Of a DNA stretch of 64,000 nucleotides, positions 1 to 64,000 are shown piece after piece (position 1 is the first letter of the stretch; each line of letters opens with the position of its first letter). The stretch is from Clostridia bacterium (GTDB lineage: Bacteria; Bacillota; Clostridia; UMGS1840; HGM11507), in assembly GCA_017414505.1 (NCBI GenBank), contig JAFQLQ010000002.1, positions 1 to 64,000 on the forward strand. Direction: 5' to 3'. The notes beneath the pieces were generated by a model. That model was not told the origin of the DNA, did not search any database, and saw nothing but the letters and a program-made list of their open reading frames with translations. Both the position numbers and the translations under genes were made by a program.

Positions 1-26
1 AAATAAAATAAAAAAGGAAGGTTTTT

Positions 27-3000
27 ATGAAAAAAAGAATTTTAAGCCTGCTTCTATCAGTAGTAATGCTTACTGCATTACTTGGCATCACTCCGGCTAT
101 GGCAGATGATACTGCCACTGCAGCGGAGGCACCCTGGTACAGATGGGATTTTAACAACAGCTTAGAGGCGACAACAACCAACGGTGGAAGTGCAAATACC
201 CTTACAAGAGCGGATTCTAACAATGATTTTGCACAAGTGTGGGGAGACGGCACAATCAAATTCAGTGCAGAAACTGCAGAAGAAGCTCTGGCACAGTATT
301 ATCAATTGGCAACAATTGTTCCGATTGATTATAAAAAATCGTGGAAAATTGAATGGAGAGGAAGTCTTCTTGAAAATGGCACAAATAAACATTCAACTGT
401 TTGGTCATCATCTAAAACAAGCAGTATATACGGAATAATTAACGGTGATGGAGATTTAAGACTGAACAATGATTCGTGGGGACGTCTTGACGGATCTAAA
501 AATATGATAACAGATACTAATTTCCATACTTGTGTTATTAAAAATATTCCTTCTGCCGACGGCACGTATTCCACAATTTATTATTCTGTAGACGGAAATA
601 ATTTCATAACTAATACTGATTATGCTAATGCTCCTGAAAACGATAATTCAACAGCACTAATATCTGATATTAAATATTTGTTTGGTCCCGGATGGGCGGC
701 TACAACAAACTATAAGGGAGAAATGGATTATTTTGAAGTTCATACTGATGTTCAGAAACCGATTAAAAGTATTTCCGGAACAGATGTTGAAGTAATAAGT
801 GGTGAAGGTACGATTACTTCTCCTTACACTGCAAATATTTCGTTGCCTTATTTAACCGAGTCATTTGTTGTTGACAACGCATATCAGATTGTTGATTTAA
901 AAATGTACAGCGATAATACATTTTCAACTGCAATTGATACTCCTGATGCCAAAGGTATAAAAAATACAGTGCTATATATGGTTGCTGATGGAAAATACTA
1001 CATAATTAACGTTGATTTTTCTGTAGATTTAACAAAAGACAGCGCAGAATATAAATTCGATTTTAACGGAAATCTTGAAACCAGCAATAATGGATTATAC
1101 AATAAAGTTACTTCGACTGTTATAACAGAAGGTGCTGAAGTTACATATACTAACGACAGTTTTGAAACTACCGGTGAAAAAACAGGTATTTATCCATTGT
1201 TTGAAAAAGGCTTAGCATCTAACTCATCTATTAACAGCTTCAGCCCATCAATAGCATATCCGTTGAAAAATGTTATAAAAATTGATTATACGAAACCATG
1301 GAAAATATCCTTCAGAGGTCAGAATTCTGTTAAGATGGGATCGCTTGTATCTTCCAACAACGGAACATTTATAGGTACACAGGACTGGTATTTAAGATGG
1401 TTCATAAAAAATGGCGGAGATAAACAAAATTTATATGACAGTTATGCTTTTGATGGTAGTATTTATAAAGTAGAACTAAAAAACAGTTACGATGCTTCTA
1501 CTGATAAAAATGCTATAACATTCAGAAGACAAAAAGAAGGCTCATCTACTGTAGAAGAAAAAATAACAGAGTGGGATGGAGTTGCTCATACTACCGTTGG
1601 AAGAAATATGGATATATATCATATTTTCACAAACAACGGTACTTTGTGGGGCTACAAAGGATATATGGATTATCTGTATATAGATACCGATTCCGAAAAA
1701 ACTTCTGCTATGAAGTTCCTTGTTGATTACAGCGATGAAATCAACGAAGAAACTGTAAATGCTGACAACCTTTCAAATATTCTTTCAATGGTGGAAGCAT
1801 ATGATGCTTTGTCAGATAACTCCAAAGCTTATATAACAAGAGGCGAAAATGAAAAAATTGATGCTCTTAAAACTCATACAAACAGTTATATTGTAACTAA
1901 TGTAGCAGGGGGAAATGTTGAATTTATCAGCGGAACAGGTATTCAGTCAAATCCTGTTGAGTATAATGTAACTTTACCGTATAATGTAAAAGGTCTTGCA
2001 GCAGCTGATTTTACAACACTTTCAGAAAACGGAGCTGTTACACTGTATGAAAATGATTCATATGCAACTGCCGTTGAAAACGTTGCTCTTGATAATTATA
2101 ATAATACAGTTTATGTTAAAGTTAACGATACTTTTGTAAAATTAAACGCAGCAAACAAAGTTGACTTAACGAAAGACAGTAAAAAATATTATTTTGACTT
2201 TAATGGTTCGCTTACAACAAGCAATAATGGTCTTGTAAATGCTTTAGCAGAAAAAACAACTGTTGGAGTAAATTACAACGAAGCAAATACAGCTCTTGAT
2301 TTAAACAACAATGGATTTTCAATTAATACTCCCATCACACTTAAAGCAACTGAAAACTGGGAATTAAGCATGGAAATAAAATGGGATGCTGTTTCTACAT
2401 CAAATAAAAAGATGAACCTGCTTTCTTCTGCTGCCCAGTCAAAAGAATTTTCAATTAACATCAATGATTCGACTCCGAGAATATACCGTAATCAATCCGG
2501 AACAAATACAATCAATGCAGTATACGAGCTTGAAAATGCACCTGTATCCGGTTGGGCATCTCAGCAGAATATGAGCATTAAAATTTACAACAAACCAGAT
2601 GCAAGCGGAAATGTAATAGCTGCAAAACACAAAGCAGCAAGCAATAGTATGTGGTCTGGCGAATACACATATACGGTTACAGATGATTCAATGGATTACA
2701 CAAATACAGATTTAACCTTTGTAAATATGTTTACTATGGGTACATGGTTCAATGGAATTAATTCGGAAGTTAATTATTTCTATCTGGATATGGATAAAGA
2801 TGTTACTTCTGCAATGGAATATCTTGCAAAATACGAATCTGTATTTAACGGTGAAGCAGATGATGTAACTAAAAAACAGGCCGTTATTGATTACTATCTG
2901 CTTACAGACAATGCAAAAGCGGAACTTACAAGAGGCGAAGCTGTTATTATTGAAGGTATAAAATCACTTGCAACCGGAACAGTAGTTTTAACAAGCGACG

Positions 3001-3248
3001 GATACGAACTTTCAGTTACATCTATAGGTGCAGATATAAGCAATGCAAAATTAGTTTTTGCATCTTATCTTGCTGATAATCTTGCTAATATAGCAGATAA
3101 AGATGTGAATGTTTCTGCTGATAAAACAGTTACTTATAAATTTGCAGGAGATTATACCGACCACAAAGTTGTTACTTCCGTAAAAGCAATTCTTGTGGAT
3201 GGATACGCTGATATCAAACCGCTTTCAAATGCAATTAAAGTAAAATAG
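27..3248 (+). CDS. Secreted multi-module LamG-like protein, function unknown
   Basis: A 1073-residue exported protein. Residues 1-26 are a signal peptide (MKKR, a hydrophobic run, then AMA before the acidic mature start). The mature part holds three related beta-sandwich (concanavalin/LamG-like) modules, each opening with a WDFNNSLE or FDFNGSL motif near residues 40, 345 and 715. Two linker modules (about 257-350 and 630-725) both end in VDLTKDS, so the protein is internally duplicated. Short helical segments (about 555-615 and 925-975) separate the modules. No catalytic motif, SLH domain or LPXTG anchor was recognised, so carbohydrate binding or a structural role is an inference. GGAAGG lies a few bases before the ATG. 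It is followed after 17 bases by the heparinase-like lyase gene and is probably co-transcribed with it. The promoter lies outside the window. Confidence 0.8.
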   Translation: MKKRILSLLLSVVMLTALLGITPAMADDTATAAEAPWYRWDFNNSLEATTTNGGSANTLTRADSNNDFAQVWGDGTIKFSAETAEEALAQYYQLATIVPIDYKKSWKIEWRGSLLENGTNKHSTVWSSSKTSSIYGIINGDGDLRLNNDSWGRLDGSKNMITDTNFHTCVIKNIPSADGTYSTIYYSVDGNNFITNTDYANAPENDNSTALISDIKYLFGPGWAATTNYKGEMDYFEVHTDVQKPIKSISGTDVEVISGEGTITSPYTANISLPYLTESFVVDNAYQIVDLKMYSDNTFSTAIDTPDAKGIKNTVLYMVADGKYYIINVDFSVDLTKDSAEYKFDFNGNLETSNNGLYNKVTSTVITEGAEVTYTNDSFETTGEKTGIYPLFEKGLASNSSINSFSPSIAYPLKNVIKIDYTKPWKISFRGQNSVKMGSLVSSNNGTFIGTQDWYLRWFIKNGGDKQNLYDSYAFDGSIYKVELKNSYDASTDKNAITFRRQKEGSSTVEEKITEWDGVAHTTVGRNMDIYHIFTNNGTLWGYKGYMDYLYIDTDSEKTSAMKFLVDYSDEINEETVNADNLSNILSMVEAYDALSDNSKAYITRGENEKIDALKTHTNSYIVTNVAGGNVEFISGTGIQSNPVEYNVTLPYNVKGLAAADFTTLSENGAVTLYENDSYATAVENVALDNYNNTVYVKVNDTFVKLNAANKVDLTKDSKKYYFDFNGSLTTSNNGLVNALAEKTTVGVNYNEANTALDLNNNGFSINTPITLKATENWELSMEIKWDAVSTSNKKMNLLSSAAQSKEFSININDSTPRIYRNQSGTNTINAVYELENAPVSGWASQQNMSIKIYNKPDASGNVIAAKHKAASNSMWSGEYTYTVTDDSMDYTNTDLTFVNMFTMGTWFNGINSEVNYFYLDMDKDVTSAMEYLAKYESVFNGEADDVTKKQAVIDYYLLTDNAKAELTRGEAVIIEGIKSLATGTVVLTSDGYELSVTSIGADISNAKLVFASYLADNLANIADKDVNVSADKTVTYKFAGDYTDHKVVTSVKAILVDGYADIKPLSNAIKVK

Positions 3249-3265
3249 AACGAGGGACTTATAGG

Positions 3266-6200
3266 ATGTTAAAAAAAATATTAACAGTTCTTCTGATAAC
3301 AATTATGGTTGCTCCTTGTGCTGTTTTCGCTTCGGGAACAGCGCAGGCTGATGCAGATGCATTATCACTGGGTGTTATAGCACCCTACGATGGTGGTTCT
3401 AAAGAAATTACAAGGAGCCTTTATCTTCCTGATAAAGGCTCTGTATATAACTCGGAAATCACATGGGTGTCGGACAATGAAAAATATATAACAAATTCAG
3501 GCAGAGTTATTCGTCCTAAATTTGATGAAGAAAATGTTACAGTTGTTTTAACTGCAACTATAAAAGGCGATGAAACTGTTACAAAAACCTTTGAGTTTAC
3601 TGTTCTTTCAGACGAGAAGTTTGTTGATTCGCAGCATATGAGTGATGAAGAATTTTTCGGAAAATGGAACGGAGTAGGCTGGGTAAGAAAAGGTAAGCTT
3701 GATTACTCATATCCCGGATTACAATCAGTAGAATCGTATGTAAAAAACGAAGATTATAAATCTGCAAAAGACGCACTTTTAACTTATTTTAAAGGAAGAA
3801 CTCCGCCGGCTAATGTTTCAACAAGACTTGGAAAAACAAGAACTCCCAAGTGGGTTGAGATGATATCAGATGATTTTTATCAAACCGGCAATTATGAATA
3901 TTATCGCGGAGAAATAGAAATAGGAAACGAACTTAAAGATTACACAGCAGAATTACCTCTTAATACTATGAGCGTAGGAATGATATCGTTTGGGGTGCGT
4001 GCATGGTACAATGAGGCAAGCTTTGCAAAAATTTATTCTAAGGATAACGGAGATATCACTCTTGCTCCAAGACTTAAAATTACCACAGCAAATGGTGTCA
4101 AAACCTATACTGCGGTAAAAGATATTACAATAAGACACGGAGATTACAGTAATACTAATTACGGCAAAGAAAAAGAGCTTACTGTAAAAACTTTCGGAGA
4201 TTTTTTAGAGGAAGAAACCTGGCAATCTGTTATAACCTTCGATTTAAGTGATATAGAAAATGTTTCGGAAATCACAAAAGCCGAAATGATTTTACACGGT
4301 TATACATATCCTGCATTTTCAGGGGCAAAAAGGATTATTCTTTTAAAAGAAGCCAATACTGTATGGGATGAACTTACAGCTAACCGCTACACTTTCCCCG
4401 GAATGGTTTACAGTTTTAACGGTTTGCCACAAAAAAACAACTGGCAGAAAGTAGCAGGGCAGGAAGGCGAATATTTCTGGCAGTCATCACGTTTTGCCGC
4501 GTGGCCGTATGCCGCTCTGGAATATCACAATACAAAGGATGAGGAGCTGGCATATAAATATCTTTCCATTATGGCGGATTACATCAAAGATACAGGCGGA
4601 AGGAAATTTGTAGGTAATTCTTATACTGAAAATATTAACGGTTTAAGAGGCGGATTCCCAAGAACTCTTGATACAGCTATAAAGAATAACAACTGGGAAA
4701 AAACACTTGATACATTTAAAGAAAGTGAATATTTTACTTCCGATATTCTTACAGCAATACTTAAGAATATATGGGATTCTGCTCATTATCTTGTTACATA
4801 TCATGCTGAGAGCGAAAACTGGAGACAGCATGAATTTATGAGTATTCTTACAACTACAAAATATCTACCGGAATTTTATGATGTGTATAACGGCGAAAAG
4901 TGGTACAAATATGCCGAAAATGTACTGGAAGATGTTCTGTTTTTAAACACTATGGAAGACGGTTCCTATGTAGAATCATCAACGGGCTACAGTGTAGCGG
5001 CGTTAAGTGATTTTTCAAGCTTTAAATCTTCCGTAGAAGCTGCCGGAGGTTCTGTTTCGGAAGAATATAAAGAAAGACTTCTGAAAAATGCTTATTATAA
5101 TGTTGTACAGTATTTTCCTGATGGTTCAGGATTACGCTACGGAGATGCAAGCAACATAGAATTGAATCCCGGTACTTATAACAGTGTTTATTTATGGTCA
5201 AAGGATGAAAATTTAAAATATATTTCTACTTTGGGGAAAGAAGGAATTGAACCAGAATTTACTTCTGTTAATTTTCCGGATTCAAGATTAACTGTTATGC
5301 GTGATAACTGGACAACTAATAGCCCGTATCTTATTACAAATGTAAGAGGCGGAGGCGGTCACGGACACGCAGATGACAATCAGATTGTTCTTTATGCTTA
5401 TGGCAGACCACTGCTTATTGACAGCGGTATTTTTTCCTACGCTTCAACAAGTGAAATGATGCAGTATACCGAATGGGGAAAATCGTCTCTGGCACATAAC
5501 ACAGTTGTAATTAACGGTAAAAGTCAGGTATATGACGGTAAAAAAGGAGTTATTAACGAAATTGCACTTGAAGATGAGTATAATTACTTAAGACAGACAA
5601 CAGGACAGACAGAAGGTTTTGACCACGAAAGAGCAATTCTTTATCTTAAACCGGATTTATGGATTGTATCTGACAAGATAACCTCTGATGAAATAGGAAC
5701 TTCAAACAACTTTAAACAGTTGTGGCACACACCTCTTAATACAGAAATTTCCAAAGACGGAACTTCGTTTAAAACAAATTATTCATCAGGTGCAAATCTC
5801 ATTATTACATCTGCAGACAGCAGTAAAGAACTGTTAATAGAAGACGGATGGTATGATAAGAGTACAAACGAAGTTGCCGAAATTAAATACGGAGCATTCA
5901 CAAAGAACACAACAGGCACTTGCCGTTTTGATACTTTGCTTACTGTAACAAATGATGATACCGAAGCGAAAGTAACATCCGAAACCTTATTAAAAACCGA
6001 TGGGGCGGTGGCTGTAAGGTATGATATTTCAAAGAACACAGGCAATCAAGCTGTATACTATTATCGCTCTGAAGAGGGAAGTCATATTTTTGCCAATTTT
6101 GAAACAAATGCCCAAGTTCTTGCGATTTTATGTGATAGCAACGGGAATATTGAAAAGATTGTAAGAATAGGCGGAAGCTACGTAAAAAATACTTCGACAG

Positions 6201-6811
6201 GTGAATATATAAATGCCGATGAAAAACCTGCCGGAAATGATATTACAGCAGGAGTAAATAATAACAGCTATGCTGTATTTGGCAGTGTTGATAAAAGCTA
6301 TGCCGGAAGCAATGTGACAGCAATGCTTGTAAAAAATTCAGCAAGTGAGATAAAATCATCTGATATAGCGTGGTTCGGAATAACGGAGATTGATGAAAAC
6401 GGGGAATATATTTTAAAATTTAAAACAGATGTGGATATTTCTGAATATACATTTAAGATGAATATTATGGGAATGCCTCTGACTAAAGACTTTGTTTCGG
6501 TTAGCGATAACGGTACTTTGATTTATGCTAATCTTAATACGAAGAAAAAAGAAAACGCAGTTGATTTAATTCTGAAATTGAATAATCTTTATTCAAAGAC
6601 AAATCAGAAATATAAAATAATTGTTGCTTTTTATGATAATACAGATAAGCTTGTTAATATCTGGAGCTCCGATGAAAAAAACTTATCATACGGAATTTCT
6701 ACAGAAAGTATGACGAGAGATTATCCGGAAAATACTTCAAAAATCAAAGTTTTAATATGGGATGGATTAACTCCGGTTTCAACACCGTTGCCTGAAATTA
6801 AAGTCGAATAA
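3266..6811 (+). CDS. Secreted heparinase II/III-type polysaccharide lyase
   Basis: An 1181-residue exported enzyme with a signal peptide at residues 1-23. Visible parts, in order, are an atrophied bacterial Ig-like domain (about 30-120, ending in TKTFEFTVL), a domain opening with HMSDEEFFGKW, and a DNRLRE/CBM96-like beta-sandwich (about 265-370, TIRHGDYSNTNYG). An alpha/alpha toroid follows (about 385-620, with NWRQHEF). The heparinase II/III beta-sandwich (about 640-920) has the hallmark GGGGHGHADDNQ with His699 and His701. The last about 250 residues are unassigned. Family members cleave uronic-acid-containing polysaccharides by beta-elimination and leave unsaturated ends, which suits the GH105 enzyme encoded at 30.6 kb. 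Exact substrate (heparinoid, alginate, ulvan-like or pectic) cannot be read from the sequence. The gene ends just before a strong terminator. Confidence 0.85.
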   Translation: MLKKILTVLLITIMVAPCAVFASGTAQADADALSLGVIAPYDGGSKEITRSLYLPDKGSVYNSEITWVSDNEKYITNSGRVIRPKFDEENVTVVLTATIKGDETVTKTFEFTVLSDEKFVDSQHMSDEEFFGKWNGVGWVRKGKLDYSYPGLQSVESYVKNEDYKSAKDALLTYFKGRTPPANVSTRLGKTRTPKWVEMISDDFYQTGNYEYYRGEIEIGNELKDYTAELPLNTMSVGMISFGVRAWYNEASFAKIYSKDNGDITLAPRLKITTANGVKTYTAVKDITIRHGDYSNTNYGKEKELTVKTFGDFLEEETWQSVITFDLSDIENVSEITKAEMILHGYTYPAFSGAKRIILLKEANTVWDELTANRYTFPGMVYSFNGLPQKNNWQKVAGQEGEYFWQSSRFAAWPYAALEYHNTKDEELAYKYLSIMADYIKDTGGRKFVGNSYTENINGLRGGFPRTLDTAIKNNNWEKTLDTFKESEYFTSDILTAILKNIWDSAHYLVTYHAESENWRQHEFMSILTTTKYLPEFYDVYNGEKWYKYAENVLEDVLFLNTMEDGSYVESSTGYSVAALSDFSSFKSSVEAAGGSVSEEYKERLLKNAYYNVVQYFPDGSGLRYGDASNIELNPGTYNSVYLWSKDENLKYISTLGKEGIEPEFTSVNFPDSRLTVMRDNWTTNSPYLITNVRGGGGHGHADDNQIVLYAYGRPLLIDSGIFSYASTSEMMQYTEWGKSSLAHNTVVINGKSQVYDGKKGVINEIALEDEYNYLRQTTGQTEGFDHERAILYLKPDLWIVSDKITSDEIGTSNNFKQLWHTPLNTEISKDGTSFKTNYSSGANLIITSADSSKELLIEDGWYDKSTNEVAEIKYGAFTKNTTGTCRFDTLLTVTNDDTEAKVTSETLLKTDGAVAVRYDISKNTGNQAVYYYRSEEGSHIFANFETNAQVLAILCDSNGNIEKIVRIGGSYVKNTSTGEYINADEKPAGNDITAGVNNNSYAVFGSVDKSYAGSNVTAMLVKNSASEIKSSDIAWFGITEIDENGEYILKFKTDVDISEYTFKMNIMGMPLTKDFVSVSDNGTLIYANLNTKKKENAVDLILKLNNLYSKTNQKYKIIVAFYDNTDKLVNIWSSDEKNLSYGISTESMTRDYPENTSKIKVLIWDGLTPVSTPLPEIKVE

Positions 6812-6821
6812 AAATATGCGG

Positions 6822-6881
6822 AAAAACAAGACTGTAGTCAATCCGAATTTTTTAAAATCAGGTTGACTACAGTCCCTTTTT
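6822..6881. terminator. Bidirectional intrinsic terminator
   Basis: A 12-base perfect stem (6830-6841 with 6863-6874) is followed on the plus strand by CCCTTTTT and on the minus strand by a T run (from AAAAAC at 6822-6827). It sits between the convergent lyase gene and cysK and should end both transcripts. Confidence 0.85.
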
Positions 6882-7806
6882 AGTTAAACATTTCTGTAGA
6901 TAAATATCTTTCTCCTGTATCCGGTAAAAGTGCTACTATAATTTTTCCTTTGTTTTCAGGTCTTTTTGCTATTTCAGCTGCGGCATATAAAGCTGCTCCG
7001 GAAGATATACCGACAAGCAATCCTTCTGTCTGAGCAATTTTTTTACCTGTTTTCATTGCATCTTCATCAGAGACCGGAAAAATTTCATCATATATTTCTG
7101 TATCAAGCGTATCCGGAATAAATCCTGCTCCGATTCCCTGAATTTTATGAGCACCGGAGGTTCCCTTGGATAAAACAGGGGAAGAGGCAGGTTCTACTGC
7201 TATTATCTTTATATCGGGATTTTTGGATTTTAAATATTTTCCAACTCCAGAAACTGTACCTCCTGTACCTGCACCTGCTACAAAAATATCTATTTTACCG
7301 TCGGTATCTTCCCAAATTTCCGGACCGGTCGTTTTTATATGTGCTTTTGGATTTGCAGGATTAACAAACTGACCGGGAATAAAACTGTTTTCAATGTCAT
7401 TTGAAAGCTCTTTCGCTTTATCAATTGCTCCCTGCATTCCTTTTACACCATTGGTAAGAATAATTTCGGCTCCGTAGGCTTTGAGAAGATTTCGTCTTTC
7501 TACACTCATGGTTTCAGGCATGGTAAGAATAACTTTATATCCTTTTGAAGCCGCAATGGCAGCAAGTCCTATACCTGTATTTCCGCTTGTAGGTTCAATA
7601 ATTACAGAATCCGGTTTAAGCAATCCTTTTTCTTCGGCATCCAATATTATTTCAGCCGCCACACGGTCTTTTACACTTCCGGCAGGATTGAAATATTCCA
7701 ATTTAGCTAAAAAAATAGCTGTGATATTATTTTCTTTTTTGAAATTATTTAATTCAACAAGTGGTGTTTTTCCAATTAATTCTGTTATTGATTTTGCATA
7801 TTTCAC
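6880..7806 (-). CDS. cysK: Cysteine synthase A (O-acetylserine sulfhydrylase)
   Basis: A 308-residue PLP enzyme that makes cysteine from O-acetylserine and sulfide in the cytoplasm. The PLP lysine is Lys46 in [11 protein letters not shown]. The substrate loop [11 protein letters not shown], a glycine-rich phosphate-binding loop ([12 protein letters not shown]) and GISSGAA are all intact, and the length is normal for CysK. The ATG has AAAAGGAG upstream on the minus strand. It is monocistronic, with its own promoter at 7831-7858 and the shared terminator downstream. No cysE lies next to it. CysM or a related PLP lyase is the alternative, but the motif set and length favour CysK. Confidence 0.95.
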
Positions 7807-7830
7807 TTAGAACAACTCCTTTTATATTAT

Positions 7831-7858
7831 ATTTTAACACATAATAAGTATTTGTCAA
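7831..7858 (-). promoter_or_regulatory. sigma-A promoter of cysK
   Basis: On the minus strand TTGACA (7853-7858) is followed after 16 bases by TAAAAT (7831-7836), about 25 bases before the cysK start codon. Confidence 0.65.
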
Positions 7859-7908
7859 ACTTTTTATAAAAAAACAATATTTTTGCATATTTAAACATTA
7901 TTATTACA

Positions 7909-7937
7909 TTTACATTCCAAAATGCTGATGATATAAT
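7909..7937 (+). promoter_or_regulatory. sigma-A promoter of melA
   Basis: TTTACA (7909-7914), a 17-base spacer and TATAAT (7932-7937), preceded by TGA as an extended -10. It lies about 40 bases before the melA start. Confidence 0.7.
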
Positions 7938-7976
7938 TAAAGCAATTAAATGCCAATTTGGCGAAAGGAGCTTATT

Positions 7977-9296
7977 ATGATAAAAATTACATTCATGGGT
8001 GCAGGAAGCACTGTTTTTGCTAAAAATGTGTTGGGAGATGTAATGCTCACGGATATATTAAAAGACTCTGAAATTGCACTTTATGATATTGACGGTGACA
8101 GACTTAACGAATCCAATATGCTATTATGTGCCATTAATAAAAACTGTAACAATAACAAAGCTGCTATAAAAACTTATTTAGGCGTTGAAAACAGAAAAGA
8201 AGCATTAAGAGGTGCGGATTTTGTTGTAAATGCAATTCAGGTGGGAGGATATGAGCCAAGTACCGTTATTGATTTTGAAATTCCAAAAAAATACGGACTA
8301 AAACAAACTATAGCAGATACACTTGGTATAGGCGGAATTTTCCGTGCTCTTCGTACAATTCCTGTATTGCAGGAGTTTGCAGATGATATGGAAGAAGTTT
8401 GTCCCGATGCATGGTTCCTTAATTATACAAATCCTATGGCTATGCTTACCGGATATATGCTAAGATATACCAACGTTAAGACAATAGGGTTATGTCACAG
8501 CGTTCAGGTTTGTACAAATGCTTTATTCGAAAATTTAGGAATAGAAAAACCTGAAGGATGCACTGAACTTATCGCCGGTATAAATCATATGGGATGGCTG
8601 CTTGACATTCGTGATGCCAAAGGAAACGATTTGTATCCTATGATACGCGAAAAAGCTGCTGAAAAAAATGCAGCAGAAAAACACAATGATATGGTTCGCT
8701 TTGAATACATAAAAAAATTGGGATATTACTGCACAGAAAGCAGTGAACACAATGCTGAATATAATCCGTTTTTCATTAAGCCGAATTATCCTGAATTAAT
8801 AGATAAATTCAATATTCCGCTTGACGAATATCCCAGAAGATGTGTTAATCAGATTGAAAACTGGAAAAAACAAAAAGAAGAACTGTTTGCGGGCGGAAAT
8901 ATTACTCACAATCGTTCCAAAGAATATGCCTCTCATATTATTGAAGCTATTGTATCCGATAAACCATACAAAATCGGAGGTAATGTTATAAATAACGGGC
9001 TTATCAGCAATCTGCCTGCAAAAGCTTGTGTAGAAGTACCTTGTATGGTAGACGGCAGCGGAATTAATCCAACATATGTTGGTGATTTACCGCTGCAGCT
9101 TGCTGCAATGAACATGAGTAATATCAATGTTCAGCTGCTTACTATCGAAGCTGCTGTAAATAAATCCCGTGAAAGTATTTATCATGCAGCTATGATGGAT
9201 CCGCATACTGCCGCAGTATTATCTTTAGATGATATAGTAGCAATGTGTGATGAATTAATCGAAGCTCACGCAGCATCAGGATTTCCGGTATTATAA
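7977..9296 (+). CDS. melA: Alpha-galactosidase, glycoside hydrolase family 4
   Basis: A 439-residue cytoplasmic GH4 enzyme, NAD- and divalent-metal-dependent, that hydrolyses alpha-galactosides such as melibiose. It resembles E. coli MelA along its whole length: MIKITFMGAGST at the N-terminal Rossmann fold, QVGGYEPSTV, QTIADTLGIGG, LNYTNPMAM, the metal-site GLCHSVQ, GINHMGW, ESSEHNAEYNPFF and AAMMDPHTAAVL. The start is the ATG at 7977 because AAAGGAG lies 6 bases upstream; an in-frame ATG at 7950 has no such site. No transporter is adjacent, so its sugar must enter by another route. A GH4 alpha-galacturonidase is the alternative, given the nearby pectin-type locus, but the MelA-like motifs argue for galactosidase. 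Confidence 0.9.
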   Translation: MIKITFMGAGSTVFAKNVLGDVMLTDILKDSEIALYDIDGDRLNESNMLLCAINKNCNNNKAAIKTYLGVENRKEALRGADFVVNAIQVGGYEPSTVIDFEIPKKYGLKQTIADTLGIGGIFRALRTIPVLQEFADDMEEVCPDAWFLNYTNPMAMLTGYMLRYTNVKTIGLCHSVQVCTNALFENLGIEKPEGCTELIAGINHMGWLLDIRDAKGNDLYPMIREKAAEKNAAEKHNDMVRFEYIKKLGYYCTESSEHNAEYNPFFIKPNYPELIDKFNIPLDEYPRRCVNQIENWKKQKEELFAGGNITHNRSKEYASHIIEAIVSDKPYKIGGNVINNGLISNLPAKACVEVPCMVDGSGINPTYVGDLPLQLAAMNMSNINVQLLTIEAAVNKSRESIYHAAMMDPHTAAVLSLDDIVAMCDELIEAHAASGFPVL

Positions 9297-9301
9297 TAAA
9301 A

Positions 9302-9336
9302 TTAAAGCCATCATTGCTTAGCAATGATGGCTTTAA
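9302..9336. terminator. Bidirectional terminator between melA and ychF
   Basis: A 16-base perfect stem (9302-9317 with 9321-9336) has a 3-base TTA loop. An A-rich stretch before it gives a T run on the minus strand, so it can end ychF transcripts as well as melA transcripts. Confidence 0.8.
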
Positions 9337-9373
9337 ATATTCATATTTTATAACACAACTTTTACCAAAAATA

Positions 9374-10468
9374 TTATACATTAAATCTGAAAAGAACTAC
9401 ATCTCCGTCTTTGAATACATATTCTTTACCTTCGGAACGAACAAGTCCTTTTTCTTTTGCTGCTACCATTGAACCGGCTTCGATAAGATCATCATAAGCA
9501 ACAACCTCGGCACGGATAAAACCTCTTTCAAAATCAGAATGAATTTTTCCGGCAGCCTGAGGTGCTTTTGTACCGTTTTTAATTGTCCACGCTCTTACTT
9601 CAGGTTCTCCGGCAGTTAAGTAACTTATCAATCCAAGAAGACTGTAACTTGCTTTTATCAAACGGTCAAGGCCTGATTCGTTAATACCAAGTTCTTCAAG
9701 GAATGCCATTTTTTCTTCGTCGTCAAGCTCGGCAATTTCAGATTCAATTTTGGCGGAAATGGGAAGAACCAAAGAACCTTCTTTAGAAGCAATTTCTTCA
9801 ACTGCTTTTACAAATTTGTTATTTTCTATACCGTCTATAAAATCGTCTTCTGAAACATTGGTTGCGTATATAACAGGCTTTGTTGTAAGAAGAGAAACAT
9901 CTTTTATAAGCTCTTTTTCATCATCGGAAAGAACAAGTGTTCTTGCGCACTGCTCACTTTCTAAATGTGCTTTTATCTTTTCAAGAACATCTATTTCAAG
10001 CTGGAATTTTTTATCTCCTTTCAGCATTTTTCTCGCTCTGTCAAGACGTTTTTCAATAACGTCAAGATCTGCAAGAATAAGCTCAAGATTAATTGTTTCT
10101 ATATCTCTTTTGGGTTCAACCGAGCCTTCAACGTGAACAATATTTATATCTTCAAAACATCTGACAACATGAATAATTGCATCAACTTCTCTGATATGAG
10201 AAAGGAACTTATTTCCAAGACCTTCACCTTTTGATGCGCCTTTTACCAATCCTGCAATATCAACAAATTCAATAATGGCAGGAATTACTTTTTTTGAATT
10301 ATACATTTTTTCAAGAACGCCAAGTCTTTCATCGGGAACAGTGACCATTCCTACGTTGGGTTCGATTGTACAAAAAGGAAAATTCGCAGATTCTGCACCT
10401 GCTTTTGTTATTGCATTAAAAAGAGTACTTTTCCCAACATTTGGCAACCCTACTATACCTAATTTCAT
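9374..10468 (-). CDS. ychF: Obg-like ATPase YchF
   Basis: A 364-residue cytoplasmic P-loop protein of the Obg/YchF family. These proteins prefer ATP over GTP and associate with ribosomes and stress control. Visible are the P-loop GLPNVGKSTLFNA (residues 5-17), a switch region ending FVDIAGLVKGASKGEGLG, and ATNVSE in place of the usual NKxD, the change that gives ATP preference. The C-terminal TGS domain starts near SYLTAGEPEVRAW and ends with FRFNV. Length is standard. AAGGAG precedes the ATG on the minus strand. It is transcribed alone from a near-consensus promoter at 10557-10585. Confidence 0.96.
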   Translation of the reverse strand: MKLGIVGLPNVGKSTLFNAITKAGAESANFPFCTIEPNVGMVTVPDERLGVLEKMYNSKKVIPAIIEFVDIAGLVKGASKGEGLGNKFLSHIREVDAIIHVVRCFEDINIVHVEGSVEPKRDIETINLELILADLDVIEKRLDRARKMLKGDKKFQLEIDVLEKIKAHLESEQCARTLVLSDDEKELIKDVSLLTTKPVIYATNVSEDDFIDGIENNKFVKAVEEIASKEGSLVLPISAKIESEIAELDDEEKMAFLEELGINESGLDRLIKASYSLLGLISYLTAGEPEVRAWTIKNGTKAPQAAGKIHSDFERGFIRAEVVAYDDLIEAGSMVAAKEKGLVRSEGKEYVFKDGDVVLFRFNV

Positions 10469-10556
10469 AAAAATTCACTTCTCCTTTTATTATCAATGCT
10501 TCGGTAATATTTTTATACCATCTGCTTTTTAAAATTTCTTGTTCAAACAACTAAAA

Positions 10557-10585
10557 ATTATAACACGATATATTTAAAAAGTCAA
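10557..10585 (-). promoter_or_regulatory. sigma-A promoter of ychF
   Basis: On the minus strand TTGACT (10580-10585), a 17-base spacer and TATAAT (10557-10562), with TGT just before the -10 box. The leader is about 85 bases and no stable hairpin was seen in it. Confidence 0.75.
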
Positions 10586-10613
10586 TTAATTACAGAAAAT
10601 TACTTGTTTTTTA

Positions 10614-12350
10614 CTAAATAATATTTTCCTGAGTTGATACCTGGTTAGCTTCTGTCGGAAGCGTGACAATTGTACGTAATCCGGAACTGTCGGATTCGTA
10701 ATGCAACCCGTAACCTTCGCCGAATATTAAAGCCAGACGTTGGTTGATATTATATATTCCAAGCCCTCTGCGTTCGGATTTATTAGTGCTTTCTTCGTGT
10801 TGTAAGTGTTCGTTTAATATATCCGAATCAATTTTATTTTTATCCTGAATTGTTATTGCTGCAGCGCCATCACTTAAGGCTGCGCTTACTTTGATATGTA
10901 TATTCTGTTCATTCAATCCGTAATCACAATGAAAAATTGAGTTTTCTATAAGTGGCTGGATTGTAAGTTTTGGCATTTTTATGTTTAAAAATTCATCAGG
11001 AATTTCGTATTCAACAACAACTTCGTTATTATACCTGAAATTCTGAATAGCGACAAATTTTTCAGAAATAGCGAGTTCTTCCGAAAGTGAAACAAGAGTT
11101 TCGGGAGAATTAATTCCATATCTTAACATATCAACTAGATTTGAAATTGTTTCTGAAATTTCGTAATCGCCTTTCATAAGAGATATAGCACTTATACTAT
11201 TAAGAACATTGTATGTAAAATGAGGATTTATCTGTGATTGAAGCATTTTGTAATAACTTTTTCTGCTTTTTATCATAGCCTCATTTACTCTGTCAAGCAT
11301 AATATTATGGCTCTGATAAAGAAGTGTGATTTCAGGAACCATTTTCTGCTGTTCCGAATGTGGAATTTTCTCTTTTTTTAAAAGATGCTGTGTCATTTTT
11401 TCAATAGGCATAATAATACCTGTATAAACATACAAGTGAAGAATTACACCGAGAATCAACAATAAAGCAAGCATTATAAGTGTTATAAAAAACTGTACAT
11501 AATATGAAAAATTAACGCTTTTTTTCGGAATATGTGTACTTAATTTTAAACCGGGATAAATACTCGAAGTGTATGTAAAATCGTTTGAGGCATTTTCAAC
11601 ACCACCGGGAGCATTAGAATAAATGATATTATCGTTAAAAAAAAGTGTTACAGAATACTGTGGGTATAAGTCGCTTAATTTCAGCTGATTAAGAAGGGAT
11701 GCAAGGTCAAATGAAATATAAAAAACACTCGTAGGATGAATATCAACATCACTTCCTTTGATAATTTTTTGATATACATTACGGGCGTAGCATAAAATAT
11801 CACGACCAAGTACATTTTCAACCCATATATATGCATCCACGCTATCTTTCATATTCTGAAACCATTCTAAAGTTTTAATGCTGTTGGCTGCGTATATACC
11901 AAATGAATTCGGATGTGAGGAAATATCAAAAACAGTATGATATTCAGGTGCAACATAGGTAATGGGCATACTGTCTAAAAGAAAAAGGAAAGAGTTGTTG
12001 TAAGCAGTTTCTGTAATGTTGGTTCCAACCAGAGTACGAAGCTTTAGATTCATAGTGTTGAATGTTTTTGAATCTGTAATTAAATCGTTGGTTACGATGT
12101 GAGCAGGAGTAAAAAGATATTCGCTGTCTGACTCAATTAAATTAATTAACGAATCCACACGACTAAGCAGGGAAGAAAGATTCAGGGTATCATTATCAAT
12201 AATAAGTGATGTCATTTCCTGTGATGAATTTTTTGATTCATAGGCATAAAAAATACCTATAACACCCTGAATCAGCATAGCGATACCTAAAAGTGTAATA
12301 ACTATACTGAAAACAATACGGGTTCTTGCCTTATAAAAAAAACGAAACAT
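10614..12350 (-). CDS. YesM/LytS-type sensor histidine kinase
   Basis: A 578-residue membrane kinase. A transmembrane helix (about 12-35) is followed by an extracellular sensor region of about 250 residues, a second helix (about 280-305) and a HAMP-like linker. The His_kinase domain has the phospho-accepting His377 in QINPHFTYN, and the HATPase domain has PLIENSIFH and the glycine box GLGIYNINQRL. Kinases of this type detect extracellular carbohydrate and phosphorylate AraC-type regulators. It diverges from the ABC-transporter operon that encodes a matching response regulator at 15926, so the two almost certainly form a pair. The kinase being separate from its regulator and on the opposite strand lets it be expressed independently. 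The ligand is unknown. Confidence 0.92.
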   Translation of the reverse strand: MFRFFYKARTRIVFSIVITLLGIAMLIQGVIGIFYAYESKNSSQEMTSLIIDNDTLNLSSLLSRVDSLINLIESDSEYLFTPAHIVTNDLITDSKTFNTMNLKLRTLVGTNITETAYNNSFLFLLDSMPITYVAPEYHTVFDISSHPNSFGIYAANSIKTLEWFQNMKDSVDAYIWVENVLGRDILCYARNVYQKIIKGSDVDIHPTSVFYISFDLASLLNQLKLSDLYPQYSVTLFFNDNIIYSNAPGGVENASNDFTYTSSIYPGLKLSTHIPKKSVNFSYYVQFFITLIMLALLLILGVILHLYVYTGIIMPIEKMTQHLLKKEKIPHSEQQKMVPEITLLYQSHNIMLDRVNEAMIKSRKSYYKMLQSQINPHFTYNVLNSISAISLMKGDYEISETISNLVDMLRYGINSPETLVSLSEELAISEKFVAIQNFRYNNEVVVEYEIPDEFLNIKMPKLTIQPLIENSIFHCDYGLNEQNIHIKVSAALSDGAAAITIQDKNKIDSDILNEHLQHEESTNKSERRGLGIYNINQRLALIFGEGYGLHYESDSSGLRTIVTLPTEANQVSTQENII

Positions 12351-12380
12351 AACTTCACCTTCTTTTTTCTAAACATAAAA

Positions 12381-12409
12381 ATTATAGCATAATCTGTTTG
12401 AAAAAGCAA
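12381..12409 (-). promoter_or_regulatory. Promoter of the sensor kinase gene
   Basis: On the minus strand TTGCTT (12404-12409), 17 bases and TATAAT (12381-12386), with TGC in front as an extended -10. The -35 box is weak, but the extended -10 compensates. Confidence 0.55.
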
Positions 12410-12480
12410 TAATGATTGAACTGTTTCGGACAAAACCTTTAAAAATGTCGAAAAATTGATAGTATCACGAAAATTTATGA

Positions 12481-12509
12481 TTGCAGTAAATTTGAGAAAA
12501 TGTTATAAT
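12481..12509 (+). promoter_or_regulatory. Promoter of the transporter/polysaccharide operon
   Basis: TGT-TATAAT (12501-12509) is an extended -10 box. The hexamer at 17-base spacing (TTGCAG, 12481-12486) is a poor -35, which fits a promoter that needs an activator such as the AraC-type regulator at 15926. It lies 24 bases before the first gene's ATG. Confidence 0.5.
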
Positions 12510-12533
12510 TTATGTAATTAGGAGGTTTTTAAA

Positions 12534-13469
12534 ATGGGAAGACAATTAAAACGAGACTCGCTTATTAGCAATACTTGCAAACATAAGGGCTTGCTTATGA
12601 TGGCCATCCCGGGTTTTGCAATGATGCTTTTGTTTTCTTATATGCCAATGGTGGGACTTCTTGCGGCATTTAAGGAATATGATTACACGTTGGGACTCTT
12701 AGGCAGTGAATGGTGCGGATTTGAAAATTTCAGACTGCTGTTGGAATCAAAGGATATCACTATCCGTATTGTAAGAAATACAGTTTTATACTGGTGCTTA
12801 CTTACTACAGTAGGAACTATTATGAATGTCGGAATTGCCATTTTGATATACGAATGTACTGCAAACAAGTTCGGAAAATATTCGCATATGATTATGATTT
12901 TCCCCACATTTGTTTCGTGGATTTCGGTTTCTTACATAGCAAAAGCTTTTCTTAATGATGGAAACGGTATGATTAACAATATACTTTCTACATTTGGAAT
13001 GACAGAGATATCATGGTATCTTACTCCGAAATTCTGGCCGATTATCTTGCTTGTGGTTCACGTGTGGAAAAACTGCGGATACGGTTCTGTAATTTATTTA
13101 TCTGCGCTTGCAGGTATAGACCCCTCGTTGTTTGAAGCCGCTGAAATAGACGGTGCATCAAAACCACAGAAAATACGTTTTATTACATTACCTATGCTTA
13201 AATCTATGGTAAGTATTAATATCTTGCTGGCACTTGGTGGAATTATGCACTCCAACACAGGTTTGTTTTATCAGGTTACCAGAAATACAGGTATTTTATA
13301 TTCAACAACTCAAACTATTGATGCTTATGTTATGAATGCACTTAGCTCAGGAAGTGACCTTGGCAGCACAGCAGCGGTTACATTATTCCAGTCAGTAATT
13401 GGTTGCATTATGGTTGTATCAGTAAATTGGCTTGTACGCAGAAAGGATGAAGACAATGCTTTGTTCTAA
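12534..13469 (+). CDS. ABC sugar transporter permease, LplB type
   Basis: A 311-residue inner-membrane permease with six predicted transmembrane segments. The ATPase-contacting EAA loop reads EAAEIDGASKPQKIRFITLP (about 201-220). This is the first of two permeases of the LplB/YtcP group that import oligosaccharides, often uronic-acid-containing ones. AGGAGG is placed ideally before the ATG. The gene overlaps the next permease by 14 bases, so translation is probably coupled. No ATP-binding subunit is encoded in the cluster. Transporters of this group commonly use a shared MsmX-like ATPase encoded elsewhere. Confidence 0.92.
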   Translation: MGRQLKRDSLISNTCKHKGLLMMAIPGFAMMLLFSYMPMVGLLAAFKEYDYTLGLLGSEWCGFENFRLLLESKDITIRIVRNTVLYWCLLTTVGTIMNVGIAILIYECTANKFGKYSHMIMIFPTFVSWISVSYIAKAFLNDGNGMINNILSTFGMTEISWYLTPKFWPIILLVVHVWKNCGYGSVIYLSALAGIDPSLFEAAEIDGASKPQKIRFITLPMLKSMVSINILLALGGIMHSNTGLFYQVTRNTGILYSTTQTIDAYVMNALSSGSDLGSTAAVTLFQSVIGCIMVVSVNWLVRRKDEDNALF

Positions 13470-14391
13470 TATTCAGACATCGGCATCAGTAAAAAACAAA
13501 AAAATAAAAAGAGTAACATTTTCTCAATTGTTATTGCGTATGTTTATAGGCATAGTGGCGTTGATTTGTGTATTGCCGGTTGTACTTATAGTTATTGTTG
13601 CATTCAGCAGCGAATCAAGTGTAGCTGAAATAGGATTCAGTTATATACCCAAAGAATGGTCTTTTGAAGCCTGCAGATACGTGCTTAAATTTTCAGACCA
13701 GTTAATTCGTGCTTATGGTATAACCATCTGGGAAACTGTATTCGGAAGCTTGCTAACGGTTTTTATAACAAGTATGTTTGCTTATGTTTTAAGCCGCAGG
13801 GATTTTAAATTAAACAAATATCTTACCAAATTTGTAATTTTTACAACCTTGTTTAGTGGTGGTATGCTTGGTTCTTATCTTATAAATACCAATATTTACG
13901 GTTTAAAAAACAATCTTCTTGTTTTGATTCTTCCGCATTGTGTTACTGCGTGGAACACCGTAGTTATGAGAACTTTTGTACGTTCAAATGTACCTCAGGC
14001 TCTTATAGAATCTGCCGAAATTGACGGTGCAGGAGAAATTTATACATTCTTTAAAATTGTAATGCCGATAATGGTTCCCGTTATGGCATCTATTGGATTT
14101 ATGAGTGCCGTTTCTCACTGGAATGAATGGCAGACGGCTTATCTTTATCTCGATAGCGAAAACTATTCTACATTACAGCTGGTTCTTATAAAAATTGAGA
14201 AAGATATCGACTTTCTTAGAAAAAATTCCGGAACGCTGTCTACCGAGGATATTCTTGCACTTAAAGACATTCCTTCGGAGTCTGCAAGAATGGCTATTTT
14301 GCTTTTCTCAATTGCTCCTATTATGATTGCTTATCCGTTCTTCCAGAAATATTTTATCAAGGGAATAACTGTAGGTTCGGTAAAAGGTTAA
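13456..14391 (+). CDS. ABC sugar transporter permease, YtcP/LplC type
   Basis: A 311-residue membrane permease and partner of the preceding gene, with six helices and the EAA loop ESAEIDGAGEIYTFFKIVMP. The family C-terminal ending FFQKYFIKGITVGSVKG is present and typical of YtcP-type subunits. The ATG at 13456 is preferred because GAAAGG ends 9 bases upstream. An in-frame ATG at 13447 is too close to that site, and a TTG at 13432 lies before it. The gene is followed by a small hairpin and the solute-binding lipoprotein. It acts with the first permease to form the membrane channel of the oligosaccharide importer. Confidence 0.92.
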   Translation: MLCSNIQTSASVKNKKIKRVTFSQLLLRMFIGIVALICVLPVVLIVIVAFSSESSVAEIGFSYIPKEWSFEACRYVLKFSDQLIRAYGITIWETVFGSLLTVFITSMFAYVLSRRDFKLNKYLTKFVIFTTLFSGGMLGSYLINTNIYGLKNNLLVLILPHCVTAWNTVVMRTFVRSNVPQALIESAEIDGAGEIYTFFKIVMPIMVPVMASIGFMSAVSHWNEWQTAYLYLDSENYSTLQLVLIKIEKDIDFLRKNSGTLSTEDILALKDIPSESARMAILLFSIAPIMIAYPFFQKYFIKGITVGSVKG

Positions 14392-14407
14392 TTTAAAATT
14401 AAATAAA

Positions 14408-14428
14408 TGCCTTATGATAAAAAAGGCA
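14408..14428 (+). promoter_or_regulatory. Small intercistronic hairpin before the binding-protein gene
   Basis: TGCCTT (14408-14413) pairs with AAGGCA (14423-14428) across a 9-base loop, just before the ribosome binding site of the solute-binding protein. It lacks a T run and is not a terminator. Such hairpins can protect the downstream mRNA and so raise binding-protein output, but the short stem makes this tentative. Confidence 0.3.
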
Positions 14429-14443
14429 GAAAGGAAATATATT

Positions 14444-15901
14444 ATGAATAAGTTTATTAAAGGTTTGAGTGCTGTACTGGTTGTATCTATGCTTGCAACA
14501 GGACTTAGCGCATGTAAAAAGGAAGCTGAAAAAACTACAGAAACAAGCAATAACGGTTCAAGTGATACGCTGAAAATATTTTTCAGATGGAAAAACAGAC
14601 CGGATTGCCAGCTTGTAGCAGAAGAATTAAGTAAAATAACAAGAGAAAGAATTGGTGTTGACGTTGAATTTAATTTCGGATACAACAGCGATAAGGTTTC
14701 TCTTATGCTTGCATCAAATGAACCAATGGATATAGGTATGGAAGCATATGCTACAATTATAGACCGTGCAAGAAAAAATGCTTATGTTGACATAACAGAC
14801 AAAGTCAGAAATGAATATAAAGATTTGTATAATGCCATTCCCGAAGAACTGTGGGAAGGTTCAAAAATTGACGGAAGAAATTACGCTGTTCCTACATACA
14901 AGGAATTTGCTGAACAGTGGACTGTTCTTGTAGACAAACAGGTTCTTGCAGATAACAATATTGATTATACAACAATGGATGAGCTTAAAGATGTTGAACC
15001 TATTCTGGAAGCTTTGAAAAAAGATCCTGAAAGAGCAGGCTTTGAAATTCTTTCAACTTCAACAACTCACATGAATCTTGTTCTTAAAAACAAATATGAT
15101 ATTGTTGTAGAAGAGTTTGTTATCAAACGTGACGAAGGTGAAAAAATTGTTCACTTTATGGAAACTCCTGAATATAAGGAATACGTTTATATGATGCGTG
15201 ACTGGTACAACAAAGGTTATATTGCAAAAGATATTACAACAAGAACTGACTATACTTCATTCCATAATGCAGGCAAAGCAGGTATGACCTTCCTTTCTTA
15301 TCATCCCTATGCAGAAGTAACTCTTGGGTTTGCCAATAATGCAGATTACCAAACAATTCATGTATCTCCTATTACAAAATCCAATACAAGTATGATGGCT
15401 ACACCTTTTGGTATCTATTCAAAATCTAAAAATGTAGACAAATGTCTTGAATTTTTACAGTTGTGGAATACCGAACCTCAGGTTAAAAATATGATTACCT
15501 ACGGTATCGAAGGCAAACATTACGACCTGGTTAACGGTAAGGTAAGAAGAAGAGAGGGTGCTCTTGACCTTTATAAAAATGATAACTCCGCTACTGGTAA
15601 TATGATGATAAGCTATTTACTTGAAGACGAGCCGGATGATAAATATGAACAGTTTGATATATTTAACAAATCTGCAATAGAAGCTTGCAATTTAGGTTTC
15701 GCTCCTGATACAAGTTCCATTATGAGTAAAATAGCTGCATGTGAAAATGTTATAAGTGAATACAATCCTCTTCTTTGTTGTGGAGCTGTTGATCCGGATC
15801 AGTATCTTGAGAGTATGATTCAGGGATTGAAAGGTGCAGGGGTAGACAAGGTTAAAGAAGAACTTCAAAGACAGTATGACGAATGGAAGAAAAATAAATA
15901 A
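14444..15901 (+). CDS. Extracellular solute-binding lipoprotein of the ABC importer
   Basis: A 485-residue lipoprotein. The signal peptide ends in a lipobox (GLSAC, lipidated Cys near residue 24), followed by a Ser/Thr/Asn/Glu-rich tether. The fold pattern is a family 1 sugar-binding protein, with LKIFFRWKNRP opening the first lobe and a long C-terminal lobe ending in IKGLKGAGVDKVKEEL-type helices. It captures oligosaccharides outside the membrane and hands them to the two permeases. The ATG at 14444 was chosen because AGAAAGGA lies 7 bases upstream; the in-frame ATG at 14414 sits inside a hairpin. The ligand cannot be named from sequence, though the surrounding genes suggest an unsaturated uronic-acid oligosaccharide. 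Confidence 0.92.
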   Translation: MNKFIKGLSAVLVVSMLATGLSACKKEAEKTTETSNNGSSDTLKIFFRWKNRPDCQLVAEELSKITRERIGVDVEFNFGYNSDKVSLMLASNEPMDIGMEAYATIIDRARKNAYVDITDKVRNEYKDLYNAIPEELWEGSKIDGRNYAVPTYKEFAEQWTVLVDKQVLADNNIDYTTMDELKDVEPILEALKKDPERAGFEILSTSTTHMNLVLKNKYDIVVEEFVIKRDEGEKIVHFMETPEYKEYVYMMRDWYNKGYIAKDITTRTDYTSFHNAGKAGMTFLSYHPYAEVTLGFANNADYQTIHVSPITKSNTSMMATPFGIYSKSKNVDKCLEFLQLWNTEPQVKNMITYGIEGKHYDLVNGKVRRREGALDLYKNDNSATGNMMISYLLEDEPDDKYEQFDIFNKSAIEACNLGFAPDTSSIMSKIAACENVISEYNPLLCCGAVDPDQYLESMIQGLKGAGVDKVKEELQRQYDEWKKNK

Positions 15902-15925
15902 TCTTTTTAAAAAGAAGGTAGAAGA

Positions 15926-17005
15926 ATGTTAAAGGCTTTAATTGTTGATGACGATATGGCTGTAGAACAATGCTTCCGGCAACTTATAAAGTGGGAAGAA
16001 TTGGGTTATGATAAGCCTTATGTGGCATTCAATGGAAAAGATGCATATGATATTGCAACAACCAACGAAATGGATGTTATTATATGTGACTTGAAGATGC
16101 CTGTTATGGGCGGACTTGAACTTGTTAAAAAGTTAAGAGAACAGAATATTAAAGCTGAAATTATATTGCTTACTGCTTACGAAGATTTTTCAGTAGCACG
16201 TGAGGGCATTGGGCTTAAGATATACGATTATCTTCTCAAGCCCCTTGTGCTTAATACAATTAATAAACTTTCAGATGATTTGAAAATGATTGCAACAAAG
16301 AAACAGTTATACGAATGGGTACAGGCTTTGCTAAAAGATGAATACAACAACGAATTGTTAACTGCTTTTGAGCAATATAATCAGGATTATCTGAATGAAA
16401 TATTTGAAAAAATTTCTGAAAGCAGAAATTTCCGGGTAGATTACCATTTACTTCAACTTGTTTATACAAAGCTTATTGATGTATTATGTATATATCTTAA
16501 AAAAATGGGATTCAGCGATGAAGCTGTTAAAAACAACAGAGATTCTCTGCTTCACAAAATAGGAACAATTCAATCTCATCAGGAAATTCTTGCATATCTT
16601 CAGGATAAGATTTTGAGTTTTATAAAGAAAACACATCAGTTTGGAGAATGTGATATCAACGCACAAAGAGTTGCAAAAATAAAGAAATATATAAACGAAA
16701 ATTACCATATTTTTGATTTTAGTATTTCGGATATTTCCGACGAATTCAATTTTTCAAAGGATCACTTAAACAGAATTTTCAAAAGTGTTGAAGGGATAAC
16801 TGTAAGTAAATATATTACTCAGCTTAAAATGGAAAGAGCAAGATTTCTGGTTGTAAAAACCGATAAATCATTCAGTGAAATCGCTGAAGAGGTCGGATAC
16901 CGTTCACTAAGTTATTTTACAAGCTCATTTAAATCCTTTTTCAACATAACTCCAAGTGGTTTGCGGGAAAAACATATGGATATAGAGCGGGATTTTAAAG
17001 AATAA
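15926..17005 (+). CDS. Response regulator, YesN/AraC type
   Basis: A 359-residue DNA-binding regulator. The receiver domain (1-120) has the acidic pocket VDDD (7-10), the phospho-acceptor Asp55 in ICDLKMP and the conserved Lys106 in YDYLLKP. A central linker (about 125-240) leads to a C-terminal pair of AraC helix-turn-helix motifs (about 250-350, FSISDISDEFNFSKDHLNRIFK and SFSEIAEEVGYRSLSYFTSSF). It is the likely partner of the divergent sensor kinase at 10614-12350 and the probable activator of this operon, including its own gene. ATG preceded by AGAAGG; gap of 24 bases to each neighbour. The target site is unknown; a candidate inverted repeat is at 34008. Confidence 0.93.
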   Translation: MLKALIVDDDMAVEQCFRQLIKWEELGYDKPYVAFNGKDAYDIATTNEMDVIICDLKMPVMGGLELVKKLREQNIKAEIILLTAYEDFSVAREGIGLKIYDYLLKPLVLNTINKLSDDLKMIATKKQLYEWVQALLKDEYNNELLTAFEQYNQDYLNEIFEKISESRNFRVDYHLLQLVYTKLIDVLCIYLKKMGFSDEAVKNNRDSLLHKIGTIQSHQEILAYLQDKILSFIKKTHQFGECDINAQRVAKIKKYINENYHIFDFSISDISDEFNFSKDHLNRIFKSVEGITVSKYITQLKMERARFLVVKTDKSFSEIAEEVGYRSLSYFTSSFKSFFNITPSGLREKHMDIERDFKE

Positions 17006-17029
17006 CATTTATAAAGGTAAGGTGATAAT

Positions 17030-20000
17030 ATGAAAATAACTCATAAGATTATGCTTCGGAGGAGTATTGCGTTGTTTTGCAGTATTCTTTTGGCCTTTTC
17101 AATTGTGCCCGTTATAGGAAATACAACGTTTGCAGCAGAAGAGGATGATGTAGAGGATGAAATCATATACTTAAAAGGCAATGATGACTATCTTTCTCTT
17201 GAAGCATATGATATACCTGAGGGGTCACCTGGATCTTTTTATACAGAGGCTGAAAACGGAATAACCTCTGATGGAATTATGAATGTAATTGAGGATGTGG
17301 ATGCCTCCGGAGAAAAGGGTATAGCGGCACCTCCCGGTGGGAGCAGAAGCGATGCCGAAGCTATAAAAAATGTTGATGCGCGTTATAGATTTAATGTTAC
17401 CAGTCCCGGGTTGTACAAAGTTTATATTCGTATGAAAACACCTGCAAAAACACAAAAATCAACACATTTTGCATTTGATGATAACAAATACCGCAGAGTT
17501 GATTACAGCACTACAATCGGTGATTATACATGGTTTACATCAAATTCAAACGACAGATATATGAAAAATCCAAATTATTCATATTTTACTGCGGCGTATC
17601 TGGATGAAGGCGTACATATTTTAAATGCCAAAGCTCGTCAAAACGGTCATATAATAGACTGTATTCTTATTACTAAACAAAGCTGGACTCCTGCCGGATT
17701 TGGTTCGCTTCCCGGTGAGCCTTATCGTCATACTAAAAACGAAATGGAAATTATTGAGTATGAAAACAGTCGTTCTAAACTTATTATAGATGGTAATAAA
17801 TGGTTGACTGACGTTTCTTTTAACAAAGTTGGCGGAGATTTTATGGTTCCCATGAGAAATCTGATGAATATTATGGGTGTTGAAGTAAAAATTCGTGATG
17901 ATCATTATCTTGCGTTTTATGACAGAAATTATATAAAAATATATATAAACAGTAATGAAGCAATAGTCAATGGACAAGAAATTAAAATGACAAAAGAAAG
18001 TTATTTATATGAAGATAATATATTGATGGTTCCGTTAAGTGCACTTCAACAGGCTTTTGATTTTGAATATAAATTTGAGGAAAATGTCAATACATTAAAT
18101 ATAACCACACACTTTCTTAATGAGGCTAATATACGCAAGGAGAGTAATGAAATCCTTGAAGTTGATCCATATCTTTATGGTGCTAACTTCAAGTTGAAAA
18201 TTGACCGCCCGAATGCAAAAGTAAAAATATGGCTTAAACGCCGTTTGGACAGTTTCTATGAAGGTCAATGGCAGGAATATACAAGAGAAAAGTTTAAAGG
18301 TGGCTGGAAAGGCAACGGCGGCAGTAAAATGGATTATTACTGGGGACAGATTTTTACCCCGGTTTATGAAAATGGCTATTTTAAAGGGGATTGCGGCAGC
18401 TTATATCGTGGCAGTGGCTACGATATGAAAGTCAGCGTAATAGACGGCGATTATACCGACACATTTATAATTGAAAAAGCTATACAAACTTTACCGCTTT
18501 CTTTCCGAGAATATACCGAGGATGAAGATTGGTTAGTAACAGGCGGTAAGCTTATTGCTATCCCAACTTTTGAAAACATCAGCTTTTATATTGACGAAGC
18601 TGATCCGGAAACAACTTGTAATGTTATGTTCAGAGAACAGGGAACTGCCGAGTGGAGAAATGCATATAAGCCATTTTTTGATACTCGTGTTACAGGCGGA
18701 CAGTATAGAGGAAGCATTGTTTATTTAAAAGAAGATACAAATTACGAAATAAAGGCAGAAATAAAGAAGAATGGCAACGTAATCCGAACAGAAACCACTT
18801 CCTGCCGCACATGGAAATCTGATGTTCCTGTTGCAAAAACAATTGATATTTCAGAAATTTATACTAACGGAAAAAACGAACCACTTGCCCTTATTAATAT
18901 CAAAGGAAGCGAAGATGGCTGGATTAAAATTAAAGGAGACGGAAAAACCGTTATAGACGCAGGACACGAATGGAAACAAAGCGTTTATCTTTCTGATTGT
19001 AAATATGTAATTCTTGAAGGTCTTACAGTAAAAGGCGGAGATAAATTTGGTATTAATATAGCTCGTGGTTGTGAAAATATAAGAGTTATTAACTGTGATG
19101 TATCCGGTTGGGGCGCTACAGGTGTGTTGAATCCGTGGCTAAAAGGATATATTATAGATGGAAACATTCGTAACCTTGACGGCGGAATACGCATCTGGAA
19201 TGCAAAAAACGTTGTTGTAGAACGTTGCTACATACACGACAGTATCGGAAGTACCAATCCGTGGAAATTCGGTGATACATCAACATTTGCCGATTACTGG
19301 ATACGTCAGCATCCTGCCGGAACTTGCGGAATGCTTCTTGGCGGTTCACAGGGATTGGTTATCAGATATAACGATATGAGCGGAAGTGACCAACATCGTT
19401 TTAACGATGTTATGGAATGTGAAATTAACGGCGGAAACTACGCAGGCCCGGGATTCGATTCGGATATATACGGCAATCTTTGGTATTGCAGTGAGGATGA
19501 TTCTTTCGAGGTTGACTCTTCCGGAAGAAATGTTCGTGTATACGAGAACCGTTCCGAACAGACCCTATGCGGAGTAAGTACCGCACCTACTAATTTAGGG
19601 CCATTATATATATACCGCAACCTGTTTACAAACAGAGGAACATCACAAAATGAAAACGATAATCCATCAATTAAAATTGATGGTGGAGAAGGTATGCAGT
19701 TTATCTTCAATAACACTATGAGTACCGAAATACGCAGCTCCGGTGTATTTTTACACGGCTTAAGCCGCAATAATATTACATTGCAGGCAAGAAACGGTGG
19801 TGGAGGCGAAGAAGAAATTGCTGATTATGATATAGTTACAGGTCAGGATAAAAAACCTTCGCCGGAATATGAGCCACACGGTTTCTTTGATCAGCCTAAA
19901 TATGAAAACTCACAGTTTGGTGATTACCGCCTTGCAAAAGGCAGTCTTGGAATTGATCAGGGTGAGCATCTTGATAATTTCAGTGATGTTGCAATTGGAG

Positions 20001-20392
20001 GAACTGATATCGGAGCCTTTGAAAAAGGTGGCAAATATAATTTCTTCCCGTACAGACCTGTTGATGCAAGTGCTGATAAATATTTTGTTAAAATTGATAA
20101 TAACAAAGAAGCAGAGGTAACCTTTAAGCTTGGAGAAGTTGAGGAAGGTCTTACATATAAAATTCATACCAATCTGCAAAATGAATTCCTGCAAATAGAA
20201 GGCAAAGATTGTGAATTGGAAGGAATCGCAGAATCAGGTAAGACTTATACAGTAAAAATAAAAGCTGATTTATCCGAACATTATATGTGGTTAAATAATA
20301 AAAAAATGTTTTTGAATGAGGGTAACGGTATGCTTTATTTAAGATTCAGTAATGGATTATCCGTACCGGTTACTGTTTATGTTGAAAAATAG
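17030..20392 (+). CDS. Secreted beta-helix protein with CBM6-like and stalk domains
   Basis: An 1120-residue exported protein with a signal peptide (about 1-36, FAAEE junction). Order of parts: a CBM6/CBM35-like beta-sandwich (about 65-235, FYTEAENG at the start and HIIDCILITK at the end), a copper-amine-oxidase N-terminal-like stalk (about 250-362), and two Fn3-like modules (about 370-490 and 505-605). A right-handed parallel beta-helix follows (about 630-960), with repeated N-rich turns such as VINCDVSGWG and VVERCYIHDS. A small C-terminal sandwich closes the protein. The beta-helix matches the pectate-lyase-like superfamily, but I cannot assign a lyase or hydrolase family or a catalytic triad. 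It is closely related to the next gene from the stalk onward. Probable role: surface breakdown of the locus polysaccharide. Confidence 0.82.
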   Translation: MKITHKIMLRRSIALFCSILLAFSIVPVIGNTTFAAEEDDVEDEIIYLKGNDDYLSLEAYDIPEGSPGSFYTEAENGITSDGIMNVIEDVDASGEKGIAAPPGGSRSDAEAIKNVDARYRFNVTSPGLYKVYIRMKTPAKTQKSTHFAFDDNKYRRVDYSTTIGDYTWFTSNSNDRYMKNPNYSYFTAAYLDEGVHILNAKARQNGHIIDCILITKQSWTPAGFGSLPGEPYRHTKNEMEIIEYENSRSKLIIDGNKWLTDVSFNKVGGDFMVPMRNLMNIMGVEVKIRDDHYLAFYDRNYIKIYINSNEAIVNGQEIKMTKESYLYEDNILMVPLSALQQAFDFEYKFEENVNTLNITTHFLNEANIRKESNEILEVDPYLYGANFKLKIDRPNAKVKIWLKRRLDSFYEGQWQEYTREKFKGGWKGNGGSKMDYYWGQIFTPVYENGYFKGDCGSLYRGSGYDMKVSVIDGDYTDTFIIEKAIQTLPLSFREYTEDEDWLVTGGKLIAIPTFENISFYIDEADPETTCNVMFREQGTAEWRNAYKPFFDTRVTGGQYRGSIVYLKEDTNYEIKAEIKKNGNVIRTETTSCRTWKSDVPVAKTIDISEIYTNGKNEPLALINIKGSEDGWIKIKGDGKTVIDAGHEWKQSVYLSDCKYVILEGLTVKGGDKFGINIARGCENIRVINCDVSGWGATGVLNPWLKGYIIDGNIRNLDGGIRIWNAKNVVVERCYIHDSIGSTNPWKFGDTSTFADYWIRQHPAGTCGMLLGGSQGLVIRYNDMSGSDQHRFNDVMECEINGGNYAGPGFDSDIYGNLWYCSEDDSFEVDSSGRNVRVYENRSEQTLCGVSTAPTNLGPLYIYRNLFTNRGTSQNENDNPSIKIDGGEGMQFIFNNTMSTEIRSSGVFLHGLSRNNITLQARNGGGGEEEIADYDIVTGQDKKPSPEYEPHGFFDQPKYENSQFGDYRLAKGSLGIDQGEHLDNFSDVAIGGTDIGAFEKGGKYNFFPYRPVDASADKYFVKIDNNKEAEVTFKLGEVEEGLTYKIHTNLQNEFLQIEGKDCELEGIAESGKTYTVKIKADLSEHYMWLNNKKMFLNEGNGMLYLRFSNGLSVPVTVYVEK

Positions 20393-20419
20393 TAATTGTA
20401 AAAAAAGGAGGAGCAAATA

Positions 20420-23400
20420 TTGATTTTCTTAAAAGCAAAAAGATTGAAGTTTAAAGCTTTGTTAATGAGTATGATGTTTTTATTTTCTTTAATATCTGCT
20501 CCTGTCACAGCTACAGAAAATAAAATTATAGATTTTTCTGATGGTATAGAATACGAAAGTAATTATTCTTTTGGTTTTTCACAGGGAGACGGACTGGCTC
20601 TTGATGAATATAAAAATTTTTCCTGGCAGTATGGGATTGATAAAGCTTTGTCTTTAAATTCCAAAAAAACAATACAGTTAGATGAAAAATTTTATTATTA
20701 TCCCGCATCAGAAGCTCAAGCACAGGGTAAAAATTGTTATTCGTTAACAGAATTTGATATTTTTACAGAAAAATCAAATTCATCGCCTTTATATGATATT
20801 TACTTATCCTCTTCGCAGTCAATCGGAAGATATTTTGGAATTATACGTGTCGAGGGCGGAAAAATCTCTGTAGCCGGAAATGTCATGGATGCTTCCAATA
20901 CAACGCCGGATTTGTCTGCTCCTGTACAATTTTCTGAAGACGAATGGCATCATGTACGTATTTTGATGCAATGCACCGATGAAAACAAAGCGGCATATTC
21001 TGTAATTTCTTCGGTTTCTGTTGATGGAATAGAAATATTTACTTCAAACCAAGAATTAAAATTATCCAGTTATAAATCAAAACTAAAATACTATGATATG
21101 ATTTGTATCCAAAATCGTAAAAATACTCCCGGTGGATTCATCGATAATATTTCTGTAAAACGTTTGTCTGATTATGATGGAAACAGCTTGCCGGCAGATA
21201 AAGGAGCACTTTTATACAGTATCAGAAAAACGGCAGATTTTTTACATCAGTATTCTTTTTTGAATAAATCACCTTATTATCTGAAAATAAAAGAGGCTTA
21301 TGAAAAAGCTGTAAATATTCTTGAGACCAACGGAACAACCACGGATTACAACAACGCAGCAAAAGAACTTGAAAAGGTATATGAAAGTATATTAAAACAG
21401 GATAGTGATCTTCAAATAAAGGAAATTCTTTATACAGCAAATGGAGAAATTAACGGTTTAACCATTAATAATCTATCAGAAAGCATAAACGCTAATGTGC
21501 TTTTGGGTTGTTATAAAGACAATATGCTTAAAGACAGTTATTCTGAACAAAATATTACTGTTTCATCCGGTTTGACAGAAATTACATTTAAATCACCATT
21601 TAAGTCAAATACCGATGTACAGGATTTGCGTCTGTTTTTGTGGAATGATGAGCTGAAACCGATAATTCTTCCTGTTGATTTGAAAAAGGATATATTAAAC
21701 AGTAAAATTGATATTAAATTTAACGGAAACTCTTATTTTACAGATTCAACAGCACATTTAGCAGCAAACGGAGCTGTATATGTTCCGGCAGAAAACATAC
21801 TCAATCTTTTAGGTGCAGCAATGACTATTCAATCTGATGGTACATTTTATGCCGAACGTATAGACGGAACATTTATTAATTTTAATGTATCTTCTGATTT
21901 AGTTACATCATCAGTAGGAGTAATTAAAACTGCAACACCTTATCTTTATGATGATTGTCTTCCAATGATTTCAATTGAGACATTATGTGATGTATTTGGA
22001 TGCGAGTATTTCATTGATAATGAAAACGGCATCTTAAATATCACTTCAAATTATTCAGAGGACTCAAGCGACTGGTGGACATCGGTAATCGGAAAAATTT
22101 CATTTTATAATATTGGATTAGGTTCCTTCTGTTTCAGGATTTCAGCATCTGCCTCCGCAAAAATAGAAGTGTTTACGCGTGTAGACGAAATTCATGCAAA
22201 TGAGGTGTTGCCTGTTAAACATGTCGATGGAACTGACAAGATATTTTCAGGGTGGAATATGCCTGCCGAATCTGTAATCTTATGGAAAAAATCACACGAT
22301 GTAAAATATCAGGATGGATGGTGGATTGGCAGTTTTTCCGGAATCCGTAATAACGGAAAATATTATGACGTAATGTTCCGTATTACACAGAACGGGAAGA
22401 CCAGAACTTATCTTAACAACCGTGCTGTAAAGCTTCCTAATTGTTATCCTGAATTAGCGAATGTAATTTATCAGGCAGATAGTTTAAAACTTGTTCCCAC
22501 ATTTGAAAATATAAGTTATTATTATACAAGCGAAAAAGCAGAATCTGCTGAAGTATATTATAAAAAAGCAGATGAATCTGTTTGGAATAAGGGATTTACA
22601 CCTACTTATGATACAAGGTTAAAGCAGTATCTGGGTTCTGTTACAGCCCTTCAACCTGACACTTTATACGATGTAAAACTTGTTATAGACGGTGAGGAAG
22701 CAGTAAGCCAGATTGCAACATGGACAGAAAATCCAAACTTTACCGAAATACCTCTTTCTGAAATTTATGATGGAGGAACATTAGTTTTACAGGGTTTAAA
22801 AGGAACGGATGACTGTTGGATTAAAATTAAAGGTGATGATTTACAAAAAGTTGATGGTGGCGTCAACAACTGGGAGGCAATTTATATTTCAGACTGTGAA
22901 AATATAATTCTTGAAAACATTACGGTTGTTGGCGGAAAAAGATACGGAATAAACGTTTCCGGAGGTTCCAAAAACATCCGAATTTCCAACTGTGATATAT
23001 CTAATTGGGGGCGTTTGGGCGTATGGAGCGATAAATCACATAATTATCGTCTTAATTTTGGAGCAGTAAATTATGATTCCGGAATCTATCTTATAGACGC
23101 TGAAAATATTGTAATAGAAAAATGTTATATTCACGATTGTAATTCTCGCACAAATACTTGGAACGGCAAAGATTATAATCAAGTTCATCCGGCAGGCGGT
23201 TCTGCAATATATACACATATGAAATCAGGTCTTGTTGTGCGATATAATGATTTTATAGGAAACAGTATTAACAGATGGAACGATGCAATAGAAGGCGCGT
23301 TTAACAGTGCTTACCTTGCCGGTGTAGGATTTGATGCAGATATTTACGGCAATATGTTCTTTGGAGGAAACGACGATTCAATGGAACTGGACGGCGGTTC

Positions 23401-24235
23401 TATGAATGTACGTGTATACAAAAACAGAATAGAACAGTTTTATTGTGGAATAAGCTTTGCACCTATTAAAATCGGTCCTGTATACGCATTCGGAAATCTT
23501 ATTTATAATCTTGGAGACAGAGAATGTTGGTCAGCTCATCCAACAAAACAAGGTTCCGTTCTTGATGAGGGTAACGGTCAGCAATTCTGGTTTAACAATA
23601 CATTTTTAGCAAGAAAAATTTCAAAAGGTTTAAACACAACCGCATATAATAACATAATTGTTTCAGATACCTCTGTAAATGCAGTTTCACTTGATGTTGC
23701 AGGCGACTACAATCTGTTATATGGAAAAAACAGTTCTTATCCACAGAATCATGTTATTATGGGCGTTTTTCCGGAATTCAATGATTTTTCGGTTGGGAAA
23801 TTTTCATTAAAAGAGGCAAGCCCGGCAAAAGGAACTGGCATATACATTGATAATTTTATGGAAAAAGACAACCCGGATATTGGTGCTTCCGCTTACTCAG
23901 AAATTTTTCCTGCAAGACCTGTTGAATTGCATACAGATAAAAATATTCTTAAAATGGAAGATAAAGAAACTGTTACGGTTACAATTAAAACAGGTAATAT
24001 AGATGAAAATCTTAAATTCAACGTTGAAAAATCAGATGCAGATACCTGGATTGAAATTTCAGGAGATGTAGCCGGTGATGTTAAAAGTAATACGGAATAT
24101 CATATCAGCATAACAACTGATATGGATAAGCTTTTAAAAGAAGCAAAAATACAGAATGATGACTTAAGCGGAGCTGTATTATTCAGACTGAGTAACGGAT
24201 ATTCCGTTCCTGTAACGGTTCGGTGTACAAGATAG
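20420..24235 (+). CDS. Secreted beta-helix protein with LamG-like domain, paralogue of the previous one
   Basis: A 1271-residue exported protein with a TTG start at 20420, supported by AAGGAGGAG 7 bases upstream. After the signal peptide (about 1-31) come a LamG-like sandwich (about 35-255), a helical FIVAR-like segment (265-325), a stalk like the copper amine oxidase N-terminal domain (430-540) and an Fn3-like module (690-775). A parallel beta-helix runs about 795-1160 (WIKIKGDDLQKVDGG, ENIVIEKCYIHDC). From the stalk on it tracks the neighbouring 17030 protein motif by motif: both have NVRVYKN- or NVRVYEN-type turns and an FPARP or FPYRP ending. The two are tandem duplicates whose N-terminal binding modules have been exchanged. 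No enzyme family is assigned. Confidence 0.82.
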   Translation: MIFLKAKRLKFKALLMSMMFLFSLISAPVTATENKIIDFSDGIEYESNYSFGFSQGDGLALDEYKNFSWQYGIDKALSLNSKKTIQLDEKFYYYPASEAQAQGKNCYSLTEFDIFTEKSNSSPLYDIYLSSSQSIGRYFGIIRVEGGKISVAGNVMDASNTTPDLSAPVQFSEDEWHHVRILMQCTDENKAAYSVISSVSVDGIEIFTSNQELKLSSYKSKLKYYDMICIQNRKNTPGGFIDNISVKRLSDYDGNSLPADKGALLYSIRKTADFLHQYSFLNKSPYYLKIKEAYEKAVNILETNGTTTDYNNAAKELEKVYESILKQDSDLQIKEILYTANGEINGLTINNLSESINANVLLGCYKDNMLKDSYSEQNITVSSGLTEITFKSPFKSNTDVQDLRLFLWNDELKPIILPVDLKKDILNSKIDIKFNGNSYFTDSTAHLAANGAVYVPAENILNLLGAAMTIQSDGTFYAERIDGTFINFNVSSDLVTSSVGVIKTATPYLYDDCLPMISIETLCDVFGCEYFIDNENGILNITSNYSEDSSDWWTSVIGKISFYNIGLGSFCFRISASASAKIEVFTRVDEIHANEVLPVKHVDGTDKIFSGWNMPAESVILWKKSHDVKYQDGWWIGSFSGIRNNGKYYDVMFRITQNGKTRTYLNNRAVKLPNCYPELANVIYQADSLKLVPTFENISYYYTSEKAESAEVYYKKADESVWNKGFTPTYDTRLKQYLGSVTALQPDTLYDVKLVIDGEEAVSQIATWTENPNFTEIPLSEIYDGGTLVLQGLKGTDDCWIKIKGDDLQKVDGGVNNWEAIYISDCENIILENITVVGGKRYGINVSGGSKNIRISNCDISNWGRLGVWSDKSHNYRLNFGAVNYDSGIYLIDAENIVIEKCYIHDCNSRTNTWNGKDYNQVHPAGGSAIYTHMKSGLVVRYNDFIGNSINRWNDAIEGAFNSAYLAGVGFDADIYGNMFFGGNDDSMELDGGSMNVRVYKNRIEQFYCGISFAPIKIGPVYAFGNLIYNLGDRECWSAHPTKQGSVLDEGNGQQFWFNNTFLARKISKGLNTTAYNNIIVSDTSVNAVSLDVAGDYNLLYGKNSSYPQNHVIMGVFPEFNDFSVGKFSLKEASPAKGTGIYIDNFMEKDNPDIGASAYSEIFPARPVELHTDKNILKMEDKETVTVTIKTGNIDENLKFNVEKSDADTWIEISGDVAGDVKSNTEYHISITTDMDKLLKEAKIQNDDLSGAVLFRLSNGYSVPVTVRCTR

Positions 24236-24266
24236 CCGGTGTATTGCAAAAAGGAGATGAACTATT

Positions 24267-27200
24267 ATGAAAAAAATAATAACTTTGTTGTGTGTGATAT
24301 CTATGCTTGTAGGCTTAATTACAATGCCGGTATCAGCATGTGATGCATGCAAAGTGCTTTGTGATGAAAATTATGAAACAGTGTCATCACCGGGTTATAC
24401 CCCGAATCAACCTGATTTTGTAGATGACTCTGTAATCTCAACGGTTGACAGTTCTGATTATGTATATTACGGCTTGGGGAATAAGGTTGCCGAGCTGAGA
24501 TCAGATACAACCAGATATCACGGAATTAATACCCAATTCGAGAAGTCTGAAAATATACAAAGCGGATCATATAACGGTGCGGGATATACAGTTGATTTGT
24601 CTTTTGATATTCAACTTTCTGAATTCGGAAACAAAATGCGTGTGCTGGCTGATGGCACTTCCGGCTTTGATGTTGCAAACAATGTTATGGGTATTGAAAT
24701 TAATGCGGATAAAGAGATTATTTATTACGGTAGAAACACAACCAGTGTTTTGGAAAAGAAATCACTTGATACTGAAAAATTAGATGAAAATCATTTTTAC
24801 CGTGTCAGATTTGTTTTTTATATTAATAATGATGAAGGAACTCCTGTAAATTACTGTGATGTTTACATAGATGGTTATAAAGTATTCGAAAATAAAGAAT
24901 ATGCACAAAATAAAAAACAGAGATTTATCTGTGCATTATCTGTTGCACCTTCCGTAGATGCCGATGGTGTTGTTACTATAGGTATGGTGGATAATCTTAA
25001 TGTAATGTCTTATGGCGCAGATAAAAAGTCCGATATTGATGCAAAGACACAGAAGGACAGCTTGCTTGCAAATATCAGAACTGCGGGTAAAGTTCTTAAG
25101 AATGAAGAACTTTCGGAAACTGCAAAAACTGTTCTTACAGCAGCGATACAGACGGCAATTGATAAATATGTTTCTGATGATTCAACTGCTTTTTATGAAG
25201 CTACAACTGCTTTAAAAGCGGCAGTTATAGAAGCTGAAAAATCAACGGAAACTCCTGAGGGACCAAGTGAGCCTGATATTCCGGATGTGCCTGATGTTCC
25301 CGAAGAACCGGATGATGAATTTTCGTATATTGTAAGAAATAATTTTGAAACTGAAAGTAAAAATCCTTTCACATCAGCTGATATGACGATTGTAGAGGAT
25401 AACACAGCTTTTATAAACAAAGCCTGGAAAATTACAGGCAAAATCAATCTTTTGAGTGATGTATTTAAAGAAACAAATATTCTTAACAGTTCTGAAGATC
25501 CAGACGGTTCAGACTGTGTTGTAGAATTTGATATTAAATTTGATAATTTGTGTGAATTAAGTTCTAATTTTGCCATAACACAGTTATATGATCAAACTCC
25601 TGACGGCACACAGATTGCCTGCCTTACATTCCAGAAGGGCGATGTAAATAAAATGGATGGCGGCGGTAAAACAGAAACCACTATCGGAACAAATATTTTC
25701 GAAGACGATATATGGTATCGTGTGAGAATTGTTCAGCATATGGTAAATAAAGACGGAACTTTCCCGCAGGATATGAGCCTGTATATTGACAGTGAACCTG
25801 TTATGGAGCATTTTGCAAGACGAAGCAGAACATCCACAAAGGCAAAGCTTTTTAATCAGCTTAAATTAACCGGATTGGGTGACGGCGTCGTAGCTTATAT
25901 GGATAATTTAGCAATTTACAAAACTACTTACAGCAAAACAGGCGAACCGCTTGATCTTGGAAAAAACATGAAAATTGTAAGAAAAATGCAGACGTTTTTA
26001 GATAATGCTGTAGTTGGTGATGAATTCGGTGAATATGATTCTGAGGATTACAATACTGTAAAGACTGCATATGAAACCGCTATTTCCGAAATTCCACAGT
26101 TTGCCAATCAGGCTGATGCAGATAACAAAGCGGAAGAATTAAATGCATTATTTAACAGCGTTAAACCCAATCAGGGAAAAATCTGGGTAGAATCTGTTAA
26201 ATATTCTGCCGATAATCTTAAGGATACAAATAGCATAAATGCAGATATTGCGGTTTCAACTTCTCGTTTGGCGGAAGAAACAAACAATGTTCTTGCATTG
26301 TCTGTACTGTATAAGAATTCGGAAGCATACCCCGGCGGTGAAATGCTTTCAGTTTCCTGCGATACAGCTATTTTAACTAAAAAAGATTCTAAAACACTGA
26401 AAACAACTTTAGATTTGTCTGCACAACCCGAAAGAGATGCTCTTTTTGTAAAAACATATGTATTAACAGGTGAAAACAGAGCTGCAGAGCTTAACGTTGA
26501 TAATTCATTTGTTGGAAACATAAATAATAATACATCGCAGGCAGACAAACTATATGATAAGAATGCAGATGTTTTCAAAAAATTGCTTTCAGATGATACA
26601 ATATATTTTTCTTTTTCTGCCAAAACAGAAGCAAAAGATAGAATTTTAATATTTGTCACAAAAGAAGAAAACAACACCGGAGCAGATCTTACAGAAATTG
26701 ATAAGAACAATGCAAGTGATAAATTAGTTTATTTTAATATTGCTGATGTTAATGAAAGCGGGGAAGTTAATCTTGCTTTTAACCCAAAATCAGAAGGAAA
26801 ATACCGTGTCGTTGCATATTCTGCAAAAAAAGGTCAAATATATGATTCATTGTGTACTTATTTAAACAGTGCTTCTACAACTCAGATTCTTACAGATTTA
26901 AAGAATGGCACCGTAAAAATAGCAGAAATAAATGATAAACTGGATATTAACGATTCTTTGTTTAAAAACTGTGCTGATAAGGGAATTTCATTAAACGACA
27001 TTACAAGAGAAATTTTTGAAAACAACGGTAATGCAAATGTTTATGATTTCAAAACAGAATATGTAAAATATATGAATCTTCTGTATAATATAAAAACAGC
27101 GGTTAATCTTGATACAGTTGAAAAAACTCTGAATGATTTTGACTTAAAAAATACTAATGATGCATATACTTGGAACAGTATTTGTGAATATGTTTTTAAC

Positions 27201-27953
27201 AATAAAAACAGTGTAAACTCTCCCGATTCACTTAGTCTTCTTCTTAATTACAAACCGATAATAAATCTTCCTGTTGTAATGCCAAATTATGGACAAAGTA
27301 CAGGTTCGGGAGGCGGTGGCGGAGGTGGATATGCTACTACTGCAACTGTTGAAAATCCACTTACCGAATCGCAAACACCTTATGAAAAAAATTCTTCAAT
27401 TTTCTCTGATATTTCGAGTGTTCCGTGGGCAGAAGAAGCAATAATATTCCTTGCTAAAAATAATATTGTAAATGGTAAAGCAGAAGGTATATTTGCTCCT
27501 GATGATAAAATTACCCGTGAAGAATTTGCAAAAATTGTAGTAAATACATTCAGAACTGCTGCAGATTCTGTAGTTCCGCCTTTTGCCGATGCGGATCAGA
27601 ACAGTTGGTATTACCCATATGTTTCAAAAATTTATTCAGCCGGAATAGCGAAGGGGATTAGTGATAATATTTTTGGAATAGGAATGAATATTTCGCGCGA
27701 AGATGCTATAGTAATACTTTATCGTGCAGGTAATCTGAGCGGTGCTTCTTATTCTGCTAAAGCGGAATATATTCCATTTGAAGATAGCTGTTCAGATTAT
27801 GCACAGGAAGCTGTGGAAGCATTTGCAAAATCCGGAATTATTACAGGAACAGGAAATAATATGCTTAATGCCGGAAGAACATTAACAAGGGCAGAGGCAG
27901 CAAAAATGGTCTATGGTTTATATAAATTTATAAATCAAAGTACTGCAAATTAA
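24267..27953 (+). CDS. SLH-anchored surface protein with two LamG-like modules
   Basis: A 1228-residue exported protein with a signal peptide at 1-24. Two concanavalin-like sandwich modules (about 30-255 and 355-565) are each followed by a helical FIVAR-like segment (about 260-325 and 575-635). Unassigned beta and helical regions reach a glycine-rich linker (near 1012). Three S-layer homology domains follow (about 1046-1228), with the motifs VPWAEEAIIFLAKNNIVNGK, SWYYPYVSKIYSAGIAKG and YAQEAVEAFAKSGIITG. SLH triplets bind pyruvylated secondary cell wall polymers, so this protein is held on the cell surface. No catalytic residues were recognised. It may display or capture substrate for the beta-helix enzymes encoded just upstream. 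Confidence 0.85.
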   Translation: MKKIITLLCVISMLVGLITMPVSACDACKVLCDENYETVSSPGYTPNQPDFVDDSVISTVDSSDYVYYGLGNKVAELRSDTTRYHGINTQFEKSENIQSGSYNGAGYTVDLSFDIQLSEFGNKMRVLADGTSGFDVANNVMGIEINADKEIIYYGRNTTSVLEKKSLDTEKLDENHFYRVRFVFYINNDEGTPVNYCDVYIDGYKVFENKEYAQNKKQRFICALSVAPSVDADGVVTIGMVDNLNVMSYGADKKSDIDAKTQKDSLLANIRTAGKVLKNEELSETAKTVLTAAIQTAIDKYVSDDSTAFYEATTALKAAVIEAEKSTETPEGPSEPDIPDVPDVPEEPDDEFSYIVRNNFETESKNPFTSADMTIVEDNTAFINKAWKITGKINLLSDVFKETNILNSSEDPDGSDCVVEFDIKFDNLCELSSNFAITQLYDQTPDGTQIACLTFQKGDVNKMDGGGKTETTIGTNIFEDDIWYRVRIVQHMVNKDGTFPQDMSLYIDSEPVMEHFARRSRTSTKAKLFNQLKLTGLGDGVVAYMDNLAIYKTTYSKTGEPLDLGKNMKIVRKMQTFLDNAVVGDEFGEYDSEDYNTVKTAYETAISEIPQFANQADADNKAEELNALFNSVKPNQGKIWVESVKYSADNLKDTNSINADIAVSTSRLAEETNNVLALSVLYKNSEAYPGGEMLSVSCDTAILTKKDSKTLKTTLDLSAQPERDALFVKTYVLTGENRAAELNVDNSFVGNINNNTSQADKLYDKNADVFKKLLSDDTIYFSFSAKTEAKDRILIFVTKEENNTGADLTEIDKNNASDKLVYFNIADVNESGEVNLAFNPKSEGKYRVVAYSAKKGQIYDSLCTYLNSASTTQILTDLKNGTVKIAEINDKLDINDSLFKNCADKGISLNDITREIFENNGNANVYDFKTEYVKYMNLLYNIKTAVNLDTVEKTLNDFDLKNTNDAYTWNSICEYVFNNKNSVNSPDSLSLLLNYKPIINLPVVMPNYGQSTGSGGGGGGGYATTATVENPLTESQTPYEKNSSIFSDISSVPWAEEAIIFLAKNNIVNGKAEGIFAPDDKITREEFAKIVVNTFRTAADSVVPPFADADQNSWYYPYVSKIYSAGIAKGISDNIFGIGMNISREDAIVILYRAGNLSGASYSAKAEYIPFEDSCSDYAQEAVEAFAKSGIITGTGNNMLNAGRTLTRAEAAKMVYGLYKFINQSTAN

Positions 27954-27989
27954 GAAAATGCCTTACAGATTGGAAAGGAGAATGAAATT

Positions 27990-30605
27990 ATGTTTAAAAA
28001 AAGCATAACAGTTCTTGTTGTAACAATGTTGCTGTTTTCCTGCATAAGCTCATATGCTATGATACCGTATTATCAGTCAGATTCACAAAATGAGGCTGAA
28101 GTTCCTTACGGACTGCTTGAAGAACTGGGTATTGTAAGCATTGATGAGTATAAAACCCTGGACACAACAGTTACTAAGGGAATGTTTTTAAAATATATAA
28201 TAAGAATGACAGCAGTAAATGAATCAACTATTACTCCTGCAACAAAACAGATTTTTACCGACGTGCCGGCAGACAGCGAATTTGCTTCATGGGCTCAATA
28301 CGGATATGAAAAGGGAATTATTTTAGGCAACGGGATTGGGCTTGCCGAACTGGAAAATATCATAACAGCAAATGATGCTGCGGTTATGGCGGTGAGAGCT
28401 GTTGGATATCAGGTAAATGAATCGCTTTTTGCTAAAGCTAAAAGCGATGTGCTGAGCGGAATTAATTATAATGAGAAGCTTACTGCAGACAACGCAATGA
28501 GAATCATCTGGAATACACTGAATTTAAATGTAATGATGAAAGAAACTGACGGATTTTATGTAAATGATAATCTTACTGTTTTAAATCACCTTTTCAAAGT
28601 TTACAAATTAGACGGTATTGTTGATGATGATACAGTTATTAATATAAACAGCGGAGCAAGCAGTCTTAAATCGAACCGTATTTCAATTAACGGTATTGTT
28701 TACGAGACAAAGGACGGTGCGTGGGCAGGTCTTGCAGGACGACGTGTAAATGCATATATACGTGAATATGACGGAATAAACGAAGTTCTTTTTGTAAATC
28801 CTGTAAGAAATGAAATTAAAATTTTACAGGTTGATACTGTTGCTTTGTTTGAAAATGGCAAAATCGAACTTGACAATGAAAAGATGTTAAGAATCTCTGA
28901 AACTGCGAAAACTATATGCAACTTTGAACGTGTTTATTTGAATAATGGCAGTTATGAGTTGCCGAAAGACGGAACAATAATACTGATTGATAATAATTCG
29001 GACAATGTTTACGACTGTATTCTGATTTTTGCTCCACAGTACGGAATTGTTGCCGAAACAGATAAAAAAGAAAATACTCTTTATATTAATAAAGGCGAAA
29101 TCAGAGCAACTTACAATCTTGATGAATACGAAAATTACGAATTTTATAATTTTGACGGTAAAAAAATATCCTTAAACGAAATATCTGCAGGATGCTTGGT
29201 TGAAATTTATACTTCGGCAGATAAGTCACGTATTTATATTGTCGGGCAAAAAAATACAGTAGAATTTTCAGTTTTAGGATTAACAGAATCGGATGATAAT
29301 AAGATTGCAATTTCTTCTGACGGAACAGAATTAATAATTTCGCCTTGTTATGAGGAGCTTAACAAAACCGTACTTCAGCCCGGTTCCAGTTATCTGTTAA
29401 CATTGGACAGTAACGGCAGAATTGCCTTTGCAACGGAAATTGATATGGGCGGTATGACATACGGATATCTGTTTTCTTATAAGTATAGCGGAGTTCTTGA
29501 CCAAAATGTTACACTCGCTATTTATAATATTAACGACGAAATGTTAGCACTTCAGACAAAAGAAAAAATAACAGTCAAAGAAAATGAAACAGAAAATGTA
29601 TATACATCCGAAGCTTTGCTGAATAAATTCAAGCAGGAATTTACACCATCTCTTATTCGTTATGCTGTAAACGAAGATAACCGTATCAGTATAATAGAAT
29701 ATCCGTCTTCTGACAGATTTGCAAACGGTTTTCGTTGTGTAGGAACCACAGGAAGTGCAACAAGTGGCTTATTGCAGTACGATGCCCGTATGCGTGCCAA
29801 TGTTGTTGGCATGATTGGCGGACAGATAATGCTGGATAATACAAAAACAAAAATAATATGTGTTCCATCAGATTTAAGTGTTGATGGTAACTGGGGAATA
29901 ATGAATGTTGCTGATGTTTTTGTTGATTCAGAATATTATCAGTCGTTAAAAGGTTACGGAACAAATCCTGATAGTATGGTAGCAGATATTGTTATAATGC
30001 CCGACAGTAAATTTGTTTACAACGCCGGTGCATCACTTGCTCCCGGTATTGTATCCGGTTTTGAAGAAAGATACGATGAAAAAACTCAGGAACGATATAA
30101 AGCGATTCGTGTGTTTTTAGACGGCAGTGAACAGTATTTACGTATAGGCGAAAATATAACAACCGAATATACAACAAAAAATGGTGATGTAATCCCGATA
30201 GAAATCGGCGATGTTATACGTATTACAAAAGACCATAATGACCATATGATAGGATTAAAATTACTTTTTGATGAAAGTACACGTACTTGCTACGGTGAAA
30301 ATGATGTTGCAACTGAACATTCCGATAAAGGCTACGGTCACAAACAAAGAACAAACTTTGGTATACCTTATAAAATTGTCGGAAATGCAATGTATATGAT
30401 AAAAGAAGGCGAAAGTGAGCCTTCCAGCGATATTTTCAGAACTGATATCGGTCCTATGTACGAATTTGATTCATCAAGAAAAAATCCGATTCGTGTTATT
30501 ACAGCAAATGATATCGAAACATTGTCAAATAACGCTTTGGCAACAAATAAAATTTTTATTCAGCTTTACTATTCAAAAAGTCTGATTACTGTTCTTTATA
30601 AATAA
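27990..30605 (+). CDS. Secreted protein with degenerate SLH-like N-terminus
   Basis: An 871-residue exported protein with a signal peptide at about 1-23. Residues 40-175 look like one clear and one or two degenerate S-layer homology repeats (IFTDVPADSEFASWAQYGYE then KGIILGNG). The remaining about 700 residues are a long all-beta region with repeated short strands and no family that I recognise. It follows the SLH-triplet protein in the same operon. A role in building or decorating the surface layer that holds the degradative machinery is possible but unsupported by a motif. ATG with GGAAAGGAG upstream. Confidence 0.75.
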   Translation: MFKKSITVLVVTMLLFSCISSYAMIPYYQSDSQNEAEVPYGLLEELGIVSIDEYKTLDTTVTKGMFLKYIIRMTAVNESTITPATKQIFTDVPADSEFASWAQYGYEKGIILGNGIGLAELENIITANDAAVMAVRAVGYQVNESLFAKAKSDVLSGINYNEKLTADNAMRIIWNTLNLNVMMKETDGFYVNDNLTVLNHLFKVYKLDGIVDDDTVININSGASSLKSNRISINGIVYETKDGAWAGLAGRRVNAYIREYDGINEVLFVNPVRNEIKILQVDTVALFENGKIELDNEKMLRISETAKTICNFERVYLNNGSYELPKDGTIILIDNNSDNVYDCILIFAPQYGIVAETDKKENTLYINKGEIRATYNLDEYENYEFYNFDGKKISLNEISAGCLVEIYTSADKSRIYIVGQKNTVEFSVLGLTESDDNKIAISSDGTELIISPCYEELNKTVLQPGSSYLLTLDSNGRIAFATEIDMGGMTYGYLFSYKYSGVLDQNVTLAIYNINDEMLALQTKEKITVKENETENVYTSEALLNKFKQEFTPSLIRYAVNEDNRISIIEYPSSDRFANGFRCVGTTGSATSGLLQYDARMRANVVGMIGGQIMLDNTKTKIICVPSDLSVDGNWGIMNVADVFVDSEYYQSLKGYGTNPDSMVADIVIMPDSKFVYNAGASLAPGIVSGFEERYDEKTQERYKAIRVFLDGSEQYLRIGENITTEYTTKNGDVIPIEIGDVIRITKDHNDHMIGLKLLFDESTRTCYGENDVATEHSDKGYGHKQRTNFGIPYKIVGNAMYMIKEGESEPSSDIFRTDIGPMYEFDSSRKNPIRVITANDIETLSNNALATNKIFIQLYYSKSLITVLYK

Positions 30606-30632
30606 AATGCAATAACTGAAAGGAGTACACCA

Positions 30633-31727
30633 GTGGATACAACTCTTGATTTAGCCAAAAAGGCGTTAGATACACTAATAAACAAGTTTCCGGTTGAAGA
30701 ACTTCCTCCGGCAAACAGATTTCATTATCACCAGGGAGTTTTTCTTCGTGGTATGGAAGATTATTATGCAGTTCGTGGTGAAAAAGCTTATTACAACTAC
30801 ATAAAAAACTGGATAGATTTGCATGTAACCGAAGACGGAAATTTAGAAAATTCCAATTTTAAAGAGTTTGATGATCTTCAGCCTCTGAATCTTGTTTTTC
30901 GTATTTATGAAGAAACACAAGATGAAAGATATAAAAAAGTTTTAGATAACGTTATGCCTCTTTATCTTAACTGGGAGACTAACTCAAAAGGCGGTTTCTG
31001 GCATAAAAAGCATATGCAGAATCAGATGTGGCTTGATTCTTTATATATGGCAGGACCTCTAGGTGTGCACTATGGTGCTTTTTCCGGAAAATATGAATAT
31101 ATTGATCTCATCATTCTTCAGCTTGAATTAATGTGGAAGTATATGAGAGATGAAAAAACAGGACTTTTGTATCATGCGTGGGATGAATCAAAACAAAAAA
31201 TGTGGGCTGATACAAAAACCGGTTTAGCGCCTTGCTTCTGGGGAAGATCTATAGGATGGTTACCTGTTGCTATGGTTGATATTCTTGATTTTCTGCCTGA
31301 AAATCATCCTAAACGTGAAATGGTAATAAATTGCCTTAAAACTCTTATTGAATCTGTATGTGATTATCAGGATGAAGAAAGCGGTATGTGGTATCAGGTT
31401 GTAAATCGCGGACTTGATGAAAACAACTGGCTTGAAAGCTCGTGTACCTGTCTTTTTGCCTGCAGTATAGCCAAGGGAATAAGAATGGGTTATCTTGATA
31501 AGAAATACGCCGATAATGCAAAAAAAGCATACCGGGGTGTACTGAAATACACCAGGGAAGAGGGTAACGAATTTTATGTTGATAATATCTGTATAGGTAC
31601 AGGTGTTATGAATTATGAGGGTTATCTTGCCCGTCCCACAAGCACAAACGATTTACACGGTGTAGGAGCTTTCGTTCTTATGTGCTGTGAAATTGCACGC
31701 TTGGAAAGTGAATATCAGAGAGGTTAA
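30633..31727 (+). CDS. Unsaturated rhamnogalacturonyl/glucuronyl hydrolase, GH105/GH88 type
   Basis: A 364-residue enzyme without signal peptide, hence cytoplasmic. It has an alpha/alpha six-barrel fold with the family motifs HYHQGVFLRGMEDYY, FDDLQPLN (Asp80/Asp81 candidate) and QMWLDSLYMAGPL, where Asp135 matches the general acid Asp143 of YteR. GH105 enzymes hydrate the double bond left by polysaccharide lyases and release the unsaturated uronic acid from short oligosaccharides. This is the enzyme that best links the locus to lyase products. GTG start, with AAAGGAG 6 bases upstream. GH88, which acts on unsaturated chondroitin or hyaluronan disaccharides, is the alternative. Confidence 0.9.
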   Translation: MDTTLDLAKKALDTLINKFPVEELPPANRFHYHQGVFLRGMEDYYAVRGEKAYYNYIKNWIDLHVTEDGNLENSNFKEFDDLQPLNLVFRIYEETQDERYKKVLDNVMPLYLNWETNSKGGFWHKKHMQNQMWLDSLYMAGPLGVHYGAFSGKYEYIDLIILQLELMWKYMRDEKTGLLYHAWDESKQKMWADTKTGLAPCFWGRSIGWLPVAMVDILDFLPENHPKREMVINCLKTLIESVCDYQDEESGMWYQVVNRGLDENNWLESSCTCLFACSIAKGIRMGYLDKKYADNAKKAYRGVLKYTREEGNEFYVDNICIGTGVMNYEGYLARPTSTNDLHGVGAFVLMCCEIARLESEYQRG

Positions 31728-31731
31728 TTAT

Positions 31732-32787
31732 ATGCGTAAATATCTTATTTCAGACCAAGGAAAATTTTATAAAGCCAATTTACACAGTCATTCAACTTTT
31801 TCCGATGGAAAATTAACACCTGCACAGATGAAAGAGTTATATCAGAAACACGGATATTCTATTGTTGCTTTTACAGACCACGATATTTTTCTCCCTCATC
31901 AGGAACTTACAGATGAAAATTTTGTAGCAATAAACGGATATGAGGTTGCTATAAATAATAACTACGACGGTTTTGTTACCGATGACACCAAGCCGGATAT
32001 TAAAAAATGTCATTTATGTTTTCTTGCAGAAGATCCGGAAAACGCAAAACAGGTATGCTGGCACAGAGAAAAATATTTAAGATGGAATACTCCCAAATAT
32101 AAGCATCTTGTTCAGTTTGATGAAAATGAGCCGGATTTTGAACGGGAATACAGCCCGGAATGCATTAATAAAATGATACGAATCGCAAAAGAAAACGGTT
32201 TTTTTGTAACATATAATCATCCAACCTGGTCAAGAGAAGATTACCGTCAGTATACGGCATACGAAGGTATGGATGCTATGGAAATATTCAATTATGCCGC
32301 ATTTGTATCCGGAAACAGTGAAGAAAATGAGCGTGTTTACGAAGATATGCTTCGTGCCGGAAAAAAGATTTATTGTATTGCAGCGGATGATAATCATAAT
32401 AAATTTGAAGAAGGACATCCTCGCCATAATTCTTTTGGTGGATTTATTATGTTAAAGGCTGACAAGCTTGACTATAAAACTGTGATTCAGTCTCTTAAAA
32501 ACGGTGATTTTTATGCATCTACAGGTGCGTTAATTGATGAACTTTATATTGAAGACGGCAAACTTGTTGTTTGTTGCCCCGGTGTGGCAAGAGTTAACTT
32601 TGCTTCTTCTTCAAGACACGGAAGGGCTGTAATTGCAGAACCGGGCGGAACAGTAACCCGTGCGGAATTTCAGCTTAGTCCCAACGATACATTTTTCCGT
32701 ATAAAAGTAGTTGATTTTAAAGGAAAAACTGCTTACAGCAATGCTTATTTTATTGAGAACTACTTACAATATTTTCCAAAGGAGTGA
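31732..32787 (+). CDS. PHP-domain metal-dependent hydrolase, CehA/McbA-like
   Basis: A 351-residue cytoplasmic protein with the PHP metal-binding motifs ANLHSHSTFSDG near the N-terminus, FTDHDIF, YNHPTW and a late AADDNHN. Its last about 90 residues form a beta-rich tail (YIEDGKLVVCC to IKVVDF). PHP proteins hydrolyse phosphoesters or related bonds; this subtype has been tied to carboxylate ester or phosphate chemistry but not to a sugar pathway I can name. The ATG at 31732 was chosen because AGAGAGG lies 8 bases before it and only 4 bases separate it from the GH105 stop. The next gene starts 6 bases after its stop, so all three are likely translated together. Confidence 0.85.
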   Translation: MRKYLISDQGKFYKANLHSHSTFSDGKLTPAQMKELYQKHGYSIVAFTDHDIFLPHQELTDENFVAINGYEVAINNNYDGFVTDDTKPDIKKCHLCFLAEDPENAKQVCWHREKYLRWNTPKYKHLVQFDENEPDFEREYSPECINKMIRIAKENGFFVTYNHPTWSREDYRQYTAYEGMDAMEIFNYAAFVSGNSEENERVYEDMLRAGKKIYCIAADDNHNKFEEGHPRHNSFGGFIMLKADKLDYKTVIQSLKNGDFYASTGALIDELYIEDGKLVVCCPGVARVNFASSSRHGRAVIAEPGGTVTRAEFQLSPNDTFFRIKVVDFKGKTAYSNAYFIENYLQYFPKE

Positions 32788-32793
32788 AATAAA

Positions 32794-33975
32794 ATGCAGG
32801 AAAATTTTGCTGAACAAAATATTTTTTCTGATGCGTTTTTTACTGCTGATATTAGTTATAATAAGGCGACAGAACTCTTGAATCAGGACGGAAAGAATTA
32901 TGATGAATACGGATATCACGATGAAAATTGTGATATTGAAGCAATCTTTTATGAGGGATACAGAAATACAAAAGTCTTTGCTTATCTGGGTATTCCAAAA
33001 GGGATGGAAGGACAGAAATTCCCTGCAATTATACTTCAGCACGGCGGTCTTGGAAAAGCAAAACGCGATTGGGTAAAAAGATGGAACGAGTTTGGATTTG
33101 TTGCAATTGCTCCCGATTTATACGGTCGTGGTCCGGAACCTGATGAAAGTTCTTTTTCAGGTCAAAAAATACATCCTTATGCAGGGATTGCTCCCTGGGG
33201 TGAAACCGGTTTTTTAACAGATTACGAAAATTCCGGAATGTATCAGAGTGTTGTTGATGTAATTTATGCTCACAACCTTTTACGAAAGCTTCCTTGTGTT
33301 GATTGTTCTAAAATCGGTATTACAGGAATTTCGTGGGGTGGTGTTGTAGCAACAATTGTTGCAGGTACAGATAAGCGTCTTGCTTTTGCTTCACCGGTGT
33401 ACGGATGTGGGCATTTGGCGGAAGCAAAAACATATTTTGCTCATAATATACTTGACGAAGATAAAACAACAAAATGGGATCCTGCACATTTTGCGGCAAA
33501 ATCAAAAATTCCCATTTTATATGTAAATGGAGACAGTGACGGTCATTTTTCTGTTGATATCACTTCTGCAACCTGCCTTGATACGCCAAATGGATCGCTT
33601 GCAATTTATCATAACCTTGAGCACGGACAGACACACGGAGACAGTATACAGCAAATTTATAATTTTGCAAAAAGCATAGTAGAAAACAAAGATATTTTTG
33701 TAAAAATTACGGATACACATTTAGCTAACGGAAAACTTTATGTTACAGCAAGTATTCCGGATAATACACAGATAAAAGATGCTGTTTTTTACTATATTAC
33801 AACAGATGAACTACATCACAACGGCGGTGAAGAAATAGGCTGGCAATCAGTAATTGCTGACCGCCAGGAAAATAAATTTGTTTTTACATATCCAAAAGAA
33901 GCAACCTTCGGATATGCGTCTTTAACAGATGAAGATGGAAATATTGTAAGTACACCATTTACTGAATTAAAGTAA
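32794..33975 (+). CDS. Alpha/beta-hydrolase esterase of the acetyl-xylan esterase/dienelactone hydrolase type
   Basis: A 393-residue cytoplasmic serine esterase. The alpha/beta-hydrolase core shows LQHGGLG for the oxyanion region, the nucleophile elbow GISWGG (Ser180), an acid in NGDSDGHF (Asp247 or Asp249) and a late His (LEHGQTHG, His277 or His281). A short beta-rich tail follows (about 300-393). By context it probably removes acetyl groups from imported oligosaccharides, complementing the extracellular SGNH esterase at 34099. It has no signal peptide. It is the last gene of the tightly spaced run; the following gap is 123 bases. Confidence 0.86.
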   Translation: MQENFAEQNIFSDAFFTADISYNKATELLNQDGKNYDEYGYHDENCDIEAIFYEGYRNTKVFAYLGIPKGMEGQKFPAIILQHGGLGKAKRDWVKRWNEFGFVAIAPDLYGRGPEPDESSFSGQKIHPYAGIAPWGETGFLTDYENSGMYQSVVDVIYAHNLLRKLPCVDCSKIGITGISWGGVVATIVAGTDKRLAFASPVYGCGHLAEAKTYFAHNILDEDKTTKWDPAHFAAKSKIPILYVNGDSDGHFSVDITSATCLDTPNGSLAIYHNLEHGQTHGDSIQQIYNFAKSIVENKDIFVKITDTHLANGKLYVTASIPDNTQIKDAVFYYITTDELHHNGGEEIGWQSVIADRQENKFVFTYPKEATFGYASLTDEDGNIVSTPFTELK

Positions 33976-34007
33976 AAATGTTATTAAAATTTCGTTTTTT
34001 TATAAAA

Positions 34008-34028
34008 TTTACGTCAAGTTAACGTAAA
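34008..34028 (+). promoter_or_regulatory. Inverted repeat, candidate activator site
   Basis: TTTACGT (34008-34014) and ACGTAAA (34022-34028) form a perfect 7-base inverted repeat around a 7-base centre. A related TTTTACG follows at 34039-34045. It lies roughly 55 bases upstream of the presumed start point of the 34099 gene, an activator position. A plausible weak promoter is TTTACG (34040-34045), 17 bases, TATATA (34063-34068). Confidence 0.4.
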
Positions 34029-34098
34029 AATATTCTTATTTTACGGGATTTATGTTAATATTTATATATTAAAATAATAATAAAAAGGAGATGCTAAA

Positions 34099-37000
34099 AT
34101 GAAAAAAATTATTTCAATGTTTTTGTGTCTGTGTATGCTGATGACAGTATTTACCGGTTTTGCGGCTGATACAGATACAACAGATGTTAAGGTGTGTAAG
34201 GTTCTTCTTGATGAGAACTTTGAAGGTGAAACTTTAACCAATTTTACAATGGAATCAACAAGTAGTGCGACGGGTGCGGTTAATCCGGTAGGGGAATCAG
34301 ATGCATATGGTTTTGGTACTAAAAATTATTCTATAACATCAGCCAATTCATCACCATATGGTAAAATTGTTTTTGACGAAGTTAATCCTATGACGGAATC
34401 TATGCGTGCAGGAGCGCATAACGAAACTTCTGCAACTTATGGATATACAGTTGAGTTAAGTGCGGATTGGAATCCTTTTGATTACAATACAACGAATGCA
34501 AAAAGTTATCTAGCAATAAGAGGCAGAGAAAAGAAAGAAACTGATTTCCAGCTTGGTCAGTTTATGTATCTTTTATATCAGGGCGGAGATGCTGAAACAA
34601 GCGTTCGTACAATCTCTGTTTGTGACCGTTCCATGGCAGTTGTTGAAACATTTGATTTAACCGAAGTGATTGGCGATGAAGTGTGGGATACTGAGCATAT
34701 ATACAGAATTCGTTTTGTTATGAAACCATATACGGAAGTACGTACAGTTGAACAGGTTGTTGATGGCGAAACAAAAACTTTAAAATACTCTGGTGTAATA
34801 GATATTTATATTGACGGTGTTAAACTATCAACTTTTGAGTATAAAGATGACACCAGAGAAACATATGTTTATGGTTTGTTCTACAGAGCAAACAAAGTTT
34901 ATGCCGGTTCCTTGGATAATATTAAAATGGTTTCTTACTGGGACGCTTTAACTTCTGATACAGATGATGTAGCGACATACATTAATGATGACAAGCTTGT
35001 TTCCGCAATTCGTCGTTGTGAGGCTGAATTGTCAGATATAGCAGAAGATAAAAAGGCTGCATTCAGCAATGCTATTTCTGCAGCAAAAACAGCATATGAA
35101 GCTACTGACAGAACTCAGGCAACAATAGATGAAGCTCTTAAAACTCTTAAAGAAGCCGAAAAAGAAGCTAAAAAAGTTTATAAATACAATACATTATATA
35201 AAGAAGATTTTGAAGGTTCGGATTGTTGTGAATTTAATGCTTTTTCAGCAGATGAGACAAATGAAGGCGGAATTGCAGCTATTGATACCATCAATTCCTG
35301 TTACGGAACTGATGAAAAATGGTATTCGTTGCAGGCAAGCGGTAAATATGGTGTTTACCAACAATTTTCTGCTCCATCCCAAAAAATTCAGGGAAATGCA
35401 ACAAATATCGCTAATAATTATAAAGTCGAACTTTCTTTTGACTACAAAATGCCTGAAGGTATTATTTCGTACATATTAATCAATGCCAATAATGGTAGCG
35501 GAGAATTTCAGAAAGGCGGAAAAATTTTCCAGCTTAATATGAATCCTAATAAAGGAACAGCAGTATTAAATAACAGAAGTGATACTACAGTTGCAGAATT
35601 TAATCTTGCGGATTATGCAAAAGGTGCAATCTTTGCAGAAACTGTTAACAGATTCCGTTTTGTATTTGAACCTGAAACTATAGAAGAGATAGACGGAGTA
35701 AAATATGCCGGAACGCTTAATCTATACATTAATGGAATTAAAGTTTGCGATGCAAAATATGTATCAAATGCAAAAGAATCAGCAATTGCCGGAATGACAA
35801 TAAAAACAGCAGTAAGCAATTCCGGTGCACATTTAGGTTATATTGATAATATTGAAATGATTGAATATGACGACATAACCTGTGCAGTGGAAAATTCTGT
35901 TGCCTATGCAAATTCCGATAGACTTGTTGCTGCAATCCGTGGTGCTGAAAGCCTGAAAGCCGATGCGGAAGTTATTGGTGCAAACATACCTGAAAATTTA
36001 GATACTTTAATAGCTGAGGCAAAAGCTACCTGCGAAACTAAAAATGTAACCACAGAAACTATGAACGCAAAGGCAGATGCTTTAAACAGCTGTGCTAATG
36101 ATTTGAAAAATCTTTTATACAGTTATTCATTTATAAAAGATTTCTCCTGGATTCCCGATGTAGCAGCGGATAATGAAAGAGAAAAAGCTCAGAACTCAAT
36201 TTATGGAAATCTTTATCTTCCCAGTAACTATATGTCCAGCACACGTTCTCTTGATATTACCTGGGAAAGTGATAATACAGGTGTAATTGATTCTGCAGGT
36301 TATGTAACAGGCCCTCTTGTTAATACATATGTAAATTTGAAAGCTATATTTACTGATGGAACAGATAACGATTTTTATGCTGAAAAGAATTTCAAAACAA
36401 GAGTTCTTGCCGGAGGAAATGTAATTTTCAATCAGGTTGTTGAAAGTGCGGATACAACTCCCCAAAAGAACTTTGCACCTGCAAATAAGAAATTCATGCT
36501 TACCGTTTCCGGTAAAGCCGGTGATTATGTCTTTACTCTTGGAGGAAAGGAGATAGCTTATACATTTACCAACGATGGAGATTATGATGTAATTTATGAT
36601 ATTGATAAAAGCACTTACACCATTTATGAAAACTGCAAGCAGGTTTATGAAGGTTCTGTAACACTTGGAACAGTTAAAAATACTATAGTTACAGGTAAGG
36701 AAATGACACGTTTTATGGGCATAGACCTTAACACTGATGAAGCGCTTGTTTCTGCTTACAATTATAACGATGGTGAATATGATTTAGGAGTACCTGTTCC
36801 CGGAAGCACTTTAACAAGTGTTACACTAAAAGCAAGAGTTGATTTAACAAATTCTAAGCTTATTGCGGCTTCTTATTCAGCTGACGGAACATTATATGAT
36901 GTCGATTCCGTAAATGTAAATGCTTCGGAAGGTGAAGCTATCGACGGTACATTTGCCGATGGTGTTAATTTGCCTGATGAAAGCGCATATGACGGTGCTT

Positions 37001-37794
37001 CATTAAAAATCTTCCTATGGAATGCACAGATGGCATCCATTATGAAACCTGTTATTATCTCCGACCTTGGTGCAGAATATGATGAAAGAACAACCGTTTA
37101 TATGATTGGTGATTCTACAATGTGTAACTATTCTGCATACTATTATCCTCGTGCAGGTTGGGGACAGAAATTAGGTAATTATTTTGATGATACAAAGGTA
37201 GTAGTTGATAACCGTGCGGTTAGCGGAAGAACCACCAAATGGTTTAAGGATAAAGGTGAATTTGATAAAATTCTTTCTTCTGTAAAACCCGGTGATTATC
37301 TGATAATGCAGTTTGGACACAATGATCAGAAACCCGCCGCAAACATAAGCCTTAACGATTATAAAGAAAATCTGAAATATTTTGTCGAAAGCGTGCAGGC
37401 AAAAGGCGTTGTTCCTGTAATTTGCAGTTCTATCTCCAGAAGATATTATAACGAAACAACAGGTCTTTATGATCCAACAATCGGTTCTTTGGGAGAATAT
37501 CCTGCTGCCGCTATGGCGGTTGCAACTGAACTTGGTATAACAGGAATTGATTTGTACAGTTATTCAAAAGAAACTCTTGGAAATCTTACAGAAGAAACCT
37601 CCAAACAGTTATATTGCCATGTGCCAAACGATTTTCCCGGTTATGATGAAACTCTGCTGGTAAAATATCAGGACGGAGTAGCAGATAATACTCATTTTAG
37701 TGAATACGGTGCTGACATCTGGGCAAAAGAAGCAGCAAGACTGATCTCCCTGGCAAATCTTTCAATTTCTTCATATGTAAATATTTCCGAATAG
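34099..37794 (+). CDS. Secreted multi-module protein with SGNH/CE12-like acetylesterase domain
   Basis: A 1231-residue exported protein with a signal peptide at 1-22. Two LamG-like modules (about 35-285 and 365-595) are each followed by a helical FIVAR-like segment (290-360 and 605-675). An atrophied bacterial Ig-like domain (about 675-775) and further beta domains lead to a C-terminal SGNH esterase (about 998-1225). That domain has GDSTM with nucleophile Ser1006, GHND with Asn1075 and the acid-base pair Asp1196 and His1199 in DNTHFSEYG. This arrangement matches rhamnogalacturonan acetylesterases (CE12). The enzyme should deacetylate the polymer outside the cell. AAAAGGAG precedes the ATG. 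Confidence 0.88.
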   Translation: MKKIISMFLCLCMLMTVFTGFAADTDTTDVKVCKVLLDENFEGETLTNFTMESTSSATGAVNPVGESDAYGFGTKNYSITSANSSPYGKIVFDEVNPMTESMRAGAHNETSATYGYTVELSADWNPFDYNTTNAKSYLAIRGREKKETDFQLGQFMYLLYQGGDAETSVRTISVCDRSMAVVETFDLTEVIGDEVWDTEHIYRIRFVMKPYTEVRTVEQVVDGETKTLKYSGVIDIYIDGVKLSTFEYKDDTRETYVYGLFYRANKVYAGSLDNIKMVSYWDALTSDTDDVATYINDDKLVSAIRRCEAELSDIAEDKKAAFSNAISAAKTAYEATDRTQATIDEALKTLKEAEKEAKKVYKYNTLYKEDFEGSDCCEFNAFSADETNEGGIAAIDTINSCYGTDEKWYSLQASGKYGVYQQFSAPSQKIQGNATNIANNYKVELSFDYKMPEGIISYILINANNGSGEFQKGGKIFQLNMNPNKGTAVLNNRSDTTVAEFNLADYAKGAIFAETVNRFRFVFEPETIEEIDGVKYAGTLNLYINGIKVCDAKYVSNAKESAIAGMTIKTAVSNSGAHLGYIDNIEMIEYDDITCAVENSVAYANSDRLVAAIRGAESLKADAEVIGANIPENLDTLIAEAKATCETKNVTTETMNAKADALNSCANDLKNLLYSYSFIKDFSWIPDVAADNEREKAQNSIYGNLYLPSNYMSSTRSLDITWESDNTGVIDSAGYVTGPLVNTYVNLKAIFTDGTDNDFYAEKNFKTRVLAGGNVIFNQVVESADTTPQKNFAPANKKFMLTVSGKAGDYVFTLGGKEIAYTFTNDGDYDVIYDIDKSTYTIYENCKQVYEGSVTLGTVKNTIVTGKEMTRFMGIDLNTDEALVSAYNYNDGEYDLGVPVPGSTLTSVTLKARVDLTNSKLIAASYSADGTLYDVDSVNVNASEGEAIDGTFADGVNLPDESAYDGASLKIFLWNAQMASIMKPVIISDLGAEYDERTTVYMIGDSTMCNYSAYYYPRAGWGQKLGNYFDDTKVVVDNRAVSGRTTKWFKDKGEFDKILSSVKPGDYLIMQFGHNDQKPAANISLNDYKENLKYFVESVQAKGVVPVICSSISRRYYNETTGLYDPTIGSLGEYPAAAMAVATELGITGIDLYSYSKETLGNLTEETSKQLYCHVPNDFPGYDETLLVKYQDGVADNTHFSEYGADIWAKEAARLISLANLSISSYVNISE

Positions 37795-37812
37795 AATTTA
37801 TGTATGAAATAA

Positions 37813-37843
37813 AAATGCCATAGCGATTTAAGCTATGGCATTT
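37813..37843. terminator. Hairpin after the acetylesterase gene
   Basis: A 12-base perfect stem (37813-37824 with 37832-37843) has a 7-base loop. The U run is short (TTTATG), so termination may be incomplete and let some transcription reach the metallo-hydrolase gene. Confidence 0.65.
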
Positions 37844-37871
37844 ATGATTAATATTTAAGTGAGGTAAAAGT

Positions 37872-38705
37872 ATGAAAATTAAATATTTGGGAACTGCGGC
37901 TGCAGAAGGTATTCCTGCAATTTTCTGTGAATGTGATAATTGTAAAAAATCAAGAAAAGCAGGCGGAAGAAATATACGAACCCGCAGTCAGGCATTGATT
38001 GACAATACATTGCTGATAGATTTTCCGGCAGATACGTATATGCATTTTCTGGAATATGAGTTGCCGTTGGCAAAAATTAAAAACTGCCTTATTACTCATT
38101 CTCACAGCGACCATCTATATCCGGCTGAACTTATAATGAGAAAAAAAGGATTTTCACATATTAACGATGAAAAACCTCTTGTGTTTTATTCTGATGAAGC
38201 AGGATATAATGATATAAAAGCCGTTAAAGAAGAAAAAAACATAAGTGACGATGATATTCTTGTAAACAAAATAAAACTTTTTAAAGAATTTGAAGTTGAG
38301 GATTATAAAGTTACTGCATTAAGAGCAGCTCATGATCCAAAATCTTCTCCTGTTGTTTATATTATAGAAAAAGACGGAAAAACACTTTTTTATTCCAATG
38401 ATACAAGTGAATATCCGGACGAGAGTATGGAATATCTCAAAAGCTTAAATAAACCGTTTAATCTTATTTCCTTTGATTGCACCGAAGCCTGCCGAAATGC
38501 CACATATGTCGGTCATCTTACACTTGACCGTTGTATAGCGTTAAGAGAAAAACTTTTTGAAGCAGGAGCAGCAGATGAGAAGACAATTTTTGTTTTGAAT
38601 CATTTTTCTCATAACGGAACAAATGTTGTATATGATGAATTTGTACAAATAGCAAAAGCCAATAAATTTGAAGTATCATACGATGGTATGGAAATTGAAT
38701 TTTAA
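37872..38705 (+). CDS. PhnP-like metallo-beta-lactamase-fold hydrolase
   Basis: A 277-residue cytoplasmic hydrolase of the metallo-beta-lactamase fold. Metal ligands are in THSHSDHL, a later DTSEYPD and NHFSHNG. The N-terminal CECDNCKKSR cluster is the structural zinc site seen in PhnP and relatives, which are cyclic phosphodiesterases. No phn genes are nearby, so the substrate is open. ATG preceded by GTGAGG. The next gene, a membrane exporter, starts 23 bases after the stop, so the two are likely co-transcribed. Confidence 0.85.
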   Translation: MKIKYLGTAAAEGIPAIFCECDNCKKSRKAGGRNIRTRSQALIDNTLLIDFPADTYMHFLEYELPLAKIKNCLITHSHSDHLYPAELIMRKKGFSHINDEKPLVFYSDEAGYNDIKAVKEEKNISDDDILVNKIKLFKEFEVEDYKVTALRAAHDPKSSPVVYIIEKDGKTLFYSNDTSEYPDESMEYLKSLNKPFNLISFDCTEACRNATYVGHLTLDRCIALREKLFEAGAADEKTIFVLNHFSHNGTNVVYDEFVQIAKANKFEVSYDGMEIEF

Positions 38706-38728
38706 ACTTGAAAAGAGGCGTAAATTAT

Positions 38729-39454
38729 TTGGAAATACTTAATTACATATTTTTGGTTTTGATAGGTGCCGGTGCAGGATTTGTTCAGCGTGTCAGCGGA
38801 TTTGGATTGGGAATTTTTGCTATGATTTTTTTGCCTCATATAATGTCTTCTCATACCGATGCCGCCACAATTTCTTCAATTTTTGCTTGTGTAACTGCTA
38901 CATACAACGCAATTTGTTACAGAAAAGACGTAGAAATTAAAATCGCTTTGCCTATGATGTGTGCAGCGTTGATTTCTATTCCCATTGCCGTGCATTTCGC
39001 TGCGGTTATACCTGGAGATATTTTTAAAATATTGCTTGGTGTTGTACTGGTTGCTTTAGGAATATATTTCATATTCTTAAACAAAAATATAAAAATAGCT
39101 CCTACCTTTACAAATGGAATTATTGCCGGCACACTTGGAGGGGTGCTTGGAGGCTTGTTTTCAACAGGAGGTCCTCCTGCGGTACTTTATGTAAGCAGTG
39201 CAACAGAAAAAAACATTACATATTTTGCAACTATTCAGTTTTATTTTTGTTTTACAAACATCTATGCAACTACAATGCGTGCTATAAACGGTATAATTCA
39301 TTTTGATATTATAATTTATGCACTTATCGGCATAACCGGATGTATGCTCGGTGACTTTGCAGGAAGACTTGTATTCAACAGACTGGATTCAAAAAAATTA
39401 AAACTGATTATATATATTGGTATGCTGGTTAGCGGTATTATAATGATTGTATAA
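38729..39454 (+). CDS. TauE/SafE family membrane exporter
   Basis: A 241-residue membrane protein with about seven hydrophobic segments. The repeated family signature appears as GFVQRVSGFGLGIFA near the N-terminus and GGVLGGLFSTGGPPA in the middle. Members move small sulfur or carboxylate anions across the membrane; the substrate here is unknown. The TTG at 38729 is preferred because AGAGG lies about 10 bases upstream. An earlier in-frame TTG at 38708 overlaps that site. Followed by a good intrinsic terminator. Confidence 0.85.
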   Translation: MEILNYIFLVLIGAGAGFVQRVSGFGLGIFAMIFLPHIMSSHTDAATISSIFACVTATYNAICYRKDVEIKIALPMMCAALISIPIAVHFAAVIPGDIFKILLGVVLVALGIYFIFLNKNIKIAPTFTNGIIAGTLGGVLGGLFSTGGPPAVLYVSSATEKNITYFATIQFYFCFTNIYATTMRAINGIIHFDIIIYALIGITGCMLGDFAGRLVFNRLDSKKLKLIIYIGMLVSGIIMIV

Positions 39455-39520
39455 AAATAGAGATATTAATATGTTATTGTATATTATAAGACAGAGTTGA
39501 AATTTAATTTGTATTGACAC

Positions 39521-39560
39521 ACAACCTTCAATTAAAATTTATTGGAGGTTGTTTTTATTT
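39521..39560 (+). terminator. Intrinsic terminator after the TauE/SafE gene
   Basis: A 12-base stem with one G-U pair (39521-39532 with 39541-39552) is followed directly by TTTTTATTTTAT. It isolates the upstream pair from nrdJ. Confidence 0.8.
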
Positions 39561-39574
39561 TATAAAAAAATTCC

Positions 39575-39603
39575 TTTACAAAATATATAAATTATGCTAT
39601 TAT
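39575..39603 (+). promoter_or_regulatory. sigma-A promoter of nrdJ
   Basis: TTTACA (39575-39580), a 17-base spacer and TATTAT (39598-39603) preceded by TGC. The predicted start point near 39610 coincides with the 5' edge of a small hairpin (39610-39615 with 39628-39633), just ahead of the ribosome binding site GGAAGGA. Confidence 0.65.
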
Positions 39604-39656
39604 AAAATTACTGTCAGTATAAATGCAGACAGTGGAAGGAATGGGTGTGTTTTATT

Positions 39657-41912
39657 ATGAAATATAATGAAGAAAACTGGTTTGAAACAGAACTGCAAAA
39701 AGATATATGGTCTAAAAAATACTGCCATAACGGCGAAAGCTTTGACGAATTTTTTGAAAGAGTAAGCGGCGGAAATAAAAATATCAAATCTTATATGATT
39801 GATAAAAAATTTCTTCCTGGCGGAAGAATAATAGCAAGCAGGGGACTGCATAAGGAAAATAAAAAAATTACTTATTCCAACTGCTATGTTATTACGCCGC
39901 CCGAGGATAATATTGAAAGTATTTTTGAATGTGCAACCAAGCTTGCAAGAACATATTCATACGGTGGCGGTTGTGGAATAGATATTTCAGGACTGTCTCC
40001 AAAAGGTGCAAAAATTAATAATGCGGCAAACGAAACTACCGGAAGCGTATCCTTTATGGATTTATATTCGCTTGTTACAGATCTTATCGGACAAGCCGGC
40101 AGACGTGGAGCACTTATGATTTCGCTTAGTTGTACTCATCCGGATTTAGAAGCTTTTGTTGATATAAAAAACAATCTTGATAAAGTTACAAAAGCTAATA
40201 TTTCAATAAGAATTACAGATGAATTTATGGCAGCAGTTAAAACAGACGGCGACTGGGTTCTTTCTTATACAAGATCCGAAACAGGCGAGCTTGTTGAAAA
40301 GAAGATTAAAGCAAGAGAGCTGTTTAATAAATTTGCTTATAACAACTGGGATATGGCAGAGCCCGGTGTTTTATTCTGGGACAGAATAGAAAACTGGAAT
40401 ATGTTAAGTGAGGACGACAGATTTAAATTTGCCGGTGTTAATCCTTGTGCAGAAGAACCTCTTCCTGCAGGGGGAAGCTGTTTGCTTGGAAGTATAAATC
40501 TTTCCGAATTTGTAGAAAATGAATTTAAAATAAATTCTGAATTTGATTTTGATGAATTCAAAAAATGTGTAGAGCAGTCTGTTATATACTTAAACGAAGT
40601 TCTGGAGGAGGGATTACCGCTTCATCCGCTTCAGGAACAGCGTGAAAGTGTAAATAACTGGCGTCAGATAGGTCTTGGAATTATGGGACTTGGCGATGCT
40701 CTTATTAAGCTTGGTATAAGATACGGCAGTGACGAAGCCGCAAAATTGTGTGATAAAATCGGTTTCACTATGGCAGATACAGCTATTGCTACCTCTGCAA
40801 AGCTTGCTAAAAAATTCGGAACATATCCGATGTATAAAAAAGAAGCTGTTGAAAAATCTCCGTATTTTATTGAAAATACAACAAATTCCACCAAGAAATT
40901 AGTTGCTGAAAACGGGTTAAGAAACAGTCAGTTGCTTACAATTGCACCTACCGGTTCTATTTCCACAATGCTTGGAATAAGCGGTGGAATTGAACCTATT
41001 TATAATATTTCTTATGTAAGAAAAACAGAATCTTTACATGGTGAAGATGTATTCTATAAGGTTTATACTCCTATTGTTAAAGATTTAATGGATGCAGAAA
41101 AAATAGAAAACGAGGAAGATTTGCCTGCAAGTGTTGTAACTGCAATGACTCTTAATTACGAAGAACGTATTAAAATGCAGTCGGTATGGCAGAAACATAT
41201 CGATGCTTCAATCAGTTCAACCGTAAATGTCCCCGAAAGCTTTACTGTTACCGACGTATATAACCTTTATATGCTTGCGTGGGAAAAAGGCTTAAAGGGT
41301 GTTACAATTTACAGAGATAACTGCAGAAGAACGGGAATTCTTCTTAACACAGCACCTAAAGCTGCAGCAGTTAAGGATAAATTTGAGTTTAACAGCGTTG
41401 TTCCTATGAGCAGAGCCAAGCTTGGTAAAACCTACGGAACAACTTCCAAATACACTACTGCCTGCGGTAATCTTTATGTTACTATTAACAGAGACAGAGA
41501 AGGTCATATTGTAGAATCATTTGTTAATACCTCTAAAAACGGTATTTGTAAATCAAATATCGACGGTCTTAACAGAATGATTTCACTTGCTTTAAGAAGT
41601 GGTGTTCTTATTGATGAAATAATTGACCAGTTAAAGAATATTACCTGTCCGGCTTGTGTAAGAATGAAATCGAAAGGGGAACACCTTGACGGAAATTCAT
41701 GCCCCGATATAATCGCAAGAGCAATAAAAGAGGAATATGATACAGAATTATTTGTAGGAACTCCTAAAGTAAAGGAAGAAACTGAAGATTATGACCAGGT
41801 TTCTATGAACCTCGATACAGACAGTCTTACTGTTTGCCCTGAATGCGGTGAAAGACTTCACCACGAGGGCGGTTGTGTAATCTGTACCTGCGGATGGTCT
41901 AAGTGTATGTAA
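39657..41912 (+). CDS. nrdJ: Adenosylcobalamin-dependent (class II) ribonucleotide reductase
   Basis: A 751-residue cytoplasmic enzyme that reduces ribonucleotides to deoxyribonucleotides using a B12-generated thiyl radical. Motifs include SNCYVITPPEDN, YGGGCGIDISGLSP, NPCAEEPLPAGGSCLLGSIN with the radical Cys, and IAPTGSISTMLGISGG. A C-terminal thiol relay and zinc-type cluster is visible (CPECGERLHHEGGCVICTCGWSKCM spans 731-755 of the longer form). Length fits the NrdJ-Z type without a clear N-terminal ATP cone. Start is uncertain: the ATG at 39657 is listed, but an in-frame GTG at 39645 lies 4 bases after GGAAGGA. A dUTPase gene follows, a natural partner in dNTP supply. Confidence 0.95.
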   Translation: MKYNEENWFETELQKDIWSKKYCHNGESFDEFFERVSGGNKNIKSYMIDKKFLPGGRIIASRGLHKENKKITYSNCYVITPPEDNIESIFECATKLARTYSYGGGCGIDISGLSPKGAKINNAANETTGSVSFMDLYSLVTDLIGQAGRRGALMISLSCTHPDLEAFVDIKNNLDKVTKANISIRITDEFMAAVKTDGDWVLSYTRSETGELVEKKIKARELFNKFAYNNWDMAEPGVLFWDRIENWNMLSEDDRFKFAGVNPCAEEPLPAGGSCLLGSINLSEFVENEFKINSEFDFDEFKKCVEQSVIYLNEVLEEGLPLHPLQEQRESVNNWRQIGLGIMGLGDALIKLGIRYGSDEAAKLCDKIGFTMADTAIATSAKLAKKFGTYPMYKKEAVEKSPYFIENTTNSTKKLVAENGLRNSQLLTIAPTGSISTMLGISGGIEPIYNISYVRKTESLHGEDVFYKVYTPIVKDLMDAEKIENEEDLPASVVTAMTLNYEERIKMQSVWQKHIDASISSTVNVPESFTVTDVYNLYMLAWEKGLKGVTIYRDNCRRTGILLNTAPKAAAVKDKFEFNSVVPMSRAKLGKTYGTTSKYTTACGNLYVTINRDREGHIVESFVNTSKNGICKSNIDGLNRMISLALRSGVLIDEIIDQLKNITCPACVRMKSKGEHLDGNSCPDIIARAIKEEYDTELFVGTPKVKEETEDYDQVSMNLDTDSLTVCPECGERLHHEGGCVICTCGWSKCM

Positions 41913-41919
41913 TTTTTTA

Positions 41920-41948
41920 TTGACAATTAATTTTTAAACTGCTATAAT
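41920..41948 (+). promoter_or_regulatory. Consensus sigma-A promoter of dut
   Basis: A perfect TTGACA (41920-41925), 17-base spacer and TATAAT (41943-41948), with TGC before the -10 box. It starts 7 bases after the nrdJ stop codon. Confidence 0.85.
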
Positions 41949-41981
41949 TCAACTTGTATTTTATGAAAGGAATCAGTAATT

Positions 41982-42476
41982 ATGAAATGCAGAGGTTTTG
42001 AAATTTGCAGTGCTTTTGCAAATGAGGGTTTAACAATACCCGAAAGAAGCACAAAAGCCAGTGCAGGATATGATTTTGCCTGTGCTGAGGATACGGTTAT
42101 TCCATCGTATTTTAAGCTACTTTTTGATAAAATTACAAAAAAATCCGAAGAACCAATGAAGCCAACTCTTGTAAAAACCGGTATAAAATCCTATATGGCG
42201 GAAGATGAAGTTTTGTTTTTATACAACCGTTCTTCAAATCCCGGCAAAAAAGGGCTTGTAATGGCTAATTCTGTTGGTGTTATAGACAGCGATTATTACA
42301 ACAATCCCGATAACGAAGGGCATATAATGTTTGCTTTTTATAATTTTTATCCTTTTGATATAACAATAAAAAAAGGTGAAAAAATAGGGCAGGGGGTTTT
42401 TGAAAAATTCCTTATTGCCGATAATGATAATGCTTCGGGAACACGTCAGGGTGGATTTGGAAGCACAGGAAAGTAG
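41982..42476 (+). CDS. dut: dUTP diphosphatase (trimeric dUTPase)
   Basis: A 164-residue enzyme that hydrolyses dUTP to dUMP and keeps uracil out of DNA. All five dUTPase motifs can be read: ASAGYDFA (1), NRSSNPGKKGL (2), GVIDSDYYNN (3), GEKIGQGVF (4) and the C-terminal RQGGFGSTG (5). It is slightly longer than typical bacterial Dut because of an extra segment between motifs 1 and 2 (about residues 45-65). ATG preceded by AAAGGA. The peptidyl-prolyl isomerase gene follows after 9 bases and is probably in the same transcript. Confidence 0.93.
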   Translation: MKCRGFEICSAFANEGLTIPERSTKASAGYDFACAEDTVIPSYFKLLFDKITKKSEEPMKPTLVKTGIKSYMAEDEVLFLYNRSSNPGKKGLVMANSVGVIDSDYYNNPDNEGHIMFAFYNFYPFDITIKKGEKIGQGVFEKFLIADNDNASGTRQGGFGSTGK

Positions 42477-42485
42477 GTTAAGTTT

Positions 42486-43076
42486 ATGAAAAAAATTTTA
42501 TTAATAATTATGGCTGTTGCCATTTGCTTCAGCCTGGTATCATGTAAAGGAGACGATGATAATATGAATTATCCATTCGAAATTATTGAATCAAAAGAAC
42601 CAATTTCCGTAACAATGGAAATTAACGAATTTGGAACAATAGAGCTTGAGCTTTATCCCGAAATTGCACCGATTACAGTTTCTAACTTTGTACACCTTGC
42701 AAAAGAAGGATTTTACGACGGTCTTATTTTCCACAGAATTATTGAAGGCTTTATGATTCAGGGCGGTGATCCGCAGGGAACAGGTATGGGTGGCCCCGGA
42801 CATCAGATTAAAGGTGAGTTTTCTTCCAACGGTGTTAAAAATGACCTTAAACATACAAAAGGCGTAATTTCTATGGCTCGTTCTCAGATGCCTGATTCTG
42901 CAGGTTCACAGTTCTTTATTATGCACGAGGATGCTCCCCATCTTGACGGAAGCTATGCTGCTTTTGGTAAAGTAACAAGCGGTATTGAAGTTGTGGATGC
43001 TATTGCAACTGTTCCTACAGATCCAAGCGACAGACCTCTTAACGAAGTTAAAATTAAAAGTATTAAAGTTAACTAA
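42486..43076 (+). CDS. Lipoprotein cyclophilin-type peptidyl-prolyl isomerase
   Basis: A 196-residue exported lipoprotein with lipobox LVSC (Cys20). The cyclophilin domain (about 40-195) shows NFVHLAKEGFYDGLIFHRII, FMIQGGDPQGTGMGGPG, the active-site SMARSQMPDSAGSQFFI and LDGSYAAFGKV. It catalyses proline isomerisation and probably helps fold secreted proteins at the outer membrane face, useful in a cell that exports many large proteins. It follows dut after 9 bases. Confidence 0.93.
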   Translation: MKKILLIIMAVAICFSLVSCKGDDDNMNYPFEIIESKEPISVTMEINEFGTIELELYPEIAPITVSNFVHLAKEGFYDGLIFHRIIEGFMIQGGDPQGTGMGGPGHQIKGEFSSNGVKNDLKHTKGVISMARSQMPDSAGSQFFIMHEDAPHLDGSYAAFGKVTSGIEVVDAIATVPTDPSDRPLNEVKIKSIKVN

Positions 43077-43088
43077 AAAGTAAATTAT

Positions 43089-43130
43089 AAGACAGTTCGA
43101 AACCATCCTGTCTGTAAACAAAACTATGGA
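43089..43130 (+). ncRNA. Class I preQ1 riboswitch
   Basis: Stem P1 is GACAG (43091-43095) with CTGTC (43108-43112) around a TTCGAAACCATC loop. The A-rich tail TGTAAACAAAACTA (43113-43126) follows. Loop CCAT (43103-43106) can pair with ATGG (43126-43129) to make the H-type pseudoknot P2. This is the compact preQ1-I aptamer layout. It lies ahead of a terminator hairpin and of queT, a predicted queuosine-precursor transporter, so ligand binding should favour termination and shut off uptake. Confidence 0.85.
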
Positions 43131-43151
43131 AAAAGATAAACGTAATGTTTG

Positions 43152-43190
43152 GTGCTTTCTGTATTTTTGTGCAGAAAGCACTTTTTGTTT
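43152..43190 (+). terminator. Riboswitch-controlled terminator before queT
   Basis: A 10-base perfect stem (43152-43161 with 43172-43181) is followed by TTTTTGTTT. It lies 22 bases after the preQ1 aptamer and 18 bases before queT, which is the expression platform expected for transcription attenuation. Confidence 0.85.
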
Positions 43191-43207
43191 ATCGGAAAGA
43201 GAAATTT

Positions 43208-43690
43208 ATGAAAAACACAAAATTTATGGCTCAGACATCGCTTATAGCAGCTTTATACGCTGTATTAACATTATGCCTTGCACCGATTGGTTTTGGTATA
43301 ATTCAATTCAGGGTTTCAGAGGTATTAACCTTGCTTCCCATATTTACATCTGCGGCAATACCCGGTCTTGCTATCGGATGCCTGGTTTCAAATTATATCG
43401 GCTTTATATGGCTTGGAAGCACCGGAATTATTGATATAATTTTCGGAACAATTGCAACTTTACTGGCGGCGATATGCACTTACCGTTTAAAAAACAAAAA
43501 GTTTCTTGCTCCGTTGCCGCCTGTAATATTTAATGCAATAATAGTCGGTGGATATCTGCATTTTATTGCATTTCCAAATATAAATATTATTCTTTGTATG
43601 CTTTCAATTGCTGCAAGCGAGTTTGTAATAACTTATTTTTTAGGAATTCCTTTTGCAAATATAGTAAGAAAAACAAAAATATTCAAATAA
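43208..43690 (+). CDS. queT: QueT-family queuosine precursor transporter
   Basis: A 160-residue membrane protein with about five hydrophobic segments. The family signature is visible in ALYAVLTLCLAPIGFG, IQFRVSEVLTLLP and LVSNYIGFIWLGSTG. QueT proteins are the substrate-binding membrane parts (S components) of ECF transporters that bring in preQ0/preQ1-type precursors of tRNA queuosine. The start at 43208 is fixed by GGAAAGAG upstream and by the regulatory RNA in front; the open frame running back to 43145 would translate the terminator hairpin. Control by preQ1 supports the assignment. The energising ECF module must be encoded elsewhere. Confidence 0.92.
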   Translation: MKNTKFMAQTSLIAALYAVLTLCLAPIGFGIIQFRVSEVLTLLPIFTSAAIPGLAIGCLVSNYIGFIWLGSTGIIDIIFGTIATLLAAICTYRLKNKKFLAPLPPVIFNAIIVGGYLHFIAFPNINIILCMLSIAASEFVITYFLGIPFANIVRKTKIFK

Positions 43691-43717
43691 TATTCACAAA
43701 ATGTTTATACGAATAAC

Positions 43718-43746
43718 TTGACATTTGGCACCATAAATTATATAAT
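43718..43746 (+). promoter_or_regulatory. Consensus sigma-A promoter of the Gld-type ABC operon
   Basis: A perfect TTGACA (43718-43723), 17 bases and TATAAT (43741-43746). The -10 box sits inside a perfect palindrome. Confidence 0.85.
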
Positions 43747-43754
43747 TTATGGTG
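43729..43754. promoter_or_regulatory. 26-base perfect palindrome over the -10 box, candidate operator
   Basis: Positions 43729-43741 and 43742-43754 are exact reverse complements (arms begin CACCATAAATT and end AATTTATGGTG). It covers the spacer, the -10 box and the start region. A repressor bound here would block RNA polymerase. No regulator gene lies in the operon. Confidence 0.65.
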
Positions 43755-43791
43755 TTGATTTATGTTAAAATAAGAAAGGATTATATAAAGT

Positions 43792-44727
43792 ATGATTGAA
43801 TTTACCGATGTAACAAAAGAATACGGTCAGAAAAAAGCCGTTAATAATATCAGCTTTAAAATTAATAAAGGCGAAATAATCGGTTTGCTTGGTCCTAACG
43901 GAGCCGGAAAAAGTACAACAATGAATATTTTAACCGGTTATATTGCTCCTACATACGGAACAGTTACTGTTAACGGATACAGTATGATAAACGAACCTCA
44001 GAAAGCAAGAAAGGCAATCGGATATCTTCCGGAAAATCCTCCGCTTTATATGGAAATGACGGTTATTGATTATCTAAAATTTGTTTACGATATAAAAGGC
44101 TGTACCGAACCGAAAGATACTCATATTGACGAAATAATGAAGCTTGTTAAAATCAAGGATGTTGAAAAGCGTCTTATTAAAAATCTTTCCAAGGGTTATA
44201 AGCAGAGAATAGGTTTAGCAGGTGCTATGATCGGAAATCCTGAAATTCTTATTCTTGATGAGCCTACAGTTGGTCTTGATCCTCAGCAGATAACCGAAAT
44301 AAGAGATATTATTAAAAAACTCGGAAGAGAAAGAACTGTTATTGTAAGCTCTCATATTTTATCGGAAATAAGTGAAATCTGTCAGAGAATTATTATTATA
44401 AATAAAGGTCAGATTATCGCAAACAGTTCAATTGCAAATATCAAACAGAACATTGCTCAGGCTCAGGATAATACTGTTGTGGCAGAATTTATAGGCGACC
44501 GTGAACAAATTGTATTTATGCTGAAAAATATCGAAGGCGTTGAAAAAATCAAAATCAGCAAAAACGGTCAGTATACTCTGATTATAACCGAAGATATTCG
44601 TGAAAAGCTGTTCCACGAGTGTGTAAAAAATAACATTACTATTCTTACAATGTATATCAAACAGCTAACCTTAGAGGAAATATTCCTTCAGCTTACTACT
44701 AACGAAAGGAATGAAACAAATGTTTAA
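43792..44727 (+). CDS. ABC transporter ATP-binding protein, GldA/NatA-like
   Basis: A 311-residue ATPase. Walker A is GPNGAGKSTT (34-43), the signature is LSKGYKQRIGLAGAMIG, Walker B is ILILDEPTVGLDPQQ, and the switch His is in VSSHIL. The C-terminal about 90 residues are typical of exporters with separate membrane subunits. First gene of a four-gene unit with a permease, a GldG-like protein and a DUF4340 protein. AAAGGA about 12 bases before the ATG; overlaps the next gene by 8 bases. Confidence 0.94.
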   Translation: MIEFTDVTKEYGQKKAVNNISFKINKGEIIGLLGPNGAGKSTTMNILTGYIAPTYGTVTVNGYSMINEPQKARKAIGYLPENPPLYMEMTVIDYLKFVYDIKGCTEPKDTHIDEIMKLVKIKDVEKRLIKNLSKGYKQRIGLAGAMIGNPEILILDEPTVGLDPQQITEIRDIIKKLGRERTVIVSSHILSEISEICQRIIIINKGQIIANSSIANIKQNIAQAQDNTVVAEFIGDREQIVFMLKNIEGVEKIKISKNGQYTLIITEDIREKLFHECVKNNITILTMYIKQLTLEEIFLQLTTNERNETNV

Positions 44728-45424
44728 AATTTTAAACCGTGAATTTAATGCTTATTTTACATCACCTGTAGGATATATTTTTCTTGGATTTACACTTATT
44801 CTTTCGGGATGGTTCTTTTCAAGTATGAATTTATTCTACCAGAGTGCTGATATGTATGGATTTTTCAGTAATTTACAGATAATATTTATTTTTCTTGTTC
44901 CGCTTCTTACAATGCGTCTTATCGCAGAAGACCGCAGAACAAAGGTAGACCAGCTTTTATTAACATCACCTCTGTCTATTACAGAAATTGTTTTAGGTAA
45001 GTTTCTGGCGGCATTTTCGCTATTTTTGGTTGCAATGGCAGTAATGTGCTTTTATCCGCTTATAATCAATATTTACGGTAAAGTAAATTTTGAAGTGTTT
45101 ATATCAATGCTGATAGGCTTTGTTCTGCTTGGTGCGGCATTGATTTCGGTAGGTCTGTTTATTTCGTCACTTACTGAGAGTCAGATTACATCTGCTATTG
45201 TAAGCTTTGTAATTATGCTTGTTTTCTGGCTTTCCGAATGGCTTGCATCTGTTATAGGTGTTAAATTCATAAGCAAGGCCATTCTGTGGTTTTCCGTTAT
45301 ATACAGATACAAGGAATTTACAATTGGTGTTCTTGATTTCTCAACACTTATTTTCTACATTTCTTTTACTGCACTGTTTTTGTTTTTTACAATTCAATCT
45401 ATTGATAATAAAAGGTGGAACTAA
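44720..45424 (+). CDS. ABC-2 type permease, GldF-like
   Basis: A 234-residue membrane protein with six hydrophobic segments. The N-terminal ILNREFNAYFTSPVGYIFLG is typical of GldF and related ABC-2 permeases. The ATG at 44720 is chosen because AAAGGA ends 9 bases upstream; another ATG at 44711 directly touches that site. It forms the membrane channel with the preceding ATPase. Substrate unknown. Confidence 0.9.
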   Translation: MFKILNREFNAYFTSPVGYIFLGFTLILSGWFFSSMNLFYQSADMYGFFSNLQIIFIFLVPLLTMRLIAEDRRTKVDQLLLTSPLSITEIVLGKFLAAFSLFLVAMAVMCFYPLIINIYGKVNFEVFISMLIGFVLLGAALISVGLFISSLTESQITSAIVSFVIMLVFWLSEWLASVIGVKFISKAILWFSVIYRYKEFTIGVLDFSTLIFYISFTALFLFFTIQSIDNKRWN

Positions 45425-45427
45425 GCT

Positions 45428-46795
45428 ATGAATAATAAAGTTAAAAATACAGGTACGTCGCTTACGGTAGTTATCCTGTTTGTTGCAATTTTTATTGTTG
45501 TTAATGTGTTTGCAACAAATTTAACAGATAAATTTCCGCTGAAGCTTGATTTAACCGAAGAAAAAATTTATGAAATTTCAGATGAAACAAAGACTTATCT
45601 CGATAAGCTTGATAAAGATATAAATGTTTATCTTTTTGTTAACGATGAAACAACTCCCAACTCCATTAAAGAAATAACTGACAGATACTGTAAAATGTCA
45701 AACAAGTTGCATCTTGAGATGATTAATTATATTAAAAATCCCGGTGCAACTACAAAATATACTTCACTTGGAAAAACAATTGGTGCAAATACAGTAGTTT
45801 TTGATTCCGGAGATAAATTTAAAGTTCTTGAACAAAGCGATTTACTTGCATATAACTATTTTTCGGGACAGAATGATTTACTTGTTGCGGAATCAAAGTT
45901 CACAACTGCTGTTATGACTCTTATGCGTAATAAAAATGTAAATGCCGCATTTATAACCGGTCACGGTGAACTTTCTCCTGAAAAAATCAAAGAGCTGCTG
46001 GATGAAAACAGCACAGATTACAAGGAAGTAAACATTTCAAAAGGTGAGCTTACCGAAGAATACGACATGGCGGTGATTGTGGCTCCTCAAACCGACTATA
46101 CAGCTGAAGAAATCGATACTCTTAATGCATATTTAAAAAGCGGAAAAGACCTGGAAGTTTTTCTTGATTTCAGCTCTGAAAAACTGGTAAAACTTGAAAC
46201 TTATCTGGAGGAATGGGGTATAAAATACGAGGATAATATTATCCTTGAAGGTGATCCCACAAGAATAATAGGTCAGCAGCCTTATTATATTTCTCCCGAG
46301 TTATCAGAACATGCTGTTACCAACAGTTTAATTAACGGAAATATTCTTCCGATAATTCCTGCAAGCAGAAGTATAACTGTTAAATGGGATGCAAAAAACG
46401 GAACCACAGTTGAAACAATTGCAAAATCTTCCGAAAAATCTTATGCTAAAAAGAACGATTCAATGAACATTGAAAAGGAAGCTTCTGATCAGAGCGGACC
46501 ATTCTCAATGGCTACAGTTTCGACAAACGGAAAGACAAATGTCATTGCATTCGGTACATCTATGGTTCTTAATCCTGCTATGGCAGCTTATAATAAAGAT
46601 TTAATTTACAATACCATCAACTGGGCAACAACTCAGGAAGAACCTTTGGATATAACTCCAAAATCACTTTCTACACCTATGCTTAAGATAAGTAATGTAG
46701 CAATGTATCTGTGGTTCATTCTGCTTACAATTATTGTTCCTTTGTGTATTTTGCTTTACGGTGTTAAGGTTTGGTATGGAAGGAGACATCTATGA
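45428..46795 (+). CDS. GldG-like auxiliary transport protein
   Basis: A 455-residue protein with one N-terminal transmembrane helix (about 13-32), a large extracellular domain (ABC-type uncharacterised transport family, as in GldG) and a C-terminal helix (about 422-445). LDLTEEKIYEISDETKTYL near the N-terminus and ITGHGELSPEKI in the middle are typical of the family. In Bacteroidetes the relatives serve gliding motility; in Firmicutes the role is unknown. Starts 3 bases after the permease stop. Confidence 0.85.
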   Translation: MNNKVKNTGTSLTVVILFVAIFIVVNVFATNLTDKFPLKLDLTEEKIYEISDETKTYLDKLDKDINVYLFVNDETTPNSIKEITDRYCKMSNKLHLEMINYIKNPGATTKYTSLGKTIGANTVVFDSGDKFKVLEQSDLLAYNYFSGQNDLLVAESKFTTAVMTLMRNKNVNAAFITGHGELSPEKIKELLDENSTDYKEVNISKGELTEEYDMAVIVAPQTDYTAEEIDTLNAYLKSGKDLEVFLDFSSEKLVKLETYLEEWGIKYEDNIILEGDPTRIIGQQPYYISPELSEHAVTNSLINGNILPIIPASRSITVKWDAKNGTTVETIAKSSEKSYAKKNDSMNIEKEASDQSGPFSMATVSTNGKTNVIAFGTSMVLNPAMAAYNKDLIYNTINWATTQEEPLDITPKSLSTPMLKISNVAMYLWFILLTIIVPLCILLYGVKVWYGRRHL

Positions 46796-48096
46796 GAACT
46801 CAAAGAATAATTACTTTAGGTTTAATTCTCGTAGTATTACTAGGTTCAAACTTCTTTATAAACAAATGGAGAACAGAAGACGATACCAAGGTAAATTACG
46901 GAGATTATTATACTTTTTTCAAATCGACAGATGATGTACAGGAATTTAAAATAAATACTCTTGATTATCATTATACATTGGTTCTAAAAGAGGATAAATG
47001 GGTAAATGCTGACAGTGAAGTAATGCCAATGAGTCAGGATGAAATTAAAAATCTTACTTATGAGCTATACAATATGTCCAGCGAAAGCAAGCTTGATGCA
47101 GTTAATCTTTCAGAATACGGTCTTGAAGAGCCTTATGCTGAAATTCAGGTTAAATTAGGTAATGGTTCAAGCAATACTCTTACAATTGGCAATAAAACTT
47201 CTTCCAATGAATATTACTATGTAAGAAAAGATGCAGAAAATTCAATTTATACAGTAGCTGCTTCTAAAATTGAAGATTTAGTTCGTCCTCTTTCTGCATT
47301 GCGTTCAAAACAACTTTATAAATATTCAGAGGAAAAAGCTAATGAAGTTGAAAAAATTGCATTTGATACTGTAGAGCTTGTAAGAAACGAAGAAGATGGT
47401 GTATGGACTATGACAGCACCATTTAATGACCGTGAAATAAACGGAAGTAATCTGAATGAATATGTTTTTGCTAATTTTAATCTGCTGATAGATGAATTTA
47501 TTGAAGATGCTCCCGGAAGCTATGCAAAATACGGTCTTGATAATCCTGAACACAAAATTGAAGTTAAACTTAAAGAACAGGAAAAACCAATAAAAGTTTT
47601 ACTGGGATATGAAAAAGACGGTAAAGTTTATGCAAAAACGGATGATCAGCCATATGTATTTATGATAAGAGCTGAAAATATTGCGTTTGTTGAAACAGAT
47701 CCTTTACTTCTTGTATCTACATTGGTTTACATCAAAAACATTTCAGAGGTGGAAAAAATCACCTTTAAAGCTGGTGATAAAACATCCGTTATTGAAATTG
47801 ATGACGAAAACGAAAAATATATTGTTAATGATAAAGAAGTAAATGTAGATAAATTTAAATCGTTATATCAGGAGATAATAGGACTGTTAATCATTGATGT
47901 TGCAGAAGAAAATGCACAGAGAAACGACTTGATTTGCAGTATGAAATTTGAGTTTAATACTGATGCAGAAGACGATATAGTAGAAATTTATTCTAATGGG
48001 GACAGAGATGCAAATGTATCTGTTAACGGAGAAATAAAATATACTGTTTCGAAAGAACAGGTGCAGGCTCTTATAAACAGCATTGAAAAATACTGA
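46792..48096 (+). CDS. DUF4340 membrane-anchored protein
   Basis: A 434-residue protein with one N-terminal membrane helix (about 5-22) and an extracellular beta-rich region made of repeated units. The repeats share phrasing such as [20 protein letters not shown] and [20 protein letters not shown]. This is the DUF4340 arrangement, which commonly follows GldG-like genes. The ATG at 46792 has AAGGAG 6 bases upstream and overlaps the previous stop by 4 bases. Last gene of the ABC unit; the cargo is unknown. Confidence 0.86.
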
Positions 48097-48115
48097 TAAA
48101 ATCGGAGAAGAAATA

Positions 48116-49915
48116 ATGAACAATCAAGAAAATATTAGAAATTTTTCCATAATTGCTCATATAGACCACGGAAAATCCACTCTTGCTGACCGTTTGCTTG
48201 AGAAAACAGGTGTTGTATCTCAGCGTGAAATGGAAGAACAGCTTCTTGACAATATGGAGCTTGAACGTGAAAGAGGTATTACTATTAAAGCCCGTGCGGT
48301 AAGACTGGATTATATGGCAAACAACGGAGAAAAATACATTTTAAACCTTATTGATACTCCCGGACATGTAGACTTTAATTATGAAGTTTCAAGAAGCCTT
48401 GCCGCTTGTGAGGGAGCGTTACTGGTTGTAGATGCTGCGCAGGGGATTGAGGCGCAGACTTTAGCAAATACCTATCTTGCAATAGAGCACGATCTTGAAA
48501 TTGTGCCTATAATAAATAAAATTGACTTACCAAGTGCCCGTCCTGATTTTGTAAAGTCTGAAATTGAAGATATTATTGGAATTGAAGCTTCAAACGCTCC
48601 ATTGATTTCGGCCAAATTAGGGCAGGGAATTGAGGAAGTTTTAGAGCAGATTGTTGCAAATGTTCCGTCTCCTTGCGGTAATATTGAAAGTCCGCTAAAA
48701 GCACTGATTTTTGATTCTTACTATGATGCCTATAAAGGTGTAATTGTTTATGTAAGAATCTTTGACGGTGAAGTAAAGCCCGGAACAACAATAAAAATGA
48801 TGAATACCAACAAGGAATTTCTTGTAACCGAAGTCGGATACCTGAAACCGGCAGGAATGATTAATTCAGATAAGCTGTCTGCCGGTGAAGTTGGTTTTAT
48901 TGCGGCAAGCATTAAAAATGTTAAGGATACTCAGGTTGGTGATACAATAACGGATGCAAATAATCCTGCGCCTGTTGCTTTGCCCGGTTACAAAAAAGTT
49001 CTTCCTATGGTTTTCAGCGGAATTTATCCTGCTGACGGTGCAAAGTATAACGATTTAAGAGATGCACTTGAAAAATTACAGCTAAATGATGCCGCTCTTA
49101 TATTTGAAGCAGAATCTTCAATAGCATTGGGATTTGGGTTCAGATGCGGTTTTCTTGGACTTCTGCACATGGAAATTATTCAGGAAAGAATCGAACGTGA
49201 ATACAATCTTGATATTGTTACAACCGCACCAAGCGTTATTTACAAAGTAATGAAAACAGACGGTGAAATGATTCAGATTGATAATCCGTCAAATCTTCCA
49301 ACTCCTGCTGAGATTGATTATATGGAAGAGCCTATTGTAAAAGCTGTTATTATGACTCCTACTGATTTCGTAGGTAACGTAATGGAACTATGCCAGGAAC
49401 GCCGTGGTACTTTCATTGATATGAAATATCTTGACGAAACAAGAACTCAGATTCATTATGAAATGCCTCTTAATGAAATTGTGTATGACTTTTTTGATGC
49501 TTTGAAATCAAAAACAAAGGGATACGCTTCGTTTGATTATGAGCTTGCAGGGTATAAACGTTCAAATCTTGTAAAGCTTGATATTTTGCTTAACGGAGAT
49601 ATCGTAGATGCTCTTTCATTTATTGTGCATCAGGATAACGCATATGCAAGAGGTCGTAAAATGGCTGAAAAGCTTAAAGAATCCATTCCGAGACAGCTTT
49701 TTGAAATTCCTATTCAGGCTGCTATTGGTAATAAAGTAATTGCCAGAGAAACCGTAAAAGCCATGCGTAAAGACGTTTTGGCTAAATGTTACGGCGGTGA
49801 CATTACAAGAAAGAAAAAACTTCTTGAAAAACAAAAAGAAGGTAAAAAGCGTATGAGGCAGGTAGGCTCAGTAGAAGTTCCTCAGGAAGCTTTTATGGCT
49901 GTTTTGAAACTGTAA
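48116..49915 (+). CDS. lepA: Elongation factor 4 (LepA)
   Basis: A 599-residue ribosomal GTPase that acts in translation elongation or ribosome assembly. G1 is [15 protein letters not shown]2 lies in [10 protein letters not shown]3 is DTPGHVDF, G4 is NKIDLP. The LepA-specific C-terminal domain ends with [20 protein letters not shown]. The ATG at 48116 has GGAGAAG about 6 bases upstream. No separate promoter or terminator was seen in the 19-base gap after the ABC operon, so it may be partly read through from there. Confidence 0.97.
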
Positions 49916-49925
49916 AAATATCAAA

Positions 49926-49955
49926 ACGGATGACGACAGGGAAGTCGGCATCCGT
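49926..49955 (+). terminator. Hairpin after lepA
   Basis: ACGGATG-CGAC (49926-49937) pairs with GTCG-CATCCGT (49944-49955), with one mismatch, around a 6-base loop. The following TTATTGTG is a weak U run, so it may only attenuate transcription into the MATE gene. Confidence 0.5.
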
Positions 49956-50007
49956 TATTGTGCGTTTGGATATAAATTTTAACAATAAAAGGGGAGTGCA
50001 ATCCAAA

Positions 50008-51369
50008 ATGGCAACAAAAAAATATGAGCTTGATATGACAAAAGGTCCTATTTTTAAACAACTGCTTACTTTTACAATACCACTTATTCTTTCTGGTATA
50101 CTGCAACTGCTTTACAATGCAGCAGATATAGTGGTTGTAGGAAATTTTTCGGGAATTACAGCTCTTGCGGCAGTTGGTTCTACCGGATCCCTTATTAATC
50201 TTATTACAGGTCTTTTTATGGGACTTTCATTGGGTGTAAGCGTTGTTGCATCTAATTATTACGGTGGAAAAAATTATAACGGTGTAAGCAGAGTTTTGCA
50301 TACTGCTGTAACAATCAGCGTGATTGGCGGTATAGTTATTGGTGCTATTGGCATTATTATTGCTCCTGCCGTTTTAAAATTAATGGGTAGTCCTTTTGAC
50401 GTTTTGCCGCAGGCGGCTTTATATATGAGAATTTATTTTTGCGGAATGCCGTTTTTTATGCTGTATAACTTTGGAAGTGCGGTATTAAGAGCTCTTGGTG
50501 ATACAAAAAGACCGTTATATTTCCTTGCAGTTTCGGGTATTGTAAATGTTGTTTTAAATCTGTTTTTCGTAATTTTATTTAAGATGGGAGTTGCAGGAGT
50601 TGCACTTGCAACAATAATTGCACAGGCTATTTCAGCTTGTTTTGTTGTGAATTGTTTAATGAAATCTGACGGATTTTATAAACTTGAACTGAAAAAACTA
50701 AAGATTCACAGAGTTGAATTGAAAAAAATGATTATAATTGGCTTACCGGCGGGAATTCAAGGTTCAATATTTTCAATTTCCAATGTTTTGATTCAGTCAT
50801 CAATAAATTCTTTTGGTTCAGACACAATGGCAGGAAATGCGGCCGCGGCAAATATAGAAGGATTTATTTATGTTGCTATGAACTGTATATATCAGTCTGC
50901 ACTTACTTTTATAGGTCAGAATTTCGGTGCTAAAGAAGAAAAAAGAATTACGCAAGGTATGCTTACTTGTGTAGCTATGGTTGTAGTTATAGGTTTAGCA
51001 CTTGGAATTTTAGCTCTTATATTTTCGTCATCTCTGATTAAAATTTATAACAGTGATCCGGATGTTATTAAATTAGGAATGCTAAGAACTAAAATTATTG
51101 CTCCTACATATTTTATTTGCGGAATTATGGAGGTTTTAGTTGGCGGAATAAGAGGTTTGGGAAATTCAATTTTACCAATGATAATTTCTATACTTGGTGT
51201 TTGCGGAATCAGAATTGTATGGCTGTATACAATTTTTGTATGGGATCCGTCTTTAACAACGCTATACACATCTTATCCGGTTAGCTGGTTTGTAACAGCT
51301 GCTATTGATTTAATATGCTTTGTAATGATAAAGAAAAAATTAAAAACCACATATTTTAATAAAATATAA
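50008..51369 (+). CDS. MATE family efflux transporter
   Basis: A 453-residue membrane protein with 12 predicted helices. MTKGPIFKQLLTFTIPLILSG at the start and AADIVVVGNFSG soon after are typical of NorM/DinF-like MATE exporters, which use a cation gradient to extrude drugs or metabolites. The ATG at 50008 has AAGGGGAG about 12 bases upstream; the open frame back to 49930 runs through a hairpin and is not used. Its stop codon touches an 83-base copy of part of the flippase gene (51369-51451). Confidence 0.93.
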   Translation: MATKKYELDMTKGPIFKQLLTFTIPLILSGILQLLYNAADIVVVGNFSGITALAAVGSTGSLINLITGLFMGLSLGVSVVASNYYGGKNYNGVSRVLHTAVTISVIGGIVIGAIGIIIAPAVLKLMGSPFDVLPQAALYMRIYFCGMPFFMLYNFGSAVLRALGDTKRPLYFLAVSGIVNVVLNLFFVILFKMGVAGVALATIIAQAISACFVVNCLMKSDGFYKLELKKLKIHRVELKKMIIIGLPAGIQGSIFSISNVLIQSSINSFGSDTMAGNAAAANIEGFIYVAMNCIYQSALTFIGQNFGAKEEKRITQGMLTCVAMVVVIGLALGILALIFSSSLIKIYNSDPDVIKLGMLRTKIIAPTYFICGIMEVLVGGIRGLGNSILPMIISILGVCGIRIVWLYTIFVWDPSLTTLYTSYPVSWFVTAAIDLICFVMIKKKLKTTYFNKI

Positions 51370-51451
51370 ATGGAAACCTGTTAAAAATATGTTTATAGGC
51401 GGAATTATAAAAATTATTTGTAACTATATTTTAATTGGTATTCCGGAAATA
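51369..51451 (+). repeat. 83-base inverted repeat, copy of an internal flippase segment
   Basis: Every base matches the reverse complement of 52621-52703, which encodes about residues 411-438 of the flippase (EWKPVKNMFIGG to IGIPEI). In this copy the same reading frame meets TAA directly after the repeat. A further 6 bases match after a 2-base offset. Confidence 0.95.
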
Positions 51452-51468
51452 TAAACATTTCTAATATT

Positions 51469-51502
51469 AAAAGCTCCATAATATCAGTATTAAGGAGCTT
51501 TT
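51469..51502. terminator. Terminator between MATE gene and mazG
   Basis: AAAAGCTCC (51469-51477) pairs with GGAGCTTTT (51494-51502), with an inner TAAT/ATTA extension and a T run. A-rich on the left and T-rich on the right, so usable from both strands. Confidence 0.75.
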
Positions 51503-51537
51503 TCATATATATTATTTTTATTTTTAAAACTTCCCCA

Positions 51538-51567
51538 TTTTATACAAAATTTTTATTTTGTATAAAA
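51538..51567. repeat. 13-base hairpin in the MATE-mazG gap
   Basis: TTTTATACAAAAT (51538-51550) and its exact reverse complement (51555-51567) flank a TTTT loop. AT-rich; role unknown, perhaps a second terminator or processing site. A third, imperfect hairpin is at 51585-51620, just past the mazG stop. Confidence 0.5.
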
Positions 51568-51625
51568 ATATATAGAATTTCAAGAAGGGAGAATAATGTT
51601 AAAATACTTTATTCCCCCTTGATTT

Positions 51626-52291
51626 TTAGAGCTTTTCAATGATACTATCAAGCAAATTATTGATTTCTATTTCCGGTAAAATATCATAATCAATTGATAA
51701 ACTTACTAATTGCAGAAAAAGTTCTGTTATTTTTTCCTGCGGATTGTTGCTGTTTATAATTATATTTTTTAAATTATCATCTTCTGCAATTAAATTTTTC
51801 TTTCCTTGTTTATTTAATTTTTTTATTATTTTCTGAGCTCTTAATATTACCGGTAATGCTTTTGATATTTTTTCAACTGTTTCTTTATCGTTTTTTGCTC
51901 CTTGTTCTTTCTTTTTAAGCTCCTCCCAATTGGATAGAATTTCATCAACTGAATCAACCTTTGTATCAGAAAAAACGTGTGGATGTCTGTAAATCATTTT
52001 TTTAGAAACACAGTTAATTACATCATTTATATCGTAGCTTCCTTCTTCACGACCAATCTGGGCGTTCAGAATAATCTGTAACAAAACATCACCTAATTCA
52101 TCAGCTTGTTTTTCAAAATCTTTCTGCTCAACGGCTTCAATGTATTCATAGCATTCTTCAATAAGGTATTTATTAATTGATTCATGAGTTTGAGCTTTAT
52201 CCCAGTCACAACCATTTTCTCCGCGAAGTTCAGCTATGATATTAAGTAAATCATCAAAACTGTAATTTTCTTTAGTAATCAACTTAAACAT
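51626..52291 (-). CDS. mazG: MazG-family nucleoside triphosphate pyrophosphohydrolase
   Basis: A 221-residue house-cleaning enzyme that hydrolyses non-canonical NTPs to NMP and pyrophosphate. The N-terminal domain shows RGENGCDWDKAQTHESI and the metal-binding pair EECYEYIEAV and ADELGDVLLQ. KKMIYRHPHVF is the classic MazG signature. It is shorter than two-domain MazG proteins (about 260 residues), so the second domain is reduced. Its start overlaps the end of the flippase gene by 13 bases, indicating one transcript. Lies inside the segment bounded by the 83-base inverted repeats. Confidence 0.93.
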   Translation of the reverse strand: MFKLITKENYSFDDLLNIIAELRGENGCDWDKAQTHESINKYLIEECYEYIEAVEQKDFEKQADELGDVLLQIILNAQIGREEGSYDINDVINCVSKKMIYRHPHVFSDTKVDSVDEILSNWEELKKKEQGAKNDKETVEKISKALPVILRAQKIIKKLNKQGKKNLIAEDDNLKNIIINSNNPQEKITELFLQLVSLSIDYDILPEIEINNLLDSIIEKL

Positions 52292-53934
52292 CTCCCGAAT
52301 ATTTTTGTAATTATTTTGCTTTTTGGAAGCATTTCGATGTCTTCCCTTTTAAATCCTTTTAATAACAGCATTGTTACCAAATATAGTATAACTGCTGTGC
52401 CAACTGATATAACCGTACTTGTAAAGTTTCCATACTTTACACTTGTAAAACTATACAGATATACAGAACCGACTGACATGATTATAACTGATATTGCAGG
52501 TTTAACAAATGCAGCCATTTTATCATAGTTCACATTGATTTTTTTATTTATGGAATACAGATTTAGACCTGTAATTGTCAGATAACATAACGTGGTGCTT
52601 ATAGGAGCACCCATAATGTTTATTTCCGGAATACCAATTAAAATATAGTTACAAATAATTTTTATAATTCCGCCTATAAACATATTTTTAACAGGTTTCC
52701 ATTCATTATCCAGCGCCTGTAAAATAGCATTTGTTACCATTGTTAAACACACAAGGCTGATTGCAAGACCAAGTAAAGTAAGTAATTTTGTTGCATCTGT
52801 GTTATTACAAATCAAACGGATTAACGGATTTTTAGGCAAATCACTATGCATAGGCATAACGAAATCTGCATTAGGATATAAAAGCTTAAGAATCGGCTTT
52901 GCCATAACAGCCATACCGATTCCTGCAGGAAAAGCAAGCTGCCATGTAAATCTTATTCCTGTTGCTATTATTTTTCCTGCTGTTTCTTTTTGCTTGTTTA
53001 CCAATGCATTGGTAATTGCAGGAACAATGCTTATACTGAGTCCGACAATTACACTTGCAGGCAGATTAAACAAGGTAATTGCATAACCCGAATAATATCC
53101 GAACATTATTTCTGTTTCTTCCTGCATATACCCTATTGACTGCAATCTTCTTAAAACCATTGCGGTATCGATGACTGAAGTCATTGAAAAAACGCACGAG
53201 CCGAGTGTTATTGGTACCGCAATTTTAACAAGTTCCTTTATAATAGAATTTCTTTCGCTGTTTAAAATTATTAATTTGTTATTTTCTTTTTTATTGTTTA
53301 TTCTGTGATAAATTATAAGAAAAATTGCGCTGATACACGCACCCGTTGTAACACCGAGAATACCTCCCGATGCAGCTATTACATAACCGTAAGGCACAAG
53401 TAATACAGCGAAAGATAATCCGCATATAAGCTTGAATAAAGCTTCAAATAATTCACTTACTGCGGTAGGAATCATATTTTGCATTCCCTGATAATACCCT
53501 CTGTACACAGAAGATACAGAAACAAAAAACAAACTTGGTGCAAGACAGATTATTGCGGGATAATAATTTGCGTATCCAAAGCTGTTACTGAACAATTTTG
53601 CCCCTGATATAAGAATTACAGTTCCTGCAATGCCAATAACTAATAATACTTTTAAAGATATAGTATATATTTTTTTTACTTCTTTTAAATTCCCTGACGC
53701 ACGCCTTTCAGAAATCATTTTAGATATTGCAACCGGTAATCCGGCAGTTGCAATTACAAAAAATACAGTATAAATGCTGTACGCAGTTTGATATACAGCA
53801 ATGCCCTGCGTTCCTATTATGTTAGCAAGAGGTAATCTGAAAAGCATTCCGATTATTTTAACAAAAACGTGTGAAAAGGCAATAATTGCAGCTCCAAGAA
53901 GAAAATTAGTACTATTCTTGCTTGAATTATTCAT
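52279..53934 (-). CDS. Polysaccharide/lipid flippase, SpoVB-MurJ-like
   Basis: A 551-residue membrane protein with about 14 helices in the MOP/polysaccharide-export fold. LLGAAIIAFSHVFVKIIGML and FRLPLANIIGTQG at the N-terminus resemble SpoVB and YtgP/MurJ-type flippases that move lipid-linked cell-wall precursors. A spore-cortex role (SpoVB) is possible given that the organism appears to sporulate, but a vegetative MurJ role fits equally well. Residues 411-438 are duplicated behind the MATE gene. Own promoter at 53962-53990; mazG is co-transcribed downstream. Confidence 0.9.
   Translation of the reverse strand: MNNSSKNSTNFLLGAAIIAFSHVFVKIIGMLFRLPLANIIGTQGIAVYQTAYSIYTVFFVIATAGLPVAISKMISERRASGNLKEVKKIYTISLKVLLVIGIAGTVILISGAKLFSNSFGYANYYPAIICLAPSLFFVSVSSVYRGYYQGMQNMIPTAVSELFEALFKLICGLSFAVLLVPYGYVIAASGGILGVTTGACISAIFLIIYHRINNKKENNKLIILNSERNSIIKELVKIAVPITLGSCVFSMTSVIDTAMVLRRLQSIGYMQEETEIMFGYYSGYAITLFNLPASVIVGLSISIVPAITNALVNKQKETAGKIIATGIRFTWQLAFPAGIGMAVMAKPILKLLYPNADFVMPMHSDLPKNPLIRLICNNTDATKLLTLLGLAISLVCLTMVTNAILQALDNEWKPVKNMFIGGIIKIICNYILIGIPEINIMGAPISTTLCYLTITGLNLYSINKKINVNYDKMAAFVKPAISVIIMSVGSVYLYSFTSVKYGNFTSTVISVGTAVILYLVTMLLLKGFKREDIEMLPKSKIITKIFGRCLS
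52621..52703 (-). repeat. 83-base inverted repeat, flippase-internal copy
   Basis: Exact reverse complement of 51369-51451. It is in-frame coding sequence within the flippase gene, so this is the parent copy. The two copies are 1169 bases apart in opposite orientation. Confidence 0.95.
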
Positions 53935-53961
53935 AGGGTAAATTCACTCCTTTAATAATTA

Positions 53962-53990
53962 ATTATATAATAGTAAATAACATTAGTCAA
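53962..53990 (-). promoter_or_regulatory. sigma-A promoter of flippase-mazG
   Basis: On the minus strand TTGACT (53985-53990), 17 bases and TATAAT (53962-53967), about 28 bases from the flippase start. Confidence 0.75.
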
Positions 53991-54027
53991 CAAAAATTTT
54001 CCGGATATAAAATTATAATAAAATTAT

Positions 54028-54056
54028 TTGACAAATATACATAAATATTGTATAAT
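54028..54056 (+). promoter_or_regulatory. Consensus sigma-A promoter of mreB
   Basis: A perfect TTGACA (54028-54033), 17 bases and TATAAT (54051-54056). It is back to back with the flippase promoter, 37 bases between the -35 boxes. Confidence 0.85.
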
Positions 54057-54112
54057 TTAAGTTGATATGGTGTTTTGTATAAACATTTTTAATCTATAGG
54101 AGTAATTTTGTG

Positions 54113-55198
54113 ATGAATAACAAGTTAACAAGTTTTCTTGATAAAATAAATATTTTTAATATGCTTGGTATGAGACAGGATATCGGAATTGATCTTGGAA
54201 CCGCTACTGTTCTTATTTACGTTAAGGATCAGGGCATTGTTCTTTCCGAACCTTCTGTAATTGCATTGGACAAAGATACCGGCAGGGTTCACGCCGTAGG
54301 TACAGATGCACAGCGTATGATTGGAAGAACTCCGTCAAATATTGTTGCTGTAAGGCCGTTACGGGACGGTGTAATTTCCGATTATGAATCAACCGAAAAA
54401 ATGCTTAAATGTTTCTTAAGAAAAATAAACTTCTCTTCCCTGCTTAAACCAAACATTGTAATTTGTGTTCCAAGCGGTGTTACCGAAGTTGAAGAAAGAG
54501 CAGTAATTAATGTTGCCTTACAGTCAGGTGCAGGAAAAGCATATGTAATAGAAGAACCGATTGCAGCTGCTATCGGTGCCGGGGTTGATATTTCTCAGGC
54601 TGAGGGAAATATGATTGTTGATATCGGCGGAGGAACAACAGATATTGCCGCAATTTCATTTGGCGGTGTTGTTGCAAGTGCTTCTCTTAAAATTGCCGGA
54701 GATAAATTTGATGAAGCTATAATTAAATTTATAAAGAAAAAATACAATCTTTTGATAGGTGAAAGAACTGCCGAAGATATGAAAACTTCCATCGGATGGG
54801 TGTTCCCTATGCCCAGAGAACAGGATGTTGAATACGAGTTTAAGGGCAGAAATTTAGTAAACGGTATGCCTAAAATGGCTACAATCAGAGCTTCAGAATT
54901 AATGGAAGCACTTGTAGAAACTGCTTGTACTATTGGCGATGCCATTACAAACGTTATTGAAAGAACACCGCCGGAATTGGTTGGTGATATCGCAAGCAAC
55001 GGAATAATTCTTACCGGTGGCGGTGCTTTATTAAATGGTATAGACAAGCTTATAACTGCAAAAACCGGTATAAGATGTTACGTTGCGGAAAATCCCACTG
55101 CCTGTGTTGCAATGGGAACCGGAAAATCGCTGTATATGCTTGATTTTGTAAAACGATCAGGCAGTGTTGCATTCAGAAAGAATAACGAAAATTTATAA
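54113..55198 (+). CDS. mreB: Rod-shape determining protein, MreB/Mbl family
   Basis: A 361-residue actin-like ATPase that guides side-wall peptidoglycan synthesis. Phosphate 1 motif IGIDLGTATVLIYVKDQGIV, phosphate 2 motif NMIVDIGGGTTDIA and GIILTGGGALL are intact. The N-terminal extension (about 20 residues before the DIGIDLGT core) is longer than usual. GTG at 54110 and ATG at 54113 are both possible; TAGGAG is 7 or 10 bases upstream. No mreC/mreD follows, so this is probably an orphan Mbl or MreBH-type copy. mnmG starts 15 bases after its stop. Confidence 0.93.
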   Translation: MNNKLTSFLDKINIFNMLGMRQDIGIDLGTATVLIYVKDQGIVLSEPSVIALDKDTGRVHAVGTDAQRMIGRTPSNIVAVRPLRDGVISDYESTEKMLKCFLRKINFSSLLKPNIVICVPSGVTEVEERAVINVALQSGAGKAYVIEEPIAAAIGAGVDISQAEGNMIVDIGGGTTDIAAISFGGVVASASLKIAGDKFDEAIIKFIKKKYNLLIGERTAEDMKTSIGWVFPMPREQDVEYEFKGRNLVNGMPKMATIRASELMEALVETACTIGDAITNVIERTPPELVGDIASNGIILTGGGALLNGIDKLITAKTGIRCYVAENPTACVAMGTGKSLYMLDFVKRSGSVAFRKNNENL

Positions 55199-55213
55199 TT
55201 AGGAGTCTTTTTA

Positions 55214-57100
55214 GTGGAATATATTGCTGATAATTGCGATGTTGTTGTTATAGGCGGAGGTCACGCAGGATGCGAAGCAGCTCTTGCGGCCGCACGTCTT
55301 GGAATGAAAACATATATGTTTTCAATTAATTTGGATGCCGTTGCAAATATGCCTTGTAATCCTAATATCGGAGGCACTGCAAAAGGTCATCTTGTAAGAG
55401 AAATTGATGCTTTGGGCGGAGAAATGGGTAAAAATGCCGACAAAACTTTTCTTCAGTCCAGAATGCTTAATTTAGGAAAAGGTCCTGCAGTACATTCTCT
55501 GAGAGTTCAGTCTGACAGACGTGCTTATCAGGAGTGTATGAAACAGGTTCTGGAAACAACTCCAAACCTGTATATACGTCAGGGTGAAATAACAGATATT
55601 GAATTTGAAGACGGAAAAGTAACTGCAGTTATTACGGATACTCAGGCTAAATACCTTTGCAATGCTGCAATTATCGCCACAGGAACTTACCTTAAAAGCA
55701 GAATTATTATAGGTGATTACGAGCGGGAAAGCGGGCCTGACGGTATGTTTGCAGCAACAAAGCTTTCACAGTGTTTAATTGATCAGGGAATTGAGCTTTT
55801 ACGCTTTAAAACCGGTACTCCTGCAAGAGTTTTAAAAAGTAGTATTGATTTTTCTCAGATGGAAGAGCAAACCGGTGATGATATAATTTATCCGTTTTCT
55901 TTTACCAATAAATATATAGGAGAAAATAAAGTTTCCTGCTATCTTACTTATACAAATGAAGAAACACACAGAGTAATTCGTGAAAATCTTCATCGCTCCC
56001 CTCTTTACAGTGGAAATATCAAAGGCACAGGGCCGAGATACTGTCCGTCTATTGAAGATAAGGTAGTAAGATTCAAAGATAAAGAAAGACATCAGGTTTT
56101 TATAGAGCCTATGGGTGAAAATACTGAAGAAATGTATGTTCAGGGAATGTCTTCTTCTTTGCCTGAGGATGTACAGATAAAAATGTACCGTACAATAAAG
56201 GGTCTTGAAAATGTTGTGTTTACAAGAAGTGCTTACGCTATTGAATACGATCTTGTAAACCCGTTAGAGCTGTTCCCTACCCTTGAATTTAAAAAAATAA
56301 GCGGATTATACGGTGCAGGGCAGTTCAACGGAACTTCCGGATATGAAGAAGCAGGTGCTCAGGGGCTTATTGCAGGAATAAATGCCGCATTAAAAATCAA
56401 AAAATGCGAGCCGTTTATTCTTACAAGAGATAATTCATATATTGGTACACTGATAGACGACCTTGTTACAAAAGGAACTTTGGAACCGTACAGAATGATG
56501 ACTGCACGTTCCGAGTACAGATTGTTATTAAGACAGGATAATGCGGATTTGCGACTGACTGAATATGGATATAAAATAGGTTTGATATCGCAAAAACGGT
56601 ACGATGAATTTTTAGAAAAGAAAGCTCTGATTGAAAAAGAAGTAGAAAGAATAAGCAAAACAGTTATTTCGCCTTCCGAAAAGGTAAATAATCTGCTTGA
56701 TGAATATAAAAGTTCTAATTTATCGACAGGTATTAAGCTTGCTGATTTAATACGCCGTCCGGAGCTGACCTACGAAAAGCTGACACCAATTGATGAAAAA
56801 CGACCGGAACTCGAAAGAAGTGTCTGGGAAGAAGCAGAGATTCAGATAAAATACGAAGGATATATAAAAAAACAGCTTGCGCAGGCAGAGCAATTTAAAA
56901 AAATGGAAAAAAGATTACTTCCCGATGACATTGATTATAATCTTATCAGCGGGTTAAGAATTGAAGCAAGACAGAAATTAAGCAGTATAAAACCTGCCTC
57001 TATAGGACAGGCATCAAGAATTTCAGGAGTTTCTCCAGCCGATATTTCTGTGCTTCTTATCTATCTTGAAACAATAAAAAGGAGTGGAAAAAATGAGTGA
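55214..57100 (+). CDS. mnmG: tRNA uridine-34 modification enzyme MnmG (GidA)
   Basis: A 628-residue FAD enzyme that, with MnmE, installs the carboxymethylaminomethyl group on wobble U34 of tRNAs. The FAD fingerprint [17 protein letters not shown] opens the protein. [30 protein letters not shown] and the C-terminal [22 protein letters not shown] are typical. Length matches the family. GTG start with AGGAG upstream. Its stop overlaps the next gene by 8 bases. The usual mnmE, rsmG and parAB neighbours are absent. Confidence 0.97.
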
Positions 57101-57800
57101 AAAAATTATTTTAATAGTTGAAGATGAAAAACCGATTTCTGATATATTGAAGTTTAACCTTGAAAAAGAAGGTTTTAAAACAATGCAGGCTTTTGACGGC
57201 GAGCAAGGTCTTAATCTGGCTCTTAACAACGAGTTTGACCTTATTCTTCTTGATGTTATGCTGCCTAAAATGGATGGTTTTAATGTATTGAAGGAAATTC
57301 GTGTTCACAAACAAACACCTATAATTATGGTAACTGCAAGAGAAGACGAAATTGATAAAGTTCTCGGTTTGGAACTTGGTGCTGACGATTACATCACAAA
57401 GCCTTACAGCGTAAGAGAGCTTCTTGCAAGAATTAAAGCAAACTTAAGAAGAAGTTCTTCAGAAAACAGTGCCGAAAAAGCGGTTGAAAATTCCAACATA
57501 CTAAAAATCGGCAGATTGATAATTAACAGCGAAAGATATGAAGTAACAAAAGATGATCAGCTTATTGATCTTACAAGAAGAGAATTTGAATTATTAAGAT
57601 TCCTCGCAGAACAGCCTGAAAAAATATTCTCCAGAGAAGCTTTGCTTAAGCAGGTGTGGGATTTTGAATATGTTGGCGATGTAAGAACAGTAGACGTTAC
57701 AGTTCGTCGTTTGCGTGAAAAAATTGAAGATAATTCTTCGGAACCTACTTATATTGTTACAAAAAGAGGTTTAGGATATTATTTTTCAAATTCCAAATAA
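57093..57800 (+). CDS. walR: OmpR-family response regulator, WalR/PhoP-like
   Basis: A 235-residue regulator. The receiver domain has VEDE (9-12), phospho-acceptor Asp54 in [11 protein letters not shown], and KPYS near 105. The winged-helix domain (about 140-235) has [20 protein letters not shown] and [13 protein letters not shown]. The ATG at 57093 has AAGGAG 8 bases upstream and lies inside the end of mnmG, so translation is likely coupled. WalR, the essential cell-wall regulator, is the best fit; PhoP is the alternative. Confidence 0.88.
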
Positions 57801-57818
57801 AAAACGAGAGGTTTTATC

Positions 57819-59621
57819 ATGCTTAAAAGTATCCAGCAAAAGTTAGTATTGATTTTTGTACTCATAATACTTGCTATTATGCTAGTTTTGGGTACTTTTT
57901 TGTTTAGCGCAATTACAAATTTCTACCATGATGATTTTAAAAGTCAGATGGAAAACACCTTTAATCAGGACGTTATAAAACAATTGGAAGAAGCTTCAAA
58001 ATCCGAAAATGCGGTAAACGATATAAATATGATTCTTGATGTTTATTCAGGCGTAATAGGAATAGACTCTTATCGTAATTATTATGTTCTTGACGGCAAA
58101 ACCGCAGAATATCTCACCGGAACAGATCCTTTATACGGAGAAACAATAACAAAAACTCCCAATATTTTAAGTGCACTTACCGGCAAAATGGGAAACGAAG
58201 TAAAATCATCAGGCGAATTTATGGAATATGCAGTTCCCCTGCCCCAAACCAATCCTCCCTCTTACATTGTATACATTCACGATACAAAAGTTGAAATGAA
58301 CGATTTCATTTTCAATCTTATAAAAATTCTTTTACAGGCTTTGGTTTTCGGGCTTATAACTGTTATGCTTATAGCTTATCTGTTATCAAAAACAATAACA
58401 ACTCCCATTCTGGAACTTACCTCAAAAGCAGAAAAACTTGCTAAAGGTAATTTTGAAAAATTTCCAACTGTAGAAGAAAATGACGAATTGGGTATACTTT
58501 CAAATACTTTCAAATATATGTCAGAAACACTTCAGTCTACATTGGGAGAAATAGAATTTGAAAAAAATAAGCTTGAAACTGTTATGAAATATATGAGTGA
58601 CGGTATAATAGCTTTTGACCACAACGGCAAAATTCTTGTTATCAATCCTGCTGCCAAGAATTTTCTTGGTATAAGAGACGAATCGTCCATACAGTTTGAT
58701 GAGTTCTTTGCGGAATATTTTGAAGATTTATATATGGGAGATTATATTTATCTTTACACAGACAAAAGAGAAGAAAGAATAAAAACTGTTAATGATATTG
58801 CGTTGAAATTCTACTTCAGCACTCTAAAGCTTGGAAACGATAATCACGGTGGTATAATGGTAGTTATTCAGGATATAACAAAGCAGGAAAACATTGAACG
58901 TTCAAGAAGAGAATTTGTAGCCAACGTTTCTCACGAATTGAAAACACCTATTACAACTGTAAAAAGCTATGTTGAAACTATGATTGAAACTCCCGATTTA
59001 GATAATTCAATGCGCAAGAGTTTCCTGTCTGTTGTAGACAAGGAAACCGACAGAATGACAAGACTTGTTCAGGACTTGCTTACTCTTTCAAGGCTTGACA
59101 GTAATATGATTAAAGAAAACAGAGAATATTTTGATGTTGCTGAGGCTATAAGTGATGTTGTAAACAGTTTGGCTTTTGAGGCTGAAAAGCATAATCACAA
59201 TATGACATTTAAAACACTTAATGAAATTCCGCCTATTTATATGGATAAAGATAAGCTTGGTCAGGTTCTTATCAATCTTGTTTCAAATGCTATAAAATAT
59301 ACTCCGGATGGCGGAGAAATAAAAATTACAGCACATTCAATAAATGATATTGTGACGATAAAAGTAAAAGATTCCGGTATCGGTATTCCAAAAAAAGATC
59401 TTGAACGTATATTTGAACGTTTTTACAGAGTTGATAAAGCTCGTTCAAGAAGCGAGGGCGGAACCGGACTTGGACTTGCAATAGCCAAAGAAATAATCAA
59501 TCATTTCGGCGGAGAAATTTTTATTGAAAGTGAGTTTGGAGAAGGCACAGAAGCAAGCATTGTGCTTCCTATTGACGGAAATATAAATAAAGAAGAAGAA
59601 AAAAACATATATAAATTTTAA
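57819..59621 (+). CDS. walK: Sensor histidine kinase, WalK/PhoR-like
   Basis: A 600-residue membrane kinase. Helices at about 10-33 and 168-190 flank an extracellular domain of about 135 residues. HAMP (about 190-245), PAS (about 250-355, MSDGIIAFDHNGKILVINPA), HisKA with His372 in NVSHELKTPI, and HATPase with LINLVSNAIKYTPDGG and GTGLGLAIAKEI follow. Partner of the preceding regulator, probably sensing cell-wall state. The walH, walI and walJ genes usual in bacilli are missing; a terminator follows directly. Confidence 0.9.
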   Translation: MLKSIQQKLVLIFVLIILAIMLVLGTFLFSAITNFYHDDFKSQMENTFNQDVIKQLEEASKSENAVNDINMILDVYSGVIGIDSYRNYYVLDGKTAEYLTGTDPLYGETITKTPNILSALTGKMGNEVKSSGEFMEYAVPLPQTNPPSYIVYIHDTKVEMNDFIFNLIKILLQALVFGLITVMLIAYLLSKTITTPILELTSKAEKLAKGNFEKFPTVEENDELGILSNTFKYMSETLQSTLGEIEFEKNKLETVMKYMSDGIIAFDHNGKILVINPAAKNFLGIRDESSIQFDEFFAEYFEDLYMGDYIYLYTDKREERIKTVNDIALKFYFSTLKLGNDNHGGIMVVIQDITKQENIERSRREFVANVSHELKTPITTVKSYVETMIETPDLDNSMRKSFLSVVDKETDRMTRLVQDLLTLSRLDSNMIKENREYFDVAEAISDVVNSLAFEAEKHNHNMTFKTLNEIPPIYMDKDKLGQVLINLVSNAIKYTPDGGEIKITAHSINDIVTIKVKDSGIGIPKKDLERIFERFYRVDKARSRSEGGTGLGLAIAKEIINHFGGEIFIESEFGEGTEASIVLPIDGNINKEEEKNIYKF

Positions 59622-59624
59622 TGA

Positions 59625-59662
59625 AAAATCCTCTGAATTGCATACACAAAACAGAGGATTTT
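59625..59662. terminator. Bidirectional terminator between walK and the spore protein gene
   Basis: AAAATCCTCTG (59625-59635) pairs perfectly with CAGAGGATTTT (59652-59662). T-rich sequence follows on the plus strand, and TTTTCATTAAA follows on the minus strand. Confidence 0.75.
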
Positions 59663-59664
59663 CT

Positions 59665-59832
59665 TTATTTTGCAACACTTTTTTCCGCAATTTCAATAGC
59701 TTTGGTTACCATATTTCCACAGTCACGGCTGGAAACATCTCCCCATCCGTTTTTTGCAACAACATCAAGAACACCAAGCTCTTTTGCAATTTCGTATTTC
59801 AAAGCTTCACTCATTTTGGATTTTCTGCTCAT
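59665..59832 (-). CDS. Alpha/beta-type small acid-soluble spore protein
   Basis: A 55-residue protein. KYEIAKELGV matches the SASP core that holds the GPR protease cut region, and GWGDVSSRDCGNMVTKAIEIAE matches the second conserved SASP block. SASPs coat spore DNA, protect it from UV and are degraded at germination. The ATG at 59830-59832 was chosen because AGAGGTGAT lies 4 bases upstream; a longer frame adds 12 residues with no SASP similarity. No clear forespore sigma-G promoter was identified. It is direct evidence that the organism is a spore-former. Confidence 0.85.
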   Translation of the reverse strand: MSRKSKMSEALKYEIAKELGVLDVVAKNGWGDVSSRDCGNMVTKAIEIAEKSVAK

Positions 59833-59907
59833 ATAAATCACCTCTAAAATTTTAACTAATTTAATCACTGTCAGAGATGTTTAATAAAAGCATATGCTGC
59901 ATTTATA

Positions 59908-60984
59908 TTATTGCTTTGATTCGGATTTTAATTCCTGAAAAATTTTGTAAAAATTAATCACAAAAACAGCCAGTATCGGAAATGAAATCATACCTAATAT
60001 TCCGATCGTTTTCAAGCCAACATACATACAAACCAGTGTTATAAGCGGATGTATTCCTAAATTCTGACTTACAATTTTGGGCTCAATCAACTGTCTTACT
60101 ACAAGGCAAATAACATACATAAGGATAAGTGCAATAGCCATTCTGAAATCGCCTGCAAGCAAGCTGAACAAAGACCATGGAATAAGAATTGTTCCTGTTC
60201 CGAACACAGGCAAAGCGTCAAGCGAAGCTATGCCCAGTGCTATAATAAAAATATGGTCAATTGTAATTATATTTAAAAACTTCATTATAGAAAAGCCCAG
60301 CAGCAATTCACAAAAAGTTATGCATAAAATAGTTGCCTGTGCTTTTATATATTTTAATATTGAGTTTTTAAACAGCTTCTTTACTTTATCAACAGTTAAC
60401 TGCACTTTTTCGTTTTTCTTATTAAATAAAAGCGTTAAGATTCTGTCTTTATCGGCAACCATAAAATAAGTTGCAAGTATAAAAACTATTGAGGCAACAA
60501 ATAATTGCGGTAATTTTTTGGCAATACCGGTCGCAATGCCTACTATGTTTTCCGAAAATGATAAAGCAACATTTTTAAGCATTTCAAAGATATTTATTTC
60601 AGTACGCAGCATCTTTGTCAAATAATCCGATATTATTGTTATTCCTGAAATTTTATCTGTATAATCCGAAGCGTTGTCCATAAATACCGAAATATATTCT
60701 ACACACAAATCATATATTTCTATCGCAATAAAATAAACTATACTTCCTATAATTAAAAACGTTAAAATAATCATAAGAAGGCTGATAATCTTTCTGTTAA
60801 TTTTTAATTTGTTTTCAATTAAATTAACCGCAGGACTTAAAAACGCCGCAAAAATCAATGCCAGAACAAATGGAACAACATAAGATGCAAATTTATAAAT
60901 AAGCAGATACGCAATACATCCAAAAGCCAAAACAAGCCCCGTTGTTACTAAGAATTTCTTTTGTTTTTCGTAGTCAAAGTTCAT
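59908..60984 (-). CDS. AI-2E family transporter
   Basis: A 358-residue membrane protein with about eight helices. VVPFVLALIFAAFLSPAVN near the N-terminus, SLDALPVFGTGTILIPW and RQLIEPKIVSQNLGIHPL near the C-terminus are the family hallmarks. Members are variously described as exporters or as sodium/proton antiporters; the substrate here is unknown. Its start overlaps the apgM stop by 4 bases, so translation is coupled. Confidence 0.92.
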   Translation of the reverse strand: MNFDYEKQKKFLVTTGLVLAFGCIAYLLIYKFASYVVPFVLALIFAAFLSPAVNLIENKLKINRKIISLLMIILTFLIIGSIVYFIAIEIYDLCVEYISVFMDNASDYTDKISGITIISDYLTKMLRTEINIFEMLKNVALSFSENIVGIATGIAKKLPQLFVASIVFILATYFMVADKDRILTLLFNKKNEKVQLTVDKVKKLFKNSILKYIKAQATILCITFCELLLGFSIMKFLNIITIDHIFIIALGIASLDALPVFGTGTILIPWSLFSLLAGDFRMAIALILMYVICLVVRQLIEPKIVSQNLGIHPLITLVCMYVGLKTIGILGMISFPILAVFVINFYKIFQELKSESKQ

Positions 60985-62192
60985 ATTTCACCGTTCATAA
61001 CCTTTCTTAAAAGAGTATGTCCCTCTTCAAGATAAAGATGTGTGGATTTTGCATAATTTTCTGTATAAACTGCATTTTCATCCTTTATTTCAGTATCGCT
61101 GCTTCTGTATACCAAAAACGGAATTGGTTCAGATGTGTGAGTTTTAAGCGAAACAGGAGTAGGATGATCCGGCAATACAAGAATTGTAAAATCTTCCCCG
61201 CAGGATTTAAGATGTTCATAAACAGGCCCAACAACTTTTTCATCAATAAGCTCTATTGATTTTATTTTATCTTCTAGGCTTCCCTGATGGCCGCTCTCAT
61301 CCGGAGCTTCCATATGTATATAGACATATTCACTGCCGTTTTTGAAAGCTTCAATTGCAGCCTTTGCTTTTCCGTCAAAATTGGTGTGAACAGTTCCTGT
61401 TGCATTTTCAACTTCCAGAACGTTCATATTTGTCAGTTTTGCAATTCCTTTTATCAGGTCAACCGCAGAAATAACCGAAGCATCAAGTCCGTAAACATTT
61501 TTAAACAAATCAAGACCGGGTTTCGTTCCTTCACCCCAGAACCATATTGAATTTGCAGGATTTTTCCCCTCTGAAATTCTTTTTTTATTTACAGGATGAT
61601 CTTTAAGAATATCATAGCTTTTTATCATTAATTCCTTAAGATAAGCATCTTCCGGAAGATATTCCCCTACTATTTTATCAGATATGTCATGAGGCGGAGT
61701 AAGTTTTCCTGCTTTTTTCATATCTTTTCTTACGAGAAGATGTCTGTAACTGGTACTGGTATAAAAATTATAAAATTCGCTTCCCAGCTTTTCGTTAACT
61801 GTTTTTATAATTTCATTTGCTTCCTGTGTTGAAATTTCTCCTGCGCTGTAGTCTACAAGAGTTTTGTTTTCGTAATCAGGCTCGTCAGACAGTGTTACAA
61901 GATTTGTTCTGTACGTAATGTCAGTTTCTGTGAGCTCTACACCAATGCTTGCTGCTTCCAGCGGAGAACGTCCGCTGTAATTTTCTTTGGGATTGAATCC
62001 CATTACACATAAATTTGCAACATCGCTGCCGGGCGCAAGACCTTCATACACTGTTCTCATCATTCCAACAGTACCGTATTTTGCAAGCTTATCAATGTTG
62101 GGTTTTAACGCTGCTTCCAGCGGAGTTTTATTGTTTATTGCTTCTATTGGTAAATCAGCCATACCATCGCCAAGTATTACTGCATATTTCAA
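60981..62192 (-). CDS. apgM: ApgM-type phosphoglycerate mutase; proposed homoserine kinase
   Basis: A 403-residue alkaline-phosphatase-superfamily enzyme. Metal and active-site motifs include the opening MKYAVILGDGMADLP, GSDVANLCVMGFNP, SGRSPLEAAS, HMEAPDESGHQG and LPDHPTPVSLKTHTSEP. The family is usually annotated as cofactor-independent phosphoglycerate mutase. A subgroup found beside threonine-pathway genes has been proposed to act as a homoserine kinase. The gene here diverges from homoserine dehydrogenase and aspartokinase, and no ThrB is visible, which favours the second role. Confidence 0.88.
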   Translation of the reverse strand: MKYAVILGDGMADLPIEAINNKTPLEAALKPNIDKLAKYGTVGMMRTVYEGLAPGSDVANLCVMGFNPKENYSGRSPLEAASIGVELTETDITYRTNLVTLSDEPDYENKTLVDYSAGEISTQEANEIIKTVNEKLGSEFYNFYTSTSYRHLLVRKDMKKAGKLTPPHDISDKIVGEYLPEDAYLKELMIKSYDILKDHPVNKKRISEGKNPANSIWFWGEGTKPGLDLFKNVYGLDASVISAVDLIKGIAKLTNMNVLEVENATGTVHTNFDGKAKAAIEAFKNGSEYVYIHMEAPDESGHQGSLEDKIKSIELIDEKVVGPVYEHLKSCGEDFTILVLPDHPTPVSLKTHTSEPIPFLVYRSSDTEIKDENAVYTENYAKSTHLYLEEGHTLLRKVMNGEI

Positions 62193-62230
62193 ATTGATCG
62201 CATCCTCTTTTTTTATTTTTTGTTGCTTTT

Positions 62231-62259
62231 ATTATAACAATTTTTTTCCAAGAGTTCAA
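62231..62259 (-). promoter_or_regulatory. sigma-A promoter of apgM
   Basis: On the minus strand TTGAAC (62254-62259), 17 bases and TATAAT (62231-62236), about 39 bases from the start codon. AGAGGATG serves as ribosome binding site. Confidence 0.7.
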
Positions 62260-62361
62260 TACTTTTATTAATATTTTTACAATAAATTAATAAATTGACG
62301 AAAATCAAAGAAAACAAAAGAAATTTAAAGCATACCATTTGTTTTAGAAAAAATTAAGAAC

Positions 62362-62390
62362 TTGAACAAAAATGTGTTATATGATACAAT
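62362..62390 (+). promoter_or_regulatory. sigma-A promoter of hom-lysC
   Basis: TTGAAC (62362-62367), 17 bases and TACAAT (62385-62390). The same -35 hexamer and spacing as the divergent apgM promoter suggest similar expression. The leader is about 36 bases, too short for a lysine riboswitch or T-box. Confidence 0.7.
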
Positions 62391-62432
62391 AATGTGATTA
62401 AATTACTCATTATACTTGAGAGGATGAAAAAA

Positions 62433-63644
62433 ATGGGAAAAGTTGCAGTTATGGGATATGGTGTTGTCGGATCAGGTGTTGTTGAAATTTTACACGACAA
62501 CAAAGATACAATAACAAAAACTCTCAATGAAGAAATAGATGTAAAATACATTCTTGATATCAGAGATTTCAGTAACGATCCGTATGCAGACCTTGTAACC
62601 AACGATTTTAATAAGATTTTAAATGATGATGAAATAGATGTTGTTGCAGAAGCTATGGGCGGGCTTAATCCTGCTTATAATTTTACAAAGCAATTGCTTT
62701 TAAGCGGTAAAAGTGTCGTTACATCAAATAAAGAGCTTGTTGCAACTCATGGAGCTGAGCTTTTAAAAATAGCTCAGGAAAAAAATGTTAACTATATGTT
62801 CGAAGCAAGTGTTGGAGGCGGTATTCCGATTATCCGTCCTTTAATGAATTGTATTGCGGGTAATGTTGTTACTGAAATTGACGGAATAGTTAACGGAACC
62901 ACCAATTACATCCTTTCTCAAATGTTCAAAAACGGAAAATCCTTTGACGATGCTCTTAAAGACGCACAGGAAAAAGGCTATGCCGAAAAAGATCCTACTG
63001 CCGATGTTGAAGGATATGATGCATGCAGAAAAATTGCAATTCTGGCTTCCCTTTCAAGTGGACAAACTGTAGATTACAATCAGATAAAAACAATAGGAAT
63101 TTCAAAAATTACTTCTGATGATGTAAAATATGCAGAAAAAATCAATTCAGTTATTAAACTTATTGCTACATTCAAAATAGAAAACAACAAATTATACTCA
63201 TCTGTTCAGCCTGCAATTGTAGGAAACGATTGTCCTATCGCCGTTATTGATGATGTTTACAATGGAATAATGGTTAAGGGTAATATGGTTCAGGACTTAA
63301 TGTTCTACGGCAGAGGTGCCGGAAAGCTTCCAACAGCAAGTGCTGTTGTTGCTGATATTATAGATTGCTTTAAACTTTCCGGAACAAACAACGGTTGCAT
63401 TTTCGAACCGCTTGAAGCAGATTTTATGAGACCGTATGAAGAAAACAAAGAAGCGTTTATGGTTATTTTAAGCGGAAATGTTGCTGAAATAAAAACAAAA
63501 ACTGAAAACTTATTTGTAAATCCCGAATATATTAGTATAAAGGATAATGAAATTGCTGTTATAACAAATGAACTTACCGTTTCGGAGCTTGAATCAAAAC
63601 TTTCCGATTTACCGGTTGTCAAAAAAATTAAAATATTAAGATAG
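62433..63644 (+). CDS. hom: Homoserine dehydrogenase
   Basis: A 403-residue cytoplasmic enzyme that reduces aspartate semialdehyde to homoserine with NAD(P)H, the branch point to threonine and methionine. MGKVAVMGYGVVGSGVVEIL is the nucleotide-binding loop. SNKELVATHG, EASVGGGIPII, GIVNGTTNYILSQM and DPTADVEGYDACRKIAILA are family signatures. A small C-terminal ACT-like region (about 325-403) suggests feedback control. The ATG at 62433 has GAGAGG 9 bases upstream; two earlier in-frame ATGs are less well placed. Aspartokinase follows after 15 bases. Confidence 0.96.
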   Translation: MGKVAVMGYGVVGSGVVEILHDNKDTITKTLNEEIDVKYILDIRDFSNDPYADLVTNDFNKILNDDEIDVVAEAMGGLNPAYNFTKQLLLSGKSVVTSNKELVATHGAELLKIAQEKNVNYMFEASVGGGIPIIRPLMNCIAGNVVTEIDGIVNGTTNYILSQMFKNGKSFDDALKDAQEKGYAEKDPTADVEGYDACRKIAILASLSSGQTVDYNQIKTIGISKITSDDVKYAEKINSVIKLIATFKIENNKLYSSVQPAIVGNDCPIAVIDDVYNGIMVKGNMVQDLMFYGRGAGKLPTASAVVADIIDCFKLSGTNNGCIFEPLEADFMRPYEENKEAFMVILSGNVAEIKTKTENLFVNPEYISIKDNEIAVITNELTVSELESKLSDLPVVKKIKILR

Positions 63645-63659
63645 AAAGGAGCAATAAAT

Positions 63660-64000
63660 ATGGGTGTTATTGTTCAAAAATTCGGAGGAAGCTCCGTTGC
63701 AGATGCAGATAAAATATTTAATGTTGCAGGAAGGATAATTGATGCTTATAAAAAAACCGATCAGGTTGTTGTAGTTGTTTCTGCTCAGGGAGATACAACT
63801 GATGATTTAATAGAAAAAGCAAAAGAAATCAATACAAATCCTTCAAAAAGAGAAATGGATGTATTACTATCCACCGGTGAGCAGATTACTATTTCCCTGC
63901 TTTCCATGGCTCTTGAAAAGCTTGGATATCCTGTTATTTCCTTAACCGGATGGCAGGTAGGAATTCAGACCGACAGCAACAATATGGCTGCAAGAATCAA
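63660..64000 (+). CDS. lysC: Aspartate kinase, cut by the window end
   Basis: The first 113 codons of an amino-acid kinase that phosphorylates aspartate, the first step of the lysine, threonine and methionine pathway. GVIVQKFGGSSVADADKI, VVVVSAQGDTTDDLI, LLSTGEQITISLLSMAL and LTGWQVGIQTD are aspartokinase motifs. The ATG at 63660 has AAAGGAG 8 bases upstream. The regulatory ACT domains lie beyond the window. It forms an operon with hom. Confidence 0.94.
   Translation, partial: MGVIVQKFGGSSVADADKIFNVAGRIIDAYKKTDQVVVVVSAQGDTTDDLIEKAKEINTNPSKREMDVLLSTGEQITISLLSMALEKLGYPVISLTGWQVGIQTDSNNMAARI

Follow-up and report, generated by a model that had tools for sequence, protein, structure and literature searches.

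A perfect 83-base inverted repeat joining a flippase gene to the end of a MATE gene in a Clostridia bacterium, probably formed by local templated insertion

The locus and its inverted repeat

Three genes with intact reading frames lie together in the window, the 64-kb stretch of DNA that was analysed, with a MATE transporter gene on the plus strand facing a flippase gene and mazG on the minus strand. The flippase matches the profile Polysacc_synt (E 2e-23) and also TIGR02900 (E 4e-73), although it stays under the TIGR02900 cut-off. The start of mazG and the stop of the flippase gene overlap by 13 bases (52279-52291, minus strand), which suggests that both proteins are translated from one transcript. 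The features of the locus are the following:

50008 to 51369, plus strand: MATE family efflux transporter, 453 aa, whose stop codon touches arm 1
51369 to 51451, plus strand: arm 1, an ectopic 83-base copy of flippase codons 411-438, with the flippase sense strand on the plus strand
51469 to 51507, plus strand: terminator-like hairpin with a T-run behind arm 1, which folds on the minus strand too
51626 to 52291, minus strand: mazG, nucleotide pyrophosphohydrolase, 221 aa, within the segment that inversion would turn
52279 to 53934, minus strand: SpoVB/MurJ-like flippase, 551 aa, whose end overlaps the start of mazG
52621 to 52703, minus strand: arm 2, the native source within the flippase coding sequence

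The two arms are exact reverse complements at all 83 of 83 positions, as the first-pass annotation of this DNA had reported. They have 23% G+C, lie 1.25 kb apart and enclose a spacer of 1169 bases. Given the composition of the window, the longest inverted repeat expected by chance is about 16 nt, and the expectation for a pair this long in 64 kb is about 1e-38. When one mismatch is permitted the repeat grows to 86 nt (51366-51451 and 52621-52706), and once gaps are allowed it reaches 51366-51459 and 52615-52706, at the cost of one mismatch and one 2-bp gap, so that the identity has no clean stop at 83 bases. Arm 2 is ordinary coding sequence for flippase residues 411-438, and arm 1, whose first base is the final one of the MATE stop codon (TAA, 51367-51369), ends the copied flippase frame with a TAA of its own, both in agreement with the earlier description. 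Arm 1 lies between this stop codon and the terminator-like hairpin, which forms a strong fold near 51469-51502, though a terminator scanner made no terminator call there. Besides this hairpin region (51465-51510), a second one is found at 51580-51640.

The genome is a draft of 53 contigs, 88.4% complete, and its assembly was judged from the contigs alone, which leaves some room for the earlier suggestion of an assembly fault, that is, for arm 1 being absent from the real genome. In three pairs of contig ends the shared sequence is exactly 141 bases long, from which a final assembly k of 141 is probable. Since an 83-base arm is shorter than this, the k-mers across each arm also carry its flanks (58 flanking bases). 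A fault would moreover demand two independent false joins, one on the left to the MATE gene and one on the right to the terminator, and this explanation is considered very unlikely.

Ancestry and rarity of the copies

The stretch of the flippase that corresponds to arm 2 aligns gap-free in the flippases of family relatives, and two genomes of the same family (G001 and G003) keep the gene order seen here, with mnmG and mreB followed by the oppositely oriented flippase and mazG genes. By these comparisons, arm 2 is the native copy and the present orientation of the segment the ancestral one, and arm 1 is a later addition. A same-genus relative was not found among the collections searched, and the empty ancestral site was therefore not seen; a flippase search of the genome_contigs collection for nearer relatives gave a best match of 36% identity. 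Members of the family, among which the relatives searched included no genome of the same genus, have other sequence after mazG. At that place several relatives (L057, L058, L059, L043 and L045) carry a small gene whose sequence suggests an HU-type DNA-binding protein, while the end of mazG here faces the MATE gene instead. The idea that the insertion itself made the MATE stop codon is unsupported, since the G025 orthologue of the MATE protein stops near the residue at which the protein described here ends; the orthologue in G041 has a somewhat longer tail.

The rarity of such copies was surveyed in the window and 20 other contig stretches of the same genome, together about 406 kb or some 17% of the assembly. 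With the exception of the repeats of contig C5, all other inverted pairs of at least 18 nt within 10 kb were short hairpins or palindromes of 23 nt at most, and no second inverted copy of coding sequence was present in these 406 kb. No comparable copy of coding sequence was found in 288 kb of other loci either, and this absence fits a one-off event. The repeat consists of two arms only, no third copy being found in its own genome; searches for exact 32-base matches returned none from genome_contigs, where the genome of the window may itself be absent, and none from viral_contigs.

Two other inverted repeats were considered as copies of coding segments and set aside, as they look like dispersed multi-copy or intergenic repeats. 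The first, on contig C5 (L027), is a 134-base sequence in inverted copies at 1-134 and 7332-7465, which is also found at the start of contigs C38, C30 and C11 and, 89% alike over 88 bases, within C47; it is a repeat dispersed in multiple copies, at which the assembly breaks. The second, in the relative G025 (L061, 419-477 and 2791-2849), is a near-identical, intergenic inverted pair of about 59 bases of the CCTCCCTTTACACAAGGGAGG type, and looks like a dispersed mini-repeat.

Junctions of arm 1 and its probable origin

The sequence around arm 1 holds three further short features:

51362 to 51370, plus strand: left-hand member of the 9-bp direct repeat AAATATAAA on either side of arm 1
51447 to 51455, plus strand: right copy of AAATATAAA, flanking arm 1
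51451 to 51459, plus strand: ATAAACATT, which recurs on the minus strand at the edge of arm 2 and is presumed to be the template-switch microhomology

Past the right end of arm 1, an offset of 2 bp is followed by about 9 more bases, ATAAACATT, that again resemble the source, which indicates that target and source shared microhomology at this point. This microhomology is present at both sites for the right junction; at the left one, source and target have only about two bases in common. In simulations with the composition of the intergenic region, the chance of a 9-bp flanking repeat was about 0.009 and that of the resumed similarity about 0.004, both being crude estimates that share bases and were framed after looking at the locus. 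Another reading of both features is that 91 bases were copied and 2 bp were inserted later.

Arm 1 is an inverted copy of nearby native sequence, inserted elsewhere with its source left intact. Of the origins first proposed for it, a recent copy is the one that gains support, and a single templated insertion accounts for the anatomy better than an inversion switch does. On this anatomy, arm 1 is considered, with a probability of about three in four, to be a recent and local templated insertion made by an inverted template switch, and probably neutral. A 3' end engaged in replication or repair near the MATE stop codon would have jumped, by way of a short microhomology, to the flippase gene at a distance of 1.25 kb, and would have copied about 83 bases from this inverted template. 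A return to a position a few bases behind the starting point would then have duplicated AAATATAAA, leaving an 83-bp inverted repeat in non-coding DNA with MATE, mazG and flippase undamaged. Before the insertion, the empty site would be expected to have read AATAAAATATAAACATTTC.

Inverted template switches at microhomologies of 3-30 bp are described in starving E. coli, and some inversions have been suggested to form within one replication fork, for which a dimension of 1.5 kb is quoted in this species (PMC3161906); the distance between the two arms falls within that dimension. The present case resembles microhomology-mediated break-induced replication (MMBIR) and inverted template switching (PMC3161906, PMC8421209) in its nearby inverted copy, its two junctions, its microhomology and its 1.25 kb distance. 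It differs from the template-switch events of E. coli, whose embedded duplications measure 5-43 kb, in that only 83 bases were copied and the ancestral site has not been seen.

The lack of a function proposed here for arm 1 may be weighed against its retention for a role of its own, for instance in a 3' untranslated region of the MATE transcript that pairs with flippase or mazG RNA. Its position ahead of the terminator hairpin, in what is presumed to be the 3' untranslated region of MATE, would suit such a role. Nevertheless, arm 1 as transcribed with MATE reads in the flippase sense, which makes pairing with flippase mRNA impossible, a flippase-mazG transcript would have to cross two hairpins (51580-51640 and 51465-51510) before reaching arm 1, and the fold of arm 1 is not unusual (z -1.3). 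A function of this kind is most improbable.

Inversion of the segment between the arms

Inverted repeats that flank a segment, as here, allow a further reading, in which recombination between the arms inverts 51452-52620, truncating the flippase and moving mazG behind the MATE gene, so that the locus acts as a phase switch. The inversion product foreseen by the first-pass annotation was reproduced in silico: the flippase is cut to 438 residues and closed by TAA, the terminator hairpin follows and would end the truncated transcript, and mazG with the 3' end of the flippase gene comes to lie on the plus strand behind the MATE gene. Besides this exact geometry there is precedent in the spnIII locus of Streptococcus pneumoniae, where an 85-bp inverted repeat recombines unchanged without recA or creX (PMC6620402), and arm length alone is therefore no objection to switching. 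The likeness to spnIII hsdS shuffling lies in the near-equal repeat length, for which spnIII demonstrates recombination independent of RecA, but spnIII swaps domains between alternative genes, whereas inversion here would only truncate one.

Against a switch stands the assembly itself, which has one orientation only. Matches to integrases or resolvases (PF00589, PF00239) are absent from C44, the contig of this locus, and seven are found elsewhere in the genome, on C8, C11, C20, C23, C31 and C47; as spnIII illustrates, such an enzyme is not strictly required. The repeat is an ordinary coding segment, lacking exact matches in genome_contigs as described above, and it does not recur as a recombination site at other loci; neither conservation of the repeat nor a recognisable recombination site was found. 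The flipped state would also break a conserved flippase, and hence looks like a loss-of-function by-product. Invertons (Jiang 2019 and Chanin 2024, listed in PMC11868660) likewise have inverted repeats around a segment whose inversion alters a gene product, with one arm inside the gene and the other outside; the locus differs from these invertons in that its repeat is a piece of coding sequence, its contig has no recombinase and one orientation is seen.

Of the flippase on/off switch proposed at first, then, the geometry and the precedent stand, whereas a second orientation, a recombinase on the contig, a conserved repeat and a recombination site were not seen. Rare flipping of the segment is plausible, but an evolved on/off switch is not supported, and the phase-switch explanation as a whole is unlikely. 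A fresh, recombinase-free switch, in which a chance template-switch insertion provided the flippase-mazG operon with an 83-bp repeat that flips at a measurable rate, is quite unlikely.

If arm 1 is only a templated insertion, the locus would offer a clean bacterial case of a mutation type reported mostly from eukaryotes, and would show that coding sequence can give rise to inverted repeats. If the segment flips as well, the locus would illustrate how such a switch may begin with no recombinase dedicated to it, and, were the fresh switch true, the birth of a phase-variable locus would be observable.
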